Source: Cupriavidus necator N-1
GTDB taxonomy: Bacteria > Pseudomonadota > Gammaproteobacteria > Burkholderiales > Burkholderiaceae
Assembly (NCBI RefSeq): GCF_000219215.1
Contig: NC_015726.1
Span: 248,001 to 312,000, forward strand
Length of the DNA stretch: 64,000 nucleotides
Reading direction: 5' to 3'
Made by a program: the position numbers and the translations under genes. Shown one piece after another: positions 1 to 64,000 of this stretch. A model generated the notes under the pieces. It ran no database searches, was not told the origin of the DNA, and saw only the letters and a program-made list of their open reading frames with translations. How positions within the stretch are numbered: position 1 is the first letter of the stretch; every line of letters starts with the position of its first letter.

Positions 1-2
1 GC

Positions 3-1247
3 TATGCCCATGCGGCAAAGCACACGCTCAAGATCCTGCAGTGGAACCACTTCGTGCCGGGCTACGACAAGTGGTTCGACGACACCTATGTGAAGGAGTG
101 GGGGCAGAAGAACGACACCGAGGTGGTGGTCGACCACGTCGGCATCCCGGCGCTGGCCACGCGTGCCGCCGCCGAAGTGTCCGCGCAGAAGGGACACGAT
201 CTGTTCATGTTCCTGTCGCCGCCCCCGGTCTACGAGGAGCAGGTGATCGACCATCGCGAACTCTACGAGGAATGCCAGCGCAAGCATGGCAAGCCGATGG
301 AGCTGGCGATCAAGAGTACCTACAACCCGAAGACGAAGAAGTACTTCGGCTTCTCCGACAGCTTCGTGCCGGACCCGATCAACTACCGCAAGGACCTCTG
401 GGACGAGGCCGGCATGAAGCCGCCAGACACCTGGCTGGATGTCCTGGCCGCCGGGCGCAAGATCAAGGCCAAGAGCGGCATCCCGGTCGGCGTGGGGCTG
501 TCCGCGGAACTTGATACCGCGATGGCGATGCGCGCCATCCTGTATGCCTTCGGCGGCTCGGTGCAGGACGACCGGCACACCGTGGTGCTGAACTCGAAGA
601 ACACGATCGAAGCGGTGAAGTTCGTCAAGGCGCTGTACCAGGAGGCCATGGCGCCGGATGTGCTGGCATGGGACCCGTCGTCCAACAACCGCGCCATGCT
701 GGCGGGCAAGATCTCGCTCTGCCTTAACGCCATCTCCATCACCCGCGAGGCCGAGAACAAGAACCTGCCGATCGCGCGCGACATCTGGCTCACGCAGGCG
801 CTGCAGGGGCCGGTGCGGCGCATCGCGCTTGAACACGTGATGGACTGCTACGTGATCTGGAAATTCGCCGAGAACATCGCCGGCGCGAAGAAGTTCCTGG
901 TCGACTATATCGATAACTTCCGGCAGGGCTTCCTGGGCAGCGAGTTCTACAACTTCCCTTGCTTCCCCAGTACCGTGCCAGACCTGCAGAAGCTGATCGC
1001 CGACGACCAGAAAGCCACGCCGCGCGACAAGTACAAGGTGCTCGGCGCGCTGATGAACCAGGCGACCAATGTCGGCTACCCCGGCTACGCCAACGCGGCC
1101 GTCGACGAGATCTTCAATACCTGGGTTCTCAATACCATGTTCGCCAAGGCAGCCACGGGCGACGAGACGCCGGAGAACGCAGTCCGGATCGCCGATGCCG
1201 CGTGCAAGCGCATTTTCTCGAAGTGGCGCGACAAGGGCATGGTGTAG
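3..1247 (+). CDS. ABC transporter extracellular solute-binding protein, 5' partial
   Basis: This is the periplasmic binding component of a carbohydrate-type (CUT1) ABC importer. The frame is open to the window edge, so the signal peptide and first residues are missing. The visible product is a family-1 solute-binding protein, beginning near LKILQWNHFVPGYDKW, a typical first strand of the mature protein. It is followed directly by its ATPase (13 bp gap) and two permeases, all on the same strand. The substrate cannot be read from the sequence; the UgpB/MalE relatives suggest a sugar, polyol or sugar phosphate. The family call is firm. Confidence 0.9.
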   Translation, partial: YAHAAKHTLKILQWNHFVPGYDKWFDDTYVKEWGQKNDTEVVVDHVGIPALATRAAAEVSAQKGHDLFMFLSPPPVYEEQVIDHRELYEECQRKHGKPMELAIKSTYNPKTKKYFGFSDSFVPDPINYRKDLWDEAGMKPPDTWLDVLAAGRKIKAKSGIPVGVGLSAELDTAMAMRAILYAFGGSVQDDRHTVVLNSKNTIEAVKFVKALYQEAMAPDVLAWDPSSNNRAMLAGKISLCLNAISITREAENKNLPIARDIWLTQALQGPVRRIALEHVMDCYVIWKFAENIAGAKKFLVDYIDNFRQGFLGSEFYNFPCFPSTVPDLQKLIADDQKATPRDKYKVLGALMNQATNVGYPGYANAAVDEIFNTWVLNTMFAKAATGDETPENAVRIADAACKRIFSKWRDKGMV

Positions 1248-1260
1248 CTCGCGGCAGGAT

Positions 1261-2289
1261 ATGGCTTCAGTAGAGGTTCGCTCGCTCACCAAGCATTTCG
1301 ACGGTGCCAACGTGGTCGATAACGTCGACCTTGGCGCCCGCGATGCCGAGTTCCTGGTGCTGCTGGGGCCGTCCGGCTCCGGCAAGACCACGCTGCTGCG
1401 CCTGATTGCCGGGCTCGAGACGCCCAGCCACGGCGATATCCTGGTGGACGGCCGCGTCGTCACGGCGCTGCCGCCCAGGCTGCGCAACATGGCGATGGTG
1501 TTCCAGAGCTACGCCCTGTACCCGCACCTGAATGTGTTCGACAACATCGCCTTCCCGCTGCGGGCCAGGCACATGTCGCGCGAGGAGGTCGGGCGCAAGG
1601 TGGACTGGGCCGCGCAATTGTTCGGCATCGGACATCTGCTGCAGCGCAAGCCGCGCCAGCTGTCCGGCGGCGAGCGCCAGCGGGTGGCGCTGGCGCGCGC
1701 GGTGGTGCGCGAGCCGGTGGCGTTCCTGCTCGACGAGCCCTTGTCCAATCTCGACGCCAAGCTGCGGACCTCGGCGCGCGACGAGCTGCAGCGCTTCCAG
1801 CGCCGGCTCGCCATCACCACTGTCTACGTCACGCATGACCAGATCGAGGCGCTGGGCCTGGGCGACCGCATCGCCATCCTCGACCACGGCAGGATTCACC
1901 AGATCGGCACGCCGCAGGAGGTCTATGAACGTCCCGCCGATCTCTTTGTCGCCACCTTTATCGGCTCGCCGCCGATGAACCTGATCGAGGCCGACGGGGT
2001 CGTGACCGGGTTCCGGCCCGAGCATTTCCTGCCGCGCGAAGCCTATCCCGCGGCGGATGCGCTGCGCGCCTTTGCCATGGACGTGACGCGCATCGAGAAC
2101 CTGGGCTCGGACCGCCTGGTGTACGGCAAGCTGGAAGCGCCGCTGCCGCCGGCCAGCGTGGTCTCGCGCATTCCCTGCACGGTGACGGTCCCGATCGAGC
2201 CCGGCGCCGGTCACCGCTTCGTGGTGCGCGAACGCGACCTGCGCCGCTTCGATGCGAAATCCGGGGCCAGCCTGGGGGCCGCGCCGTGA
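1261..2289 (+). CDS. ABC transporter ATP-binding protein (UgpC/MalK type)
   Basis: Cytoplasmic ATPase of the sugar-type importer. The ATG at 1261 follows a GCAGGA-like ribosome site and gives 342 residues; an in-frame upstream extension would overlap the binding-protein gene and is rejected. Visible motifs are Walker A GPSGSGKT (about residues 36-43), Q-loop VFQSYALYP, signature LSGGERQRVALARA, Walker B FLLDEP and the H-loop THDQ. A short TOBE-like C-terminal region follows from about residue 235. Its stop overlaps the permease start (GTGA at 2286-2289), so the two are translationally coupled. At 342 residues it is slightly shorter than MalK or UgpC. Confidence 0.93.
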   Translation: MASVEVRSLTKHFDGANVVDNVDLGARDAEFLVLLGPSGSGKTTLLRLIAGLETPSHGDILVDGRVVTALPPRLRNMAMVFQSYALYPHLNVFDNIAFPLRARHMSREEVGRKVDWAAQLFGIGHLLQRKPRQLSGGERQRVALARAVVREPVAFLLDEPLSNLDAKLRTSARDELQRFQRRLAITTVYVTHDQIEALGLGDRIAILDHGRIHQIGTPQEVYERPADLFVATFIGSPPMNLIEADGVVTGFRPEHFLPREAYPAADALRAFAMDVTRIENLGSDRLVYGKLEAPLPPASVVSRIPCTVTVPIEPGAGHRFVVRERDLRRFDAKSGASLGAAP

Positions 2290-3233
2290 CGCCGCTGCAT
2301 ATCGCCACCGGGCAGCCCGCGCAGGACCAGGCGCGCCAGCCCGCGCAGCGCCTGGCCGACGACGACCGCTGGCTCGGCCGCGCCATGCTGGCCCCGGCGG
2401 TGATCTACATCGCGCTGCTGGTCGGCTTTCCGTTCATGCTGTCGATCTACTACAGCCTCTCCGATGCCACGGTGGGCAGCCAGGTGCTGCACTTCGTCGG
2501 CCTGGAGAACTTCCGGCGCGTGCTGGAAAGCAATACGTTCTGGCGTTCGCTGCGCAACGCGCTGGTCTTCACGCTGGTGTCGCAGGTGCTGGTGGTGGTG
2601 CTGGCCAAGATGCTGGCAATGGCCCTGTACCAGGACTTCCGCGGCAAATGGCTGGTGCGCCTGCTGATCCTGCTGCCGTGGGTGGCGCCGATCTCGCTCG
2701 GCACCATCGGCTGGCTGTGGATCTTCGATCCGGTCTACAGCATCATCAACTGGACCCTGGCCGCCGTCGGCGTGCTGGGGCCGCGCAACTGGCCGGTGTG
2801 GCTGGGCCAGCCGGAGCTGGCGATGGCCTCGGTCATCGTGGTGGATGTCTGGCGCCTGCTGCCGCTGGCCACGGTGATCATCCTCGCCGGCCTGAGCGGC
2901 ATCCCGCAGGACATCCACGACGCCGCCGCCATGGATGGCGCCGGCTTCTGGCGGCACCTGTTCCTCATTAACCTTCCGTTGGTGATGCCCATCATGCTGG
3001 TGGCGCTCCTGTTCGGCATCGTCTTCACCTTCACCGACATGATCATCATCTACGTGCTGACCCGCGGCGGGCCGTACGACACCACCCAGGTGCTGGCCAG
3101 CCTGGCCTTCTTCACCGGCATCCAGGGCGGTGACCTGGCGGAAGGGGCCGCCATCTCGCTGTTCCTGTTCCCGGTGCTGGTGGCGGTCGTGATTGTGCTG
3201 CTGACCGTGGCGCGCCGCGCGGAGGTGACCTGA
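2286..3233 (+). CDS. Sugar ABC transporter permease (UgpA/MalF type)
   Basis: Inner-membrane permease of the importer, 315 residues, starting with GTG inside the stop of the ATPase gene. The protein begins with a polar stretch of about 35 residues and then shows six hydrophobic segments. The EAA loop that contacts the ATPase reads DIHDAAAMDGAGFW, followed by LINLP. It pairs with the permease that starts one base after its stop codon. A heterodimeric permease of CUT1 type is the straightforward reading. Confidence 0.9.
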   Translation: MTPLHIATGQPAQDQARQPAQRLADDDRWLGRAMLAPAVIYIALLVGFPFMLSIYYSLSDATVGSQVLHFVGLENFRRVLESNTFWRSLRNALVFTLVSQVLVVVLAKMLAMALYQDFRGKWLVRLLILLPWVAPISLGTIGWLWIFDPVYSIINWTLAAVGVLGPRNWPVWLGQPELAMASVIVVDVWRLLPLATVIILAGLSGIPQDIHDAAAMDGAGFWRHLFLINLPLVMPIMLVALLFGIVFTFTDMIIIYVLTRGGPYDTTQVLASLAFFTGIQGGDLAEGAAISLFLFPVLVAVVIVLLTVARRAEVT

Positions 3234-3234
3234 A

Positions 3235-4089
3235 ATGCGCGCCGCTGCCATCACTTACCGGCGCTGGGCTGCGCGCGGTGCCCACTTCGGCCTGCTTGCC
3301 GCCTTCGTGGCGTTCTGCGCGTTTCCCTTCTACTGGATGCTGATCACGACCTTCAAGGATGTGCACGACCTGATCAACACCGCCAACAACCCGTTCCTGT
3401 TCAACCTGCCGCCGACGATGGAGAACCTGCGGATCCTGTTCGGCGAGACCCGCTATCTGCGCTGGGTGCTCAATACCCTGGTCGTGGCAGTGGGCGTGGT
3501 GCTGATCACGCTGCTGCTGGCCGTGCCCGCTGGCTACAGCCTGGCCCGGCTGTCGGGCCGCTGGGGCCGGCAGTGGGCCATCGGCATTTTCCTGACCTAC
3601 CTGATTCCGCCAACCATCCTGTTCATCCCGTTCTCGCGCATCATCGGCTCACTCGGACTGCAGGATTCGCTCTGGTCGCTGGTGCTGGTGTATCCCAGCT
3701 TCACGGTGCCGTTCTGCAGCTGGCTGATGATGGGGTTCTTCAAGGCGGTGCCGCGCGACATCGAGGAAGCCGCGATGATGGACGGCCTGAGCCGCTTCGG
3801 CGCGTTCCTGAAGGTGGTGGTGCCGCTGTCGTCGAGCGGGATACTGACCGTGGTTATCTTCAGCGCGACGCTGGCGATGCAGGAGTTCGTCTATGCGCTG
3901 ACCTTTATCACCAGTTCGTCGCAGTACACGGTGAGCGTCGGCGTGCCGACCTTCCTGGTGCGGGGCGATGTCTATTTCTGGGGTTCGCTGATGGGCGCCT
4001 GCCTGATCGTCAGCGTACCGGTGGCTGCGCTCTACAACAGTTTCCTTGACCGCTTCGTCGCCGGGTTTACCGTCGGCGCGATCAAGTGA
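3235..4089 (+). CDS. Sugar ABC transporter permease (UgpE/MalG type)
   Basis: Second inner-membrane permease, 284 residues. The ATG lies one base after the stop of the first permease. It has six membrane segments and the EAA loop DIEEAAMMDGLSRFGAF followed by VVPLS, the typical MalG-side version. It is the last gene of the ABC operon; the next gene downstream (DUF2905) points toward it. No regulator or sugar enzyme is visible in the window to identify the substrate; these may lie upstream of the window. Confidence 0.9.
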   Translation: MRAAAITYRRWAARGAHFGLLAAFVAFCAFPFYWMLITTFKDVHDLINTANNPFLFNLPPTMENLRILFGETRYLRWVLNTLVVAVGVVLITLLLAVPAGYSLARLSGRWGRQWAIGIFLTYLIPPTILFIPFSRIIGSLGLQDSLWSLVLVYPSFTVPFCSWLMMGFFKAVPRDIEEAAMMDGLSRFGAFLKVVVPLSSSGILTVVIFSATLAMQEFVYALTFITSSSQYTVSVGVPTFLVRGDVYFWGSLMGACLIVSVPVAALYNSFLDRFVAGFTVGAIK

Positions 4090-4098
4090 TCAGGTGGA

Positions 4099-4293
4099 CT
4101 AAAGCAGCTTGCCGATCACCAGCGCCACCATCGACAGCAGGATCGTCGAAGCAAACGGCAGTACAAACTCGCGCCCGAACAGCCGGAAGCGCACATCTCC
4201 GGGCAGCCGTCCCAGTCCGACCTTCTGCAGCCACGGCAGCGCCGCGGACAGGATGATCACGCTCAGGAAAATCGTCAGGGTCCAGCGCAGCAT
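4099..4293 (-). CDS. DUF2905 family small membrane protein
   Basis: A 64-residue protein beginning MLRWTLTIFLSVIILS with two hydrophobic segments flanking the conserved loop LGRLPGDVRF, the hallmark of DUF2905. The ATG at 4293 is preceded by a GGAG ribosome site; an upstream in-frame extension overlaps the neighbouring gene and is not needed. It lies just downstream of the MidA-like methyltransferase on the same strand (17 bp gap) and so is probably co-transcribed. The function of the family is unknown. Confidence 0.85.
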   Translation of the reverse strand: MLRWTLTIFLSVIILSAALPWLQKVGLGRLPGDVRFRLFGREFVLPFASTILLSMVALVIGKLL

Positions 4294-4309
4294 GGGGGCT
4301 CCGGTGCCG

Positions 4310-5497
4310 TTACAGGGTATGGCAGCGGTCGCCGCGGGCAAAGCCGTCCATCGGTTCGCTGTCGTCCAGGGCGCGCGTGAGCGCGATTACCTTGAACAGC
4401 TCGCCCATCTCGGCTTCTGACAACAGCTTCTGCACCGCATTGGCCTGCGGCAGGAAGGCGCGCGCGTCGGACGGGTCCAGCGCCATCAGCAGCTCGGTGA
4501 TGCCTGCATTCATCAGGAAGCGCGCCTGCGAGGCAAAGCCCGCCACGGTCAGTCCCGCATCCACCGCGGCGAGCGCAATGCCGCTGAAATTCACGTGGGC
4601 GGTGATGTCCTGCAGGCCCGGGTACAGGAACGGGTCCGGGTGCGCATGATGGCGGTAGTGGCACATCAGCGTGCCGCCGGCGCGCTGCGGGTGGTAGTAC
4701 TCGCCCGCCGGGAAGCCGTAGTCGATAAAGAAGGCCGCGCCGCGCGCCAGCATGGCGCCGACCGCGCGGGTAAAGCCCTCGGCTTCGGCATGGGTCTCGG
4801 TGACGAGGTCGTGGTCGCCGGGGATGTCGCGCAGGGCCTCGGGCACGTCGGCATCGGCCAGCGGGCGGTCCTCGAAGCGGAAGGCGGATGTGGCATCGTC
4901 GCCGCGCACTACGCCGCGCTCATGCCAGCGGCTGCCGCTACGTGCGTAGAGTTGTACCGGCATCGCATCGAGCACTTCATTGCCGACGATCACGCCTTCA
5001 AAGCTGGCAGGCAGCGTATCGAGCCAGGTGACGCGGTCCGCCAGGTGCGGCGCGCGCTGCGCCAGCGTGGCCTGCTGGCGCGCGCGCAGTTCGCCCGACA
5101 GCTCGACGATGGCGTAGGTGTCCGGCAACTGGCCTTCCTGCTCCAGCCCCAGCAGCAGGTCCGCCGCCAGCCGGCCGGTGCCGGCGCCGAATTCCAGCAT
5201 GCGCGGCAATCCCTGCGCCAGCAGCGGCGCGAACTGGCGCGCCAGCGTACGCGCGAAAAAGGGGCTCAGCTCCGGGGCGGTGATGAAGTCGCTGCCGTCG
5301 CGGGCATCGCGCCCGAACTTGGCCGAACCGCCGCTGTAATAGCCCAGGCCGGGCGCGTACAACGCCAGCGCCATATAGCGGTCAAAACCGATCCAGCCGC
5401 CGGCCGCGTCGATGGATTCGCCAATGCGGGCCGTAAGGGTATCGGACGCGGCCTGCGCGTCGGCGGGGGGAAGGGGTAAACTAGCGGCTTTCTGCAT
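4310..5497 (-). CDS. SAM-dependent methyltransferase, MidA/NDUFAF7 family
   Basis: A 395-residue class I SAM-dependent methyltransferase of the MidA family (COG1565). Eukaryotic relatives methylate an arginine of a complex I subunit; the bacterial substrate is not settled. The N-terminal part contains YMALALYAPGLGYYSGG and FITAPELSPFFAR, typical of the family, followed by the SAM-binding glycine loop EFGAGTGRL near residues 102-110 and the NEVLDAMPV motif. The ATG at 5497 is chosen because further upstream the frame runs antisense through the divergent SDR gene. The start codons of the two divergent genes are only 15 bp apart. Confidence 0.9.
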   Translation of the reverse strand: MQKAASLPLPPADAQAASDTLTARIGESIDAAGGWIGFDRYMALALYAPGLGYYSGGSAKFGRDARDGSDFITAPELSPFFARTLARQFAPLLAQGLPRMLEFGAGTGRLAADLLLGLEQEGQLPDTYAIVELSGELRARQQATLAQRAPHLADRVTWLDTLPASFEGVIVGNEVLDAMPVQLYARSGSRWHERGVVRGDDATSAFRFEDRPLADADVPEALRDIPGDHDLVTETHAEAEGFTRAVGAMLARGAAFFIDYGFPAGEYYHPQRAGGTLMCHYRHHAHPDPFLYPGLQDITAHVNFSGIALAAVDAGLTVAGFASQARFLMNAGITELLMALDPSDARAFLPQANAVQKLLSEAEMGELFKVIALTRALDDSEPMDGFARGDRCHTL

Positions 5498-5512
5498 CCT
5501 GCGATTGTAGCA

Positions 5513-6367
5513 ATGCCCGCATCCAAGACTCCTGCCAGCCAGACCGGTGACCAGACCCATAGCCAGACTGGTAGCCAGCGCGCCACCGCCCGCGGCGTGG
5601 CGCTGGTGACCGGCGGCGCGCGCCGCCTGGGCCGCGCCATCGCGCTTGAACTGGCGGCGCAGGGCTGGGACGTGGCCGTGCACTGCCATCGCTCGGTGGA
5701 CGAGGCCGAAGCCCTGGCCGCGCAGATCCGCGCGCTGGGCCGCCGTGCCGCGGTGCTGCGCGCCGACCTGGCCGACGAAGCCGCCACCGGCCGCCTGGTG
5801 GCGGACTGCACCGCCGCGCTGGGCGTGCCTACTTGCCTGGTCAACAACGCTTCGCTGTTCCAGTACGATGTGGCGACCAGCTTCTCATATGCGTCGCTGG
5901 ATACGCATATGCGCACCAACGTGGCGGCGCCGCTGCTGCTCGCGCGCGAACTGCACAAGGCGCTGGGCGCCGCTGCCGGCAACGACAAGGTCATCGAGCC
6001 GCGCGGCGTGGTGATCAACCTGCTGGACCAGAAGCTGGACAACCTGAACCCGGACTTCCTGTCGTACACGCTGTCCAAGGCGGCGCTGCAGACCGCCACG
6101 GTGCAGCTGGCCCAGGCGCTGGCGCCGCGCCTGCGCGTGGTGGGCGTGGCCCCCGGCATCACGCTGGTGTCGGGCGAGCAGTCCGAGCAGAGCTTCCGCC
6201 GCGCACATCGCGTGACGCCGCTGGGCCAGTCGTCCACGCCCGAGGATATCGCCCAGGCGGTGGCCTACCTGGCGCAGGCGCGCGCCGTGACGGGCACCAC
6301 GCTGTACGTGGACGGCGGCCAGCACCTGATGCCGCTGGCGCGCGACGTGATGTTCCTGACCGAGTAA
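5513..6367 (+). CDS. SDR oxidoreductase, pteridine-reductase-like
   Basis: A 284-residue short-chain dehydrogenase/reductase. The Rossmann motif is TGGARRLG (residues 33-40), the NNAS motif is at 111-114, and the catalytic pair is Y185xxxK189. At the position where classical SDRs carry a catalytic serine there is an aspartate (D172, 13 residues before the tyrosine), the arrangement of pteridine reductases such as PTR1 and FolM. Together with folB directly downstream, this points to reduction of dihydropterin or dihydromonapterin rather than a generic alcohol. The N-terminal 25 residues are polar and Thr/Gln-rich. A terminator-like hairpin separates it from folB. Confidence 0.85.
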   Translation: MPASKTPASQTGDQTHSQTGSQRATARGVALVTGGARRLGRAIALELAAQGWDVAVHCHRSVDEAEALAAQIRALGRRAAVLRADLADEAATGRLVADCTAALGVPTCLVNNASLFQYDVATSFSYASLDTHMRTNVAAPLLLARELHKALGAAAGNDKVIEPRGVVINLLDQKLDNLNPDFLSYTLSKAALQTATVQLAQALAPRLRVVGVAPGITLVSGEQSEQSFRRAHRVTPLGQSSTPEDIAQAVAYLAQARAVTGTTLYVDGGQHLMPLARDVMFLTE

Positions 6368-6405
6368 GCTGGAAGCCAGCAACCGAATACCGTAGTGCCT
6401 GATGT

Positions 6406-6435
6406 GCCGCGTCCGCCGGGCGCGGCTTCCTTTTT
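6406..6435 (+). terminator. Hairpin terminator after the SDR gene
   Basis: Arms GCCGCG (6406-6411) and CGCGGC (6421-6426) are followed by TTCC and five T residues. The hairpin sits between the SDR stop and the folB start, so folB probably has its own promoter or depends on read-through. Confidence 0.55.
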
Positions 6436-6453
6436 CCCCTCAGCAGCCCGCTC

Positions 6454-6855
6454 ATGACCATGCTCGCCGCCCTTTCCCACCCCAGCCTGCAAGACTGCCG
6501 ACGCATGTTCCTGCGCAACTACGAAGTGCAGATCAATATCGGCGTGCACGAATTCGAGAAGAAGGGCGAGCAGCGGGTGCTGATCAATATCGACCTGTTC
6601 GTGCCGCTGGCGCAGAGCACCCCGCAGGCCGACAAGCTCGATGAAGTGGTCGACTACGACTTCATGCGCAACACCGTGGCCGAGCGCATGGCGCAGGGCC
6701 ACGTGCACTTGCAGGAAACCTTGTGCGACGACGTCGCGCGCGCGATGCTGAAGCATCCCAAGGTGCGCGCGGTGCGCGTCTCGACCGAGAAGCCCGACGT
6801 CTACCCGGACTGCGATTCGGTCGGGGTCGAGGTCTTCCATATCAAGCAGGCCTGA
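6454..6855 (+). CDS. folB: Dihydroneopterin aldolase
   Basis: A 133-residue FolB, which cleaves 7,8-dihydroneopterin to 6-hydroxymethyl-dihydropterin and glycolaldehyde in folate synthesis. The motif INIGVHEFEKKGEQ carries the conserved glutamate. The catalytic lysine is in STEKPDVYPDCDS (K113) and a conserved tyrosine is in VDYDFM (Y68). An alternative ATG lies two codons downstream. The pteridine-reductase-like gene directly upstream fits a pterin theme. Length agrees with the family, with about 15 extra N-terminal residues. Confidence 0.93.
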   Translation: MTMLAALSHPSLQDCRRMFLRNYEVQINIGVHEFEKKGEQRVLINIDLFVPLAQSTPQADKLDEVVDYDFMRNTVAERMAQGHVHLQETLCDDVARAMLKHPKVRAVRVSTEKPDVYPDCDSVGVEVFHIKQA

Positions 6856-6964
6856 GCCGCGGTTCCACTGGCGCCAGCACCGTGCGGGCGCCTAAAGTAA
6901 AATGTTGCCCCTTCGCGCCGCGCCGGCCATTCCATCCGGCGGGCGCCACGCAACAGGATGCTCC

Positions 6965-7909
6965 ATGAGCCACTCGAACAACTTCTACCGCCTCGAGACG
7001 AGGCTGCAATCGCAAACCGGCAAGGCCATCGGTGACTTCGGCATGATCGAGGACGGCGATACCGTGCTGGTCTGCATGAGTGGCGGCAAGGACTCGTACA
7101 CCATGCTGTCTGTCCTGATGGCGCTGCAGAAGCGCGCGCCGATCCAGTTCAAGCTGATCGCGATGAACCTGGACCAGAAGCAGCCCGGCTTCCCGGAACA
7201 CATCCTGCCGGAGTACCTGAAATCGGTCGGCGTGGAATATGTGATCGTCGAGGCGGATACCTACTCGATCGTCAAGGAGAAGGTGCCCGAGGGCAAGACC
7301 ACCTGCTCGCTGTGCTCGCGCCTGCGCCGCGGCGTGATCTACCGTACCGCCAAGGAGCTGGGCGCCAACAAGATCGCGCTGGGCCACCACCGCGACGACA
7401 TCGTCCAGACCTTCTTCCTGAACATGTTCTTCGGCGGCAAGATGAAGGCGATGCCGCCCAAGCTGTCGACCGACGATGGCCAGCACATCGTGATCCGCCC
7501 GCTGGCGTACTGCTCGGAGAAGGACATCGCGTCGTACGCGCGCGCCATGGAATTCCCGATCATCCCGTGCAACCTGTGCGGCTCGCAGGAAAACCTGCAG
7601 CGCAAGAAGGTCAGCGAGATGCTGCAGGACTGGGAGCGCCAGAACCCGGGCCGTATCGACAATATCTTCTCGGCGCTGCGCAACGTGGTGCCGTCGCACT
7701 TGGCCGATACCGACCTGTTCCCGTTCACCGGGCTGGCCACTGGGCTGGCCAAGGTGGATGAAGCGTCACTGTTCGGCGAAACCACCTTCCAGCAGCAGCC
7801 GCTGATGTTTGCCGGCAACGTGGAAGAGAACCGGATGGAGTTCGTGCGCTTCGAGCGCCCGCCCGCGGCTGCCGCGGCACCGGCGGCTGAGCAGGCCGGC
7901 ACGCAGTAA
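6965..7909 (+). CDS. ttcA: tRNA 2-thiocytidine(32) synthetase TtcA
   Basis: A 314-residue Fe-S-dependent ATPase that thiolates cytidine 32 of tRNA. It shows the PP-loop SGGKDS (residues 39-44), the first cysteine pair C114-x-x-C117 (CSLC) and the second pair C202-x-x-C205 (CNLC), which bind the cluster and sulfur. The ATG at 6965 follows GGATGCTCC and gives the usual N-terminus; an upstream in-frame extension has no family similarity. The C-terminus carries a non-conserved Ala-rich tail. A strong inverted repeat follows the stop. Confidence 0.95.
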
Positions 7910-7922
7910 GACTGCCCCGCCT

Positions 7923-7960
7923 GTTTTCTCCCTCTTCCGCAAGCGGGAGAGGGAGAAAAC
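7923..7960. terminator. 18-bp inverted repeat between convergent genes (dispersed palindrome family)
   Basis: Arms 7923-7940 and 7943-7960 are complementary over 18 positions with one G-U wobble and a 2-nt AA centre. The core TTCCGC-AA-GCGGGAGAGGGAG resembles the palindromes at 53276 and 55641. It lies between ttcA and the convergent DUF6279 gene, so it probably acts as a two-way terminator. The outer A/T residues provide a T-tract in either direction. Confidence 0.65.
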
Positions 7961-7981
7961 AATCGGCATTTTTCAATTGCC

Positions 7982-8914
7982 CTAATTCGCAGCCGCCGCC
8001 CGCACCGGGGCGTTTGCCTTATCGCGCATCAATGCATGCGTGTCGTCGATCCATTTCTGGAACCGGTCTTGCGCATGCGCCTTCTGCTGCGGCGTGGTCA
8101 TGTTGGCGATGGCCACGGTCAGCGCGATGCCTGCGTTGTCACTGGCTTCATGGCTGGCGGCAAGCCTGGCTGGCGGGTTCTGCCAGTATTCGCGGAAGCG
8201 GTGCAGCACGTCTATCACCTGTGCCTTGGGTGGCTGCGTGGCCTGCACGTAGCGCACCATCTTGAGCCATTCCTGCTGCCGGGCGACGCGCTCGGCGTAG
8301 CGCGCCTCGGCATTCTGCACCACCGGGCCTATCCTGGCGCGGATGGCCTTTTCCTGATCGCTGGAGAAGTTGCCGTAGACCAGCCGCGCGTACTCCATCA
8401 CCTTGTCATAGCGCGCTTCCTCGCGCTCGGCAGGGTTGGGATTCAGGAATTTCTTGCGGTACTTGGCATTGCCCTCGCCAAATTTCTTCTCCATGCGGCC
8501 GATCTGCTCAGGCGTCAGCGTCAGCAACAGGTCGGCGAGGTCGGGCATCGCTTGTTCGAAGGACTTGCGCGCCAGTTGCTGCGAGGCGTCCTGGAAGTGC
8601 TCGACCGTGGCCGGTGTCACCGGTTGGCGCACCTCGGCCTTGGCCTGTTGCAGCAAGGTGGCGATTTCCGGCAATTGCGCCTTGCGATGCCAGGCAAAAA
8701 AGCGCGCAATGGCCTCGCGCGTGAGCGGCTCCTGGGCTGTGGTGACATCGACGTAGTTGTCGATCCACCAGTAGGCCAGGTGGTCACCCTGCTGGTATCC
8801 CAGCTTCATGGCGCTGCAGGCGCACAAGGCCGCGGCGCCCAGAATCGCGAAAATCCGCCGGGCCCAGCAATTGTGAAATTCAGAAACGGCGGCCCGATGC
8901 GCAGAAACCGCCAT
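7982..8914 (-). CDS. DUF6279 family lipoprotein
   Basis: About 310 residues of a secreted, charged, helix-rich protein that I match to DUF6279. From the ATG at 8914 the N-terminus is a basic stretch followed by a hydrophobic segment and the lipobox LCAC, making C33 the lipidated residue. An ATG six codons upstream (8932) is an alternative; neither has a clear ribosome site, and longer extensions would run antisense into the glmU promoter region. The remainder is rich in Gln, Arg and Lys, with RFFAWHRKAQLPEI as a family-like segment. Role unknown; probably outer-membrane anchored. Confidence 0.75.
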   Translation of the reverse strand: MAVSAHRAAVSEFHNCWARRIFAILGAAALCACSAMKLGYQQGDHLAYWWIDNYVDVTTAQEPLTREAIARFFAWHRKAQLPEIATLLQQAKAEVRQPVTPATVEHFQDASQQLARKSFEQAMPDLADLLLTLTPEQIGRMEKKFGEGNAKYRKKFLNPNPAEREEARYDKVMEYARLVYGNFSSDQEKAIRARIGPVVQNAEARYAERVARQQEWLKMVRYVQATQPPKAQVIDVLHRFREYWQNPPARLAASHEASDNAGIALTVAIANMTTPQQKAHAQDRFQKWIDDTHALMRDKANAPVRAAAAN

Positions 8915-9099
8915 GTTAAAATCGGCGCGCATCGATGCCGGCCTGCCCAGGTGGCCGCCAGCCAAGTCCTGGCAAGGGTTTGCGGGGTTATGCGCAGGCC
9001 TGGCCGCACGTTTTCGCCAAACCTGGCGGCGCAGTCCGCCAAACACCCGGCTGGCGTTTTCAAGAATATTTTCGGACACACTCACTTAGGGGTCTCCTT

Positions 9100-10464
9100 G
9101 TGAATATCGTCATTCTCGCCGCGGGCATGGGCAAGCGGATGTATTCCGATTTGCCCAAGGTACTGCACCCGGTAGCCGGGCGGCCCATGCTCGCGCATGT
9201 CCTGGACACCGCCCGTGCGCTGTCGCCGTCGCGGCTGGTGGTCGTGGTCGGCCACGGTGCCGGGCGCGTGCGCGAGGCCGTTGCCGCCGACGATGTCGCC
9301 TTTGCCGAACAGCCCCAGCAGCTTGGCACGGGCCATGCGGTGATGCAGGCACTTCCCTTGTTGGACGACAGCCAGCCCACGTTGGTTCTGTATGGTGACG
9401 TGCCGCTCACCAGCGCTGCCACGCTCCAGGCACTCGTAGCCGAAGCCGGCACGCAGCGCTTTGGCGTGCTGACCGTGGAAATGCCCGACCCGACCGGCTA
9501 TGGCCGCATTGTGCGCGATGCCGCGGGCAGCATCGTCCGCATCGTCGAGCAGAAGGATGCCAGCGACGCCGAGAAGGCCATCCGCGAGATCAACACCGGC
9601 ATTATCGTGTGCCCCACCGGCCACCTGCGCAAGTGGCTGTCGACGCTGCGCAACGATAATGCCCAGGGCGAGTACTACCTGACCGACACGGTCGAGCGCG
9701 CCGTGGCCGATGGCGTGGAGACCGTCTCGGCCCAGCCGGCGGCGATCTGGGAGACGCTCGGCGTCAACAGCAAGCTGCAGCTGGCCGAGGTCGAGCGCAT
9801 CCACCAGGGCAACCAGGCCCGGCGCCTGCTGGAAGCCGGCGTGACGCTGCTGGATCCGGCCCGTATCGACGTGCGCGGCGAACTGAGCTGCGGGCGCGAC
9901 GTTACTATCGACGTGGGCTGCGTTTTCGAAGGGCGCGTGCACCTGGAAGACGGTGTGCGCATCGGCGCCCATTGCGTGATCCGCAACAGCACCGTCGGCG
10001 CCGGCGCCCAGGTGCACCCGTTCTGCCATATTGACGAGGCCAGGGTTGGCCCCGCCGGGCGCATCGGGCCGTACGCGCGGCTGCGTCCTGGCACCGAGCT
10101 GGGCGAGGACGTGCATATCGGTAACTTTGTCGAGGTCAAGAACGCCCAGGTGGCCGCGCACAGCAAGGCCAACCACCTGGCTTATGTGGGCGATGCCACG
10201 GTGGGGTCGCGCGTCAATATTGGCGCGGGTACCATCACCTGCAACTATGACGGGGTGAACAAGCACCGCACGGTGATCGAGGACGATGTCTTTATCGGCT
10301 CCGACACCCAGCTGGTGGCCCCGGTGACGGTGCGCCGCGGCGCCACGCTGGGTGCCGGCACCACGCTGACCAAGGAGGCGCCCGCCGACAAGCTGACGCT
10401 GTCGCGGGCCAAGCAGCTGACCATCGACGCCTGGCAGCGCCCGGTCAAGCAGCCGAAGAAGTAA
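9100..10464 (+). CDS. glmU: Bifunctional GlcNAc-1-P uridyltransferase / glucosamine-1-P acetyltransferase
   Basis: GlmU, 454 residues, makes UDP-N-acetylglucosamine for cell-wall precursors. The start is GTG at 9100, because the product must begin (M)[16 protein letters not shown], the nucleotidyltransferase motif; upstream sequence in frame is not conserved. The N-terminal half shows GTGHAV and YGDVPL. The C-terminal half is a left-handed beta helix of hexapeptide repeats with the acetyltransferase segment [12 protein letters not shown]. glmS follows 117 bp downstream, giving the familiar glmU-glmS order. Confidence 0.97.
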
Positions 10465-10498
10465 GCGTCAGAGGGCCGTCCGCGGGCGGCCAGGGCAC

Positions 10499-10521
10499 GC
10501 GCCGCCTCGGTGAGGCGGCGC
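10499..10521 (+). other. Hairpin in the glmU-glmS spacer
   Basis: A GC-rich hairpin (10-bp arms 10499-10508 and 10512-10521, 3-nt loop) with no T-tract. A weaker GGCC-rich inverted repeat lies just upstream near 10474-10492. It could be an RNA processing or attenuation element between glmU and glmS, or just a stabilising structure. Confidence 0.4.
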
Positions 10522-10581
10522 CACAGGATTCATACCGGCGCCTGAGGTCTACGGGCAGGCGCCAGCAAACGGGGGTTCAGC

Positions 10582-12420
<1,839 letters not shown>

Positions 12421-13150
12421 GGCACTCCTACCATCGTCAGATGGTTGGTCCTGTCCATTAGAAGTCGCCAAAACCTGCGTTAAATCTGCCCAACCCCCGC
12501 CCCGGAACTGCCCGGAAACCAAGACTGGGGCGGAATTGGGCGCTTCTAACGGAATCGCCGGCGCGGCACCTTGCACGCCAAACCGGCCGGGTTGGAGCCC
12601 AGATTTTTTGAGATCCGCCCCGCGATAATTCACCTTTGCAGTTTTCCGACTTGCCGTCCTCGCACTGCCTCTCGACCTGAGCCACATACGAACGCAAAGG
12701 TAGCCTCCGAAGGCGGGAACCGACTGGTCATTCCCTGACAGCAGCGGCGCTGGCTCTACCAGCATGGAACGAGTTCGGGAATCTTCCAGCCCGGCCGCGG
12801 GCGAGCGAGGCTTCAGTTTCGGGGCCGCCAATACGTCGGTTCTGCTTCCTCCGATCGGGGCTTCGCGTCCACGGTCGATACACCCCATGCAGGGCCGGAC
12901 GGAGAGCGAAGGCCTGCTTTGCCTCCTCCGGGATTTGCTCCTATCGTGAATGTGCGTGTCGCTCTTATTTCAAAAGCCGAACCGGTGTGGATTTCCTGAG
13001 CTGACAAGTGTCGTTTGCCGCATTCGCCAGCAGCGGAACCTAGGGTGGCAGGGCAAGCATGCACTGACCTTGTAAGGTCTCGGCGTCTGGGACGACGAAC
13101 GTGGTGAAGAAGGCGGTCACCGATGTGCCGCCTGGCGTCGGAGAAAGCAA
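12421..13150. other. 730-bp region without a supported gene
   Basis: A perfect hairpin ACCATC-GTCA-GATGGT lies at 12430-12445, ten bases after the glmS stop. The rest shows only short or antisense open frames with no recognisable family. Base composition is visibly less GC-rich than in the housekeeping genes on either side. It may be eroded mobile-element sequence. I see no terminal repeats, tRNA or transposase fragment. Confidence 0.5.
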
Positions 13151-13780
13151 GTGAAGAATGCCCACCATGTGCCGCCCGATAAGCTGGCGCCGCACAGCCA
13201 GTCCATCCAGCCTGCATGGGTTCGCATCACGCACTGGCTGAATCTCATCGCTGTGCTCATCATGATGCTTAGCGGCTGGCGCATCTACAACGCATCGCCG
13301 CTGTTCGGCTTCCACTTTCCCAATGCAATCACTCTGGGCGGCTGGCTTGCCGGGGGCCTGCAGTGGCATTTTGCGGCGATGTGGCTCCTTGTCGCCAATG
13401 GCCTGTTCTATTTGGTGATGAATATCGTCACGGGCCGTTTCCGGCGGCGCTTCTTTCCGCTTTCCGTCCCAGCGGCACTGCGTGACATTGCAGCAGCCAT
13501 GCGTGGCAAGCTCGCGCACCCCAATCTGGCCGAATACAACGCTGCCCAGAAGCTCTTCTATGTGGGCGTGGTGGTGGTGATTGTGCTGACGGTGCTGTCT
13601 GGCCTTGCAATCTGGAAGTCGGTTCAATTTCCCTTGCTACGTGTATTGATGGGAGGCTACGACGCTGCGCGTTGGGTGCACTTCATCGGCATGAGCGCGA
13701 TTGCGCTATTCCTTGTCATCCATGTGGTGATGGTGTTGCTGGTACCACGCACACTCATCATCATGTTGCGCGGACGCTAG
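13151..13780 (+). CDS. Cytochrome b/b6-type membrane protein (YedZ1-like)
   Basis: A 209-residue integral membrane protein with four hydrophobic segments and the histidines expected for two b hemes: H28 (RITHWLN), H73 (QWHFAAMW), H177 (RWVHFIGM) and H191 (LVIHVVMV). It belongs to the cytochrome b561/hydrogenase cytochrome b-like group. The GTG start follows GAGAAAGCAA. The molybdopterin oxidoreductase begins about 20 bp downstream, so the pair should form a quinol-to-periplasm electron path. By order and type it corresponds to the YedZ1 protein that serves YedY1 in Azospira; that assignment is inference. Confidence 0.8.
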   Translation: MKNAHHVPPDKLAPHSQSIQPAWVRITHWLNLIAVLIMMLSGWRIYNASPLFGFHFPNAITLGGWLAGGLQWHFAAMWLLVANGLFYLVMNIVTGRFRRRFFPLSVPAALRDIAAAMRGKLAHPNLAEYNAAQKLFYVGVVVVIVLTVLSGLAIWKSVQFPLLRVLMGGYDAARWVHFIGMSAIALFLVIHVVMVLLVPRTLIIMLRGR

Positions 13781-13801
13781 TTCTCGATGCGGAGAATGGT
13801 C

Positions 13802-14575
13802 ATGAGCAAAGCTGAGCAAATCGTCAGGCTCGACCGCAAGCTGATATTGCACGATGCAACGCGCGAGCTGAGCATGCCATCTCGCCGACTGTTCGGAAAG
13901 CGTGCCATTACGCTTGGTGGCTTGCTACTGCTGACGGGCTGCAGCATTACCGACAAACCGTCGGTTGAGTCCTTTCTAATGGCAGTTTCGCGCTTCAATG
14001 ACCGCGTGCAGGGCTGGCTGTTCGACCCTAACCGGCTGGCGCCGACCTATCCCGAGTCAAGGCTGACGCGGCCGTTTCCTTTCAATGCCTACTACGGCCT
14101 CGCTGATGTACCAGAGGTAGATGCCAACGCGTTTCAACTGGAAGTCGGTGGCTTGGTCTCGCGCAGGACGGCATGGACCCTCGAAGAACTCTACGCGTTA
14201 CCGCAGACGGCGCAGGTGACTCGCCATATTTGTGTCGAGGGGTGGAGTGCCATCGGCAAGTGGGGCGGTACGCGCTTCTCTGATTTTCTCCAGCGCGTCG
14301 GAGCCGATACCACTGCAAAATACGTGGGCTTTCTCTGCGCCGATGACTACTACACAAGCATCGACATGCCCACTGCGCTGCATCCACAGACCTTGCTTAC
14401 TTTCACCTACGATGGCGAACGCCTGCCGCCGAAGTATGGGTTTCCGATAAAGCTGCGCATGCCCACCAAGCTTGGGTACAAGAACCCGAAGCACATTGTC
14501 GCGATTTACGTCACAAACAAGTATCCCGGCGGTTACTGGGAAGACCAGGGATACAACTGGTTTGGGGGCTCCTGA
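13802..14575 (+). CDS. Molybdopterin-dependent oxidoreductase, Tat-exported (YedY1-like)
   Basis: A 257-residue protein of the sulfite oxidase/MsrP fold, predicted to reduce or oxidise a periplasmic substrate using the Mo cofactor. Cys144 in TRHICVEGWSAIGKW is the expected molybdenum ligand, and RMPTKLGYKNPKHI is a conserved C-terminal segment. The N-terminus carries a twin-arginine motif SRRLFGKR, a hydrophobic stretch and a lipobox LTGC (Cys47), so it looks like a Tat lipoprotein. The ATG at 13802 is preferred because GGAG lies 7 bp upstream; in-frame ATGs at 13787 and 13796 are alternatives. It sits between the cytochrome b and MXKDX genes. Confidence 0.85.
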   Translation: MSKAEQIVRLDRKLILHDATRELSMPSRRLFGKRAITLGGLLLLTGCSITDKPSVESFLMAVSRFNDRVQGWLFDPNRLAPTYPESRLTRPFPFNAYYGLADVPEVDANAFQLEVGGLVSRRTAWTLEELYALPQTAQVTRHICVEGWSAIGKWGGTRFSDFLQRVGADTTAKYVGFLCADDYYTSIDMPTALHPQTLLTFTYDGERLPPKYGFPIKLRMPTKLGYKNPKHIVAIYVTNKYPGGYWEDQGYNWFGGS

Positions 14576-14639
14576 CCCCCCGAAACCTGACCGGCAAGTC
14601 TGCCGGCCTCTCTTTACCAATCCAATCAAGGGGTACAAC

Positions 14640-14912
14640 ATGAACAAGCGCCTGGTTTTGCTGCTTTCCTCCGCGGTGTTGCTTGCCAGCCATGCATGGG
14701 CACAGGACGCGATGAAGAAGGACGAGATGGGAAAGGGCGCCATGGGTGCCAGCGGCAGCATGGCGAAAGAGTCCATGGGGAAGGACGATATGGACATGAA
14801 AAAAGAAAAAATGAGCAAGAGTCACGCCAAGAAGCCCCACGAAAAGAAGGAGGGCATGAGCAAAGGTACGATGGAAAAGGATTCCATGAGCAAGGACGCC
14901 ACGAAGCAATAG
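14640..14912 (+). CDS. Methionine-rich MXKDX-repeat exported protein (MrpX-like)
   Basis: A 90-residue protein with a signal peptide (cleavage after ASHAWA, residue 21) and a mature part of 69 residues containing 11 Met and 17 Lys but no Cys or Trp. Repeats of the form M-x-K-D/E-x (MGKDD, MKKEK, MEKDS, MSKDA) identify it as a pentapeptide MXKDX repeat protein. Its gene follows the Mo oxidoreductase after 64 bp. In the related Azospira system a Met-rich periplasmic peptide is oxidised by hypochlorite and regenerated by the Mo enzyme; that role is inferred here from gene order and composition. Metal binding by methionines is the alternative. Confidence 0.85.
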   Translation: MNKRLVLLLSSAVLLASHAWAQDAMKKDEMGKGAMGASGSMAKESMGKDDMDMKKEKMSKSHAKKPHEKKEGMSKGTMEKDSMSKDATKQ

Positions 14913-15158
14913 TAGGTCGTACGCACCATCCCGTGGACTATCAGGCGAAAGGAAGCCTCGACATCCGCCGGCCGACAGCGGTTGAGGTTTCCGGCCAGCA
15001 AATTGCTCGTGGAGTTTGATGGGCTCGTGATTCATTGCTGGTTGCAGAACTTACGGATTGTCACGACTTGTGGGTCAACTCGGACGCCGACCGTACCGTT
15101 TGTTCCGGTAAGCAAGGCGCATCGCCGAGCTGCTGAATTTTTCCCAGGAGTCCACGTC

Positions 15159-15596
15159 ATGAAGAAGCTGTTCGCTGCACTCGCTTCCGCCGCCCTCGTC
15201 GGTACCGTTTTCGCGCAGACTGCTGTGCCAGCTTCCGCGACTCAGCCGCAGGGCGGGGCGTCGAAAGACCAGGCGAAGGTCGTCAAGGAGAAGAGCGCCA
15301 CGCTGGCAAAGGCCGACAAGAACCACAAGAGTGCCGGCGCGCATGAAGTAAAGGCCCAAGCCAGCACCAATAAGGAGAAGGCTGACGTAAAGGCCGATGC
15401 CAGTAAGTCAGCCGCCAAGGGCAGCCACCACAATGCGAGCAAGACGAAGGCCGCCCATACCGAGGCTGGTATGGCGAAGGCTGACGCAAAGAATGATTCC
15501 GACACGGCGAAAGCCAAGGCGGATGTGGCGAAGCCTGTGGCGCAGCCCGACGCCGCGAAGGCCGCGGCCAGCGTGGACAAGACGAAGAACCAGTAA
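15159..15596 (+). CDS. Lys/Ala-rich exported protein of unknown function
   Basis: A 145-residue protein with a clear signal peptide (MKKLFAALASAALVGTVFA, cleavage before QTAV). The mature part is low-complexity, dominated by Lys, Ala, Asp, Ser and Thr, with several His and one Met but no Cys. The ATG follows a strong CAGGAG ribosome site. It lies about 250 bp after the MXKDX gene on the same strand. I know no named family. It could be a periplasmic cation-binding or scavenging protein; lysine amines and histidines react with hypochlorite, so a supporting role to the MXKDX protein is possible but speculative. Confidence 0.7.
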   Translation: MKKLFAALASAALVGTVFAQTAVPASATQPQGGASKDQAKVVKEKSATLAKADKNHKSAGAHEVKAQASTNKEKADVKADASKSAAKGSHHNASKTKAAHTEAGMAKADAKNDSDTAKAKADVAKPVAQPDAAKAAASVDKTKNQ

Positions 15597-15855
15597 GTTG
15601 CTCCTATCGGGCGTACCGAGGGGCCGTTGCCAGGGCGAAAGCCGTGGCGATGAAGCCTGAGTGCAGGAGCTTTGCGGAGAGCGCAGGTTAGCCGGAATGC
15701 CAGCCTGGTCTCTCCGCGCTTGTCACGTTTGGGGGCTTTCCCATGCCAATTCATGACGTCGGGGCTCGCCGACTGCATGGCGGAGTTCGCGGTCTTCGAT
15801 GATTCCTTCGCCGTATGCAGGGCACTGCATCGCCCTCTGAGTACGGAGTCAAGTG

Positions 15856-16266
15856 ATGGAGTCGACCCTGATAAATGGGTAGTTGGCCAAGGTGGCCAAC
15901 GTTGGCGTGGAAATGGTTCGCTATTACCAACGATGCGGAATGCTGTCGATATCCGAACGCGTGCATGGCGCCATTCGTCAGTATTCCGGGGACAGCCTGC
16001 AGTGGCATCATTTCATTCGCCGGGCCCAGGCACTTGGGTTCACCCTGGACGAGGTTCGTACGCTGCTGCAACTGAACGACGGCAGCAAATGCGGAACTGC
16101 GCGTGCGCTGGCCGAACAAACGCTGCAAGTCGTCGAGGAACGGCTGCGCGATTTGCGGATGCTGCGGACCGAGTTGAGAAGTCTTGTTGGGCAATGCCGC
16201 GACAATCGCGATGAGGTCATGTGCCCGCTCATTGCCAACCTGTGTGAGGCCAATTGGCCAAAGTAG
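15856..16266 (+). pseudogene. MerR-family regulator with amber codon at position 9
   Basis: The natural start appears to be ATG 15856, reading MESTLING and then TAG at 15880-15882, followed in frame by LAKVANVGVEMVRYYQRCGML, the MerR helix-turn-helix. The stop falls where MerR proteins usually have a residue just before the first helix (often Q or V), so a CAG-to-TAG change is likely. Translation could restart at TTG 15883, giving 127 residues, but no good ribosome site is seen. Three cysteines (C70, C105, C114 in TTG numbering) have the 35- and 9-residue spacing of the mercury ligands C82, C117 and C126 of Tn501 MerR. No merTPA genes lie nearby. It is either a recent pseudogene or a shortened regulator. 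Confidence 0.7.
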
Positions 16267-16314
16267 TCGCGGCTCAAGCCCTTGTGCGTCGTGCTCCGTG
16301 GCGAGGGCCGGCCG

Positions 16315-16950
16315 TTATGCCACGTACAGCAGGAACGCCCGCGCCATCTCCATATCCAGCCGCCGGTCCGACATTGCAAAGGTGCTGTCGCGGTTGATCA
16401 GCGCGTACAGCAGGGTGCCGGCCAGGGCCTGGTGCGCAAAGCGGATGCGCAGTTCCAGTTCCGGCGAGGCGCCCGCCGGGAGCAGCCGCGCCAGGCGTGA
16501 AGCCAGGTCGTCCATGTATTGCCGGTTGAGCTGCCGGATCGGATCCTCGCCGCTGGTGACGCGGGCCACCAGCGAGGCACGCAGCACCCCGGCATTGCGG
16601 TAGGCCCAGATGCGGCTGTCGCGCGCCAGCGTGCACACGGCGTCTTCCAGCGTCGGCGGGCATGTGTCGAGTTGCGCAAGGCGCTCGGCCATGGCCTTGC
16701 GCAGCGTGGTCAGCACCAGGGCCTGCAAAGCCTTGAAATAGCTCTCCTTGCCTTCGAAGCGGCTGTAGAACGCGCCGGTCGTGACGCCGGCGTGCGCGCA
16801 GATTTCCTGGATCGAGACCTGTTCCAGCGTGCGCTCGCGCAGCAGCCGGCGGCCGGCTTCCAGCAGCAGCAGCGTGGTGCGCAGGCCACGCGAATAGCGC
16901 GGTGCGGCATAGCCGGCGTGGCCTTCCAGCCCGGTCAGCTTGTTTTCCAT
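16315..16950 (-). CDS. TetR family transcriptional regulator
   Basis: A 211-residue regulator with the TetR helix-turn-helix in SIQEICAHAGVTTGAFYSRFEGKESYF (about residues 45-71) and a helical ligand-binding C-terminal domain. It is divergent from the broken MFS gene at 17137, the common TetR-controls-efflux layout. A palindrome in the shared region (17054-17069) is a candidate operator. With the MFS gene dead, the regulator may have lost its main local target. Confidence 0.9.
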   Translation of the reverse strand: MENKLTGLEGHAGYAAPRYSRGLRTTLLLLEAGRRLLRERTLEQVSIQEICAHAGVTTGAFYSRFEGKESYFKALQALVLTTLRKAMAERLAQLDTCPPTLEDAVCTLARDSRIWAYRNAGVLRASLVARVTSGEDPIRQLNRQYMDDLASRLARLLPAGASPELELRIRFAHQALAGTLLYALINRDSTFAMSDRRLDMEMARAFLLYVA

Positions 16951-17053
16951 GACGACCCTTTCTCCCCGCGGGGCGTGGCTTGGGCCCGCCCCGGCATGTC
17001 CGTGTTTTTACGGATGTCGTGAACCGTATCCGGCCAACATACTGGCCCGAAAA

Positions 17054-17069
17054 CGTAATCCATATTACG
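17054..17069. promoter_or_regulatory. Palindrome CGTAAT-N4-ATTACG, candidate TetR operator
   Basis: Perfect 6-bp arms CGTAAT (17054-17059) and ATTACG (17064-17069) around CCAT, in the intergenic region between the divergent tetR and MFS genes. The A/T-rich site stands out from its GC-rich surroundings. Assignment to the adjacent TetR protein is inference. Confidence 0.5.
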
Positions 17070-18371
17070 AATTGAGCGGCGCCGTGCCTATCAGGTGCCG
17101 CCCGGAGACCGATGTCCGCCCTTAGGGAGACCTCGCATGACCATGTCCTACCAGCCGCGCCGCGCGTGGTTGACCGCAGTGCTGTTGTTCTTCTTCCTGG
17201 TGGTCAACGCCATGGACAAGATGGTGGTGGGCCTGCTGGCCGCGCCGATGATGGATGAACTGGGGCTGACGCCGGCGCAGTTCGGCCTGGTCGGCAGCAG
17301 CTTCTTCTGGCTGTTCGCGGTGTCCGGCGTGCTGGGCGGCTTTCTTGCCAACCGCACGCCGACCTCGCGGCTGCTGGTCTGCATGGCGCTGGCATGGTCG
17401 CTGTGCCAGATCCCGCTGGCGCTGTCGTCCAGCCTGGCGGTGCTGATCATCTCGCGCATCCTGCTGGGCTTCATGGAAGGGCCGGCTGCGCCGGTGGCGA
17501 TCCACGCCTGCTACAAGTGGTTTCCGGACCGCCGGCGCAACCTGCCCGTGGCGGTGCTGACGCAGGGGGCCGGGATCGGCATCGTGCTGGCGGGCTTTCT
17601 GATCCCGGCGGTCGCCGTGCATTGGGGCTGGCGCGCCAACTTCTACGTGCTGGCGGCGCTGGGTGTGCTGTGGGCCGTGGCCTGGCTGACGCTCGGGCGC
17701 GAAGGGACGCTCGACGAACACCCGGCGGGGCATGGCGCCCCCCACGCCCCCGCGGCCGCCGGCGCGCCGCAGCGCCTGCCATACCGCGTATTGCTGAGCG
17801 ATCCCACGGTGCTCGGCTGCTTCGCGCTGCGGCTGGCGGCATACTGGGGCCTGGCGCTGTGCCTGACCTGGATCCCTCCTACCTGCAGAGCGGGCTGGGC
17901 TTCGGCCACGCCGTCAGCGGCAAGCTGTTCGCGCTGATCATCGGCACCAACCTGCCGTTGACGCTGGCCATTGCATGGTTCTCTGAGCGGCTGCTGGCGC
18001 GCGGCGTGTCGTCGCGGGTTGCGCGCGGGCGGGTCTCGGCCGGCATGCTGCTGCTGGCCGGCGGCTTCTTCCTGTTGCTGCTGTGGCCGGACACCACGCC
18101 GGCCATGCGGGTGGGCCTGCTGGTAGTGGCCTGCGTGTGCGCGCCGGCGATCTATTCGCTGGGCCCGGCGATGCTGGCCGAGGTCGTGCCGGCGGGGCAG
18201 CGCGGTGCGATCCTCGCCATCGATGCATCGGTGTCGTCGCTGGCCGGCGTGCTGGCGCCGCTGGTCACAGGCGTGCTGGTGCAGAACGTTCCGGGGGCAC
18301 GCGGTTTCGAGCTGGGCCTGGCCGTGTGCGGCGCGATCATGGTGGCGGCGGCGCTGGCCGGGCTGTACGTG

Positions 18372-18497
18372 TTGACATCCCCCCCGTCCTCAGCCTTCGG
18401 CTGCCGCCTTACGGCGGAAAGGGCGAGGATTCCTACGGCGCTACGTGATGCTCTACGTAGTCACTTCGGTGGGTTCCTGCTTCGTAGAGCGGCTTGA
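18372..18497 (-). ncRNA. Predicted TnpB guide RNA (omega RNA) region, copy 1
   Basis: TnpB nucleases use an RNA made from the 3' end of tnpB through the transposon end, with the guide taken from flanking host DNA. Here the 126 nt after the tnpB stop can fold into an 8-bp stem (GCTCTACG/CGTAGAGC) and two short hairpins, CCGCC-GTAA-GGCGG and CAGCC-GAA-GGCTG, ending in GATGTCAA. The guide would start CACGTACAGCCCGGCC in the MFS gene. The element end is seen; RNA production is inferred from the family. Confidence 0.45.
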
Positions 18498-19658
18498 CTA
18501 CGCCGACTCTCCACAGGCTGCAACGCGGTGCCCCCGCGCCAAAATGTTGATCGCGCCGACCACGTCGGCGTGATTCGCATAGCCGCATGCCACACAGGCG
18601 AAGCTCGCCTGGCTCTGCCGGTTCTCGGCAGATACATGCCCGCAGCAAGGGCACGTGCGACTGGTGTGCTGTGGCGGCACAGCTATTAGCCAGCCGCCAT
18701 TCCACGCTAGCTTGTATTCCAGTTGACGCCCGAACTCGTACCAACCCTGATCGAGGATGGCCTTGTTCAGGCCGGACTTGGCCCTGACGTTCTTGCCCGG
18801 TTGCCCGCTTGAACCGGCCGCTGACTTGGACATGTTCCGTACCTTCAGGTCCTCGATACACACCATCGCTTGATTTTCGCTGATCGTGGTCGTGGCTTTG
18901 TGCAGGTAGTCGAGGCGGGCGTTACCGATGCGTGCGTGGATACGCTGGATTCGGGCCTTGGACTTCTTCCAGTTGTTGCTGAATTTCGTCTTGCGGCTCA
19001 TCGCCCGCTGCGCACGGCGCAGTCTGGCTTCGTGCTTCCTAAAGCTGTTGAGCGGCGCGAGGAAAGTGCCATCGCTCATGGTGGCAAAGCGAGCGATGCC
19101 CATGTCGATGCCGATGGCGCTGGTGGCTTTCGGCACAGGTCGCTCGACCTTCCGCTCAGTCTGGATCGAAACAAACCACTTGCCGCCCGACAGGCTGACG
19201 CAGGCATTGCGTACCTCACCGAGTACGTCGCGGCTGTTCCTGTATCGCAGCCAGCCCAGCTTGGGCAAAAAGATACGCGAGTTGGTCTGATCAAGCTTGA
19301 TTTGCTTCTGGTCGGGATAGCGGAAACTGTCGCCCAGACCCTTCTTCTTGAAACGCGGGAAGTCGGCCCGTTTTGCGAAGAAATTTGTGTAGGCCCGCTC
19401 CAAGTCCTTGAGCGTCTGTTGAAGAGGATGGACTGGTGCATCGGCCAGCCATGCTGTTTCCGTGCTGTTGCGCCACTCCGTGAGTTGCTTACACAGACCG
19501 GCATAGCTGAGCTTCTTTTCGCCTTGATCGTAACGCTGTTTCTGCAACGCCAGCGCCTTGTTATAGACGAACCGGCACGATCCGGCATAACGGCGCATGT
19601 TGCGCTGCTGCTCGCCGTTCGGCATCAATTCGTATTTGAATGCTTGAAGACGCTGCAT
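18498..19658 (-). CDS. tnpB: TnpB, RNA-guided nuclease of IS605-type element (copy 1)
   Basis: A 386-residue TnpB starting at ATG 19658 (MQRLQAFKYEL); longer in-frame extensions run antisense through the tnpA end and are rejected. The RuvC-like catalytic triad is intact: D185 (GIDMGI), E269 (CIEDL) and D364 (HADVVGAINIL). The zinc ribbon C336PxC339...C355xxC358 is also complete. TnpB proteins cut DNA next to a transposon-specific motif using an RNA from the element end, helping retain the element. The protein differs from copy 2 at one residue (A344 here, V344 there). Confidence 0.92.
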   Translation of the reverse strand: MQRLQAFKYELMPNGEQQRNMRRYAGSCRFVYNKALALQKQRYDQGEKKLSYAGLCKQLTEWRNSTETAWLADAPVHPLQQTLKDLERAYTNFFAKRADFPRFKKKGLGDSFRYPDQKQIKLDQTNSRIFLPKLGWLRYRNSRDVLGEVRNACVSLSGGKWFVSIQTERKVERPVPKATSAIGIDMGIARFATMSDGTFLAPLNSFRKHEARLRRAQRAMSRKTKFSNNWKKSKARIQRIHARIGNARLDYLHKATTTISENQAMVCIEDLKVRNMSKSAAGSSGQPGKNVRAKSGLNKAILDQGWYEFGRQLEYKLAWNGGWLIAVPPQHTSRTCPCCGHVSAENRQSQASFACVACGYANHADVVGAINILARGHRVAACGESA

Positions 19659-19697
19659 GGCCCAATCATACTCTTGGCCTACGAGCGACGACAATGA

Positions 19698-20012
19698 CAT
19701 TCGGCAGAGGACCTGCGCGACATATTTACCGGCGTTTGCGCAGATTTCGAAGCTGAACTGGTGGAGTTCGATGGGGAGGACGATCACGTTCACCTTCTTG
19801 TGAACTACCCGCCAAAGGTCGCGGTGTCCGCACTGGTAAACAGCTTGAAAGGGGTATCCAGCCGTATGATCCGAAAGAAGAACTACCCGAGCATCAGCAA
19901 GAAGCTATGGGGCGGTGCACTGTGGTCGCCGTCTTACTTCGCAGGGAGCTGCGGCGGTGCGCCCATCGAGATCATCCGCCAATACATTGAGCAACAACAG
20001 ACGCCGCATTAG
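19698..20012 (+). pseudogene. tnpA: TnpA (IS200-like Y1 transposase), N-terminally truncated, copy 1
   Basis: The C-terminal two-thirds of an IS200-type transposase is present: the HUH motif HVHLLV, LVNSLKGVSSR, LWSPSYFAGSCGGAP and the nucleophile tyrosine in EIIRQYIEQQ. An in-frame TGA at 19695-19697 lies upstream of SAEDLRDIF, and the normal N-terminal strand (about 40 residues, HLVFVTKYRR-like) is not recognisable. The remaining possible start is GTG 19761 (83 residues). The same defect is present in copy 2, so it predates the spread of this element; movement probably needed TnpA supplied in trans. Confidence 0.75.
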
Positions 20013-20064
20013 CCGCCGAAAGGACGCCGACGGCGTCCGCGCTATCCTTCCCCGGCCTAAAGGC

Positions 20065-21539
20065 CTGAGCTTTACCCACATCCTATGGACCTGAACTGAA
20101 GATGCGGAACATTTCGGTAATCTCGTGGAGGACGAAGAAGCCTCGCCAGATAACCGTGGCGCCGGGCGGAGGATCACTGCGGCGATTCAGGTAGCCACCC
20201 AGCGTGGCGATCCACAGTACTGCCTGATTCAGCGATGGCACTTTGTCCGGTGGCCGGGTGGTTCGGTGTACGCGGCAATACAGAGCCTGCCATTCGATGG
20301 GCTGAAGGACTACCTCGCAGGGCAAGTCGCCATCAAGGCGAGCCAGTAGAGTCGTGTACAGAATGCGCCAGGCGATTACGGCAAACAGGGAGGTGGCCCG
20401 CACGAAGCGTTCCAGTGTACCGAATTGGCGGGCCTCGATACGGCAGCCACTCTTGAGCACACGGTGCCAGGTCTCGATGGTCCAGCGCCGCGCATACCAC
20501 TGAAGCCGCTCAAGAGCCTGCTCAGGCGAGTGCGTGGGCACCGAACTGAGTAGCATCCATTCGAGCGGCTCGATACCGGCGGGCGGTTCGTCCTCGATGA
20601 CATGCACAGCGAAGACATTCTGCTCGGGCAAGCCAGCCCGCGTCTGAGGTGGTTGCAGGCGAACGGGCGCGTATCGCAGCGTCAGGCGGGCCGTGCGTAG
20701 GGTGCGTGCACCTCTGGCCGGAATCAGCAACTCGGTGTAACCTGCCGCAGGGGTGTCCAATACCGCTTGCCAGAGATAGCGCTGGGGATGGCGGGCACAG
20801 CGATTCCATGCTGCGCGCACCAGCCAGTCCACTCCGTCTGGTCGCTCGGCAGCAAACAGTTCATACACATCGCTTTCGCGATCTCCGATCCCTACCAGTT
20901 GGGTCTGTGCACAGCGCGACTTCAGCGCAGACAGATGGGCAAGACCCTCGATCCACTTAGCGCTTTCTTTCTCGTGGACGGGTCGGGACTTGCGCTGCGC
21001 CGCACTACCTTTGGTTGCTTCAGCGCGTGTCCACGTCTTCATGCCCAGCACCCCAAGCGGCAGCCCCTCTGGACTGACTGCCAGCAGGCTGTGCATCAGG
21101 AAACCACGCTCATTGCCACCGGTACAGCGACCTAAGCCCTCTGTGGCGTGCAGGTGCGTCAGATTGAATTCGGTCGTATCCTGTATTGCCAGCACCACTG
21201 GCAACTGTTCCATGCGGTGCAACGTCTGTGCAATATGCGGCGCCAGCACGACGTTGGTATCGACCTGATCGTTATCGAAGAAGCGGTAGGCCGCCTTCAG
21301 TTCAGCTGGTGACAGGGCCTGGGGGAGCGAAGTGTGTGGACTGATGGCCAGCTGCCGGGCCAGCGCGACCAGTCGCTGCGACAGGCGAGCATCGCCGAGA
21401 CTCGCCTCTGCGAATTCTTCGCTAGCCCAGTCTGCCGTGTCGTCTCTGATCGCCAATCCGCTGCAACAACATAAATAGGATGGGCGAAAGTTAACACCGC
21501 TCAATCCAGTTTACAACCGGATTTGTGGGTAATCCTCAG
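20065..21539 (-). mobile_element. IS4-family insertion sequence nested in the IS605-type element
   Basis: A 1475-bp element with imperfect terminal inverted repeats: CTGAGCTTTACCCACA on the left and TGTGGGTAATCCTCAG on the right. It is bounded by a perfect 10-bp target duplication GCCTAAAGGC at 20055-20064 and 21540-21549. Comparison with copy 2 shows the target is the loop of the right-end hairpin of the IS605-type element. It contains one transposase gene. The clean duplication marks a relatively recent insertion. Confidence 0.93.
20083..21504 (-). CDS. IS4-family transposase (Tn5/IS50-like)
   Basis: A 473-residue DDE transposase. The N-terminal DNA-binding part includes SLGDARLSQRLVALARQLA, resembling Tn5 transposase. 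The first catalytic Asp is in VLAIQDTTEFN and the second in VGIGDRESDVYELF. The Y-R-E-K signature of IS4 proteins reads YARRWTIETWHRVLKSG. The true start may be a downstream in-frame codon: the first 15 residues (MSGVNFRPSYLCCCS) are atypical and lie close to the terminal repeat. The frame is intact, so the element may be active. Confidence 0.92.
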   Translation of the reverse strand: MSGVNFRPSYLCCCSGLAIRDDTADWASEEFAEASLGDARLSQRLVALARQLAISPHTSLPQALSPAELKAAYRFFDNDQVDTNVVLAPHIAQTLHRMEQLPVVLAIQDTTEFNLTHLHATEGLGRCTGGNERGFLMHSLLAVSPEGLPLGVLGMKTWTRAEATKGSAAQRKSRPVHEKESAKWIEGLAHLSALKSRCAQTQLVGIGDRESDVYELFAAERPDGVDWLVRAAWNRCARHPQRYLWQAVLDTPAAGYTELLIPARGARTLRTARLTLRYAPVRLQPPQTRAGLPEQNVFAVHVIEDEPPAGIEPLEWMLLSSVPTHSPEQALERLQWYARRWTIETWHRVLKSGCRIEARQFGTLERFVRATSLFAVIAWRILYTTLLARLDGDLPCEVVLQPIEWQALYCRVHRTTRPPDKVPSLNQAVLWIATLGGYLNRRSDPPPGATVIWRGFFVLHEITEMFRIFSSGP

Positions 21540-21685
21540 GCCTAAAGGCCGAGGCTTGCCGCGCACCTGGTCAACCCCGAGCGCTCGCGCCGCCGGCTGG
21601 CCGCGCACCTGCCGTCGCGTGTCGAAGCGGGGCAGCCCGCGGTGGCTGCTGGCTGAATCCCGAACGCCCGGGCGATGACCCGGGC

Positions 21686-22627
21686 CTACGGCCCGGCACC
21701 GCCGCTGGCTTGCGCCACCGCTTCGTGCACCAGCGCCGCGAATGCGCGCATGGCCGGCGACGGTGAGCGCCCGGCCAGCGACACGATCCCATACTGCGCC
21801 CTCAGCTCGGTTGGCGGGTGCATCGGCAGGGCCACGGCCATGCCTTGCGCGCAGGCGTCGGCCATCATCGCCACGGGCACCAGCGCCACGGCATCGACGG
21901 CCAGCAGCAGCGAGCGCAGCGCGTGCATGTCGTTGCAGGTGACGGTCATCAGCCCGGGCGCGTCCTCGGAGACCGGGCCGCTGCCACCGCGGGCTTCATG
22001 CAGTGCCTGCCGGAAGAAGCGCAGGACATGCGCCGGCAGCCGGGTCCCGGCCACCGGATAGGCGCGCAGCTCAGCCAGGGTGACTTCGCGCTGCCGCGCC
22101 AGCGGATGCCCGCTGCGCACGAAGAATGCCGTTTCCAGCGCCGGCAGCCGGTCAATCTGCAGGTGTCCCTGTTCCGCCAGGCTGCGGCTTTCGCCGACAA
22201 AGACATCGAGGCGTTCCGCTTCGAGCGAACGCCGCATGGCCGGCGTGTCGGCGGTCTCCAGGTCGATGCGCAGATGCGGGTAGCGCCGCACCAGCGCCTC
22301 GAGCACGGGATCGAGCAGGAACGATGCCGCAAACGGCCCGAAGCCCGCACGGATCGTGCCGATCTCTACTTCCTCCAGCAGTTGCAGGTCGCGCCGCAAC
22401 TCGCGCTGTTCGCGCAGCATGCGGCGCGCGCGTTCGAGCGCCAGCATGCCGGCGGCGGTTGGCCGCACCTTGCCGTAGCTGCGGTCGATCAGCGGCCCCA
22501 GGTCCGCTTCCAGCGCCTGGATGCTGCGCGTCAGCGCCGGCTGCGACAGGTGCAGGGCGCTGGCGGCACGGGCAAAACTGCCTTGCTCGACCAGCGTGAC
22601 GAAGTGATGCAGCTGCCTTAGCCCCAC
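21686..22627 (-). CDS. LysR family transcriptional regulator
   Basis: A 313-residue LysR regulator starting at GTG 22627, with GGAG five bases upstream. The helix-turn-helix is in SFARAASALHLSQPALTRSIQALEADLG (residues 17-44), followed by a two-lobe effector domain. It is divergent from the Bug-type binding protein gene at 22746, so it probably regulates that gene in response to a carboxylate. The 118-bp spacer is A/T-rich but I cannot fix a T-N11-A site in it. Confidence 0.92.
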   Translation of the reverse strand: MGLRQLHHFVTLVEQGSFARAASALHLSQPALTRSIQALEADLGPLIDRSYGKVRPTAAGMLALERARRMLREQRELRRDLQLLEEVEIGTIRAGFGPFAASFLLDPVLEALVRRYPHLRIDLETADTPAMRRSLEAERLDVFVGESRSLAEQGHLQIDRLPALETAFFVRSGHPLARQREVTLAELRAYPVAGTRLPAHVLRFFRQALHEARGGSGPVSEDAPGLMTVTCNDMHALRSLLLAVDAVALVPVAMMADACAQGMAVALPMHPPTELRAQYGIVSLAGRSPSPAMRAFAALVHEAVAQASGGAGP

Positions 22628-22745
22628 GTCAGCTCCAGTAAATTAACCAATTCTGCATCAAAAACTGAAAAATATTGCATTGGACGTAATTTCTCAAGCC
22701 CGCTAACGTTGTCCTCCAAAACCATAAAGACGACCTGGAGACGAC

Positions 22746-23738
22746 ATGAACCGACGCGCATGGCTCGCGCTGGCCGCTGGCGGGCTGATTGGCGGGTTTT
22801 CGCTCAGCCTGGCCCTGCCCGCCGCGGCACAGACCTATCCCGCCAAACCGATCCGCATCGTGGTGCCTTATGTGGCCGGCGGCGGCACCGACACCATCGC
22901 CCGTGCCATGGGCGAAAAGCTCAGCAAGCGCCTGGGCCAGCCCGTGGTGGTGGACAACAAGGCGGGCGCCTCGGGCATCATCGGCACCGACGCCGTGGCC
23001 AAGGCCGCGCCGGATGGCTACACGCTGTTGATGACCCTGACGCAGTCGGTGCTGACCAACCAGTTCCTGTACCAGAAACTGCCCTACGACCCGCGCAAGG
23101 ACCTGACCATGATCAGCGTGCTGGCCGATGCGCAGCTGGTGCTGGTGGCCCATCCGTCGGTGCCGGCACGCACCGTGCGTGAACTGGGCGAATACGCGCG
23201 CAGCCGGCCAGGCAAGCTCAGCTATGCCTCGTGGGGCGTGGGTTCGCTGTCGCACCTGAGCGGCGCCTACTACAGCAAGCTGGTGCACGGCCAGGCCACG
23301 CACGTGCCCTACAAGGGCGAGGCGCCGATGATGCAGGACCTGCTGGGCGGGCAGGTGCAGTTCGGTTTTGCCAGCATCCTGACCGCCAAGCCCTATATCC
23401 AGAGTGGCAAGCTCAAGGCGCTGGCGGTGACCGGCACGCAGCGCAGCAGCGCATTGCCTGACATGCCTACCTTCGCTGAGTCCGGCATGCAGGACAGCGC
23501 CTTCAAGACCGTCGGCTGGATCGGCCTGGTGGCGCCGGTGGGCGTGCCCGCGCCGATTCTCGCCAGGCTTGAAGGCGAAGTGCGCGCCATCCTGCAGGCG
23601 CCCGACATGCAGGAGCGACTGGTCGCGCTGGGGCTGCGCACGGTGGGCAGCTCGCCGGCCGAGGCGCAGGCGCTGTATGCGCGCGACTGGCCGGTGCTGA
23701 AGACGCTGGTGGCGGATTCGGGCGCGAAGCTCGACTGA
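22746..23738 (+). CDS. Tripartite tricarboxylate transporter substrate-binding protein (Bug family)
   Basis: A 330-residue periplasmic binding protein with a signal peptide ending at LALPAAAQ. Family motifs are YPAKPIRIVVPYVAGGGTD near the mature N-terminus, AGASGIIGT and GWIGLVAPVGVP. Bug proteins bind carboxylates, aromatic acids or amides and normally serve a TctAB permease. No tctAB genes are nearby, as is common for the many orphan Bug proteins in Cupriavidus and Bordetella. ATG 22746 follows CTGGAGACGAC. The divergent LysR gene is its likely regulator. Confidence 0.93.
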   Translation: MNRRAWLALAAGGLIGGFSLSLALPAAAQTYPAKPIRIVVPYVAGGGTDTIARAMGEKLSKRLGQPVVVDNKAGASGIIGTDAVAKAAPDGYTLLMTLTQSVLTNQFLYQKLPYDPRKDLTMISVLADAQLVLVAHPSVPARTVRELGEYARSRPGKLSYASWGVGSLSHLSGAYYSKLVHGQATHVPYKGEAPMMQDLLGGQVQFGFASILTAKPYIQSGKLKALAVTGTQRSSALPDMPTFAESGMQDSAFKTVGWIGLVAPVGVPAPILARLEGEVRAILQAPDMQERLVALGLRTVGSSPAEAQALYARDWPVLKTLVADSGAKLD

Positions 23739-23758
23739 TTTACACGACTGGTTTCCGA

Positions 23759-23800
23759 TGGCGGGCGGTGCGGCAATTGCCGTGTGCGCCCGCTTTTCTA
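23759..23800 (+). terminator. Hairpin terminator after the Bug gene
   Basis: Outer arms GCGGGCG and CGCCCGC enclose the palindrome CGGCAATTGCCG and are followed by TTTTCT. The structure starts about 20 bp after the stop of the Bug gene. Confidence 0.65.
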
Positions 23801-24032
23801 TTTGCACAATGCCGCGCGATGCGCTTTTGGAAATCGAATGGAAACCATTGGTATTCGCATCTGCAATGGCGCGTGAAAACCCGGCGAAAATGCTGCAGCA
23901 AGGCCGAATTTGCTTGATGTCCGCTCTTGCCGGACTACCATGAAATGCGCGGCGGGATTATCACTGCGGGGTTTTCGTGATTACGAAAATGAGAGTGGGT
24001 CCATCGGTTTTGAGGGGTCGTTGGGGGCAGTC

Positions 24033-24500
24033 ATGAAAAGCGACAAAAAGGTGATCCAGTTGCTCAATGGCCAGCTCCGCCATGAGTTGACCGCGATCAA
24101 CCAGTATTTCCTGCATGCCCGCATGTACCGGCATTGGGGGCTCGGTGCGCTGGGCAAGCACGAGTACGAGGAATCGATCGAGGAAATGAAGCACGCGGAC
24201 AAGCTGATCGAGCGCATCCTGTTGCTCGATGGCCTGCCCAACCTGCAGGACCTGGACAAGCTGCTGCTCGGCGAGAACACCGAGGAGATGCTCGGCTGCG
24301 ACCTGAAGCTCGAACAGGTGTCGCAGGCCAGCTGCAAGGAAGCGATCAAGTTTTTCGAATCGGTCGGCGATTATGTCTCGCGCGAGATCGTGGTCGATAT
24401 CCTGGCCGACACCGAGGAACATATCGACTGGCTCGAGGCGCAGCTGGAGCTGGTGAACAAGGTCGGGCTGCAGAACTACATCCAGTCCGCGATGGGCTAG
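24033..24500 (+). CDS. bfr: Bacterioferritin
   Basis: A 155-residue bacterioferritin storing iron in a 24-mer. The heme ligand M52 and ferroxidase ligands E18, E51, H54, E94 and H130 are all present. At the position of the bridging ligand E127 the sequence reads DTEEH, giving Thr127 with glutamates at 128 and 129. The ATG at 24033 follows TTGGGGGCAGTC; upstream in-frame residues are not conserved. No ferredoxin (bfd) gene is adjacent. The 294 bp upstream hold no other gene apart from the terminator at 23759. Confidence 0.95.
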
Positions 24501-24586
24501 GGTCCGGTACCGTCTCCTGCAAAGATTTCCATTTCCCGCTACACTGCGGCCCGCAGCACGTAGCGTCGCACAGACGCGGCGTCAGC

Positions 24587-24661
24587 GGCGGGGTGGCAGA
24601 GTGGTGATGCAACGGCCTGCAAAGCCGTACACGACGGTTCGATTCCGTATCCCCGCCTCCA
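24587..24661 (+). tRNA. tRNA-Cys (anticodon GCA)
   Basis: Acceptor arms GGCGGGG (24587-24593) and CCCCGCC (24651-24657), discriminator U, encoded CCA (24659-24661), anticodon stem ACGGC/GCCGU and loop CUGCAAA with anticodon GCA. The T loop UUCGAUU is standard. The T stem GACGG pairs with CCGU(A)U only if one adenine is bulged, so the molecule is one base longer than E. coli tRNA-Cys. A T-tract at 24664-24669 follows directly. Confidence 0.93.
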
Positions 24662-24980
24662 GTTTTTTCTTTGCCCGGCACATGTTGCCGGGCAGTCTTG
24701 CGCGCGCCCGCGCAATTTCCCCGATTTTCATGCGCCTGTCACAGTGACCCGCCATGCACGGCAGCCATGCCGTGGCGCGCGTAATGCCCGCGATGGCTCG
24801 GGCCATTTCGGCCTCGCTGTTCCGTTACTTCCCCAATAGAACAATGCCACCGAATCAGGTAATGTTGCCTGATAGGCCACATGGCCTGCGTGCAACCCGT
24901 GCCGCCGGATGGCGGCACAACCATGTCCGGGCTTCCATGGTGTCCCCGTCGCGAGGTGATGTGAAAAAGAGAGGCTCCAG
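24662..24980. other. Intergenic region with several inverted repeats
   Basis: No gene is supported. Just after the tRNA T-tract there is a perfect 9-bp hairpin TGCCCGGCA-N5-TGCCGGGCA (about 24671-24693). Further repeats are GTGCCGCC-GGAT-GGCGGCAC and ATCAGG-N8-CCTGAT upstream of the GNAT gene. These may be terminators or regulatory structures; none can be assigned. Confidence 0.4.
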
Positions 24981-25424
24981 ATGATCAAAGACTTGCGGAT
25001 CCGGGCGGCCGTGCCCTCGGACGCGCCAGCCGTGGGCAGCGTGCTGGAACGCTGCGGCCTGCCCGTGGACGATGTGGCCCGCTTGCTCGAGCACTTCCAC
25101 GTTGCCATCCTTGGCGCGCAGATCATTGGCTGCGCTGCCGGCGAGCGTTTCGGCGAGACCGTGGTGATCCGCAGTGTTGCCGTATTGCCGGAACACCGCG
25201 ACCAGGGTGTGGCCACGCATGTGGTGCGCGCCGCGCTGATGCGCGCGCGCGCCAATGGCGCGCGGCGCGCGGTGCTGCTGGCCTCAAGCTGCCCGAGCTA
25301 TTTCGCGCGCTACGGTTTTACGCTGGTGCCGGCCGCGAAGCTGCCGGCCGAGGTCATGTCATCGAGCGAATTCCACCGCCATACCGATACACCGCCGCTA
25401 TGCATGTGGTGCGAGCTGGACTGA
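24981..25424 (+). CDS. GNAT family N-acetyltransferase (ArsN2-like)
   Basis: A 147-residue GNAT protein. The acetyl-CoA-binding motif reads VAVLPEHRDQGVATHVV, with the family Q/R-x-x-G-x-A/G core. The C-terminal half (LLASSCPSYFARYGFTLVP, then a PAEV..SSEF segment) resembles the arsenic-resistance acetyltransferase ArsN2. No ars genes are adjacent, so the substrate stays open. The ATG follows GAGAGGCTCCAG. Confidence 0.85.
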   Translation: MIKDLRIRAAVPSDAPAVGSVLERCGLPVDDVARLLEHFHVAILGAQIIGCAAGERFGETVVIRSVAVLPEHRDQGVATHVVRAALMRARANGARRAVLLASSCPSYFARYGFTLVPAAKLPAEVMSSSEFHRHTDTPPLCMWCELD

Positions 25425-25448
25425 ACCCGCAAGCACCGATGGCACGCC

Positions 25449-26438
25449 TCAGTGCGCGCCGTCGCAGCGGCTGATCTCCACCGTTACGTGCACCAGTTCC
25501 TCATGCACGGATAGTGCCTCGCGCACGCGCTGCGGGGTCAGCACCGGATCGTGCGTGACCAGGCAGGCGATGCAGGCAAACTGCTGCCGGCCCACGCGCC
25601 ACACATGCAGGTCGGTCACGCGGGTGCGCTCCTCGCCGTTGGCGTAGGCAGGGTCCAGGCCCGCCAGCATCTCGCGCACTTCTTCCACCACCGGGTGGTC
25701 CATCTCGCGGTCCAGCAGCACGGTGCCGCTCTGGCGCAGCAGGCCGACGGCCCACCTGCCGACCAGCGCGGCGCCCACCAGGCCCATCACCGGATCCAGC
25801 CACGCCCAGCCCAGCCACCAGCCGCCGGCCAGCGCGACAAGCGCCAGCACCGAGGTCGCGGCGTCGGCCAGCACATGCATGTAGGCGGCGCGCAGGTTGA
25901 TGTCGTGGTGGTGGCCGTGGCCGTGATCATGGTCATGGCCGTGGTGATGGTGGCCATGGTCGTGCCCGTGGTCGTGCCCGTGCGCATGGCCGCCAAGGAT
26001 CAGCGCGCAGCCCAGGTTGACCAGCAGGCCGAGCGCGGTCACGGCCATGGCCTCGCGGTAGTGGATGGCCTGCGGGCTGAACAGCCGCTCGACCGAGCCG
26101 GCCGCCATCAGCGCCGCGATGCCTAGCAGGAACACCGCGCTGGCAAAGCCGGCCAGCACTTCGATTTTCCACGTGCCGAAGGCAAAGCGCCGGTCGCCGG
26201 CGTAGCGGCGCGCGGCGGCATAAGCGACGGCCGACAGGCCGATGGCCAGGGCGTGCGAGCTCATGTGCCAGCCATCGGCCAGCAGCGCCATCGAGTTGAA
26301 CCAAAGGCCGGCGGCGATCTCCACCACCATGGTGGCGGCGGTGATTGCCATCACCAGGCGCGTGCCGCGTTCGGCGGCGCGGTTGCCGGCGTCGAAGGCG
26401 TGGCTGTGGGTCCAGGCGGACAAGTCGTGGCTATGCAT
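25449..26438 (-). CDS. dmeF: CDF family divalent metal efflux protein (DmeF-like)
   Basis: A 329-residue inner-membrane cation diffusion facilitator with six TM segments. It begins MHSHDLSAWTHSHAF. Metal-site motifs are ALLADGWHMSSHAL (TM2) and YMHVLADAATS (TM5). Between TM4 and TM5 is a very His/Asp-rich loop of about 30 residues, including repeats of HDHGH. The ADGWHMSSHA signature is that of DmeF, the cobalt/nickel exporter first described in Cupriavidus metallidurans. The companion DmeR/RcnR-type repressor is not adjacent. Confidence 0.88.
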   Translation of the reverse strand: MHSHDLSAWTHSHAFDAGNRAAERGTRLVMAITAATMVVEIAAGLWFNSMALLADGWHMSSHALAIGLSAVAYAAARRYAGDRRFAFGTWKIEVLAGFASAVFLLGIAALMAAGSVERLFSPQAIHYREAMAVTALGLLVNLGCALILGGHAHGHDHGHDHGHHHHGHDHDHGHGHHHDINLRAAYMHVLADAATSVLALVALAGGWWLGWAWLDPVMGLVGAALVGRWAVGLLRQSGTVLLDREMDHPVVEEVREMLAGLDPAYANGEERTRVTDLHVWRVGRQQFACIACLVTHDPVLTPQRVREALSVHEELVHVTVEISRCDGAH

Positions 26439-26706
26439 GGTCGGGTTCTGCTGAGCGCTTGAGAGGTGAAATCCTCACCCTGCGTGGGGTAATGCAGTCA
26501 CAAGGGTAGCAGAGCCCCGGCGCTTCGGCGGCCGCGTCCCTGACGGTTGCAGGGACAGCTGGCGCGTATTTTGTGTGCTCCCCGCGATACAAATAGCCCT
26601 TGATTGTCCGCGGGAATTCCATGCGAGCCTTACATACATTCATGAACGGATGTATGATCCAGCGAAGAATTCACACTGCCTTAACGATTTTGTTGTCCAT
26701 TCCGAG

Positions 26707-26796
26707 ATGAGTTATCGATTTATCGCTATCTGCCTGACCGCCTGGCTGGGCCTCTGCGCCACCGCGGGCTGGTTTGTCGAGCGCCTCTGGAGCTGA
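26707..26796 (+). CDS. Possible 29-residue membrane peptide
   Basis: A short frame MSYRFIAICLTAWLGL... ends WFVERLWS, giving one membrane segment with basic and aromatic ends. ATG 26707 is preceded by CCGAG, a weak ribosome site. It lies between divergent-facing dmeF and the end of the mocR gene. There is no family match and conservation cannot be tested here, so it is listed as a candidate only. Confidence 0.3.
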   Translation: MSYRFIAICLTAWLGLCATAGWFVERLWS

Positions 26797-26817
26797 CCCC
26801 TGCGTCCTGCGCGGATG

Positions 26818-28278
26818 CTAGGCCGCGCGCGGCGCCTGTGCCAGCCGGTCGAAGAATTGCCACAGCTGTGGCGCATCGCCGGTGGCCACGTTGAAGCGGA
26901 TCCACGGCGAATCGGTCTCGTCCGGCTCGAAATACGACCCTGGCGCCAGCCAGATGCCATGCTCCAGCGCCAGCGTGGCCAGCCGGTTGCCGTGCAGCGG
27001 CTCGCCACGGCGGCTGGCCTGCAGCCGCGCCTGTGCCGCCTCGTTCAGGCGCGCCCAGGCGAACATCCCGCCCTCCGGGCGCAGCAGCACCTCCAGCCCG
27101 TGGGTTTCCATCTTTTCCGTGACGCGATCCTGCTGCGCGCGCAGCCGCTCGGCCAGCGCCGCCACGTGGCGGCCGTAGTGGCCGCTGGTCAGCACCGAGT
27201 AGACCAGCCGCTCGGTGACTTCCGATGAGGTCAGGCCGACCGCCATCTTGGTGCGCGCGAAGGCCTTGGCCAGGTCGGGGCTGGCGGCCAGATAGCCGAC
27301 CCGCAGCGACGGCGTGATGGTCTTGGAAAAGCCATTGATATAGACCACCTGCGACAGCCCGTCCATGGCCGCCAGCATCGGCGAGCCGGCCGGCGCCAGC
27401 TCGCGGTAGATATCGTCCTCCACCACCAGCAGCCGGTGCTGCTCGGCCAGCTGCAGCACGCGGAAGGCGTTCATACTGCTCAGGCTGGCGCCGGTCGGGT
27501 TCTGCAGCACGGTATTGATAAAGAGCGCGCGCGGGGCGTGGGCGCGGATGGCATCGTCCAGCGCATCGGTATCGAGCCCCGCCGCCGAGCGCGGCACGCC
27601 CACCACGCGCAGCCCCGCCAGCCGCAGGATCTGCAAGAGGTTGCAGTAGCAGGGCGATTCCACCAGCACCGTATCGCCGGCACGCAGCAGCGTGCGCACC
27701 ACCAGGTCCAGCGCCTGCGTGGCGCCCTGCGTCAGTACCACCTGCTGCGCCTGCAGCGGGATGCCGTACTGGCCCAGGCCTGCGGCGATATGCTCGCGCA
27801 GCGGCGCAAAGCCGTAGGGATGGCCGTAGCCCGACAGCTGCGCCGCCGGCACGCGCGCCGAGGCGCGCATGGCCTGGTGCAGCCCTTCCTCGTTGAGCCA
27901 GTCGCCGGGCAGCCAGCCAGCGCCAGCCTTGATCGGCACCGAGTGGTCGGCGAACACATCCGACAGCAGCCACGCCGCGTTCAGACCCGGCGCCTCCCAG
28001 TGCGGCGCGCGCGCGCGCCCGGCGGGGGCATGGCGGTGCGCCACGGTATAGCCCGAGCCCGGGCGCGCTGCCAGGTAGCCCAGCGCGGTCAGCCGGCCGT
28101 AGGCCTCGGCCACGGTGAAGGTGCTGACGTGGTGGTGCTGCGCAAAGCGGCGCACCGAGGGCAGGGCGGTGCCGGCGCGCAGCGCGCGCTGCTCAACCAG
28201 TGCGGCGATGCCGGCAACGATCTGCTCGGTCAGGGTGTCGCCGTCGCGGCGGCTGCGGGTCAGGTTCAGGGTCAGCAT
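26818..28278 (-). CDS. MocR-type regulator (GntR HTH fused to aminotransferase fold)
   Basis: A 486-residue fusion of an N-terminal GntR winged helix (LPSVRRFAQHHHVSTFTVAEAYGRL, about residues 40-64) and a fold-type I aminotransferase domain. The PLP lysine lies in YINGFSKTITPSLRVGYL. MocR proteins usually activate or repress a neighbouring divergent operon in response to an amino compound. Here the divergent genes are the omega-amino acid aminotransferase and mmsA, so beta-alanine or a related amine is a likely effector. Repeated CTGTACRGTTT-like sites fill the shared region. Confidence 0.92.
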   Translation of the reverse strand: MLTLNLTRSRRDGDTLTEQIVAGIAALVEQRALRAGTALPSVRRFAQHHHVSTFTVAEAYGRLTALGYLAARPGSGYTVAHRHAPAGRARAPHWEAPGLNAAWLLSDVFADHSVPIKAGAGWLPGDWLNEEGLHQAMRASARVPAAQLSGYGHPYGFAPLREHIAAGLGQYGIPLQAQQVVLTQGATQALDLVVRTLLRAGDTVLVESPCYCNLLQILRLAGLRVVGVPRSAAGLDTDALDDAIRAHAPRALFINTVLQNPTGASLSSMNAFRVLQLAEQHRLLVVEDDIYRELAPAGSPMLAAMDGLSQVVYINGFSKTITPSLRVGYLAASPDLAKAFARTKMAVGLTSSEVTERLVYSVLTSGHYGRHVAALAERLRAQQDRVTEKMETHGLEVLLRPEGGMFAWARLNEAAQARLQASRRGEPLHGNRLATLALEHGIWLAPGSYFEPDETDSPWIRFNVATGDAPQLWQFFDRLAQAPRAA

Positions 28279-28300
28279 CAGGCACTCAGGCAGGCGTGAA

Positions 28301-28510
28301 CCTGTACAGTTTAGCGGCTGGAGGCAGGCCAGGCTGCGGTGGCTTTCCGCAAAGCGAAATTTGCCGCAGTGCAGCGTGGGATGTCACCCAGCAGTCCAGG
28401 GCGGGTCGTGGCACGGGGGCGGGCTGGCGGCACCCCGATGGCGCTTGCCTGTACGGTTTGGCATGTTCAAACTGCACGGTAAGGCAGCCTTGTCCGGACT
28501 GTATATTTTG
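28301..28510. promoter_or_regulatory. Four CTGTACRGTTT-like repeats in the mocR/aminotransferase promoter region
   Basis: Direct repeats of one core: CCTGTACAGTTT (28301-28312), CCTGTACGGTTT (28448-28459), AACTGCACGGTAA (28470-28482) and GGACTGTATATTTTG (28496-28510). One copy lies near the mocR start and three lie toward the aminotransferase gene. MocR regulators such as GabR and PdxR bind direct repeats in such regions. Assignment to this MocR is inference, supported by similar ACTGT sites at the second mocR gene in the window. Confidence 0.55.
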
Positions 28511-28607
28511 TCGGCCAGGCGCCGCCGGTAGAGTGGCCCTCATTGCCGACGCGCTGACCGCCAGCGTGCTACCCGCCAATCCGACCCGATTCCCCCTAGG
28601 AGGACGT

Positions 28608-29939
28608 ATGGACGCCGCCAAGACCGTGATTCCCGATCTCGATGCCCTGTGGATGCCCTTCACCGCTAACCGCCAGTACAAGGCGGCGCCGCGCCTGCTG
28701 GCGTCGGCCAGCGGCATGTACTACACCACCCACGACGGCCGCCAGATCATGGACGGTTGTGCCGGCCTGTGGTGCGTGGCCGCCGGCCACTGCCGCAAGG
28801 AAATCTCCGAGGCCGTAGCGCGCCAGGCCGCCACGCTGGACTATGCGCCGCCGTTCCAGATGGGCCATCCGCTGTCGTTCGAGGCCGCCACCAAGGTGGC
28901 CTCGATCATGCCGCAGGGCCTGGATCGCATCTTCTTCACCAACTCGGGCTCGGAGTCGGTCGACACCGCGCTGAAGATCGCGCTGGCCTACCACCGTGCA
29001 CGCGGCGAAGGCCAGCGCACGCGTTTTATCGGCCGCGAGCGCGGCTACCACGGCGTGGGCTTCGGCGGCATGGCGGTGGGCGGCATTGGCCCCAACCGCA
29101 GGGCGTTCTCGGCCAACCTGATGCCGGGCACCGACCACCTGCCGGCCACGCTGAATATCGCCGAGGCAGCCTTCTCCAAGGGCCAGCCGCAATGGGGCGC
29201 GCACCTGGCCGATGAGCTGGAGCGCATCCTGGCGCTGCACGACCCGTCCAACGTTGCCGCCGTGATCGTCGAGCCGCTGGCCGGCTCCGCCGGCGTGCTG
29301 GTGCCGCCGGTCGGCTACCTGGAAAAGCTGCGTGAAATCACCAGCAAGCACGGCATCCTGCTGATCTTCGACGAGGTCATCACCGCCTTCGGCCGCCTGG
29401 GCGCCGCCACCGCGGCGGAGCGCTTCAAGGTCACGCCGGACCTGATCACCATGGCCAAGGCGATCAACAACGCCGCGGTGCCGATGGGCGCCGTCGCCGT
29501 GCGCCGCGAAGTGCATGACACCGTGGTCAATTCGGCCGCGCCGGGCGCGATCGAGCTGCTGCATGGCTACACCTACTCCGGCCACCCGCTGGCCGCGGCT
29601 GCCGCCATCGCCACCCTCGACCTGTACCAGCGCGAAAACCTGTTCGGCCGCGCCGCCGAACTGGCGCCGGTGTTCGAAGCCGCGGTGCACGGCGTACGCA
29701 GCGCGCCGCACGTGAAGGACATCCGCAACTACGGCCTGGTCGCCGGCATCGAGCTGGAGCCGCGTCCCGGCCAGCCCGGCGCGCGCGCGTATGAGGCCTT
29801 CCTGAAGTGCCTGGAGCTCGGCGTGCTGGTGCGCTACACCGGCGACATCCTGGCGTTCTCGCCGCCGCTGATCATCTCTGAAGCCCAGATCGGCGAACTG
29901 TTCGATACGGTGAAGAAGGCACTGCAGGACATCAAGTAA
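28608..29939 (+). CDS. Omega-amino acid--pyruvate (beta-alanine--pyruvate) aminotransferase
   Basis: A 443-residue class III, PLP-dependent aminotransferase. It begins MDAAKTVIPDLDALWMPFTANRQYK, the typical start of beta-alanine:pyruvate transaminases, and follows a strong CTAGGAGGA ribosome site. FDEVITAFGRLG holds the PLP-ring aspartate and TMAKAINNAAVPMG the PLP lysine. The product of beta-alanine transamination is malonate semialdehyde, which the mmsA product 110 bp downstream can oxidise to acetyl-CoA. The pair reads as a beta-alanine/omega-amino acid catabolic operon under the divergent MocR. Confidence 0.93.
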   Translation: MDAAKTVIPDLDALWMPFTANRQYKAAPRLLASASGMYYTTHDGRQIMDGCAGLWCVAAGHCRKEISEAVARQAATLDYAPPFQMGHPLSFEAATKVASIMPQGLDRIFFTNSGSESVDTALKIALAYHRARGEGQRTRFIGRERGYHGVGFGGMAVGGIGPNRRAFSANLMPGTDHLPATLNIAEAAFSKGQPQWGAHLADELERILALHDPSNVAAVIVEPLAGSAGVLVPPVGYLEKLREITSKHGILLIFDEVITAFGRLGAATAAERFKVTPDLITMAKAINNAAVPMGAVAVRREVHDTVVNSAAPGAIELLHGYTYSGHPLAAAAAIATLDLYQRENLFGRAAELAPVFEAAVHGVRSAPHVKDIRNYGLVAGIELEPRPGQPGARAYEAFLKCLELGVLVRYTGDILAFSPPLIISEAQIGELFDTVKKALQDIK

Positions 29940-30048
29940 GCGGCGCGCGCCGCATCGCATTGCCGCCGGACCTGCGGGTCCGGCCTCCCTGACTGCACGC
30001 CGGGGCGCGCGCTGACTTGCGTGCCGCGGCAATCGAAGGAAATCCCAA

Positions 30049-31566
30049 GTGAGCATCGCAGAAAACCGGCAACTTGCCGAGATCCACCATTTCATCGGCG
30101 GCGCCGTGCGCCGCGCCGGCGGCCAGCGCCATGCGGACGTATTCAACCCCGCCACCGGCGAGGTCGCAGCGCGCGTGGCGCTAGGGACCACGCAGGACGT
30201 GGCCGATGCCGTCGCCGCCGCCCAGGCCGCGTTCCCCGCCTGGGCCGACACGCCGCCGCTGCGCCGCGCGCGCATCCTGTTCAAGTTCAAGGAACTGCTC
30301 GACCAGCACCACGATGACCTGGCCGCGCTGATCACGCGCGAGCATGGCAAGGTGTTCTCGGATGCGAAGGGCGAAGTCACGCGCGGCATCGAGGTGGTGG
30401 AATTCGCCTGCGGCATCCCCAACCTGCTCAAGACCGATTTCACCGACAACATCGGCGGCGGCATCGACAACTGGAACCTGCGCCAGCCGCTGGGCGTGGT
30501 GGCCGGCATCACGCCGTTCAACTTCCCGGTGATGGTGCCGATGTGGATGTTCCCGGTGGCAATCGCCTGCGGCAATACCTTCGTGTTGAAGCCGTCGGAG
30601 CGCGATCCGTCGCCGAGCCTGCTGATTGCCGATCTGCTGCGCCAGGCGGGATTGCCCGATGGCGTGTTCAATGTCGTGCAGGGCGACAAGGAAGCCGTGG
30701 ACGCGCTGCTCGCGCATCCAGACGTCCAGGCGCTGTCGTTCGTCGGCTCGACGCCGATCGCCGAGTACATCTATACGGAAGGGACCAAGCACGGCAAGCG
30801 CGTGCAGGCCTTGGGCGGCGCCAAGAACCACCTGGTGGTGATGCCGGATGCCGATCTCGACCAGGCGGTCGATGCGCTGATCGGTGCCGCGTATGGTTCT
30901 GCCGGCGAACGCTGCATGGCGATCTCGGTCGCCGTAGCGGTGGGCGATGTCGCCGACAAGCTGGTGCCGCGCCTCGCGGAACGCGCGCGCACGCTGAAGA
31001 TCCGCAACGGCATGGAGTCCGATGCCGAGATGGGCCCGCTGGTGACCGGTGCGCACAAGGCCAAGGTCGAAGGCTATATTGCCAAGGGTGTGCAAGAGGG
31101 CGCGACGCTGGTCACCGATGGCCGCGGTCACAAGGTCGATGGCCATGAGAACGGCTTCTATGTCGGCGGCACGCTGTTCGACAACGTCAAGCCCGACATG
31201 ACGATCTACAAGGAAGAGATCTTCGGCCCGGTGCTGTCGGTAGTGCGTGTGCATGACTTTGCCGAAGCGGTGTCGCTGATCAATGCGCACGAGTACGGCA
31301 ACGGCGTGTCGTGCTACACCAGCGACGGCGGCATTGCGCGTGCGTTTGCGCGGCAGATCCAGGTGGGCATGGTCGGCATCAATGTGCCGATCCCGGTGCC
31401 GATGGCCTGGCACTCGTTTGGCGGGTGGAAGCGCTCGCTGTTCGGTGACCACCATGCCTATGGCGAAGAGGGCGTGCGCTTCTATACGCGCTACAAGAGC
31501 GTGATGCAGCGTTGGCCGGATTCGATCGCCAAGGGCGCTGAGTTCACCATGCCGGTGGCTAAGTAG
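30049..31566 (+). CDS. mmsA: CoA-acylating methylmalonate/malonate semialdehyde dehydrogenase
   Basis: A 505-residue aldehyde dehydrogenase starting at GTG 30049 (GAAGGAAATCCCAA upstream). The catalytic cysteine is in [12 protein letters not shown], and [14 protein letters not shown] is the MmsA-type glutamate-loop variant with Asn where ordinary ALDHs have the general-base Glu. It oxidatively decarboxylates malonate or methylmalonate semialdehyde to acetyl- or propionyl-CoA with NAD. Downstream of the aminotransferase on the same strand, it completes degradation of beta-alanine or beta-aminoisobutyrate. Confidence 0.94.
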
Positions 31567-31645
31567 TTTGTTGTGCCTATTGGCGGGGACCGGTTGGCGG
31601 TCCCCGCTCCGTTCAGGGCGGCCCGCTTGTTCAAGGAGGCAGGGG

Positions 31646-31996
31646 ATGAACGTCAGACGTATCGTCGCCAATATCTCGGCCGCGGAGCCTTCGCTTGCGC
31701 GCGCCTTCTACCAGGACGTCCTTGGTCTCGACCTGCTGATGGATCACGGGTGGATCCAGACTTATGGCCGCGACACTGCCATGTCCGTTCAGGTCAGCGT
31801 GGCGTCGGAGGGTGGCAGCGGTACACCCGTGCCGGACCTGTCCATAGAGGTTGACGATGTCAATGAAGCGCATCGCCGCATGGTGGCCGCGGGCTTTGCC
31901 ATCGAATACGGCCCTGCCGACGAGCCGTGGGGCGTGCGCCGTTTCTATGTGCGCGATCCGTTCGGGCGACTGGTGAATATCCTCAGGCACGCCTGA
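31646..31996 (+). CDS. VOC family (glyoxalase-like) protein
   Basis: A 116-residue single VOC module with the beta-alpha-beta-beta-beta pattern: VANISAAEPSLARAFYQDVLGLDLLMDHG, then DLSIEVDDVNEAHRRM and RRFYVRDPFGRLVNIL. Such proteins act as metal-dependent lyases, dioxygenases or resistance proteins; the substrate is not predictable. A strong AAGGAGG site precedes ATG 31646. It is on the same strand as mmsA, 80 bp downstream. Confidence 0.88.
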   Translation: MNVRRIVANISAAEPSLARAFYQDVLGLDLLMDHGWIQTYGRDTAMSVQVSVASEGGSGTPVPDLSIEVDDVNEAHRRMVAAGFAIEYGPADEPWGVRRFYVRDPFGRLVNILRHA

Positions 31997-32174
31997 GCGC
32001 GGCTATTCCGCGCTGCACGTGCTGGCCTGCCGGTAGGCGCTCGGCGTGCCGGCTTCTCCCTTGTTCCAGCAGGCGCGGAAGGCCTGCACGCTGGCGAAGC
32101 CGCTCTTCAACGCGATCGCTTCCACCGGCAGCGTCGATGCGGCCAGCAGCTTGCGCGCGCGTGCCATGCGCAGG

Positions 32175-32300
32175 TTGACATCCTTCCCGTCCTCAGCCTT
32201 CGGCTGCCGCCTTACGGCGGAAAGGACGAGGATTCCTACGGCGCTACGTGATGCTCTACGTAGTCACTTCGGTGGGTTCCTGCTTCGTAGAGCGGCTTGA
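32175..32300 (-). ncRNA. Predicted TnpB guide RNA (omega RNA) region, copy 2
   Basis: Equivalent of the copy 1 region, with the same hairpins and three base differences. The guide would begin CCTGCGCATGGCACGC in the glxA-like gene. Expression is inferred from the family only. Confidence 0.42.
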
Positions 32301-33461
32301 CTACGCCGACTCTCCACAGGCTGCAACGCGGTGCCCCCGCGCCAAAATGTTGATCGCGCCGACCACGTCGGCGTGATTCGCATAGCCGCATGCCACACAG
32401 GCGAAGCTCGCCTGGCTCTGCCGGTTCTCGACAGATACATGCCCGCAGCAAGGGCACGTGCGACTGGTGTGCTGTGGCGGCACAGCTATTAGCCAGCCGC
32501 CATTCCACGCTAGCTTGTATTCCAGTTGACGCCCGAACTCGTACCAACCCTGATCGAGGATGGCCTTGTTCAGGCCGGACTTGGCCCTGACGTTCTTGCC
32601 CGGTTGCCCGCTTGAACCGGCCGCTGACTTGGACATGTTCCGTACCTTCAGGTCCTCGATACACACCATCGCTTGATTTTCGCTGATCGTGGTCGTGGCT
32701 TTGTGCAGGTAGTCGAGGCGGGCGTTACCGATGCGTGCGTGGATACGCTGGATTCGGGCCTTGGACTTCTTCCAGTTGTTGCTGAATTTCGTCTTGCGGC
32801 TCATCGCCCGCTGCGCACGGCGCAGTCTGGCTTCGTGCTTCCTAAAGCTGTTGAGCGGCGCGAGGAAAGTGCCATCGCTCATGGTGGCAAAGCGAGCGAT
32901 GCCCATGTCGATGCCGATGGCGCTGGTGGCTTTCGGCACAGGTCGCTCGACCTTCCGCTCAGTCTGGATCGAAACAAACCACTTGCCGCCCGACAGGCTG
33001 ACGCAGGCATTGCGTACCTCACCGAGTACGTCGCGGCTGTTCCTGTATCGCAGCCAGCCCAGCTTGGGCAAAAAGATACGCGAGTTGGTCTGATCAAGCT
33101 TGATTTGCTTCTGGTCGGGATAGCGGAAACTGTCGCCCAGACCCTTCTTCTTGAAACGCGGGAAGTCGGCCCGTTTTGCGAAGAAATTTGTGTAGGCCCG
33201 CTCCAAGTCCTTGAGCGTCTGTTGAAGAGGATGGACTGGTGCATCGGCCAGCCATGCTGTTTCCGTGCTGTTGCGCCACTCCGTGAGTTGCTTACACAGA
33301 CCGGCATAGCTGAGCTTCTTTTCGCCTTGATCGTAACGCTGTTTCTGCAACGCCAGCGCCTTGTTATAGACGAACCGGCACGATCCGGCATAACGGCGCA
33401 TGTTGCGCTGCTGCTCGCCGTTCGGCATCAATTCGTATTTGAATGCTTGAAGACGCTGCAT
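32301..33461 (-). CDS. tnpB: TnpB, RNA-guided nuclease of IS605-type element (copy 2)
   Basis: 386 residues from ATG 33461, identical to copy 1 apart from V344 for A344, which lies in the zinc ribbon region just after the first cysteine pair. RuvC residues D185, E269 and D364 and all zinc cysteines are intact. Two intact tnpB copies against no intact tnpA suggests the nuclease is being maintained while transposition depends on help from elsewhere. Confidence 0.92.
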   Translation of the reverse strand: MQRLQAFKYELMPNGEQQRNMRRYAGSCRFVYNKALALQKQRYDQGEKKLSYAGLCKQLTEWRNSTETAWLADAPVHPLQQTLKDLERAYTNFFAKRADFPRFKKKGLGDSFRYPDQKQIKLDQTNSRIFLPKLGWLRYRNSRDVLGEVRNACVSLSGGKWFVSIQTERKVERPVPKATSAIGIDMGIARFATMSDGTFLAPLNSFRKHEARLRRAQRAMSRKTKFSNNWKKSKARIQRIHARIGNARLDYLHKATTTISENQAMVCIEDLKVRNMSKSAAGSSGQPGKNVRAKSGLNKAILDQGWYEFGRQLEYKLAWNGGWLIAVPPQHTSRTCPCCGHVSVENRQSQASFACVACGYANHADVVGAINILARGHRVAACGESA

Positions 33462-33500
33462 GGCCCAATCATACTCTTGGCCTACGAGCGACGACAATGA

Positions 33501-33815
33501 CATTCGGCAGAGGACCTGCGCGACATATTTACCGGCGTTTGCGCAGATTTCGAAGCTGAACTGGTGGAGTTCGATGGGGAGGACGATCACGTTCACCTTC
33601 TTGTGAACTACCCGCCAAAGGTCGCGGTGTCCGCACTGGTAAACAGCTTGAAAGGGGTATCCAGCCGTATGATCCGAAAGAAGAACTACCCGAGCATCAG
33701 CAAGAAGCTATGGGGCGGTGCACTGTGGTCGCCGTCTTACTTCGCAGGGAGCTGCGGCGGTGCGCCCATCGAGATCATCCGCCAATACATTGAGCAACAA
33801 CAGACGCCGCATTAG
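33501..33815 (+). pseudogene. tnpA: TnpA (IS200-like Y1 transposase), N-terminally truncated, copy 2
   Basis: Identical to the truncated tnpA of copy 1. The HUH motif and catalytic tyrosine are present, but the upstream frame is closed by TGA at 33498-33500 and the normal first 40 or so residues cannot be recognised. The largest frame with a start codon runs from GTG 33564. The shared defect links both copies to one defective parent. Confidence 0.75.
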
Positions 33816-34857
33816 CCGCCGAAAGGACGCCGACGGCGTCCGCGCTATCCTTCCCCGGCCTAAAGGCCGAGGCTTGCCGCGCACCTGGTCAGCTGGTATT
33901 GCTTCGGCGTGAGGCCGGTTTCCTCATGGAACAGGCGCGACAGGTGCCTGACGCTGACCGCGAAACGCTGCGCAAAGCGCGGGTCAGCGACGTTGGCTTC
34001 CAGGTCGCGCGCGATCGCATCCTGCACTGCATGCACCAGCGGATTGCCGTGCGAGCGTGCGCTGAACTGCGGTTCAAGCTGCGGATCGGCGCCGAAGCGC
34101 CGGAACGGCACGACGTTGTCGCGCGCCACCGCAATCGCGGCCTCGTCGCCGCAGGCGTTGGCCACCAGCCGCAGCGCCAGGTCGATGCCGGAGGCCACGC
34201 CGGCCGAGGTCCAGACATTGCCGTCGCGGACGAACACTCGGTTGTCGATCACCGAGGCATCCGGATGGCGCGCGCGCAGGCGCTTGATATGTGCATGGTG
34301 TGTCGTGCACAGGCGCCCGTCGAGCAGGCCCGCTGCGCCGAGCAGAAAGGCGCCGGTGCAGACTGCGGCCACCTGCACGCCGCCATTCCTGCCCTCACCA
34401 AAGCTATCCCTCAACCATGCCGCGCTATCGTGCCACGCAGGCGATGTCGTCAGTGTGTCCAGAAGTTTGCTGCCAACGGCAATGACCACGTCGCCGGCTT
34501 CGAGCCGGGCGGGCAGGCGTTCAACCCGGCCAAGCGCCGGACCCTGGAAGGACGTGACGCTGGAATGCGGGCCGACGCAGCGCACAGTGAGTGGCGCAAG
34601 GCCAAGTTCTGCCACACTCGACAGGATCTGTAGCGGCCCGCCGAGGTCGAGCATGTGGACATTGGGCAGCACCAGGAAATAGGCGGTAGTCATCACCAGT
34701 GTGGAGATCGCGAGGCCGATGCCGGCATTCTTGCGCGAATTGCAGGCTTTGTATCGGCGATGGCCGAAAATTTGCTTTTCTGGTCCATGGCGTTGTCCCG
34801 GCAGGCGGCCGGCCTTCCTTAGCATGGTCAACGAACCCCTGCCAAAGAGAGATCGCC

Positions 34858-36108
34858 ATGCACCGCACCCGCCTGCCCGCCGTCACCGTGGCCCTGGTCG
34901 CCATCGGCTTTGCCGTGATGTTCGTGTCGACCGCGGTGAGGGGCCTCTACCAGGTGTACTTCGTCGACCTCGCCACGCACTTCGGGCAGGGCCGTGCGCA
35001 GTTTGCCTGGTCCGGTAGTGTCTTTATGCTGGCCACCGGGCTGATGTCGCCGGTGGTCGGCGCGCTCAGCGATCGCGTCGGCCCGCTGCGCACCGCGGCC
35101 GCCGGTGCGCTGGCGGCAGGCATTGCGCTGGGCAGCGCGGCGCTGTGGCCGGGATCGCTGACGTTTTTCGTGCTGATGTTCGGCCTTGCCGGCGCGTTCG
35201 GGCTGGCGGCCATGACCTTTGTGCCGATGGGCATCCTGGTGGACCGGCTGTTCGAGGAACGCAGGAAGGGGCTGGCCTATGCGGTGGTTACCAACGGCAC
35301 CGCGATCGGCTTTGTCGTGCTGTCGCCGCTGTGGATCTGGCTGCAGCCGCAGGCGGGCTGGATCACCGCGTTCGGCGTGGCGGGTGCGGTGTTTGCGTTG
35401 CCGGTGGCCGGCGCCTTGTGGCTGGCTTCGCGCTGGGAGCCGGCGTCCGCACCGGCGCCACGCACGGCCGAGGCCGACGTGCCGGCATGGACGGTGGTGC
35501 GGCGTGACCCGGTGTTCTATGCGCTGGCAGCCGGCTTCTTCGGCTGCGGCGCCACCATGGCCTTTATCGACGTGCACCTGATCGCGTACTGGCAGGGGCA
35601 GGGCGTGCCGCGGCTGGCGATGGGCTATGCGATGAGCACGCTCGGTGGACTGGAGCTGGCCAGCGGCCTGGTCTCCGGCGCGCTGGCACTGAGCTGGGAC
35701 AAGCACCGGCTGCTGGCCACGTTCTACGCGCTGCGCTCGGCGTCGATGCTGTTGCTGCTGGTGCCGGGCCTGGGCGTGCTGCCGTTTGCGGTCGGCTTTG
35801 GCGCCAGCTACCTGGGCACGGTGATCCTGACCTCCATGTTCTGCTTCGAGCGCTATGGCAGCCGGATCAAGGGCAAGGTGTTTGGCCTGCTGTTCCTGGG
35901 GCACCAGCTGGGTGCCTTCCTGACGGTGCAGCTGGGGGCGTGGTCGTTCGATGCCACGCGCAGCTACCAGGACAGCATCACGGCGCTGGTGGCGGTGACG
36001 CTGTGCTCCGCCGCGTGTTCGTGGTTTGGCCTGCGCCGCGCGGGACCGTTGCCGGCACTGGCCAGGGGCCCGGCGCACGCCGCGGTGCCCGAGGCTGCCA
36101 GCCGCTGA
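34858..36108 (+). CDS. MFS transporter
   Basis: A 416-residue, 12-TM major facilitator. It starts at ATG 34858 (AAAGAGAGATCGCC upstream). The A-loop reads GALSDRVGPLRT and the second half has a matching SYLGTVILTSM segment. It resembles the oxalate:formate/monocarboxylate-type MFS group; the substrate is open. It is divergent from the broken GlxA/AraC gene, whose loss may change its expression. Confidence 0.88.
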   Translation: MHRTRLPAVTVALVAIGFAVMFVSTAVRGLYQVYFVDLATHFGQGRAQFAWSGSVFMLATGLMSPVVGALSDRVGPLRTAAAGALAAGIALGSAALWPGSLTFFVLMFGLAGAFGLAAMTFVPMGILVDRLFEERRKGLAYAVVTNGTAIGFVVLSPLWIWLQPQAGWITAFGVAGAVFALPVAGALWLASRWEPASAPAPRTAEADVPAWTVVRRDPVFYALAAGFFGCGATMAFIDVHLIAYWQGQGVPRLAMGYAMSTLGGLELASGLVSGALALSWDKHRLLATFYALRSASMLLLLVPGLGVLPFAVGFGASYLGTVILTSMFCFERYGSRIKGKVFGLLFLGHQLGAFLTVQLGAWSFDATRSYQDSITALVAVTLCSAACSWFGLRRAGPLPALARGPAHAAVPEAASR

Positions 36109-36115
36109 AGTACTG

Positions 36116-36319
36116 ATGCTGCCGCGGCTCCTGCTTGCCCGCGCGGCCCTTGCTCCGCTGGGTCTGGGGGCCTGGGCGCTGCCGTGGGCGCCGCGCGCAA
36201 GGATTGCCGCGCTGGCGGCACTGGCCCTTGCCGGCGCCGCACTGCTGGCGCTCGATCCGCTTGCCGCCGCACTGGCGCGCGTGGACGGCATCCTGTCGGC
36301 GCCCGGCTGCGGCGGCTGA
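36116..36319 (+). CDS. Small hydrophobic hypothetical protein
   Basis: A 67-residue Leu/Ala-rich frame with two possible membrane segments, beginning MLPRLLLARAAL and ending APGCGG. It starts 7 bp after the MFS stop on the same strand. There is no known family and the codon bias is simply GC-rich, so it may be real or chance. No strong ribosome site is seen. Confidence 0.3.
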   Translation: MLPRLLLARAALAPLGLGAWALPWAPRARIAALAALALAGAALLALDPLAAALARVDGILSAPGCGG

Positions 36320-36508
36320 CATCCTCCACCTGCAGTTTGTCTGCGGTCAGTGCCGGCCAGCCTGGCCTTTCCTATCATTCGATGACGCGCCTGCCTCGCG
36401 CGGGCGCGCAATGTGACGCCTTCGCGCCGCGGCGGGCGTAAACTACCGCCCTTTTTCCGGGCCGCCGCCTTGCCGCCTCGTGCCCGGCCATAGTTGCAGG
36501 GAGTCTGA

Positions 36509-37906
36509 ATGAGCTTGTTTCGAACCAAGGACATCGACGCGATGCTGGCCGTCGCGCGCGATGACGGCCTGAAGAAGGTGCTGGGTCCGATCGACCTGGT
36601 GATGATGGGCATCGGCGCCATCATCGGCACCGGCATTTTCGTGCTGACCGGCACCGGCGCGCTGACCGCGGGGCCGGCGCTGACGGTGTCGTTTGTGATC
36701 GCGGCGCTGTCGTGCGGCTTTGCCGCGCTGTGCTACGCGGAGTTCGCTTCGGCGATCCCGGTGTCGGGATCGATCTATACGTACAGTTATGCCACGCTGG
36801 GCGAGATTGTCGCGTGGATGATCGGCTGGGACCTGCTGCTGGAATACGGGCTGGCTACGTCCGCCGTGTCGGTGGGATGGTCGGGCTACTTCCAGTCGCT
36901 GATGGCGGGCTTCGGGCTGAAGCTGCCGGCGGCGCTGAGCGCGGCGCCAGGGTCCGTGCCGGGGGTGAAGACCATGCTGAACCTGCCGGCGTGCCTGATC
37001 ATGCTGGCCATCACCTGGGTGGTGTCGTACGGCGTGCGCGAATCCACGCGCATCAACAACCTGATGGTGGCGATCAAGATCGGCGTGGTGCTGCTGTTTA
37101 TCGCGGTGGGCGTGTGGCATGTGCAGCCGGCCAACTGGCAGCCGTTCGCGCCATTCGGCTTTGCCGGCATCTTCAATGCGGCGGCGCTGGTGTTCTTTGC
37201 CTTTATCGGCTTCGACGCGGTGACCTCGGCCGCGGAAGAGGTGCGCAACCCGCGCCGCGACCTGCCGATCGGCATCATCGGTTCGCTGGCGGTGTGCACG
37301 GTGCTGTATGTGGTGGTGGCCGCCATCATGACCGGCATCGTGCCGTTCGCGAAGTTTGCCGGCGTGGACCACCCGGTCTCGCTGGCGCTGCAGTTCGCGG
37401 GCCAGAACTGGGTGGCCGGCTTTGTCGACCTGGGCGCAATCCTGGGCATGACCACGGTGATCCTGGTGATGACCTATGGCCAGACCCGCGTGATCTTTGC
37501 GATGTCGCGCGACGGCCTGCTGCCCGAGCGGTTGTCTTCCGTGCACCCGGTGCATGCCACGCCGTATTTCGCCACCTGGACCGTCGGCATCGTGTTTGCC
37601 GCGATTGCCGCCTTCGTGCCGCTGAACGTGCTGGCCGAACTGATCAATATCGGCACGCTGGCGGCCTTCACGCTGATCTCGGTGGCGGTGCTGGTGCTAC
37701 GCAAGACGCGCCCGGAACTACCGCGCGCATTTCGCTGCCCGGGCGTGCCGGTGGTGCCGCTGCTGTCAATCGGCTTCTGCCTGTTCCTGATGGCACACCT
37801 GCAGGCGCTGACCTGGATTGCCTTCCTGGTGTGGCTGGCGGTGGGGCTGGTGATCTACTTCGGCTACGCGCGGCGCAATGCCGTGCTGCATAACCACGGC
37901 GGCTGA
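36509..37906 (+). CDS. APC family amino acid permease
   Basis: A 465-residue, 12-TM permease of the cationic amino acid transporter-like APC branch. The conserved TM1 is GIGAIIGTGIFVLTGTGA and TM3 has the SGSIYTYSYATLGEIVAW motif. The TM6 unwound segment reads FFAFIGFDAVTSAAEE. The ATG at 36509 follows CAGGGAGTCTGA. A convergent MocR regulator gene begins 6 bp after its stop. The amino acid specificity is not readable. Confidence 0.92.
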   Translation: MSLFRTKDIDAMLAVARDDGLKKVLGPIDLVMMGIGAIIGTGIFVLTGTGALTAGPALTVSFVIAALSCGFAALCYAEFASAIPVSGSIYTYSYATLGEIVAWMIGWDLLLEYGLATSAVSVGWSGYFQSLMAGFGLKLPAALSAAPGSVPGVKTMLNLPACLIMLAITWVVSYGVRESTRINNLMVAIKIGVVLLFIAVGVWHVQPANWQPFAPFGFAGIFNAAALVFFAFIGFDAVTSAAEEVRNPRRDLPIGIIGSLAVCTVLYVVVAAIMTGIVPFAKFAGVDHPVSLALQFAGQNWVAGFVDLGAILGMTTVILVMTYGQTRVIFAMSRDGLLPERLSSVHPVHATPYFATWTVGIVFAAIAAFVPLNVLAELINIGTLAAFTLISVAVLVLRKTRPELPRAFRCPGVPVVPLLSIGFCLFLMAHLQALTWIAFLVWLAVGLVIYFGYARRNAVLHNHGG

Positions 37907-37912
37907 GCGCCT

Positions 37913-39319
37913 TCAGCTGCCGCGCCCGGCCGCGGCCTTCATGAAGGCCACCGCGCGCGGCTCGTTGGCGTAGGCGGCGTTGATCCGGATCCATGCCGAG
38001 GTCTCGCCGCCCGGGCGGAAGTAGTTGCCCGGGGCCAGCGTCACGCCGTATGCCTCGCCCAGCGTCACTAGTTCGCGCGAATCCTCGATGCCGGGCGGGC
38101 GTGCCCACAGGAAGTTGCCGCCGGACGGCTGGCAGAACACCTCCCAGCCGTTGCCGGTCAGCTGCCGCACGGCATTGGCGGAGGCCTCGCGCACGCGCAG
38201 GCGCAGCCGCTCCACATATTTGCGGTAGCCGCCGCGTTCCAGCAGCGCCGCCGTCACCGCCTCGGCGAAGTGCGAGCCGGCCACGCTGGTCAGCACCTTC
38301 ACATCGACCAGGTCCTTGACCAGCGCCTTGTCGGCCACCAGGTAGCCGACCCGCAGCGAGGCCGACACCGTCTTGGAAAAGCCGCCGATGTAGATCACGT
38401 GCTCAAGCTGGTCCAGCGTGGCCAGTCGGTCGGTGAAATGGGTCTGGAAGTCCGAGAAGATGTCGTCCTCGACAAAGCGGAAGCCATGCCGGCGCGCCAG
38501 CTCCAGCAGCCGGAATGCCACCGGCGGCGCCAGCGTCGACCCGGTCGGGTTCTGCAGCACGCTGTTGGTGAAGAACAGCTTGGGCTTGTGCTGGCGCAGC
38601 AGCGCCTCGGTGGCGTCCGGGTCGGGGCCGTTGGCCGTGTGCGGCACGCCCACCAGTTGCACCCCATGCAGCCGCAGCAGGCCGAACAAGTTGTAGTAGC
38701 CGGGATCTTCCACGAACACCGTATCGCCGGGCTTGAGCAGGTGGCGCACCACCAGGTCCAGCGCCTGGCTGGCACCGGTGGTGATCAGCACTTGCGGCAG
38801 TTCGGCGGCGATGCCCAGCTGGCGCACGCGCAGCAACACCTGGCGGCGCAGTTCCGGATGCCCCATCGGCGTGGCGTAGTGGATCACGCTGTCGATTTCG
38901 TTGCGCGAGATCGCGCGGATCGCCTGCGTCAGCCCCTCAACGTCGCGCCAGGTTTCCGGCACAAAGCCGCCGGCCAGCTTGAGCGTGCCGCTGGGGTGGT
39001 TGAACTGCTCGAGGATGTGGTCGGAAAGATCCTCGGCCAGGCTCGGATCCGACCAGCCGCACGCTGAGCGCCCCGCCAGCGGACTGTCCGCCACATAGAA
39101 GCCCGAACCCTGGCGCGAATCCAGCAGCCCCTGCGATACCAGTCGGTCATAGGCTTCGATCACCGGGAAGCGGCTGATGCCGTTCGCGGCTGCCAGCTGA
39201 CGGATCGACGGCAGCTTTGCGCCGGGCCGAGCCTCGCGGTTGCCGATCCACGACTTCACGCCGTTGACGATCTGATCGGTCAGTGGAATTCCGGTAGAAG
39301 CATCTAAGATTAGTTTCAT
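37913..39319 (-). CDS. MocR-type regulator (GntR HTH fused to aminotransferase fold)
   Basis: A 468-residue MocR protein. The GntR winged helix is LPSIRQLAAANGISRFPVIEAYDRLVSQG (about residues 40-68). The aminotransferase domain carries the PLP lysine in YIGGFSKTVSASLRVGYL. It is convergent with the APC permease and divergent from the DUF2917 gene. Three ACTGT-type sites lie just upstream of its start, so autoregulation is likely. Similar to but distinct from the MocR at 26818. Confidence 0.92.
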   Translation of the reverse strand: MKLILDASTGIPLTDQIVNGVKSWIGNREARPGAKLPSIRQLAAANGISRFPVIEAYDRLVSQGLLDSRQGSGFYVADSPLAGRSACGWSDPSLAEDLSDHILEQFNHPSGTLKLAGGFVPETWRDVEGLTQAIRAISRNEIDSVIHYATPMGHPELRRQVLLRVRQLGIAAELPQVLITTGASQALDLVVRHLLKPGDTVFVEDPGYYNLFGLLRLHGVQLVGVPHTANGPDPDATEALLRQHKPKLFFTNSVLQNPTGSTLAPPVAFRLLELARRHGFRFVEDDIFSDFQTHFTDRLATLDQLEHVIYIGGFSKTVSASLRVGYLVADKALVKDLVDVKVLTSVAGSHFAEAVTAALLERGGYRKYVERLRLRVREASANAVRQLTGNGWEVFCQPSGGNFLWARPPGIEDSRELVTLGEAYGVTLAPGNYFRPGGETSAWIRINAAYANEPRAVAFMKAAAGRGS

Positions 39320-39369
39320 AAGGCAGGGCAGCCGGGGGAAACCGGAGGACGCAACTGTCAGGGAAAACT

Positions 39370-39407
39370 ACTGAACAGTTCATCGAAAACTGTTCACAAC
39401 TGTACAT
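39370..39407. promoter_or_regulatory. ACTGT repeats upstream of mocR, candidate autoregulatory operator
   Basis: Two abutting 10-bp direct repeats, AACTGTTCAC (39388-39397) and AACTGTACAT (39398-39407), and an inverted relative ACTGAACAGTT (39370-39380). The array starts 50 bp upstream of the mocR start and lies before the DUF2917 gene. Tandem direct repeats are the usual MocR operator form. Confidence 0.55.
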
Positions 39408-39528
39408 GGGATTGTAGTGAGGGATGCGAATAATGGAAGCGTGGCGGAGAAAGGCGCCGGCTCCTGTGGTCATTCGGCATCCAGGAGTCGGCACCGGACC
39501 AGACCGCCGGGCTGATGAGGAGTGCGAC

Positions 39529-39867
39529 ATGCGCGAACTACGGACTTTCGAACTGGACGAGCCCGGACAGCCAGTGAGCTGGCGCGCCGGTTACGGGCAG
39601 ACCGTCTGCGCGGCGGCGGGCAAGCTGTGGGTGACGGTGGAAGGCAATCCCACTGACATCTGGCTGGAGCCGGGCGCCGAACTGCCGTTGCCGGAGGGCT
39701 ACCGGGTGTGGCTGTCGGGCGATGGCGCGGGCGCGCGCTTCGCGCTGGCCCAGGTGCCGGCGCCGTGGTCGCTGCGGCGGCTGGCGGCGTGGCTGCGGGC
39801 GATGCGGCACCGGGTGGAGGAGCACAGCACCGATGCGTTCGGGGAGTGCCCGAGGATCTGGGCCTGA
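39529..39867 (+). CDS. DUF2917 family protein
   Basis: A 112-residue protein starting at ATG 39529 after GATGAGGAGTG. The core RAGYGQTVCAAAGKLWVTVEGNPTDIWLEPG and the LPEGYRVWLSG turn match DUF2917, a small cupin-like domain of unknown function. The C-terminal part is Arg-rich. It is divergent from the second mocR gene and followed by a clear terminator. Confidence 0.8.
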   Translation: MRELRTFELDEPGQPVSWRAGYGQTVCAAAGKLWVTVEGNPTDIWLEPGAELPLPEGYRVWLSGDGAGARFALAQVPAPWSLRRLAAWLRAMRHRVEEHSTDAFGECPRIWA

Positions 39868-39892
39868 GCGGCCACTCACGCTGTGCCGGAAC

Positions 39893-39918
39893 GGCCACCT
39901 GCGGGTGGCCTTTTGTTT
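39893..39918 (+). terminator. Terminator after the DUF2917 gene
   Basis: Arms GGCCACC (39893-39899) and GGTGGCC (39904-39910) are followed by TTTTGTTT, 26 bp after the stop codon. A standard intrinsic terminator. Confidence 0.85.
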
Positions 39919-40010
39919 GCCCGGGGGCTTGCGCGGCGCCTGCCGCGGGCGCCTACTCTATAAGGACTGCCCCGCCCCACGCACGCCGGTATCGGGTTCC
40001 GCCCCATTGC

Positions 40011-40037
40011 TTTACGTTAACGTCAACTTCATATAAT
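40011..40037 (+). promoter_or_regulatory. Palindromic operator and -10 box upstream of icmF
   Basis: TTTACGTTAACGTCAAC (40011-40027) is a near-perfect palindrome with the core ACGTTAACGT (40014-40023), directly before a consensus TATAAT (40032-40037). It resembles operators reported for LiuR-type MerR regulators of branched-chain amino acid and acyl-CoA catabolism. The site would cover the -35 region, so repression is the likely mode. The cognate regulator is not in the window. Confidence 0.5.
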
Positions 40038-40147
40038 CGATCGGCCCCGACCCGGGGCCCAGCCCGCGCATTTGCAGCCAAGCCGGCACAGAACGGCACG
40101 TCCGGCGCACGCCGCGGCAGCAGCCAACACCAGAATCGGTGGAGACA

Positions 40148-43100
40148 ATGACCGACCTTTCCGATGTGCATGATGTGCGCCGCGGTGCGCCCCAGCCCAA
40201 GCCCACTGTGCAAGGCCGCGGTCCGGTCAACAAGGTGCGCTTTGTCACGGCGGCGTCGCTGTTCGATGGCCATGACGCCTCGATCAACATCATGCGCCGC
40301 ATCCTGCAGTCGCATGGCTGCGAGGTGGTCCACCTCGGCCACAACCGCTCGGTCGAGGAAGTGGTGACGGCGGCGCTGCAGGAAGACGCGCAGGGCATCG
40401 CGATTTCCAGCTACCAGGGGGGACATGTCGAGTTCTTCAAGTACATGGTCGACCTGCTGCGCGAGAAGGGCGGCGAGCACATTCAGGTCTTTGGCGGTGG
40501 CGGCGGCGTGATCGTGCCGGACGAGATCCGCGAGCTGCAGGCCTACGGCGTGGCGCGCATCTTCAGCCCCGAGGACGGCCAGCGCATGGGCCTGGCCGGC
40601 ATGATTGCCGACATGGTGCAGCGCTGCGACATCGACCTATCGCGCTATGCACCGGCCACGCTTGAACCTGTCACCGGCGGCGACCGCCGTGCGCTGGCGC
40701 AATTGATTACGGCGCTGGAGAACGGCAAGGCCGATCCGGCGCTGGTGGACGCGATGCATGCGCAGGCAAAGCAGGCATCGATTCCGGTGCTCGGCATCAC
40801 CGGCACCGGCGGCGCCGGCAAGTCGTCACTGACCGACGAACTGATCCGCCGCTTCCGGCTGGACCAGCAGGATGCGCTCTCCATCGCCGTGATCTCGATC
40901 GACCCGTCGCGGCGCAAGTCTGGCGGCGCGCTGCTGGGCGACCGCATCCGCATGAACGCGATCAACCACCCGAACATCTTCATGCGCTCGATGGCGACGC
41001 GCGAGGCGGGCTCGGAGATCTCGCAGGCGCTGCCGGACGTGATCGCCGCGTGCAAGGTGGCCGGTTTCGACCTGGTGATCGTCGAGACCTCGGGCATCGG
41101 TCAGGGCGATGCAGCCATCGTGCCGCACGTGGACCTGTCGCTCTATGTAATGACGCCCGAGTTCGGCGCGGCCAGCCAGCTCGAGAAGATCGACATGCTG
41201 GACTTTGCCGACTTCGTCGCCATCAACAAGTTCGACCGCAAGGGCGCGCAGGACGCGTGGCGCGATGTGGCCAAGCAGGTGCAGCGCAACCGCGAGCAAT
41301 GGCATGGCAAGGCCGAAGACATGCCGGTCTACGGCACGCAGGCGTCGCGCTTCAATGACGATGGCGTGACCATGCTGTACCAGGGACTGCGCGCGGCGCT
41401 GGCCGAACGCGGCCTGAAGCTGCAGCCGGGCGTGCTGCCGGCGCAGGCGGGGCGCATCTCCACCGGCCAGAATGTGATCGTGCCGCCGGCGCGCAGCCGC
41501 TACCTGGCGGAACTGGCAGACACGGTGCGCGGCTACCACCGCCGCGTGATGACGCAAAGCCGCCTAGCACGCGAGCGCCAGCAGCTGCGTGAATCGAGCC
41601 GCATGCTGCAGGCCGCGCAAGGCGATGGCGCGGCGCTGGACGCGCTGGCCGCCGAACGCGAGAGCGCGCTGGGCCAGGTCGAGCGCAAGCTGCTGGCGAT
41701 GTGGCCCCAGATGCGCGAAGCCTACAGCGGCGACGAATACGTGGTCAGGATCCGCGACAAGGAGATCCGCACGGGGCTGGTCACCACCACGTTGTCCGGC
41801 ACCAAGGTGCGCAAGGTGGTGCTGCCGCGCTTCGAGGATGACGGCGAGGTGCTGAAGTGGCTGATGCGCGAGAACGTGCCCGGCAGCTTCCCCTACACCG
41901 CCGGCGTGTTCGCCTTCAAGCGCGAGAACGAGGACCCCACGCGCATGTTCGCCGGCGAGGGCGATGCCTTCCGCACCAACCGCCGCTTCAAGCTGGTGTC
42001 CGAAGGCATGGATGCCAAGCGCCTGTCGACGGCGTTCGACTCGGTCACGCTGTATGGCGAAGACCCGCACGTGCGCCCCGACATCTACGGCAAGGTCGGC
42101 AACTCCGGCGTGTCGATCGCCACGCTCGACGACCTGAAGGTGCTGTACGACGGCTTCGACCTGACCAGCCCGAGCACCTCGGTGTCGATGACCATCAACG
42201 GCCCGGCCCCGACCATCCTGGCGATGTTCATGAACACCGCCATCGACCAGCAGCTCGACAAGTTCCGCGCCGACAATCAGCGCGAGCCCACCGCAGACGA
42301 GGAAGCCAAGATCCGCGCCTGGGTGCTGCAGAACGTGCGCGGCACGGTGCAGGCGGACATCCTCAAGGAAGACCAGGGCCAGAACACCTGCATCTTCTCC
42401 ACCGAGTTCTCGCTCAAGGTGATGGGTGATATCCAGGAGTACTTTGTCCACCACCAGGTGCGCAACTTCTACTCGGTGTCGATCTCCGGCTACCACATCG
42501 CCGAGGCCGGCGCGAACCCGATCTCGCAGCTGGCGTTCACGCTGTCCAACGGCTTCACCTATGTGGAGGCGTACCTGGCGCGCGGCATGCATATCGATGA
42601 TTTCGCGCCCAACCTGTCGTTCTTCTTCTCCAACGGCATGGACCCCGAGTACGGCGTGCTGGGCCGCGTGGCGCGCCGCATCTGGGCCGTGACCATGCGC
42701 GACAAGTACGGCGCCAACGAGCGCAGCCAGAAGCTCAAGTACCACATTCAGACCTCGGGCCGCTCGCTGCATGCGCAGGAGATCGACTTCAACGATATCC
42801 GCACCACGCTGCAGGCGCTGATCGCGATCTACGACAACTGCAATTCGCTGCACACCAACGCCTACGACGAGGCCATCACCACGCCCACCGGCGAGTCGGT
42901 GCGCCGCGCGCTGGCGATCCAGCTGATCATCAACCGCGAGTGGGGCGTGGCCAAATGCGAGAACCCCAACCAGGGCAGCTTCCTGATGGAAGAGCTGACC
43001 GACCTGGTGGAAGAGGCGGTGCTGCAGGAGTTCGAGCGCATCGCCGAGCGCGGCGGCGTGCTGGGCGCGATGGAGACCGGCTACCAGCGCGGCAAGATCC

Positions 43101-43438
43101 AGGAAGAGTCGCTTTACTACGAGCAGCTCAAGCACGACGGCACGCTGCCCATCATCGGCGTGAACACGTTCCGCAACCCGGACGGCGACCCGACCCCGCA
43201 GAAGCTGGAACTGGCGCGCTCCAGCGAGGCCGAGAAGCTGAGCCAGCTCGACCGCCTGCAGGCGTTCCAGCAGGCCCATGCGGCCGAGGCCCCGGCCATG
43301 CTGGCGCAGTTGCGCCAGGCGGTGATCGACAACCAGAACGTATTCGCGGTGCTGATGGACGCAGTGCGGGTTTGCTCGCTGGGGCAGATCACGCACGCGC
43401 TGTTCGAGGTGGGCGGGCAATACCGGCGCAATATGTAG
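40148..43438 (+). CDS. icmF: Fused isobutyryl-CoA mutase IcmF (B12-dependent mutase with G-protein chaperone)
   Basis: A 1096-residue fusion interconverting isobutyryl-CoA and butyryl-CoA (some members also pivalyl- and isovaleryl-CoA). Order: B12-binding domain with DGHDAS (about residues 37-42, His cobalt ligand) and GGGGGVI; MeaI-like GTPase with P-loop [12 protein letters not shown] and NKFD; then the large mutase barrel with CoA/substrate segments such as [14 protein letters not shown]. The ATG at 40148 follows GGTGGAGACA; GTG 40139 is an alternative. Length matches characterised Cupriavidus IcmF. Downstream are HIT and 3-hydroxybutyryl-CoA dehydrogenase genes, consistent with a short-chain acyl-CoA theme. 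Confidence 0.96.
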
Positions 43439-43579
43439 AGCCGGCGGCACCGCGTAGCAAGCAGTGCCCGATTACCGCGCAGGGCGGCCGCAGTGAAGGG
43501 CCGCCCTGCGTTACACTCGAAGGCTGTGCCGGCGCCCGCGCCACGGCAAACGTATTCGAGACAAAGCAAGCCAAAGATC

Positions 43580-44017
43580 ATGGACACCCAGTACAACCCG
43601 ACCAATATCTTCGCGAAGATCCTGCGCGGCGAGCTGCCGTGCATCAAGGTCTACGAGGACGACGACACCATCGCCTTCATGGACATCATGCCGCAGGCCG
43701 ACGGCCATACGCTGGTGGTGCCCAAGGAAGCCGCGGTCAACCTGTTCGACCTGTCCGAGCAGGGCGCGCAGGCCGCCATCGTTGCCACGCAGCGGGTGGC
43801 GCGCGCGGTGCGCGCGGCGTTTGCGCCCGACGGCATCTCCATCGGCCAGTTCAACGGCGCGGCCGCGGGCCAGACCGTGCCGCACGTGCATTTCCATATC
43901 GTGCCGCGCTATGCCGACAGTGCCCTGCGCGGCCACGCGCGCGAGATGCAGGACCCGGAACAGCTCAAGGGCCATGCCGAGCGCATCATTGCCGCGCTGC
44001 GCGAGCAGGGCGCCTGA
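43580..44017 (+). CDS. HIT family protein
   Basis: A 145-residue histidine-triad nucleotide hydrolase. The triad reads HVHFHIVPRY near residues 102-111, and IFAKILRGELPCIKVYEDD is the typical N-terminus. These enzymes split AMP from phosphoramidates or adenylates. ATG 43580 begins MDTQYNPTN. It lies between icmF and the hydroxybutyryl-CoA dehydrogenase gene on the same strand, but a direct metabolic link is not evident. Confidence 0.93.
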   Translation: MDTQYNPTNIFAKILRGELPCIKVYEDDDTIAFMDIMPQADGHTLVVPKEAAVNLFDLSEQGAQAAIVATQRVARAVRAAFAPDGISIGQFNGAAAGQTVPHVHFHIVPRYADSALRGHAREMQDPEQLKGHAERIIAALREQGA

Positions 44018-44069
44018 ACCCGCGCCTGAACCGATTTATCAGCAATCCAACCAAGCAGAGGAAGACAAG

Positions 44070-44924
44070 ATGAGCATCAGGACAGTGGGCATCGTCGGTG
44101 CCGGCACCATGGGCAATGGCATCGCCCAGGCCTGCGCAGTGGTAGGTCTCAACGTGGTGATGGTCGACATCAGCGATGCCGCCGTGCAGAAGGGTGTTGC
44201 CACCGTGGCGGGCAGCCTGGACCGGCTGATCAAAAAGGAAAAGCTGACCGAGGCCGACAAGGCCAGCGCGCTGGCGCGCATCAAGGGCAGCACCTCGTAC
44301 GACGATCTCAAGGCCACTGATATCGTGATCGAGGCCGCGACCGAGAACTACGACCTGAAGGTCAAGATTCTCAAGCAGATCGACAGCATCGTCGGCGAGA
44401 ACGTGATCATCGCGTCCAACACCTCGTCGATCTCGATCACCAAGCTGGCCGCCGTGACCTCGCGCGCCGACCGCTTTATCGGCATGCACTTCTTCAACCC
44501 GGTGCCGGTGATGGCGCTGGTGGAACTGATCCGCGGCCTGCAGACCAGCGACACCACCCATGCCGCCGTCGAGGCCCTGTCGAAGCAGCTCGGCAAGTAC
44601 CCGATCACGGTCAGGAACAGCCCGGGCTTCGTCGTCAACCGCATCCTGTGCCCGATGATCAACGAGGCCTTCTGCGTGCTGGGCGAAGGCCTGGCCTCGC
44701 CGGAAGAGATCGACGAAGGCATGAAGCTGGGTTGCAACCACCCCATCGGGCCGCTGGCACTGGCCGACATGATCGGCCTGGACACCATGCTGGCCGTGAT
44801 GGAGGTGCTGTACACGGAGTTTGCCGATCCGAAGTACCGTCCGGCCATGCTGCTGCGTGAGATGGTGGCCGCGGGCTACCTGGGCCGCAAGACGGGCCGC
44901 GGGGTGTACGTCTATAGCAAGTAA
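44070..44924 (+). CDS. paaH: 3-hydroxybutyryl-CoA dehydrogenase
   Basis: A 284-residue NAD(P)-dependent dehydrogenase interconverting 3-hydroxybutyryl-CoA and acetoacetyl-CoA. The Rossmann motif is GIVGAGTMGNGIAQ (residues 8-21). The catalytic histidine is in MHFFNPVPVM, and the C-terminal domain has NSPGFVVNRIL and HPIGPLALADMIGLD. A CAGAGGAAGACAAG ribosome site precedes ATG 44070. It matches PaaH1 of Cupriavidus necator in type and length. A strong terminator follows. Confidence 0.94.
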   Translation: MSIRTVGIVGAGTMGNGIAQACAVVGLNVVMVDISDAAVQKGVATVAGSLDRLIKKEKLTEADKASALARIKGSTSYDDLKATDIVIEAATENYDLKVKILKQIDSIVGENVIIASNTSSISITKLAAVTSRADRFIGMHFFNPVPVMALVELIRGLQTSDTTHAAVEALSKQLGKYPITVRNSPGFVVNRILCPMINEAFCVLGEGLASPEEIDEGMKLGCNHPIGPLALADMIGLDTMLAVMEVLYTEFADPKYRPAMLLREMVAAGYLGRKTGRGVYVYSK

Positions 44925-44949
44925 GCTGCCCGGCACTTGCCGCGTGGCA

Positions 44950-44982
44950 CGGCGGCCGCCTGCGGGCGGCCGCCGCTTTTTC
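44950..44982 (+). terminator. Terminator after paaH
   Basis: GC-rich hairpin with arms GGCGGCCGCC and GGCGGCCGCC around TGCG, followed by GCTTTTTCC. It ends the icmF-HIT-paaH gene run. Confidence 0.88.
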
Positions 44983-45106
44983 CGGTGCCGGTTCCGGTCG
45001 CCGCCAAATCCCGCTTACACGGCGTTATATGCCGAAACACTCCGCCGCATCCGGTAACAGGAATGCGCGGTAGAGTGCCCATTCCGTTTACGACAAGACA
45101 AACTTC

Positions 45107-45439
45107 ATGGCTCACCCGATTCTCTTTGCTGCGCTGCTCGCGGGCGCAATGTCCCTGCTGGCGGCCCGTTCGGCGATGGCTCATGTGGATGTGGGCGTGC
45201 AGGTCGGCGCGCCGGTCTATGTGGCCCCGGCCCCTGTGTATGTGGCGCCTCCGCCGCCCGTGGTCTATGCGCCGCGCTACCACGGCTGGCATGGCGACCG
45301 CTATTGGGACGGACGCCGCTGGTATGGCCGCGGTGAGTGGCGCGGGCGGCATCACCACTCTCATCACTATCGGGACTACGATCGCCATTACGGGCGCGGC
45401 CACGGCCATGGGCACGGGCACCGCGGCCACGGCCACTGA
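45107..45439 (+). CDS. Exported PXPV-like, His/Arg/Gly-rich protein
   Basis: A 110-residue protein with a signal peptide (cleavage after ARSAMA). The mature part starts with Val/Pro repeats (VYVAPAPVYVAPPPPV, PXPV type), then a Trp/Tyr/Arg segment, and ends in a His/Gly/Arg-rich tail with HGHGHGHRGHGH. Such proteins are abundant in Cupriavidus and have no known function. The His tail suggests metal binding. It stands alone between two terminator-separated units. Confidence 0.75.
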   Translation: MAHPILFAALLAGAMSLLAARSAMAHVDVGVQVGAPVYVAPAPVYVAPPPPVVYAPRYHGWHGDRYWDGRRWYGRGEWRGRHHHSHHYRDYDRHYGRGHGHGHGHRGHGH

Positions 45440-45486
45440 CCCTCTCGCCGGCTGACGCGCCGCCACGACGCGGCGCGTCGCGGCGT

Positions 45487-45909
45487 TCAGCGCAGCAGCA
45501 CCAGACGCGGCACCGCGTCCGCGCCGCTCCAGACCACCGCGTTCTGTTCGTATTTCTCGCCGAGTGCCCGGGCATCCTCCAGCGACAGCCCCGGCACCAG
45601 GAAGCTCGGCTCTGCCGGCCAGCCGTTGGCAGGATGCTCGCCGGCGGCTTCGATTGCGCGCAACCCCATCTTTGCCACGTCCCGCGCCAGCGCCTGCTGG
45701 CGCCGTGCGTTGGCGTCGTCGTCGCAGCGCAGGCTGAACGGGTTGGCGGCGGTAATGAAGGCGCTCGATGCCACGCCCAGCGCGCGGTGCAGCGCCGCCA
45801 GCGGGGCGCTGGGTTGGTCTACCCGCAATATCATCGGCAGGTCGCCCAGCACGCGGTAATGCGTCTCGCGATAGGCCTGCAGCGTGGCGGCATCGATGGC
45901 GCTGGCCAT
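45487..45909 (-). CDS. DUF3293 domain protein
   Basis: A 140-residue protein beginning MASAIDAATLQAYRETHYRVL, with AFITAANPFS in the middle and SFLVPGLSLEDARALGEKYEQNAVVW, which I match to DUF3293. Its start lies one base after the stop of the Crp-type regulator gene on the same strand, so the two are translationally linked. Function unknown. Confidence 0.82.
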   Translation of the reverse strand: MASAIDAATLQAYRETHYRVLGDLPMILRVDQPSAPLAALHRALGVASSAFITAANPFSLRCDDDANARRQQALARDVAKMGLRAIEAAGEHPANGWPAEPSFLVPGLSLEDARALGEKYEQNAVVWSGADAVPRLVLLR

Positions 45910-45910
45910 G

Positions 45911-46579
45911 TTATTCGCCGTACTGCCGCAACCCCTCCAGGTCCAGCACCTCGATCACGCCGTAGTCCACCCGCACCAGGCCCTGCTGTTCCAGCACCTT
46001 GAGCGCCTGGTTGGCGCGCTGGCGCGAAATGCCTGCAAGCAGGCCGATCTCTTCCTGCGAGATCTCCAGCGTCGTGCCGATCCCCGGATACAGGTGCTCA
46101 TTGAACAGCGACGACACCGCGCGCGCCACGCGCGAATCGATGTCGAGCAGCCGTTCATATTCCACCGCCGCGATGAACTGTCCCAGGCGTTCGTTGAACT
46201 GCGTCAGCAGGAAGCGCGTGAACGGCAGGCTGGTATCCAGCAACCACAGAAAAGTGTCGCGCGGCAGGAAGGCGATGGTCGAGCGGCGCAGCGCCATCAC
46301 GTCGTACTTGCGGATTTCCGACTTGAGCACCGCGCCTTCGCCGAACCAGCCGCCGGTGGGCACGCCGGTGAAGGTGACCGACTTGCCCGAGGGCGACACC
46401 GTGGTGATCTTGACGATGCCTTCGAGCACGCCCATCCAGTGCTCAGCCATGTCACCCTTGTGACAGACGTAGTCGCCCTGGGTGTACTCGTGGACGAACA
46501 TGGCGCGGCGCACGCGTTCGCGCTGCTCGGGGCTCAGGTCTGCTGCCCATACGCAGCGGTCGACAAAATCGTTCAGCAT
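45911..46579 (-). CDS. Crp/Fnr family transcriptional regulator
   Basis: A 222-residue regulator with an N-terminal cyclic-nucleotide-binding-like barrel (MFVHEYTQGDYVCHKGDMAEHW, TGVPTGGWFGEGAVL) and a C-terminal winged helix with ISQEEIGLLAGISRQRANQALKVLEQQGLV. There is no Fnr-type cysteine cluster. It is divergent from the acyl-CoA ligase/ABC importer cluster, which it probably controls. The palindrome at 46615-46632 in the shared region is a candidate operator. Confidence 0.92.
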   Translation of the reverse strand: MLNDFVDRCVWAADLSPEQRERVRRAMFVHEYTQGDYVCHKGDMAEHWMGVLEGIVKITTVSPSGKSVTFTGVPTGGWFGEGAVLKSEIRKYDVMALRRSTIAFLPRDTFLWLLDTSLPFTRFLLTQFNERLGQFIAAVEYERLLDIDSRVARAVSSLFNEHLYPGIGTTLEISQEEIGLLAGISRQRANQALKVLEQQGLVRVDYGVIEVLDLEGLRQYGE

Positions 46580-46614
46580 GGCCTGCAGAAGCTCCCGTAG
46601 GGATTAACCCGGAA

Positions 46615-46632
46615 TTGTCACCGGCGTGACAA
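46615..46632. promoter_or_regulatory. Perfect palindrome TTGTCAC-N4-GTGACAA, candidate Crp-type operator
   Basis: Seven-base arms TTGTCAC (46615-46621) and GTGACAA (46626-46632) around CGGC. It lies 36 bp upstream of the crp-type gene start and about 225 bp before the ligase gene. The two-fold symmetry fits a Crp-family dimer, though half-sites differ from the E. coli TGTGA form. Confidence 0.55.
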
Positions 46633-46855
46633 CCGGGGTTGTTGGCATGGGCTATCGTACGATCACAACGGAACCGCGGGTGCCACCAGCGGCACGCCGG
46701 GGCAAGGCGCAAGCCTTCCCGGCGGCCTGATGCAAGGCACACCGGGCTTGATGCCGGGCGGCAATTGCTGCCGGGCAAAGCAAGCCAAGTATAACGACCG
46801 GACCGGCGCTTGACACCGGGCGTGGATCCCCACGCCGGAGGGACAGGAGACAGCG

Positions 46856-48814
46856 ATGCAGGAATCGTCGGCGACGACCTTCCCGCGATGGCTGCTGGCG
46901 CACGCCCAGCAGCGGCCGGATCATCCGGCTCACCGCGAGAAGGATCTCGGCATCTGGCAGACATACAGCTGGGCCCAGGCGGCCCAGCAGGTGAGGGCGC
47001 TGGCTTGCGGGCTGGCCGCGCTCGGCTTCAGGCGCGGCATGAACCTGGCGGTGGTGGGCGACAACCGCCCGCGGCTGTACTGGGCCATGACCGCGGCGCA
47101 GGCGCTGGGCGGCGTGCCGGTGCCGCTGTACCAGGACGCCATCGCCAACGAGATGGTCTACGTGCTCAACGATGCGGAAATCGAGTTCGCCATCGTCGAG
47201 GACCAGGAGCAGGTCGACAAGCTGCTGGAAGTGGAGGCGCAGCTGGCCGAGTCCGGCCGCGCCGTGCGCCACGTCATCTTTGAAGACCCGCGCGGCCTGA
47301 TGGACTACGACCACCCGTCGCTGATGTCTTATGAACGGCTGCAGGAACTGGGCCGCGAGTTCGACCAGGCGCACCCGGGCTTCTATGACGAGGCCATCGC
47401 CGCCGGCCAGCCCGACGACACCGCGATCATCCTCTATACGTCGGGCACTACCGGCAAGCCCAAGGGCGTATGCCATTCGCACTACGGCCTGATCGGCGCG
47501 GCGCGCAACGGCTGCGCCTTCGACAAGCTGAGCGCTGACGACGACGTGCTGTCCTACCTGCCGATGGCATGGGTGGGCGACAACCTGTTCTCCTACGCGC
47601 AGGCGATGGTGGCGGGCTTCACGGTGAACTGCCCGGAATCGCGCGAAACGGTGATGACCGACCTGCGCGAGATCGGCCCCACCTACTACTTTGCGCCGCC
47701 GCGCATCTATGAAGGGCTGCTGACGCAGGTGATGATCCGCATGGAGGATGCCGGCTGGATCAAGCGCAAGCTGTTCCACTGGGCCATGGATGTGGCGAAG
47801 CGCTGCGGCACCGACATCCTTGACGGCCAGCCGGTATCGCTCGCGGACCGCGCGCGCTACGCCCTGGGCGAAGTGCTGGTCTACGGCCCGCTGCGCAATG
47901 TGCTGGGCATGAGCCGCATCCGCGTGGGCTATACCGCGGGCGAGGCGATCGGACCGGACCTGTTCCGCTTCTACCGCTCGATCGGCGTGAACCTGAAGCA
48001 GTTCTACGGCCAGACCGAGACCTGCGCCTATGTGTGCCTGCAGCCGGACGGCAAGGTCAAGTTCGATTCCGTAGGGCCGGCCGCGCCCGGCATGGAAATC
48101 CGCATCGCCGACAACGGCGAGGTGCTGGTGCGCGGCGTGGGCCTGCTCAAGTCCTACTACAAGCGCGACGACGCCACGCGCGAGGCCATCAACGACGAGG
48201 GCTACTTCATGACCGGGGACGCCGGTGTGATCGACGCCGACGGCCACCTGAAGATCATCGACCGCGCCAAGGACGTGGGCAAGCTGGCCGATGGCTCGAT
48301 GTTCGCGCCCAAGTACATCGAGAACAAGCTCAAGTTCTTCCCGTACATCAAGGAAGCGGTGGCCTTCGGCAGCGACCGCGACCAGGTCTGCGCCTTTATC
48401 AACATCGACTTCGAGGCCGTGGGCAACTGGGCCGAGCGCCGCCACCTGCCGTATGCCGGCTATGTCGACCTGGCCGCGCAGCCCGACGTGCTGGAAATGA
48501 TCGGCGAGTGCGTGAACCAGGTGAATGCCGATCTGGCCAACGACCCGATGCTGGCCGGATCGCAGGTTGCACGCTTCCTGGTCCTCCACAAGGAACTGGA
48601 TCCGGACGACGACGAGCTCACGCGCACGCGCAAGGTGCGCCGCGGCTTTATCGCCGACAAATACGGCGTGCTGGTGGAGGCGCTCTATGCGGGCAAGTCC
48701 GAGCAGTTCATCGAGACGCGCGTCAAGTTTGAAGACGGGCGCGAGGGCAGCGTGTCGGCCACGCTGAAGCTGGTCAATGCGAAGCGCCTGCCTGTGGCGG
48801 CGCGCGCGGCATGA
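46856..48814 (+). CDS. AMP-dependent acyl-CoA synthetase (long-chain type)
   Basis: A 652-residue adenylate-forming ligase activating a carboxylic acid with ATP and CoA. Motifs: the P-loop YTSGTTGKPKGV (about residues 198-209), YGQTETCAYVC and the hinge/A8 region TGDAGVIDADGHLKIIDRAKD. A good CAGGAGACAGCG site precedes the ATG. Its stop overlaps the start of the LivG-type ATPase gene (ATGA), coupling activation to uptake. It resembles bacterial long-chain/FadD15-like synthetases; the acid is unknown. Confidence 0.92.
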   Translation: MQESSATTFPRWLLAHAQQRPDHPAHREKDLGIWQTYSWAQAAQQVRALACGLAALGFRRGMNLAVVGDNRPRLYWAMTAAQALGGVPVPLYQDAIANEMVYVLNDAEIEFAIVEDQEQVDKLLEVEAQLAESGRAVRHVIFEDPRGLMDYDHPSLMSYERLQELGREFDQAHPGFYDEAIAAGQPDDTAIILYTSGTTGKPKGVCHSHYGLIGAARNGCAFDKLSADDDVLSYLPMAWVGDNLFSYAQAMVAGFTVNCPESRETVMTDLREIGPTYYFAPPRIYEGLLTQVMIRMEDAGWIKRKLFHWAMDVAKRCGTDILDGQPVSLADRARYALGEVLVYGPLRNVLGMSRIRVGYTAGEAIGPDLFRFYRSIGVNLKQFYGQTETCAYVCLQPDGKVKFDSVGPAAPGMEIRIADNGEVLVRGVGLLKSYYKRDDATREAINDEGYFMTGDAGVIDADGHLKIIDRAKDVGKLADGSMFAPKYIENKLKFFPYIKEAVAFGSDRDQVCAFINIDFEAVGNWAERRHLPYAGYVDLAAQPDVLEMIGECVNQVNADLANDPMLAGSQVARFLVLHKELDPDDDELTRTRKVRRGFIADKYGVLVEALYAGKSEQFIETRVKFEDGREGSVSATLKLVNAKRLPVAARAA

Positions 48815-49791
48815 GCGAGGGCAGCAAGATGACGCAAGTAGCCTGGCAAGGCGCGGGGCAGCGCGAATGGGCGGGGACGGCACGCACGGATGCCAGCGGC
48901 ACGGGCAGCGGCGGCGCGATCGCCCCGGCAGGCCCGATGTCTCCCGCGGGTCTGGCGGATGACAGCGGCGCGCATCCCGGCACGCAGCGCGCACAGCGCA
49001 CCGGCGAGCAGGCGCGCACCGGCGGCGAGGTGATCCTGGACCTGCAGCATATCTCGCTGTCGTTCGGCGGGGTCAAGGCGCTGACCGATATCTCGTTCGA
49101 TGTGTGCGAGCACGAGGTGCGCGCCATCATCGGCCCCAACGGCGCCGGCAAGAGCTCGATGCTCAACGTGATCAACGGCGTCTACCACCCGCAGCAGGGA
49201 CGCATCGTGTTCCGCGGCGAGGAGCGCAAGCAGATGCACCCGACCGCCGCGGCGCGCCAGGGCATTGCGCGCACCTTCCAGAACATCGCGCTGTTCAAGG
49301 GCATGACGGTGCTGGACAACATCATGACCGGGCGCAACACGCAGTTCCGCACCGGGCTCTTCGCCCACGCGCTGTGGTGGGGCCCGGCGCGCAACGAAGA
49401 GATGCGCCATCGCCAGAAGGTCGAGGAAGTGATCGACTTCCTCGAGATCCAGTCGATCCGCAAGACCCCGGTGGGGCGCTTGCCGTATGGCCTGCAGAAG
49501 CGCGTGGAGCTGGCGCGCGCGCTCGCGGCCGAGCCCTCGATGCTGCTGCTGGACGAGCCCATGGCCGGCATGAACGTGGAAGAGAAGCAGGACATGTGCC
49601 GCTTCATCCTGGATGTGAACCGGCAGTTCGGCACCACCATCGTGCTGATCGAGCACGACATGGGCGTGGTGATGGATATCTCCGACCGCGTGGTGGTGCT
49701 CGACTACGGCAAGAAGATCGGCGACGGCACGCCGGACGAGGTCAAGGGCAACCCTGACGTGATCAAGGCGTACCTGGGCACTTCGCACTGA
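48811..49791 (+). CDS. Branched-chain-type ABC transporter ATP-binding protein (LivG type)
   Basis: A 326-residue ATPase. Walker A is GPNGAGKSS, the Q-loop is TFQNIALF, the signature is LPYGLQKRVELARALA and Walker B is LLLDEP. The LivG-type extended segment between Q-loop and signature is present. It carries about 73 extra N-terminal residues, low-complexity and rich in Gly, Ala, Thr and Ser, before VILDLQHISLSFGG. If translation starts at 48811 these are real; ATG 48829 removes only six. The start overlaps the ligase stop. Confidence 0.92.
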   Translation: MSEGSKMTQVAWQGAGQREWAGTARTDASGTGSGGAIAPAGPMSPAGLADDSGAHPGTQRAQRTGEQARTGGEVILDLQHISLSFGGVKALTDISFDVCEHEVRAIIGPNGAGKSSMLNVINGVYHPQQGRIVFRGEERKQMHPTAAARQGIARTFQNIALFKGMTVLDNIMTGRNTQFRTGLFAHALWWGPARNEEMRHRQKVEEVIDFLEIQSIRKTPVGRLPYGLQKRVELARALAAEPSMLLLDEPMAGMNVEEKQDMCRFILDVNRQFGTTIVLIEHDMGVVMDISDRVVVLDYGKKIGDGTPDEVKGNPDVIKAYLGTSH

Positions 49792-49802
49792 GGCTCTGAA
49801 CC

Positions 49803-50717
49803 ATGACGTTCTTCTTTGAAATCCTGATCGGCGGCTTGCTCTCGGGCCTGATGTACTCGCTGGTGGCGCTGGGCTTCGTGCTGATCTACAAGGCCTCAGG
49901 CGTGTTCAACTTCGCGCAGGGCGCGATGGTGTACTTCGCCGCGCTGGCGGTGGTGGGGCTGATGGACAAGGGCCTGCCGATGTGGGCCGCGGTGATCGGC
50001 GCCTTCGTGGTGATGATCCTGGTCGGCATGAGCACCGAGCGCTTCGTGCTGCGCAAGCTGGTCAACCAGCCGCCGATCACGCTGTTCATGGCGACCATCG
50101 GGCTGTCATTCTTCCTCGAAGGCCTGGGGCCGCTGCTGTTCGGCAATGAAGTGCGCCCGATCAACCTGGGCATCGTCGACGAGCCGATCGAATCGATCCT
50201 GACCAACTTCAATATCGTGCTGTCCAAGTTCGACATCGCGGCGGCGGCCATCGCCGGCGTCCTGGTGGGATCGCTGGCGCTGTTCTTCCAGTACACCAAG
50301 GTCGGCCGCGCGCTGCGCGCGGTGGCCGACGACCACCAGGCGGCGCTGTCGCTGGGCATCCCGCTGCAGAACATCTGGGCCATCGTCTGGGGCGTGGCAG
50401 GCTTCGTTGCACTGGTGGCCGGCATGCTGTGGGGCTCGCGCAATGGCGTGCAGTTCGCGCTCACGCTGACCGCGCTCAAGGCGCTGCCGGTGCTGATCCT
50501 GGGCGGCTTCACCTCGGTGCCGGGCGCCATCGTCGGCGGGCTGATCATCGGCGCCTCGGAGAAGCTGGCCGAGATCTATATCCCGCCGGTGTTCCAGTCG
50601 ATGTTCGGGGGCAACTTCGGCGGCATCGAAGGGTGGTTCCCGTATGTGTTCGCCCTGCTGTTCCTGCTGGTCCGCCCCGAAGGGCTGTTCGGCGAGAAAC
50701 ACATCGATCGCGTCTGA
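49803..50717 (+). CDS. Branched-chain-type ABC transporter permease (LivH type)
   Basis: A 304-residue inner-membrane permease with about eight TM segments. It begins MTFFFEILIGGLLSGLMYSLVALGFVLIYKASGVFNFAQG, typical of LivH; VADDHQAALSLGIP is the conserved cytoplasmic loop. It lies 11 bp after the ATPase gene and 24 bp before the LivM-type gene. Part of a HAAT-family importer for amino acids, amides or carboxylates. Confidence 0.94.
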   Translation: MTFFFEILIGGLLSGLMYSLVALGFVLIYKASGVFNFAQGAMVYFAALAVVGLMDKGLPMWAAVIGAFVVMILVGMSTERFVLRKLVNQPPITLFMATIGLSFFLEGLGPLLFGNEVRPINLGIVDEPIESILTNFNIVLSKFDIAAAAIAGVLVGSLALFFQYTKVGRALRAVADDHQAALSLGIPLQNIWAIVWGVAGFVALVAGMLWGSRNGVQFALTLTALKALPVLILGGFTSVPGAIVGGLIIGASEKLAEIYIPPVFQSMFGGNFGGIEGWFPYVFALLFLLVRPEGLFGEKHIDRV

Positions 50718-50741
50718 CCGACTTCGCACAGGAGACTTACC

Positions 50742-51818
50742 ATGTTTTATCGTGAAGCCGGCCAATTCAAGACCAGCTACGTCGCCGACAGCCAGATCTT
50801 CCCCATCCGCCAGGACCGCATCGGCTTTGCCGTGCTGATGGCCGTGGCCTTCGTGGCGATCCCGTTCGTCGGGTCGGAGTACTGGTTCTCGGCCATCCTG
50901 ATCCCATTCCTGATTTTCTCGCTGGCGGCGCTGGGCCTGAATATCCTGACCGGCTATGCCGGCCAGCTGTCGCTCGGCACCGCAGCCTTCATGGCCGTGG
51001 GCGCCTACGCGGCCTACAACTTCCAGCTGCGCATCGAAGGCATCCCGGTGCTGCTGTCATTCCTGCTGGCCGGGCTGTCGGCGGCGCTGGTGGGGGTGGC
51101 CTTCGGCCTGCCGTCGCTGCGCATCAAGGGCTTCTACCTCGCCGTGGCGACGCTGGCGGCGCAGTTCTTCGTGGTGTGGGCGCTGACCAAGTTCCCCTGG
51201 TTCTCCAACAACAGCTCGTCGGGCGTGATCACGGCGCAGCGGCTGGACCTGTTCGGCGTCGCCATCGACACCCCGCTGAAGAAGTACCTGTTCGTGCTGG
51301 CCATCGTCACGGTGCTGGCGCTGGCCGCCAAGAACCTGGTGCGCTCGGCCACCGGGCGCGCGTGGATGTCGGTGCGCGACATGGACGTGGCGGCCGAGGT
51401 GATCGGCATCCCGCTGATGCGCACCAAGCTGCTCGCGTTCGCGGTCAGCTCGTTCTACTGCGGCGTGGCCGGCGCGCTGTATGCGTTCTGCTACCTGGGC
51501 TCGGTCGAGCCCGACGGCTTCTCGCTGGACCTGTCGTTCCGCGTGCTGTTCATGATCATCATCGGCGGCGTGGGCAGCATCCTGGGCTCGTTCCTGGGCG
51601 CGGCCTTCATCCTGCTGCTGCCGATCTTCCTGGACAACGTGCTGCCGCCGCTGGCCGCGCTGCTGCACCTGCCGTTCACCAATGCCACCGTGTCGCACAT
51701 CCAGCTGATGGTGTTCGGCGGGCTGATCATCTTCTTCCTGATCGTGGAGCCGCACGGGCTGGCCCGGCTGTGGCAGATCGCCAAGGAAAAGCTGAGGCTG
51801 TGGCCGTTCCCTCATTGA
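50742..51818 (+). CDS. Branched-chain-type ABC transporter permease (LivM type)
   Basis: A 358-residue permease with a longer polar N-terminus than LivH. It shows ALGLNILTGYAGQLSLGTAAFMAVGAY, the LivM signature, and the loop VRDMDVAAEVIGIPLMRTKLLAF. A strong AGGAGACTTACC site precedes the ATG. Partner of the LivH-type protein in the importer. Confidence 0.94.
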   Translation: MFYREAGQFKTSYVADSQIFPIRQDRIGFAVLMAVAFVAIPFVGSEYWFSAILIPFLIFSLAALGLNILTGYAGQLSLGTAAFMAVGAYAAYNFQLRIEGIPVLLSFLLAGLSAALVGVAFGLPSLRIKGFYLAVATLAAQFFVVWALTKFPWFSNNSSSGVITAQRLDLFGVAIDTPLKKYLFVLAIVTVLALAAKNLVRSATGRAWMSVRDMDVAAEVIGIPLMRTKLLAFAVSSFYCGVAGALYAFCYLGSVEPDGFSLDLSFRVLFMIIIGGVGSILGSFLGAAFILLLPIFLDNVLPPLAALLHLPFTNATVSHIQLMVFGGLIIFFLIVEPHGLARLWQIAKEKLRLWPFPH

Positions 51819-51909
51819 CGGGAGGGGTGCCTGTGTTACCGCAGTTCCTGTGTGAAGTTCTGAAGCTTACGCATAACGAAACGCTCCCTTGAGGGCGATG
51901 GAGACTGTC

Positions 51910-53247
51910 ATGACCAACCTGATTCGCAATGTGCAACGCGCCGCCCTGGTGGTCAGCGCCGCGGCGGCACTGCTGGCGCCGGCGGCGCCGGCCATGGCGC
52001 AGAGCAACGAGCAGTTCGTGGCGCTGCCAAGCTACCGCGTGGGGCCGTATGGCGCCAACGGGCAGTCCTGGTATGGCGGTTTCATCGACTACCTCAACTA
52101 CGTCAACCTGAAGGAAGGCGGCGTCAACGGCGTCAAGCTGTCGTGGGAAGAGTGCGAGACCGAGTACAACAACGCCAAGGGCGTGGAGTGCTATGAACGC
52201 CTGAAGTCCAAGAACGCCACCACCAAGGGCACCGCCTACCACGCCATGTCCACCGGCATTTCGTACGCGCTGGTCGACAAGACCGCCGCCGACAAGGTGC
52301 CGCTGGTGATGATGGGCTACGGCCGCACCGACGCGGTGGATGGCTCGGTGTTCCCGTACGCGTTCCCGCTGGTGACCACGTACCAGATGCAGGTCTCGGC
52401 CATCGTCAAGTACCTGGCCTCGAAGAACGGCGGCTCGCTGGCCGGCAAGAAGATCGTCTACCTGTACCACGACTCGGCCTATGGCAAGGAGCCGATCGTG
52501 GCGCTGCAGGCCGAGGCCAAGCTGGGCAAGTTCAACCTGGTGGAGATCCCGGTGGCGCACCCGGGCAACGAGCAGGGCGCGCAGTGGCTGAAGATCCGCC
52601 AGGAGAACCCCGACTACGTGATCTTCTGGGGCTGGGGCGTGATGAACCAGACCGCGCTGAAGGCCGCGCAGAAGGTGGGCTTTGCGCGCGACAAGATAAT
52701 CGGCTCGTGGTGGGCCGGCTCGGAAGAAGACACGGTGCCGGCGGGTGATGCGTCCAAGGGCTACATGAGCGCCACCTGGAACGTGGCGGGCCGCAACGTG
52801 CCGCTGATCGCCGATATCGACAAGGTGGTCTACGGTGCCGGCAAGGGCAATATGCAGGACAAGAACAAGGTGGGTTCGGTGCTGTACAACCGCGGCGTGT
52901 CGGCGGCGGTGGTGACGGTGGAAGCGGTGCGCGTGGCACAGGCCAAGTTCGGCAAGGGCAAGCCCATGACCGGCGAGCAGATGCGCTGGGCCTTCGAGAA
53001 CCTGAACCTGACCAACGCGCGCCTGCAGCAACTCGGCGCCACCGGCCTGCTGCCCGAGATCAAGACCAGCTGCGACAACCACGAGGGTTCGGGCAAGGTC
53101 AAGATCCAGCAGTGGGATGGCACCAAGTGGGTGGTGGTGTCGGACTGGATCGAGGGCAACAAGAGCCTGATCCACCCGCTGTTCAAGGCCACGGCGGCGC
53201 AGTACGCGAAGGAGAAGGGGATTACTCCGGCTTGTTCGAAGTCTTGA
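51910..53247 (+). CDS. ABC transporter substrate-binding protein (LivK-like, periplasmic)
   Basis: A 445-residue binding protein with a signal peptide ending APAMAQ. The ATG at 51910 is chosen because GGAG lies seven bases upstream; ATG 51898 and TTG 51889 are alternatives. The mature part has the two-lobe leucine-binding-like fold, with WEECETEYNNAKGVECYERL and YLYHDSAYGKEP as conserved segments. It is longer than LivK (about 370), as in the group of binding proteins found with acyl-CoA ligases. Ligand not readable from the sequence. Confidence 0.92.
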   Translation: MTNLIRNVQRAALVVSAAAALLAPAAPAMAQSNEQFVALPSYRVGPYGANGQSWYGGFIDYLNYVNLKEGGVNGVKLSWEECETEYNNAKGVECYERLKSKNATTKGTAYHAMSTGISYALVDKTAADKVPLVMMGYGRTDAVDGSVFPYAFPLVTTYQMQVSAIVKYLASKNGGSLAGKKIVYLYHDSAYGKEPIVALQAEAKLGKFNLVEIPVAHPGNEQGAQWLKIRQENPDYVIFWGWGVMNQTALKAAQKVGFARDKIIGSWWAGSEEDTVPAGDASKGYMSATWNVAGRNVPLIADIDKVVYGAGKGNMQDKNKVGSVLYNRGVSAAVVTVEAVRVAQAKFGKGKPMTGEQMRWAFENLNLTNARLQQLGATGLLPEIKTSCDNHEGSGKVKIQQWDGTKWVVVSDWIEGNKSLIHPLFKATAAQYAKEKGITPACSKS

Positions 53248-53275
53248 GAGGCCGCCCGAATCCCGACTGGGTTCT

Positions 53276-53394
53276 CCCCTCTCCCGCTTGCGGGAGAGGG
53301 GCGGGGGTGAGGGCCGGCGCTGGCAATAGCGAGCGCGTTCACTTCGTGGCAGCGCCCGCCCTCACCCCAACCTTCTCCCAGAGGGAGAGGGAGT
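53276..53394. repeat. Composite palindromic repeat (CTCTCCCGC family)
   Basis: First a perfect 12-bp-arm palindrome, CCCCTCTCCCGC-TT-GCGGGAGAGGGG (53276-53301), then a second pair of 11-bp arms GGGGTGAGGGC (53304-53314) and GCCCTCACCCC (53358-53368), ending in a degenerate CTCCCAGAGGGAGAGG. It lies between the binding-protein and LivF genes. It resembles the elements at 7923 and 55641 and could stabilise or attenuate the operon mRNA. Confidence 0.75.
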
Positions 53395-53440
53395 ACCCAA
53401 TAGGCAAGCTGGAAACCGCAACACCAACACGAGCCGCACC

Positions 53441-54259
53441 ATGAGCCTTCTGTCCGTCAACAATATCGAAGTCATCTACGATCACGTGATCCTGGTGCTC
53501 AAAGGCGTCTCGCTCGAAGTGCCGGAAGGCAAGATCGTGGCGCTGCTCGGCGCCAACGGCGCGGGCAAGACCACCACGCTCAAGGCCATCTCCAACCTGC
53601 TGCAGGCCGAGCGCGGCGATGTCACCAAGGGCTCGATCGAATATCGCGGCGACCGCGTCGACCAGCTCACGCCCAACGACCTGGTGCGCCGCGGCGTGAT
53701 CCAGGTGATGGAGGGGCGCCACTGCTTCGCGCACCTGACCATCGAAGAGAACCTGCTCACCGGCGCCTACACGCGCGGCCTGTCGCGCGGCCAGACGCGC
53801 GACGAGCTGGAAAAGATCTACGAGTACTTCCCGCGGCTGAAGACGCGCCGCAAGTCGCAGGCCGGCTACACCTCTGGCGGCGAGCAGCAGATGTGCGCGA
53901 TCGGCCGGGCCATGATGGCCAAGCCGGCGATGATCCTGCTGGACGAGCCTTCGATGGGGCTGGCGCCGCAGATCGTCGAGGAGATCTTCGAGATCGTGCG
54001 CGGCCTGAATTCGCGCGAGAACGTCAGCTTCCTGCTGGCCGAGCAGAACACCATGGTGGCGCTGCGCTATGCCGACTACGGCTACATCCTGGAAAACGGC
54101 CGCGTGGTGATGGACGGCGACGCCGAATCGCTGCGCACCAACGAGGATGTCAAGGAGTTCTACCTGGGCGTGGCCGCCAACGATGCGGACGACGGTGCCG
54201 GGCGCAAGTCGTTCCGCGATGTGAAGAGCTACCGGCGCAGGAAGCGCTGGCTGGCCTGA
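53441..54259 (+). CDS. Branched-chain-type ABC transporter ATP-binding protein (LivF type)
   Basis: A 272-residue ATPase, second of the importer. Walker A is GANGAGKTT, the signature is YTSGGEQQMCAIGRA and Walker B is ILLDEPSMGLAPQIVEEIFE, the LivF form. A Lys/Arg-rich tail of about 20 residues extends beyond the usual end. It is separated from the binding-protein gene by the palindromic repeat but otherwise continues the operon. Confidence 0.94.
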   Translation: MSLLSVNNIEVIYDHVILVLKGVSLEVPEGKIVALLGANGAGKTTTLKAISNLLQAERGDVTKGSIEYRGDRVDQLTPNDLVRRGVIQVMEGRHCFAHLTIEENLLTGAYTRGLSRGQTRDELEKIYEYFPRLKTRRKSQAGYTSGGEQQMCAIGRAMMAKPAMILLDEPSMGLAPQIVEEIFEIVRGLNSRENVSFLLAEQNTMVALRYADYGYILENGRVVMDGDAESLRTNEDVKEFYLGVAANDADDGAGRKSFRDVKSYRRRKRWLA

Positions 54260-54351
54260 GCCGACGTAAGCCGACCCAATTTATCCGGCATTGCCACCAC
54301 GCGCCTGTGGCGCGACGGCATGCCGCATCCCATTCCCTGACGCACAGCACC

Positions 54352-55602
54352 ATGCCAGAACACTTCGATTCGCTCGAAACCCGCGCGCCGGAAGTCCGCG
54401 AGCAGGCGCTCCTTGCCGCCCTGGCACGCCAGGTGGCCCATGCGCGCGACAACGCCCCTTACTTTGCCGAGATGCTGAGCGGGGTCGATCCGCGGCTGCT
54501 GACCTCGCGCGCGGCGCTGGCGGCGCTGCCGGTCACGCGCAAGTCGGACCTGACCGCGCGCCAGCGCTTGCTGCCGCCGCTGGGTGGCCTGAACGCGACC
54601 CCGCTGGGCAAGTTGCGCCATGTGTTCCAGTCGCCCGGCCCGATCCACGAACCCGACGGCCACGACGCCGACTGGTGGCGCGTGGCCCGCGCCATGCATG
54701 CGGCGGGCTTCCGCGCCGGCGAGCTGGTCTACAACACCTTCTCCTACCACTTCACCCCGGCCGGCATGATGATGGAGACCGGCGCGCACCGGCTGGGCTG
54801 CTGCGTGTTCCCGGCCGGTGTCGGCCAGACCGATTCGCAGGTGCAGGCGCTGGCCAGCCTGCAGCCCACGGCCTACGCCGGCACGCCGTCGTTCCTGAAG
54901 CTGCTGCTGGAGCGCGGCGACGAACTGGGCACGCCCTGCACCAGCCTGGCCAAGGCGCTGGTCTCGGGCGAGGCGTTGCCGCCGTCGCTGCGGGCCTGGT
55001 TCCAGGCGCGCGGCGTGCGCGTGCAGCAGATGTATGGCACCGCGGACGTCGGCCTGATTGCCTATGAGACCGAGGGCGGCGACGGCTGGGTGGTGGACGA
55101 GGGCGTGCTGGTAGAGATCGTCGAGCCCGGCGGTTCCCGGCCGATGCCCGAGGGCGAGACCGGCGAGGTGGTGGTGACGGTGCTGGGCAACGGCGACTAC
55201 CCGCTGATCCGCTTCGGCACCGGCGACCTGTCGGCCATCGTGGCGGAGTCGTCGCAACGGCCCAGCCCGTGCGGGCGCACCAATATCCGGCTCAAGGGCT
55301 GGCTGGGCCGTGCCGACCAGGCCACCAAGGTCAAGGGCATGTTCGTGCATCCGGGGCAGGTGGCGGACGTGCTGCGGCGGCATCCGGAGATTCGCGTGGC
55401 GCGGCTGGTGGTGACTGGCGACCCTGGCGCGGACGTAATGACGCTGCGCTGCGAGGCTACGCGCGAGGATGGTGACTTGCAGCGTGCGGTGGCGGAATCG
55501 CTGCGCGAGGTGATGCGGCTGCGCGGTGAAGTGGCCTTCGTGGCGGCGGGGTCGTTGCCGCAGGATGGGAAGCTGATCGAGGATGCGCGCAGCTACGATT
55601 GA
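54352..55602 (+). CDS. Phenylacetate-CoA ligase-like AMP-binding protein
   Basis: A 416-residue member of the PaaK-like branch of adenylate-forming enzymes. Recognisable parts are LPVTRKSDLTARQ, QMYGTADVGLIAYE, YPLIRFGTGDLSA and the C-terminal GRADQATKVKGMFVHPGQV. It is a little shorter than PaaK. A classic phosphate-binding loop is replaced by VFQSPGPIHEP. It follows the LivF gene by 92 bp as the last gene of the cluster and would activate an aromatic or related acid taken up by the importer. Confidence 0.88.
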   Translation: MPEHFDSLETRAPEVREQALLAALARQVAHARDNAPYFAEMLSGVDPRLLTSRAALAALPVTRKSDLTARQRLLPPLGGLNATPLGKLRHVFQSPGPIHEPDGHDADWWRVARAMHAAGFRAGELVYNTFSYHFTPAGMMMETGAHRLGCCVFPAGVGQTDSQVQALASLQPTAYAGTPSFLKLLLERGDELGTPCTSLAKALVSGEALPPSLRAWFQARGVRVQQMYGTADVGLIAYETEGGDGWVVDEGVLVEIVEPGGSRPMPEGETGEVVVTVLGNGDYPLIRFGTGDLSAIVAESSQRPSPCGRTNIRLKGWLGRADQATKVKGMFVHPGQVADVLRRHPEIRVARLVVTGDPGADVMTLRCEATREDGDLQRAVAESLREVMRLRGEVAFVAAGSLPQDGKLIEDARSYD

Positions 55603-55640
55603 GTTGGGTGGCGGCTGGCAGGATCGACTTCGTTGATACC

Positions 55641-55698
55641 CCGGCCGTCTCCCCCAGCCCTCTCCCGCAGGCGGGAGAGGGCTGGGGGAGACGGCCGG
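55641..55698. repeat. Perfect 58-bp palindrome between convergent genes
   Basis: Arms 55641-55668 and 55671-55698 are perfectly complementary over 28 bp with only AG between them. The core CCCTCTCCCGC/GCGGGAGAGGG is shared with the repeats at 7923 and 53276; the outer part CCGGCCGTCTCCCCCAG is specific. It lies between the convergent CoA-ligase and DUF454 genes, so it may be a bidirectional terminator, though there is no T-tract. Confidence 0.85.
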
Positions 55699-55733
55699 TG
55701 CGTGGAGTGACGCGCCTTAGTACGCCCGCGCTT

Positions 55734-56210
55734 TCAAGACTTCCCCCCCTCCACCGGCCGCGTCGGCAGCCTGACCATCCACACACTCACCCCCACCGCA
55801 CAAGCCAGCAGCGCCGCCGAAGCAATCGGCCGCGCCCGCAGCAGCCACGCGGTCGTCCCCATCGACGCCCACATCATCGACAACGCCAGGCATTTGGCCC
55901 GCAAGGGAATGCTGCGATAGCGCTGCCAGTCGCTGACCAGCGGCCCGAAGCGCGGATGCCCTAGCAGCCACTCATGGAAGCGCTGGGACCCCCGCGCGAA
56001 GCATGCCGCGGCCAGCAGCACGAATGGCGTGGTTGGCAGCACCGGCAGGAAGATGCCGATCACCCCCAGCAGCAGGAAAGCCGCACCCAGCACCACCCAC
56101 ATGGCGCGCAGCGCCTGCTGCCGGCGGCTCAGTGTGGCGACGGCGTCTGGAGCGGAATCGGGCGGGGTGGCGGGGCTAGGACCAGGCAATGGATGGAGCA
56201 AGGGCCGCAA
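55734..56210 (-). CDS. DUF454 (YbaN-type) membrane protein
   Basis: About 158 residues if started at TTG 56210; the true start is uncertain since no ATG precedes the conserved part. The core reads LGAAFLLLGVIGIFLPVLPTTPFVLLAAACFARGS...HEWLLGHPRFGPLVSDW, diagnostic of DUF454/YbaN, followed by further membrane segments. The gene begins 24 bp after the nitronate monooxygenase gene on the same strand. Function unknown. Confidence 0.82.
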   Translation of the reverse strand: MRPLLHPLPGPSPATPPDSAPDAVATLSRRQQALRAMWVVLGAAFLLLGVIGIFLPVLPTTPFVLLAAACFARGSQRFHEWLLGHPRFGPLVSDWQRYRSIPLRAKCLALSMMWASMGTTAWLLRARPIASAALLACAVGVSVWMVRLPTRPVEGGKS

Positions 56211-56234
56211 CAGCGGCCCGGTGGTGACTGGAGT

Positions 56235-57212
56235 TTAGTGCGCGATACCCAGGCGCGCCTTGGCGGCATCGTACTCCGCTTTCATGCGCACGACGATTTC
56301 GCCGGCGGTGGGGATGTCGTGGATCTGGCCCACGCCCTGGCCGGCGCCCCACACGTCCTTCCACGCCTTGGCCTTGGAGGCGCCGCTGGAGAAGTCCATC
56401 TTGCTTTTGTCGGCCACCGGCAGGTTGTCCGGATCCAGCCCCACGTTGCTGATGCTTTCGCGGATGTAATTGCCGTGCACGCCGGTGAACAGGTTGGTAT
56501 AGATGATATCGGCGGCGGCCGAACTGGTGATCGACTGCTTGTACGTCTCTGCCGCGTGGGCCTCCTGCGAGGCGATAAAGCGCGTGCCCACGTAGGCAAA
56601 GTCCGCGCCCATGGCCTGCGCGGCCAGCACCGCCTCGCCGGTGGCGATCGAACCCGACAGCGCGATCGGGCCGTCGAAGATCTTGCGCACCTCGCCCACC
56701 AGCGCGAACGGCGACAGCATGCCGGCATGGCCGCCGGCGCCGGCCGCCACCAGGATCAGGCCGTCGACGCCGGCCTCGATCGCCTTCTCGGCATGGCGCA
56801 GGCTGATCACGTCGTGCAGCACGATGCCGCCGTAGCTATGCACCGCGTCGATCATTTCCTTGACCGGGGCGCGCAGCGAGGTGATGAAGATTGGCACCTT
56901 GTGGTCCACGCACACCTTCACGTCGTGTTCCAGCCGCGCGTTCGAGGTATGCACGATCTGGTTGACCGCGACCGGGCCCACCTGCGCGCCCGGGTTGGCG
57001 GCCTTGAAGGTGGCCAGCTCGCCTTCGATCTGGGTGAGCCACTCGTCGAGCAGCTCCGCCGGGCGCGCATTGAGCGCCGGGAACGAGCCGACGATGCCGG
57101 CCTTGCACTGCGCCAGCACCAGCTCCGGGTAGCTGACGATGAACATGGGCGAGGCGATGACGGGCAGGGCCAGGTTCTGCAGGGCCTGGGGCAGTTGCTT
57201 GGCGGCGGGCAT
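56235..57212 (-). CDS. Nitronate monooxygenase (2-nitropropane dioxygenase family)
   Basis: A 325-residue FMN-dependent TIM-barrel oxidase. Family segments are VIASPMFIVSYPELVLAQCKAG, the FMN phosphate site LVAAGAGGHAG with the catalytic His in GGHAG, and GADFAYVGTRFIAS. It oxidises alkyl nitronates such as propionate-3-nitronate. The ATG follows CAGGAGACACC. A GAACG-GT-CGTTC palindrome lies 45 bp upstream of the start. Confidence 0.92.
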   Translation of the reverse strand: MPAAKQLPQALQNLALPVIASPMFIVSYPELVLAQCKAGIVGSFPALNARPAELLDEWLTQIEGELATFKAANPGAQVGPVAVNQIVHTSNARLEHDVKVCVDHKVPIFITSLRAPVKEMIDAVHSYGGIVLHDVISLRHAEKAIEAGVDGLILVAAGAGGHAGMLSPFALVGEVRKIFDGPIALSGSIATGEAVLAAQAMGADFAYVGTRFIASQEAHAAETYKQSITSSAAADIIYTNLFTGVHGNYIRESISNVGLDPDNLPVADKSKMDFSSGASKAKAWKDVWGAGQGVGQIHDIPTAGEIVVRMKAEYDAAKARLGIAH

Positions 57213-57256
57213 GGTGTCTCCTGAACTACTGGGCGGGCCTCGCGGGCGCCCTAAAT

Positions 57257-57268
57257 GAACGGTCGTTC
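57257..57268. promoter_or_regulatory. Palindrome GAACG-GT-CGTTC upstream of the nitronate monooxygenase gene
   Basis: A short perfect inverted repeat 45 bp upstream of the start of the minus-strand gene. The form TGAACGGTCGTTCG is typical of TetR-type operators in proteobacterial acyl-CoA and efflux regulation. No TetR gene is adjacent. Confidence 0.4.
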
Positions 57269-57337
57269 GATTATAGGGAGTTTCAGCGCGATCACGTTAG
57301 AAGCCCCAGTCTATGCCGGTTCGGTCACCTCGTGGAA

Positions 57338-58774
57338 CTATGCTGCCGGAAGGGTCAGTTCCGCCAGCGCGCCGCCGCCGGGGCGGTTGGCCAGCGTGAC
57401 ATCGCCATGATGCAACGTTGCCACCTCGCGTGCAAAGCACAGGCCCAGGCCGGTGCTCTTGTCCGCACCGTGCGGGCGCGGCAGCGAATAGAAGCGCTCG
57501 AACACGCGCGGCAGGGCGTAGTCGGGGATGCCCGGGCCCTGGTCGGCGACGGCGATGGCCAGCGCGCCGCCGCGGCGCTCCAGCCGCACCGTGACTTCGC
57601 TGTCCGGCGGGGCGAAGTCGATGGCGTTCTCCAGCAGGTTTGCGATGGCCTGGCGCAGCAGGAACGGATCGCCGGCGACCAGGTCCGGGCTGGCGTCGGC
57701 GGCCAGCCGCAGCGTCACGCCGCGCTGGCGCGCGCGCGGCTCCAGCTCGCTGCCCAGTTGCGCCAGCAGCGGGGCCAGCCGCACCGGCTCGCGCACTTCC
57801 AGGCGCTGGCGCTGCTCCACGTCGGCCAGCGCCAGCAGCTTGCGGATCATGGTTTCAAGCCGTCCGGATTGCGCACGGATATTGGCGACGAAGCGCTGGC
57901 GGTCCGCCGCCGGCATCTCTTCCTGCAGCAGCTCGGCGGCACCGCCGATCGCGGCCAGCGGGCTTTTCATCTCATGGGTCAGCGTGTGGATGTAGTGCTC
58001 GACATACTGCTTGTCTTCCAGCCGCTCGCGCATGCCCTGCACCGCGCGGCCCAGCTCGGCCAGCTCGCTGCCGCCGCGCAGCGGCATCTCGGCGCGCTCG
58101 CCGGCCGCCACCGCGCGCGCGTACCCGCGCAGCCGGCTTAGTCCATGCGCCAGCCACAGCGTGCAGGCCAGCCCGATCACGCAAGCGGCGCCGATCAGCA
58201 GGCCGCCGTAGAGCAGGATCTTGCGCTGGCTGCGCTCGATAAAGGGCGCCATCGCCGCATTGGGCTTGGCCACGGTCAGCACCCCGATGATGCGCTCGCC
58301 GTCCCCGTCGCGTATTGGCGCGGCCACGTGCATCACGGTGCTGGCCTCGTCGTCGGGGTCGGTGCGCGTGCTGCGCGCGCCGTACTTGCCGCGCAGCGTC
58401 AGGTAGACATCGTTCCAGCGCGAATAGTCGCGGCCCACGTCAGTGCCGGTGGAGTCAAAGCGCACGATGCCCCTGGCATCGGTCACGTAGATGCGGTAGC
58501 CGATGCTGTCCTTGTGCAGGCCCGACACATCGGCGTCCACCGGCAGGTCGCGCAGCGCCGCCATGTGCCGCGCGAATTCGCCGTCGGCAATGCGGCCGGC
58601 CTTCATGTCGTCGGCGGCAAGCGCCGCCAGCACGTGCGCGGTGTCGATCAGCGTGTCTTCCATGGCCTGGCGCACGCCGGGCTTGACCTCCTGCACGAAC
58701 ACGCGCAGCGTCAGCACCGTGGCCAGTCCCACGATCAGGAAGAAACCGAAGAAGATGCGCAGGCCGATATGCAT
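57338..58774 (-). CDS. creC: Sensor histidine kinase CreC
   Basis: A 478-residue membrane kinase close to E. coli CreC: MHIGLRIFFGFFLIVGLA at the start, VFVQEVKPGVRQAMEDTLIDTA in the sensor domain, SRWNDVYLTLRGKYGARST and KPNAAMAPFIERS before TM2. A HAMP region is followed by the H-box THEMKSPLAA and the N/G boxes LLENAIDFAP and DQGPGIPDYALPRVFERFYSLPR. It phosphorylates CreB in response to carbon/fermentation or envelope signals. Its start lies 9 bp after the creB stop. Confidence 0.94.
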   Translation of the reverse strand: MHIGLRIFFGFFLIVGLATVLTLRVFVQEVKPGVRQAMEDTLIDTAHVLAALAADDMKAGRIADGEFARHMAALRDLPVDADVSGLHKDSIGYRIYVTDARGIVRFDSTGTDVGRDYSRWNDVYLTLRGKYGARSTRTDPDDEASTVMHVAAPIRDGDGERIIGVLTVAKPNAAMAPFIERSQRKILLYGGLLIGAACVIGLACTLWLAHGLSRLRGYARAVAAGERAEMPLRGGSELAELGRAVQGMRERLEDKQYVEHYIHTLTHEMKSPLAAIGGAAELLQEEMPAADRQRFVANIRAQSGRLETMIRKLLALADVEQRQRLEVREPVRLAPLLAQLGSELEPRARQRGVTLRLAADASPDLVAGDPFLLRQAIANLLENAIDFAPPDSEVTVRLERRGGALAIAVADQGPGIPDYALPRVFERFYSLPRPHGADKSTGLGLCFAREVATLHHGDVTLANRPGGGALAELTLPAA

Positions 58775-58783
58775 GGCGTGCGC

Positions 58784-59476
58784 TCACGGTTCCAGCGAAT
58801 AGCCCATGCCGCGATGGGTGCGGATGCGATCGGCGCCGTCTGGCGAGGCCTCCCGCAGCTTGGCGCGCAGGGTCTTGATATGGGTGTCGACGGTGCGGTC
58901 GCTGGTGTCGAGCGCGTCTTCCCAGACGCCCTCCATCAGCTGCGCTCGCGAATAGATACGGCCCGGATGCGCCACCAGCCAGGCCAGCAGCAGGTACTCG
59001 TAGCGGGTCAGCTCCAGCCAGCGGCCGCGGTAGGCCAGGCGAGCGCCGTCCTTATCGTGGGTGAAGCCGGCGACCTCGTCGCCCTTCGCTGTGCTGCCGC
59101 CGCGCGCCCGGCGCAGGATGGCGCGCACGCGCGCGGCCAGTTCGCGCGGCGAGAAGGGCTTGACCACATAGTCGTCGGCGCCAATCTCCAGCCCGACGAT
59201 GCGGTCGATCTCTTCATGGCGCGCAGTCAGGAAGACCACCGGCGCATTGCTGAAGGTGCGCAGCGTGCGGCAGACCTCGAAGCCGCTCAGGTCCGGCAGG
59301 CCCACGTCGAGGATCACCAAGTCGGCCGCGCCGGCGCGCATGCGCTCGAGCGCGGCGCCGCCGAGCGTGCAGTGCTCGGCCAGCATGCCGTCGGTGCGCA
59401 GGGCATAGAGGATGGTGTCGGCGATGGCCTGCTCGTCTTCCACCACCAGGATCCGCGGTTGTTCCATGCCCGGCAT
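58784..59476 (-). CDS. creB: Response regulator CreB
   Basis: A 230-residue OmpR-type regulator. The receiver has VVEDEQAIADT, the phospho-acceptor in LVILDVGLPDLSGFE and the switch lysine in DDYVVKPFSPREL. The winged helix ends DRTVDTHIKTLRAKLRE...RTHRGMGYSLEP. It matches E. coli CreB throughout. ATG 59467 (three codons downstream) is an alternative start. Upstream of creC on the same strand; no creD-like gene is seen in the window. Confidence 0.94.
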   Translation of the reverse strand: MPGMEQPRILVVEDEQAIADTILYALRTDGMLAEHCTLGGAALERMRAGAADLVILDVGLPDLSGFEVCRTLRTFSNAPVVFLTARHEEIDRIVGLEIGADDYVVKPFSPRELAARVRAILRRARGGSTAKGDEVAGFTHDKDGARLAYRGRWLELTRYEYLLLAWLVAHPGRIYSRAQLMEGVWEDALDTSDRTVDTHIKTLRAKLREASPDGADRIRTHRGMGYSLEP

Positions 59477-59485
59477 TCTAGCCGG

Positions 59486-60613
59486 TTAGGCGCTGGCCGC
59501 CGTGCGGGCCGGCGGCGCGGGTTCGTCGCCCTGGCGCTTGTGGAAATAGATCTGCTCCGCCGCCCAGCGCAGCGGCGGCGAGTACATCATCAGGTCAAAG
59601 GGCCAGTCGCATTGGAAGCGGTCGAACATCCAGCGCAGCGCACGTTTGGCGCGAAAGCGCGGCGCGCTGGCGGTGGCGACGGCTTCCGGCGCCGGGCCGC
59701 CGCGCAGCAGGTGCGCGGCCACGGCCTGGCCGACCGACTCGCCATGGGCAAAGGCATAGTGGATGCCGCCGGCGGTGACCGGCGAGACGATGCCGGCGGC
59801 ATCCCCCGTCAGGATCACGCCGTCGCGCGCCAGCGGGAAGACCGGGCCGCCGCACGGGATCAGGCCCGCGCGCGTCGCCGCAGGCTGCGCCAGCTGCGGC
59901 AGCCCGGCGCGCTCGCGCACATGCGCCAGCAGCCCGTCCAGGTCCGGCGCGCGGCCGTGACGCGGCAGGTAGCGCAGCGCCAGGCCGGCCTGCACGCCGG
60001 TGGGGTTCTGCGCGATCCAGCCGATATAGCCGGGCGCGAAGCGCCGGGTGATAAAGCAGTGCAGCGCGCCGGGCTCGGGCAGCGCCAGTCCCGGGAACTC
60101 GTATTCCACGCCATACAGGAAGCTGTGCACGCGCCCCAGCCCGGCACACTGTGCCACGCGCGACTTCGCGCCGTCCGCTCCCACCAGATAGCGCGTATTG
60201 CCCACGCCGGTCACATGCCATCCGCCGTGGCGCGGCACCGCGCCCACAAACGCCTGGCCCAGGCGCAGTTCGACCCGGTGGCACACCAGTTCGGCGGCCA
60301 GCCAGCGCATCAACCGCGGCGTATCCGTAGTGTGGAAGTAATAGCCCGGCGCGCTCAGGTCGATGCTGCGCAGCTTGGGCGAGTACAGCCGCACCTGCTC
60401 CACCCGGTGCACGCAGTCGGCCGGCGCGCGGCCCAGCCAGGTTTGCTCGATGGCTTCCTTGACCAGGATGCCGGTGGTGTGGAGCTTGTCGCCCGGATCG
60501 GTCTTGCGTTCCAGCACCAGCACGCGCAGGCCCGCGCGTGCCGCGGCCAGGGCGCAGGCTGCGCCGGCAAAGCTGGCGCCGGCGATGACGATGTCGTAGT
60601 CGAAAGAGGGCAT
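59486..60613 (-). CDS. FAD-dependent oxidoreductase, geranylgeranyl reductase-like
   Basis: A 375-residue flavoprotein. FAD-binding motifs are DIVIAGASFAGAACALAAARAG near the start and GVILTGDAAGIVSPVTAGGIHYAFAHGE in the C-terminal half, as in the GGR/FixC group. The ATG at 60613 (MPSFDYD) is chosen since upstream residues are not conserved. Its stop is 9 bp upstream of the creB start region, so it may be transcribed with creBC. The substrate (an unsaturated lipid or other alkene) is unknown. Confidence 0.85.
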   Translation of the reverse strand: MPSFDYDIVIAGASFAGAACALAAARAGLRVLVLERKTDPGDKLHTTGILVKEAIEQTWLGRAPADCVHRVEQVRLYSPKLRSIDLSAPGYYFHTTDTPRLMRWLAAELVCHRVELRLGQAFVGAVPRHGGWHVTGVGNTRYLVGADGAKSRVAQCAGLGRVHSFLYGVEYEFPGLALPEPGALHCFITRRFAPGYIGWIAQNPTGVQAGLALRYLPRHGRAPDLDGLLAHVRERAGLPQLAQPAATRAGLIPCGGPVFPLARDGVILTGDAAGIVSPVTAGGIHYAFAHGESVGQAVAAHLLRGGPAPEAVATASAPRFRAKRALRWMFDRFQCDWPFDLMMYSPPLRWAAEQIYFHKRQGDEPAPPARTAASA

Positions 60614-60706
60614 GGCAGTTCCCGGAGATGGAAGGGCTCCAGTCTGGCCAGCGGGGGTGAGGGGAGTGTGTGGGCAGTGTGAAGTGGCGGGGCGGGGTGA
60701 ATCACC

Positions 60707-60733
60707 CAAAAAAACGCCCCGCATACGCGGGGC
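60707..60733 (-). terminator. Terminator downstream of dctD
   Basis: Reading the minus strand: GCCCCGC-GTAT-GCGGGGC followed by GTTTTTTT. It ends the dctBD transcript before the GGR-family flavoprotein gene. Confidence 0.88.
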
Positions 60734-60851
60734 CATCAATTACCACGAAGATTGATACACACGGCGGGCACCTGCCAATGCCACAACCGCCACCGAAGGA
60801 TAGTCCGCCAATGTGACGGCCCCGTGGCAGCGGAATGAAGGCAGCGTGACA

Positions 60852-62189
60852 TCACAGCCCGTAGCGCTTGATCTTGTCATAGAGCGTAGCCTTGCCGACT
60901 TGCAGCAAGTCTGCCGCCTGGCTGACCGCACCACCGGTGCGCGCCAGTGCATCTGCAATCACGGCGCGCTCGAAGTGCTCCATCCGCTCGCGCAGCGGCG
61001 CGGCTTCATCGGGGCCCGCGGCCTGCGCACCTGCCTGCCCGCCCTCCGGCACGCCCAGCACCATCCGATCCGCGGCATTGCGCAGCTCGCGCACATTGCC
61101 AGGCCAGGGCCGCTGGGCCAGTGCCTGGCGTTGCGCCTCGGACAGGATCGGCGCCGGCCGCTGGTAGCGCACCGCAGACACCAGCGAGAAATGCTCGAAC
61201 AGCGGCACGATGTCCTCGCGCCGTTCGCGCAACGGCGGCAGCGCAATGGTGACCACGTTCAGCCGGTAGTACAGGTCCTCACGGAAGCTGCCCTGCGCCA
61301 CCAGCGCATCCATGTCGCCCTTGGCCGCGGCGACGATGCGCACATCGATCTTCACCGAGGCATTCGACCCCAGCCGCTCCAGCGAGCCTTCCTGCAGCAC
61401 CCGCAGCAGCTTGACCTGCAGCGCCAGCGGCATGCTCTCGATCTCGTCGAGGAAGAGCGTGCCGCCCGAGGCATGTTCGAGCTTGCCGATGCGGCGCTTG
61501 CCGGCGCCGGTGAAGGCGCCGGCCTCGTGGCCGAACATCTCGCTCTCGAAGATGGCCTCGGGCACCGCGCCGCAATTCAGCGCGATAAACGGGCCTTCGG
61601 CACGGCCGGACAGCGCATGCAGGCTGCGCGCCACCAGTTCCTTGCCGGTACCGGTCTCGCCGTTGATCATCACCGGCACGTCGGTGGGCGCGACATTGGC
61701 CACCAGCGCGCGCACCTGCCCGATCGCGGGCGAGCGGCCGATGATACGCGTGCCCGCCGCAGGGCCGGCCAGTTCGCGGCGCAGCGCCTGGTTTTCCAGT
61801 TCCAGCGCGCGGCGTTCCAGCGCGCGGCGCACGGTGTCGGTGAGGCGGTCGGCACCGAAGGGTTTTTCGATAAAGTCGTAGGCGCCTTCGCGCATGGCCT
61901 GCACGGCCATGGTGATGTCGCCATGGCCGGTCACCAGGATCACCGGCACGCCCGGCGCGGCGTTGCGGCAGTGCTGCAGCAGGTCCAGGCCGCTGGCGCC
62001 GGGCAGGCGCACGTCGGTCACCACCACGCCGGCAAAGGCGCCGTGCAGGTGCGGGATCGCGGCCTCGGCGGAGGGCAGCGCCAGCACCGCGAAGCCGGCC
62101 AGCTCCAGGCTCTGCGCGGTGGCCTGACGCACCAGCGGCTCGTCTTCGACAAACAGGACACGCAGACCGTCTTGCATGGCAATACTCAT
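60852..62189 (-). CDS. dctD: Sigma-54-dependent response regulator DctD
   Basis: A 445-residue NtrC-class activator. The receiver domain has FVEDEPLVRQAT, the phospho-Asp in VVTDVRLPG and the switch lysine in YDFIEKPF. The AAA+ domain carries Walker A GETGTGKE, the sigma-54 contact loop EAGAFTGA and Walker B GGTLFLDEIESM. A Fis-type HTH (AVSQAADLLQVGKATLYDKIKRYGL) ends the protein. It overlaps the dctB stop (ATGA). DctBD pairs activate C4-dicarboxylate transport; no dct transporter genes are visible in the window. Confidence 0.92.
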   Translation of the reverse strand: MSIAMQDGLRVLFVEDEPLVRQATAQSLELAGFAVLALPSAEAAIPHLHGAFAGVVVTDVRLPGASGLDLLQHCRNAAPGVPVILVTGHGDITMAVQAMREGAYDFIEKPFGADRLTDTVRRALERRALELENQALRRELAGPAAGTRIIGRSPAIGQVRALVANVAPTDVPVMINGETGTGKELVARSLHALSGRAEGPFIALNCGAVPEAIFESEMFGHEAGAFTGAGKRRIGKLEHASGGTLFLDEIESMPLALQVKLLRVLQEGSLERLGSNASVKIDVRIVAAAKGDMDALVAQGSFREDLYYRLNVVTIALPPLRERREDIVPLFEHFSLVSAVRYQRPAPILSEAQRQALAQRPWPGNVRELRNAADRMVLGVPEGGQAGAQAAGPDEAAPLRERMEHFERAVIADALARTGGAVSQAADLLQVGKATLYDKIKRYGL

Positions 62190-64000
62190 TGAGAGGCGGA
62201 AACCGATGGTGCCGGATCGATGGCGGGGGCGCGCGCTAGCACCAGCGTGAACTGCGCGCCGCCGCCCGGCACGTTGGCCACGCTCAGCTGGCCGCCGAAC
62301 TCGCGCACGATCGACGACGAGATCGCCAGCCCCAGCCCCAGGCCCTGCCCGGTTTCCTTGGTGGTGAAGAATGGTTCGAACAGGCGCGGCAGCGCTTCCG
62401 GCGCGATGCCGGTGCCGTTGTCTCGCACGACGACGGTGACGGCGTGGTCTTCTGCCTGCACGTCGAGATCGATCTGTCCCCGCGCCGGCGCGGCTGCCGC
62501 AATCGCATCCAGCGCGTTGCCGAGCAGGTTCAGCAGCACTTGCTCCAGCTTCAGCTCATCGGCGCGCACGGCGAGGCCGGGCAGGGCGTCCAGGCCGGTG
62601 ACGCTGACCGTAACCGCGCCCAGCCGCGGCGCCAGCAGCGCCAGCACGTGGTCGACCGCCGCGCGCAGCGCCACCGGCCGGCGCACCGGGCGGGCCTTGC
62701 CGGCAAACAGCTTGAGCTGGCTGGTGATCTTGCCCATGCGCTCGGTCAGGTCAGCAATGGCGGTGAGGTTGCCTTCGGCCGCGGCCAGCTGGCCGCGCTC
62801 CAGCAGCACGCGGGTGTTGTCCGAGAACGTGCGCAGCGCCGCCAGCGGCTGGTTCAGCTCATGCGTGATGCCGGCCGCCATCTGCCCCAGCGCGGCCAGC
62901 TTGCTGGCCTGCACCAGTTCGTCCTGGGCCGCGCGCAGCTCGCTTTCCGCACGGGTGCGCTCGGCCACTTCATCTTCCAGCTTTTCATTGATCGCCATCA
63001 GGTCGACGGTGCGAGCCTCGACGCGGCGCTCCAGCTGGTCGTAGGCGGCCTCCAGCAGGCGGCGGCTGTACTGCATGTCGCGCGCGCGCTGGCGGCGCTG
63101 GCGCCAGTTGACCAGCAGCAGGCAGATGCAGGCATAGGCCAGCGCCGCCGCCACGGTGGCGTTGCGCGCATTGGCCAGCACCGGCTCCAGCGGCGCCATC
63201 ACCTGCATGGTCCAGCCAGCGGGGCCGACCGTGCGGCCCAGTTCCAGGTAGCGGTCGGCGCGCTCGGCGCCGTCCGGGGCAAAGGTGGTCCTGGTGGCGG
63301 GCGATTCGTCGCGCACGCGCACCAGCCGCGCGCCGTCGGTCAGTGTGGTGTCCGCCAGCCAGCGCGTGACCGGCGAGGTCAGCGGCTCCAGCGGCAGCGG
63401 CGTCACTGCGCGGCCGTGGTACTGGCGGGTGTTTTCCATCTCGGCCTGCAGCGCCGGCGGCAGCGGGCGCAGGGTGCGGTACTGCCAGGCCGACACCGAC
63501 GACAGGAAGATCACGCCATGGTCGTCGCTGACCATCAGCGGCTCGGCGCCGCTGCCGGCGCGCTGGAACCACTCCAGGTTGAGCTTGACCACGGTCACGC
63601 CGATGACCTTGCCGCCCGACTCGACCGGCTGCGCGAGGTAGTAGCCGGGCTCCTCGCTGGTGATGCCGATGGCATAGAAACGCCCCATCTTGCCGCCCGC
63701 GGCGGCCTGGAAGTAGGGGCGGAAGCGGTAGTCGGTGCCGACAAAGCTGCCGGGCTGGCCGTGGTTGCTGGCCGCCAGCGCAATGCCGTTGGCGGCGATC
63801 ACATAGGTGGCCGAGGCATGCGCGCGGCGATTGACCTCCGCCAGGTACTGGTTGGCGGCGGCCACGCGTTGCGGGTCGTTGGGGGAGTCCAGCAGCCCGC
63901 GCACGAAGGGGTGCAGCGCGACCAGCGCGGGCAGGAATTCGTAGCGGTCGAGGGTGCTTTCCAGCGTGGCGGCGTAGCGGTCGGCGCGCGTGGCTGTGCT
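62186..64000 (-). CDS. dctB: Sensor histidine kinase DctB, 5' partial
   Basis: The frame is open to the window edge; about 605 residues are visible. The periplasmic part is a dCache-type sensor (GTDYRFRPYFQAAAGGKMGRFYAIG), then a TM segment, a coiled coil (LEDEVAERTRAESELRAAQDELVQASKLAALGQM) and the H-box GITHELNQPLAALRTF, followed by N and G boxes (NLLGNALDAI, GLGLAISSSIV). It resembles DctB, which senses C4-dicarboxylates with the transporter DctA. Translationally coupled to dctD. Confidence 0.92.
   Translation of the reverse strand, partial: STATRADRYAATLESTLDRYEFLPALVALHPFVRGLLDSPNDPQRVAAANQYLAEVNRRAHASATYVIAANGIALAASNHGQPGSFVGTDYRFRPYFQAAAGGKMGRFYAIGITSEEPGYYLAQPVESGGKVIGVTVVKLNLEWFQRAGSGAEPLMVSDDHGVIFLSSVSAWQYRTLRPLPPALQAEMENTRQYHGRAVTPLPLEPLTSPVTRWLADTTLTDGARLVRVRDESPATRTTFAPDGAERADRYLELGRTVGPAGWTMQVMAPLEPVLANARNATVAAALAYACICLLLVNWRQRRQRARDMQYSRRLLEAAYDQLERRVEARTVDLMAINEKLEDEVAERTRAESELRAAQDELVQASKLAALGQMAAGITHELNQPLAALRTFSDNTRVLLERGQLAAAEGNLTAIADLTERMGKITSQLKLFAGKARPVRRPVALRAAVDHVLALLAPRLGAVTVSVTGLDALPGLAVRADELKLEQVLLNLLGNALDAIAAAAPARGQIDLDVQAEDHAVTVVVRDNGTGIAPEALPRLFEPFFTTKETGQGLGLGLAISSSIVREFGGQLSVANVPGGGAQFTLVLARAPAIDPAPSVSASQ

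Follow-up and report, generated by a model that had tools for sequence, protein, structure and literature searches.

The genes for a cytochrome, a molybdenum (Mo) enzyme and an exported MXKDX protein form a single same-strand run at positions 13151-14912 (+) of the window, i.e., the whole 64-kb stretch of DNA analysed here. Judging from the domains of the products, the order of the genes, the NCBI family models and the annotation of relatives (Caballeronia SL2Y3, for example), we assign this trio to the methionine-sulfoxide systems of the YedZ1-YedY1-MrpX type, present across Burkholderiales. In the reading that we consider likely, the trio would constitute one operon serving a periplasmic methionine redox cycle and would be transcribed through a TIGR02943/sigmaE-type sigma factor shared with msrB. 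Modules of this kind have already been published from Azospira and Brucella; what appears to be new is the regulation. The features are listed in Table 1.

Table 1. Features of the operon and its upstream region (window coordinates).
Feature	Position	Strand	Remarks
Promoter-like site TGTAAG-N16-CGACGAA, sigmaE/MseR (ECF) type	13071..13099	+	Lies 51 nt upstream of the cytochrome GTG codon
yedZ1-like four-His b561-type membrane cytochrome	13151..13780	+	PF01292, 86.4 bits (cut-off 30.1); 209 aa; no MsrQ match
yedY1-like sulfite-oxidase-fold Mo-cofactor enzyme	13802..14575	+	PF00174, 107 bits; Tat signal plus lipobox; reading frame open from 13787
Small G+C hairpin, Mo enzyme/MXKDX intergenic region	14591..14606	+	From the terminator-like scan; perhaps a processing or attenuation site (weak candidate)
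mrpX-like exported Met/Lys-rich MXKDX protein	14640..14912	+	TIGR02953, 62.5 bits (cut-off 41); 90 aa; 11 Met and 17 Lys in the mature part

Gene content and conservation of the operon

The original prediction described three adjacent same-strand genes, and this is borne out by their coordinates, their family matches and the conservation of their linkage. Its four-His membrane cytochrome b is likewise confirmed, both by the PF01292 score in the profile search and by the invariance of His28, His73, His177 and His191 in the alignment with the extractable relatives (53 of 54 loci). This cytochrome is predicted to pass electrons to the Mo enzyme, whose start at 13802 was taken from many 257-aa relatives. 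Counted from that start, the active-site cysteine is indeed Cys144, lying in the motif RHICVEGW and invariant in 31 aligned sequences. On the other hand, the description of the enzyme as periplasmic probably has to be modified. Its N-terminus carries the twin arginines R28 and R29 followed by the lipobox L-T-G-C47, and a Tat signal with a lipobox is found in the YedY1 of 54/54 loci, under a rule that is permissive at each lipobox position and after correction for 5′-extended ORFs (41/54 before correction). Because the Tat signal is followed by a lipobox Cys, YedY1 is probably a membrane-anchored lipoprotein.

The product of the third gene matches the 'pentapeptide MXKDX repeat' family. Removal of a signal peptide read by eye leaves a mature part of 69 residues, for which the Met and Lys counts given originally are exact. 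This protein is predicted to act as an oxidant sink and as the substrate of the Mo enzyme. Ahead of its gene, hairpins fold in individual relatives and looked conserved by eye; however, the consensus fold of the region over 10 sequences gave no structure, and a conserved intercistronic hairpin was rejected. The terminator-like scan returned 6 matches against 4.1 expected by chance.

The linkage of these genes is far beyond chance. Of the 71 distinct places listed, 54 had wide flanks. In all of these 54 loci a cytochrome match stands beside the Mo gene, and a Met-rich small ORF lies near it in 30, with none detectable in the other 24. The named loci are a non-random set, comprising the top 80 out of at least 583 matches and including some cut by contig ends; in these, the cytochrome is linked in 79/80 and the Met-rich small ORF in 59/79. 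Conjugative plasmids of enterobacteria also carry copies of the Mo gene, in one case within a complete trio on an IncFII plasmid beside a two-component system, which suggests that the natural job of the module is wider than perchlorate reduction. As to neighbouring genes, L099 and L119 contain what we take, from translations by eye, to be DUF1223, and the window ORF at 18498-19793 presumably encodes TnpB.

Assignment of the Mo enzyme and possible functions of the trio

We predict that the Mo enzyme is a methionine-sulfoxide reductase. When compared with MsrPQ, it scores 78.7 bits on the MsrP model, below the cut-off of 207, and its partner belongs to PF01292 rather than to MsrQ; an MsrPQ identity was therefore rejected. 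The scores on the SorA, SorT and SoxC models are all far below cut-off as well (52.6 of 600, 10.3 of 570 and 44 of 420, respectively). Nor does the enzyme cluster with the sulfite dehydrogenases, the outcome that would have spoken against the original prediction: in the tree it belongs to a clade of 52 rows (at 99/99) that is separate from SorA/SoxC and lies towards MsrP, although the branches are long. The family scores and the separate clade led us to discard a sulfite dehydrogenase identity.

The MXKDX protein might alternatively be a periplasmic binder of copper, silver or another metal, its Met ligands being kept reduced by the Mo enzyme, in which case the trigger would be metal and not chlorine. 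Met-rich periplasmic proteins bind Cu(I), the MXKDX protein has a sub-threshold CopL-family match (11.3 bits, cut-off 40), a MerR-family ORF lies 1 kb downstream of the operon (15883; mercury MerR model, 118 bits vs a cut-off of 151), and the enterobacterial plasmid trio adjoins its two-component system. A reported link between MsrPQ and copper stress in E. coli (PMC9302797) also counts for this reading. Nevertheless, we consider it improbable: the MXKDX protein is under every metal-family cut-off in Pfam and NCBIfam, the MerR-like ORF is the only metal gene recognised by eye at 8-20 kb of the window, and the partner sharing the promoter-like site of the operon is msrB (see below).

It is very unlikely that small S- or N-oxides or sulfite are the main substrates of the Mo enzyme and that the MXKDX protein is a basic exported peptide with no connection to it. 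In favour of this reading, the enzyme has the sulfite-oxidase fold, Foldseek finds 1XDY/1XDQ as the nearest solved folds with sulfite dehydrogenase level or close behind (from an AlphaFold model of moderate quality, pLDDT 73 and pTM 0.67, used for fold class only), and the loci with no detectable Met-rich ORF imply that the enzyme can work without the MXKDX protein, but the family scores and the tree described above point elsewhere, and the active-site loop reads CVEGW as in the MsrP of the same genome, unlike the CSGN or CGAN of four own-genome SorA/SoxC-type proteins. Furthermore, the site shared with msrB is a separate line of evidence that the Mo enzyme acts on methionine sulfoxide.

A promoter-like site common to the operon and msrB

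The meningococcal sigmaE is reported to drive msrA/msrB from GTMAGBWTT-N12-13-CGTCTAAH (PMC2893595), and RpoE2 of H. influenzae, which is tied to HOCl, drives msrAB (PMC7907618). The site upstream of the cytochrome gene is the best match in the window to the meningococcal consensus, with 14/17 positions and a spacer of 12, hence a resemblance short of a full match; six other places in the window match it with 4 mismatches. A sigma-70 scan gave no match. The exact pattern TGTAAG-N16-CGACNAA has two matches in the 8.48-Mb genome, one before yedZ1 and the other before msrB. Relaxing the search to one mismatch (CGACRAA form) gives 7 matches in the same genome vs 13 for the reversed control.

Of the ten loci of the same clade, 8 have a TGTAAG-type site ahead of the orthologous operon, a recovery that is by construction, since the pattern was drawn from the same ten loci; independent evidence comes only from the msrB sites and from the TGTAAG-type (E) sites of L103, L107, L205 and L240. 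In the 13 carrier genomes, the exact pattern occurs 22 times, always before yedZ (10, nine of them assigned from locus coordinates), msrB (4) or genes for DGAR-repeat exported proteins (8), while the reversed control of the exact pattern gave 12 matches. The DGAR proteins are a multi-copy family with 6-20 matches per genome, and part of their 8 sites may therefore have arisen by chance. Finally, in 29 of the 54 loci there is no site of either type and no adjacent SigF-like gene; hence, the TGTAAG wiring is one of several. No locus, either in the set of 54 or among the named loci, has both kinds of site together.

A candidate sigmaE/zinc-anti-sigma regulon

The genome encodes a TIGR02943 sigma factor at C1:2550280-2550870, away from the operon (264.5 bits, cut-off 162.2), and a zinc-type anti-sigma (NF052368) at C1:2550062-2550202, with 63.8 bits vs a cut-off of 50 and the motif C-X25-H-X3-C-X2-C. 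Over 59 same-genus msrB loci, the msrB site is present in 31 of the 36 with the NF052368 anti-sigma and in 2 of the 23 without it (Fisher p = 2e-9, kinship ignored), the exceptions being five genomes with the anti-sigma and no site before msrB and two with the site and no anti-sigma. Similarly, the yedZ site was found in 10/10 carriers with the TIGR02943 sigma and in 1/3 carriers without it. Some individual genomes count against this form of control: G049, an assembly of 730 contigs, has the yedZ and msrB sites, yet neither sigma nor anti-sigma was found in it; G048 has the sigma and lacks both the anti-sigma match and the msrB site; and G041 and G006 retain the operon without the sigma and without either site type. 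In two other lineages this type of sigma is a neighbour of the operon: in L103, where the site was found by rule, a TIGR02943 sigma and antisigmaE adjoin yedZ, and in Caballeronia telluris (L242) a TIGR02943 sigma adjoins yedZ together with a one-base variant of the site, read by eye.

Taken as sequence evidence, these data point to the operon and msrB, whose product has no evident signal peptide, being under one sigmaE/zinc-anti-sigma regulon, and we infer that the TIGR02943 sigma would read the TGTAAG-N16-CGACNAA site. SigmaE-type control of the trio was not found in print in searches of an open-licence library.

The same enzymes and cycle could, however, respond in trans to the SigF-like/NrsF pair that the genome encodes on contig C4, which would be the arrangement of regulators known from Azospira and Brucella, or to the ECF factor encoded upstream of the own-genome MsrP. 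The original prediction held that the sigF/nrsF regulators are absent. This is correct for the surroundings of the operon, with no SigF-like or NrsF match in the 17 kb around it (L068) and none there of the 37 Sigma70_r4_2 matches in the genome, but a SigF-like sigma with NrsF does exist elsewhere: the one genomic NrsF match has an adjacent ECF sigma at C4:790723. On the upstream strand of this sigma there is a look-alike site, TGTCAG-N16-CGACCAA; the genes beside it are, as we take them from translations by eye, DUF692, DUF2063 and DoxX. Moreover, the GTAACC site accompanies only 9 of 14 SigF-adjacent loci in the 54-locus set and 15 of 23 among the named loci, where SigF-like denotes a BLAST match to either the C4 or the L078 sigma and not a curated family; thus, SigF may read other sites. 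Conversely, when a GTAACC-N16-CGAA site occurs, it stands beside a SigF-like gene in 9/10 cases (54 loci) and 15/15 cases (named loci). The region upstream of the window operon has no GTAACC-type site, and no TGTAAG-type locus (10 + 3) lies beside a SigF-like gene, the sole adjacent sigma being TIGR02943. Since GTAACC-type sites go with adjacent SigF-like genes, we rank control by SigF/NrsF in trans second and regard it as unlikely. Linked SigF/NrsF is treated here as a variable trait because many relatives also lack it, and the expectation that control would differ from an adjacent SigF/NrsF pair is borne out by the different promoter-like site and by the lack of an adjacent sigma. The MerR-like gene at 15883 was also considered as a regulator and dropped, its flank being common to only L069 among the ten clade loci.

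Proposed mechanism

In the sigmaE-controlled methionine cycle that we favour, oxidants such as HOCl would turn Met into Met-sulfoxide, both in the exported MXKDX protein and in envelope proteins; HOCl itself is the presumed oxidant, but it may be another one. The Tat-exported, probably lipid-anchored Mo enzyme would then convert Met-sulfoxide back to Met, using electrons that would pass from the quinone pool through the four-His cytochrome. At the level of control, the anti-sigma would hold the TIGR02943 sigma until its own oxidation releases it, and the released sigma would direct transcription of both the operon and msrB, providing methionine repair in both compartments.

This scheme would extend a chlorine-defence module to a clade without the adjacent textbook regulator, for which a replacement is proposed, and would place YedZ1/YedY1/MrpX and MsrB in one predicted regulon. 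It also predicts that YedY1 enzymes are lipoproteins and designates the DGAR proteins, exported repeat proteins for which neither Pfam nor NCBIfam has a model, as possible further members. More broadly, and with about even chances in our estimate, the trio may be a regulator-free cassette repeatedly plugged into the oxidant-sensing regulator of its host, be it SigF/NrsF, a two-component system or, as proposed here, a sigmaE/zinc-anti-sigma pair that acts in trans and also controls msrB. The Cupriavidus sigmaE regulon would then join MsrB, a lipid-anchored envelope methionine-sulfoxide reductase with a disposable Met sink and, in several species, the DGAR-repeat exported proteins as a further methionine/HOCl-defence effector.

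Comparison with known systems

The closest analogue is the YedZ1-YedY1-MrpX system of Azospira suillum PS with its SigF/NrsF regulators, reportedly described by Melnyk et al. in mBio in 2015 (e00233-15). This system, including the mutant phenotypes of Azospira mrpX/yedY1, is described in citing papers (PMC4623255, PMC5748585, PMC10746228). Both systems link genes for an exported Met-rich peptide, a Mo methionine-sulfoxide reductase and a cytochrome subunit. The match to Azospira made in the original prediction stands as to module type, with membership resting on domains, order, family models and annotated relatives; no Azospira-named entry is among the best 80 named loci or in two lists of 120 proteins, mostly nameless. 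Unlike the system described for Azospira, the window operon has no adjacent SigF/NrsF and bears another promoter-like site, common to msrB. No perchlorate-island gene was recognised by eye at 8-20 kb of the window, and a chlorite-dismutase search for an Azospira-like perchlorate island gave 0/6 in genomes of one chosen family.

The bcrXQP operon of Brucella melitensis (with BcrS/AbcS), reported to be induced by HOCl and to contribute to HOCl resistance, also combines an MXKDX protein and a methionine-sulfoxide reductase pair in one operon; however, it is driven by an adjacent ECF16 sigma, with GTAACC...GCGAA sites given in Table 1 of that study (PMC8315932), whereas the window operon has a TGTAAG...CGACGAA site and no adjacent sigma. 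Plasmid p1 of Caballeronia sp. SL2Y3 carries SigF-DUF1109-cytochrome b/b6-molybdopterin oxidoreductase-MXKDX, with the same three-gene order and a Mo enzyme 75% identical to that of the window, which lacks the divergent sigma-DUF1109 pair. The own-genome MsrPQ (C3:3537980) shares the sulfite-oxidase fold, the CVEGW loop and a membrane haem partner; its MsrP is larger (389-aa ORF, 488 bits on the MsrP model) and paired with MsrQ, while the window enzyme has a b561-type partner, a lipobox and a sub-threshold MsrP score.

As for the regulation, the accounts available for Neisseria and Haemophilus list msrAB and a DoxX operon as regulon members and name no target of the YedZ1/YedY1/MrpX type (PMC2893595, PMC3240639, PMC7907618). 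The proposed regulon nonetheless resembles sigmaE/MseR of N. meningitidis and RpoE2/HrsE of H. influenzae in its small zinc-motif anti-sigma and its methionine-sulfoxide reductase target (PMC2893595, PMC3240639, PMC7907618), and that of the meningococcus also in having a similar -35/-10 site with a 12-nt spacer (PMC2893595).

Organization of the trio and family of its Mo enzyme

The window covers bases 248001-312000 of contig C3 in the 8.48-Mb genome of Cupriavidus necator N-1 (four contigs). Here three genes on one strand follow glmS in the order yedZ1-like cytochrome (Z), yedY1-like Mo enzyme (Y) and mrpX-like MXKDX protein (X). The original prediction had described a four-His cytochrome, a Mo enzyme with Cys144 and a mature MXKDX protein of 69 residues, including 11 Met and 17 Lys; this description proved exact. 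The four His are invariant in the window cytochrome and the extracted relatives (53 of the 54 loci analyzed gave one), the active-site loop R-H-I-C144-V-E-G-W is invariant in 31 Mo enzyme sequences, and the MXKDX protein scores 62.5 bits with its family (cut-off 41).

Coordinates of the trio and of the site preceding it
Feature	Position	Strand	Description
Promoter-like E site	13071-13099	+	Before cytochrome gene, TGTAAG-N16-CGACGAA type
Cytochrome (yedZ1-like)	13151-13780	+	GTG start, 209 aa, PF01292
Mo enzyme (yedY1-like)	13802-14575	+	257 aa, PF00174
MXKDX protein (mrpX-like)	14640-14912	+	90 aa, predicted exported, TIGR02953

Downstream of the MXKDX gene lies an ORF for an exported Lys/Ala-rich protein of 145 aa (15159-15596), with no family match in a profile search and shared, among ten clade loci, only with L069. 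It is followed by a MerR-like ORF (15883-16266; PF09278; with the mercury MerR model it scores 118 of 151 bits), whose TTG start stands right behind an in-frame TAG and which by eye lacks its first residues; it is possibly truncated or a pseudogene. Farther on, the ORF at 18498-19793 (-), with a zinc finger-like C-terminus, resembles by eye an IS605-type TnpB.

The nearest named relatives of the Mo enzyme are Cupriavidus and Ralstonia entries. The genome also encodes two SoxC, one SorA, one SorA-like protein and one canonical MsrP with MsrQ. A sulfite dehydrogenase identity was rejected, as the NCBIfam scores (SorA 52.6 of 600, SoxC 44 of 420, SorT 10.3 of 570) are below the cut-offs and the enzyme falls on a separate side of the tree; so was an MsrPQ identity (MsrP 78.7 of 207). 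In the maximum-likelihood tree of the 54 loci and these five own-genome relatives, a split supported at 100/96 separates the four sulfite dehydrogenase types from MsrP and all 54 loci, long branches leaving the exact place of MsrP unsure. Clustering with sulfite dehydrogenases, which the original prediction had named as one outcome that would count against it, is thus not seen. The AlphaFold model (pLDDT 73) has 1XDY as top structural match, with a sulfite dehydrogenase close behind. Taken together, scores, tree and fold indicate that the trio is a predicted second envelope methionine sulfoxide reductase (MSR), distinct from MsrPQ. The canonical MsrPQ (C3:3537980-3540014; L005, L151) has an ECF sigma gene and a membrane anti-sigma-like ORF upstream, and is accordingly placed as an envelope MSR predicted to be under its own control.

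In the 31 aligned Mo enzymes, P26-x-R28-R29 and L44-x-G46-C47 are invariant, and a twin-Arg stretch with a lipobox Cys behind it occurs in 54/54 loci, the window included, under a permissive lipobox rule. YedY1 enzymes of this family are therefore probably Tat-exported and lipid-anchored beside their cytochrome.

Spread of the trio

At E <= 1e-40 the Mo gene was found in 26 of 60 genomes of the genus and 34 of 300 of the order; of the 71 distinct places listed, 54 were analyzed with wide flanks. All 54 carry the cytochrome gene, and 30 have a Met-rich ORF as well. All members of the window clade (L068-L077) share the trio in the order Z-Y-X, while flanking ORFs are almost never common, except between L068 and L069 and within L075-L077 (one further pair, L068/L074, appears spurious); the trio thus travels without a regulator. 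In the sister clade from the same genus and family (nine loci in the tree), a SigF-like gene adjoins in 8/9 and the order is X-Z-Y in 7/9.

Relatives of the Mo enzyme also occur in 134 plasmid records (among them Escherichia 58, Klebsiella 13, Shigella 3); the matches listed are about 57% identical, apart from a partial match with 65%. A single enterobacterial record was inspected, the IncFIA/IncFII conjugative plasmid NZ_CP043289.1 (L350), where a cytochrome/Mo enzyme/Met-rich trio lies 2 kb from repA. Its Met-rich protein reaches 25 bits with TIGR02953, below the cut-off of 41. Beside it are divergent genes for a response regulator and an ATP-binding protein, a regulator pair which, by its position, is a third kind of control for the trio.

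Two types of promoter-like site

Upstream alignment of the ten clade loci revealed TGTAAG-N16-CGAC[GAT]AA no more than about 120 nt from the cytochrome gene in 8/10 loci, once as TGTCAG; L070 and L073 lack it. Of all places in the 64 kb, the window site comes closest to the meningococcal sigmaE consensus, -35 GTMAGBWTT, 12–13 nt, -10 CGTCTAAH, as given in PMC2893595; it resembles this consensus, which comes from another organism, at 14/17 positions, with 3 mismatches, and six further places have 4.

The E site occurs in 10/54 loci (0.13 expected from mononucleotide shuffles), eight of which were the source of the pattern, L103 and L107 being independent. The SigF-type F site (GTAACC-N16-CGAA) is also found in 10/54, with 0.41 expected for the region upstream of Z alone, 7 of the 10 lying before X. 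The two never occur together in one of the 54 loci. A SigF-like gene (a BLAST relative of the C4 or L078 sigma) adjoins 9/10 F loci, and conversely 9/14 loci with such a neighbor have the F site; one of the ten E loci, L103, has an adjacent sigma gene (TIGR02943, with an antisigmaE gene). Among 79 usable named loci (from the best 80 of at least 583 matches, some being the same places as in the 54-locus set), E is found in 3 and F in 15; a SigF-like gene stands beside 15/15 F sites, and F at 15/23 loci with such a gene. In Caballeronia telluris (L242) a TIGR02943 sigma gene adjoins yedZ, with a site read by eye as TGTAAT-N16-CGACTAA and missed by the search rule. Since 29/54 loci have neither site nor an adjacent SigF-like gene, other controls exist.

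On contig C4 of the same genome (790723-791319; L007, L008), a SigF-like/NrsF pair diverges from an operon which by eye we take to be DUF692/DUF2063/DoxX-like; GTAACC-N16-CGAA, also read by eye, faces this operon from the spacer.

A site shared with msrB and its probable sigma/anti-sigma pair

Exact TGTAAG-N16-CGACNAA has two matches in the genome, one before yedZ1 and one starting 77 nt before msrB (TIGR00357, 198.7 bits, cut-off 113). Across 13 carrier genomes there are 22 exact matches, in 11/13 genomes: ten precede yedZ, four precede msrB, and the remaining eight precede genes that encode exported DGAR-repeat proteins; a reversed control pattern gave 12. When one mismatch was allowed (CGACRAA form), this genome had 7 matches and the control pattern 13, so that the strict form alone is informative.

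Also present in this genome is a gene for a TIGR02943 sigma (264.5 bits, cut-off 162.2) and, behind it, one for a 68-aa antisigmaE protein (NF052368, 63.8 of 50 bits) with the motif C-X25-H-X3-C-X2-C, within the published ZAS range. In 60 genomes of the genus, 59 with msrB, the site was scored within 250 nt of msrB: it is present in 31/36 genomes with an anti-sigma above cut-off versus 2/23 without (Fisher p = 2e-9, genomes counted as independent despite relatedness). The sigma occurs in 37/60, namely in those 36 and in G048. Of the 13 genomes that carry this operon type, ten have the sigma, and all ten the yedZ site. Two sigma-less carriers (G041, G006) have the site neither before yedZ nor before msrB; the third (G049, 730 contigs) has it before both. 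We infer that the sigma/anti-sigma pair reads this site, the co-loss of sigma and sites being the strongest evidence.

The DGAR-repeat proteins, with 6–20 matches per genome in 20/20 genomes searched, belong to no Pfam or NCBIfam family (one or two members searched). At 8 places, spread over 7 genomes (L130, L131, L136, L139, L142, L144, L146, L147), the sigmaE-type site lies directly before the ORF, and a member adjoins the sigma/anti-sigma pair in this genome (C1:2549623-2549985), G002, G029 and G045. In two other lineages (L099, L119), a TGTAAG-N16-CGACCAA type site is near a gene for an exported CSSCPPAD/CDSCPPAD-motif protein, by eye presumably DUF1223-like; this gene is a possible further regulon member.

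Proposed mechanism and comparison with known systems

HOCl or a similar oxidant would trip the zinc anti-sigma, and the freed sigma would transcribe yedZ1-yedY1-mrpX and msrB. The MXKDX protein would serve as a sacrificial periplasmic methionine pool, whose sulfoxides the anchored Mo enzyme would reduce with electrons passing from quinol through the cytochrome. By analogy, the redox cycle and sink role are most likely those of Azospira, for which citing papers describe a redox cycle with a methionine sink, and of Brucella bcrXQP, HOCl-induced and contributing to HOCl resistance according to PMC8315932. RpoE2 of H. influenzae, a related sigma, is reported to drive msrAB and has been linked to HOCl (PMC7907618). 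Meningococcal sigmaE is described in PMC2893595 as not induced by H2O2, diamide or singlet oxygen, so the identity of the inducer should not be taken for granted.

Published work already covers the trio, its chemistry and SigF-type control; sigmaE/MseR-type sigma control of such a trio was not found in the open-licence literature searched. New here, as computation, are this alternative sigma wiring, the site common to yedZ1 and msrB, the YedY1 lipobox, the link to DGAR-repeat proteins and the finding that an enterobacterial plasmid carries the trio.
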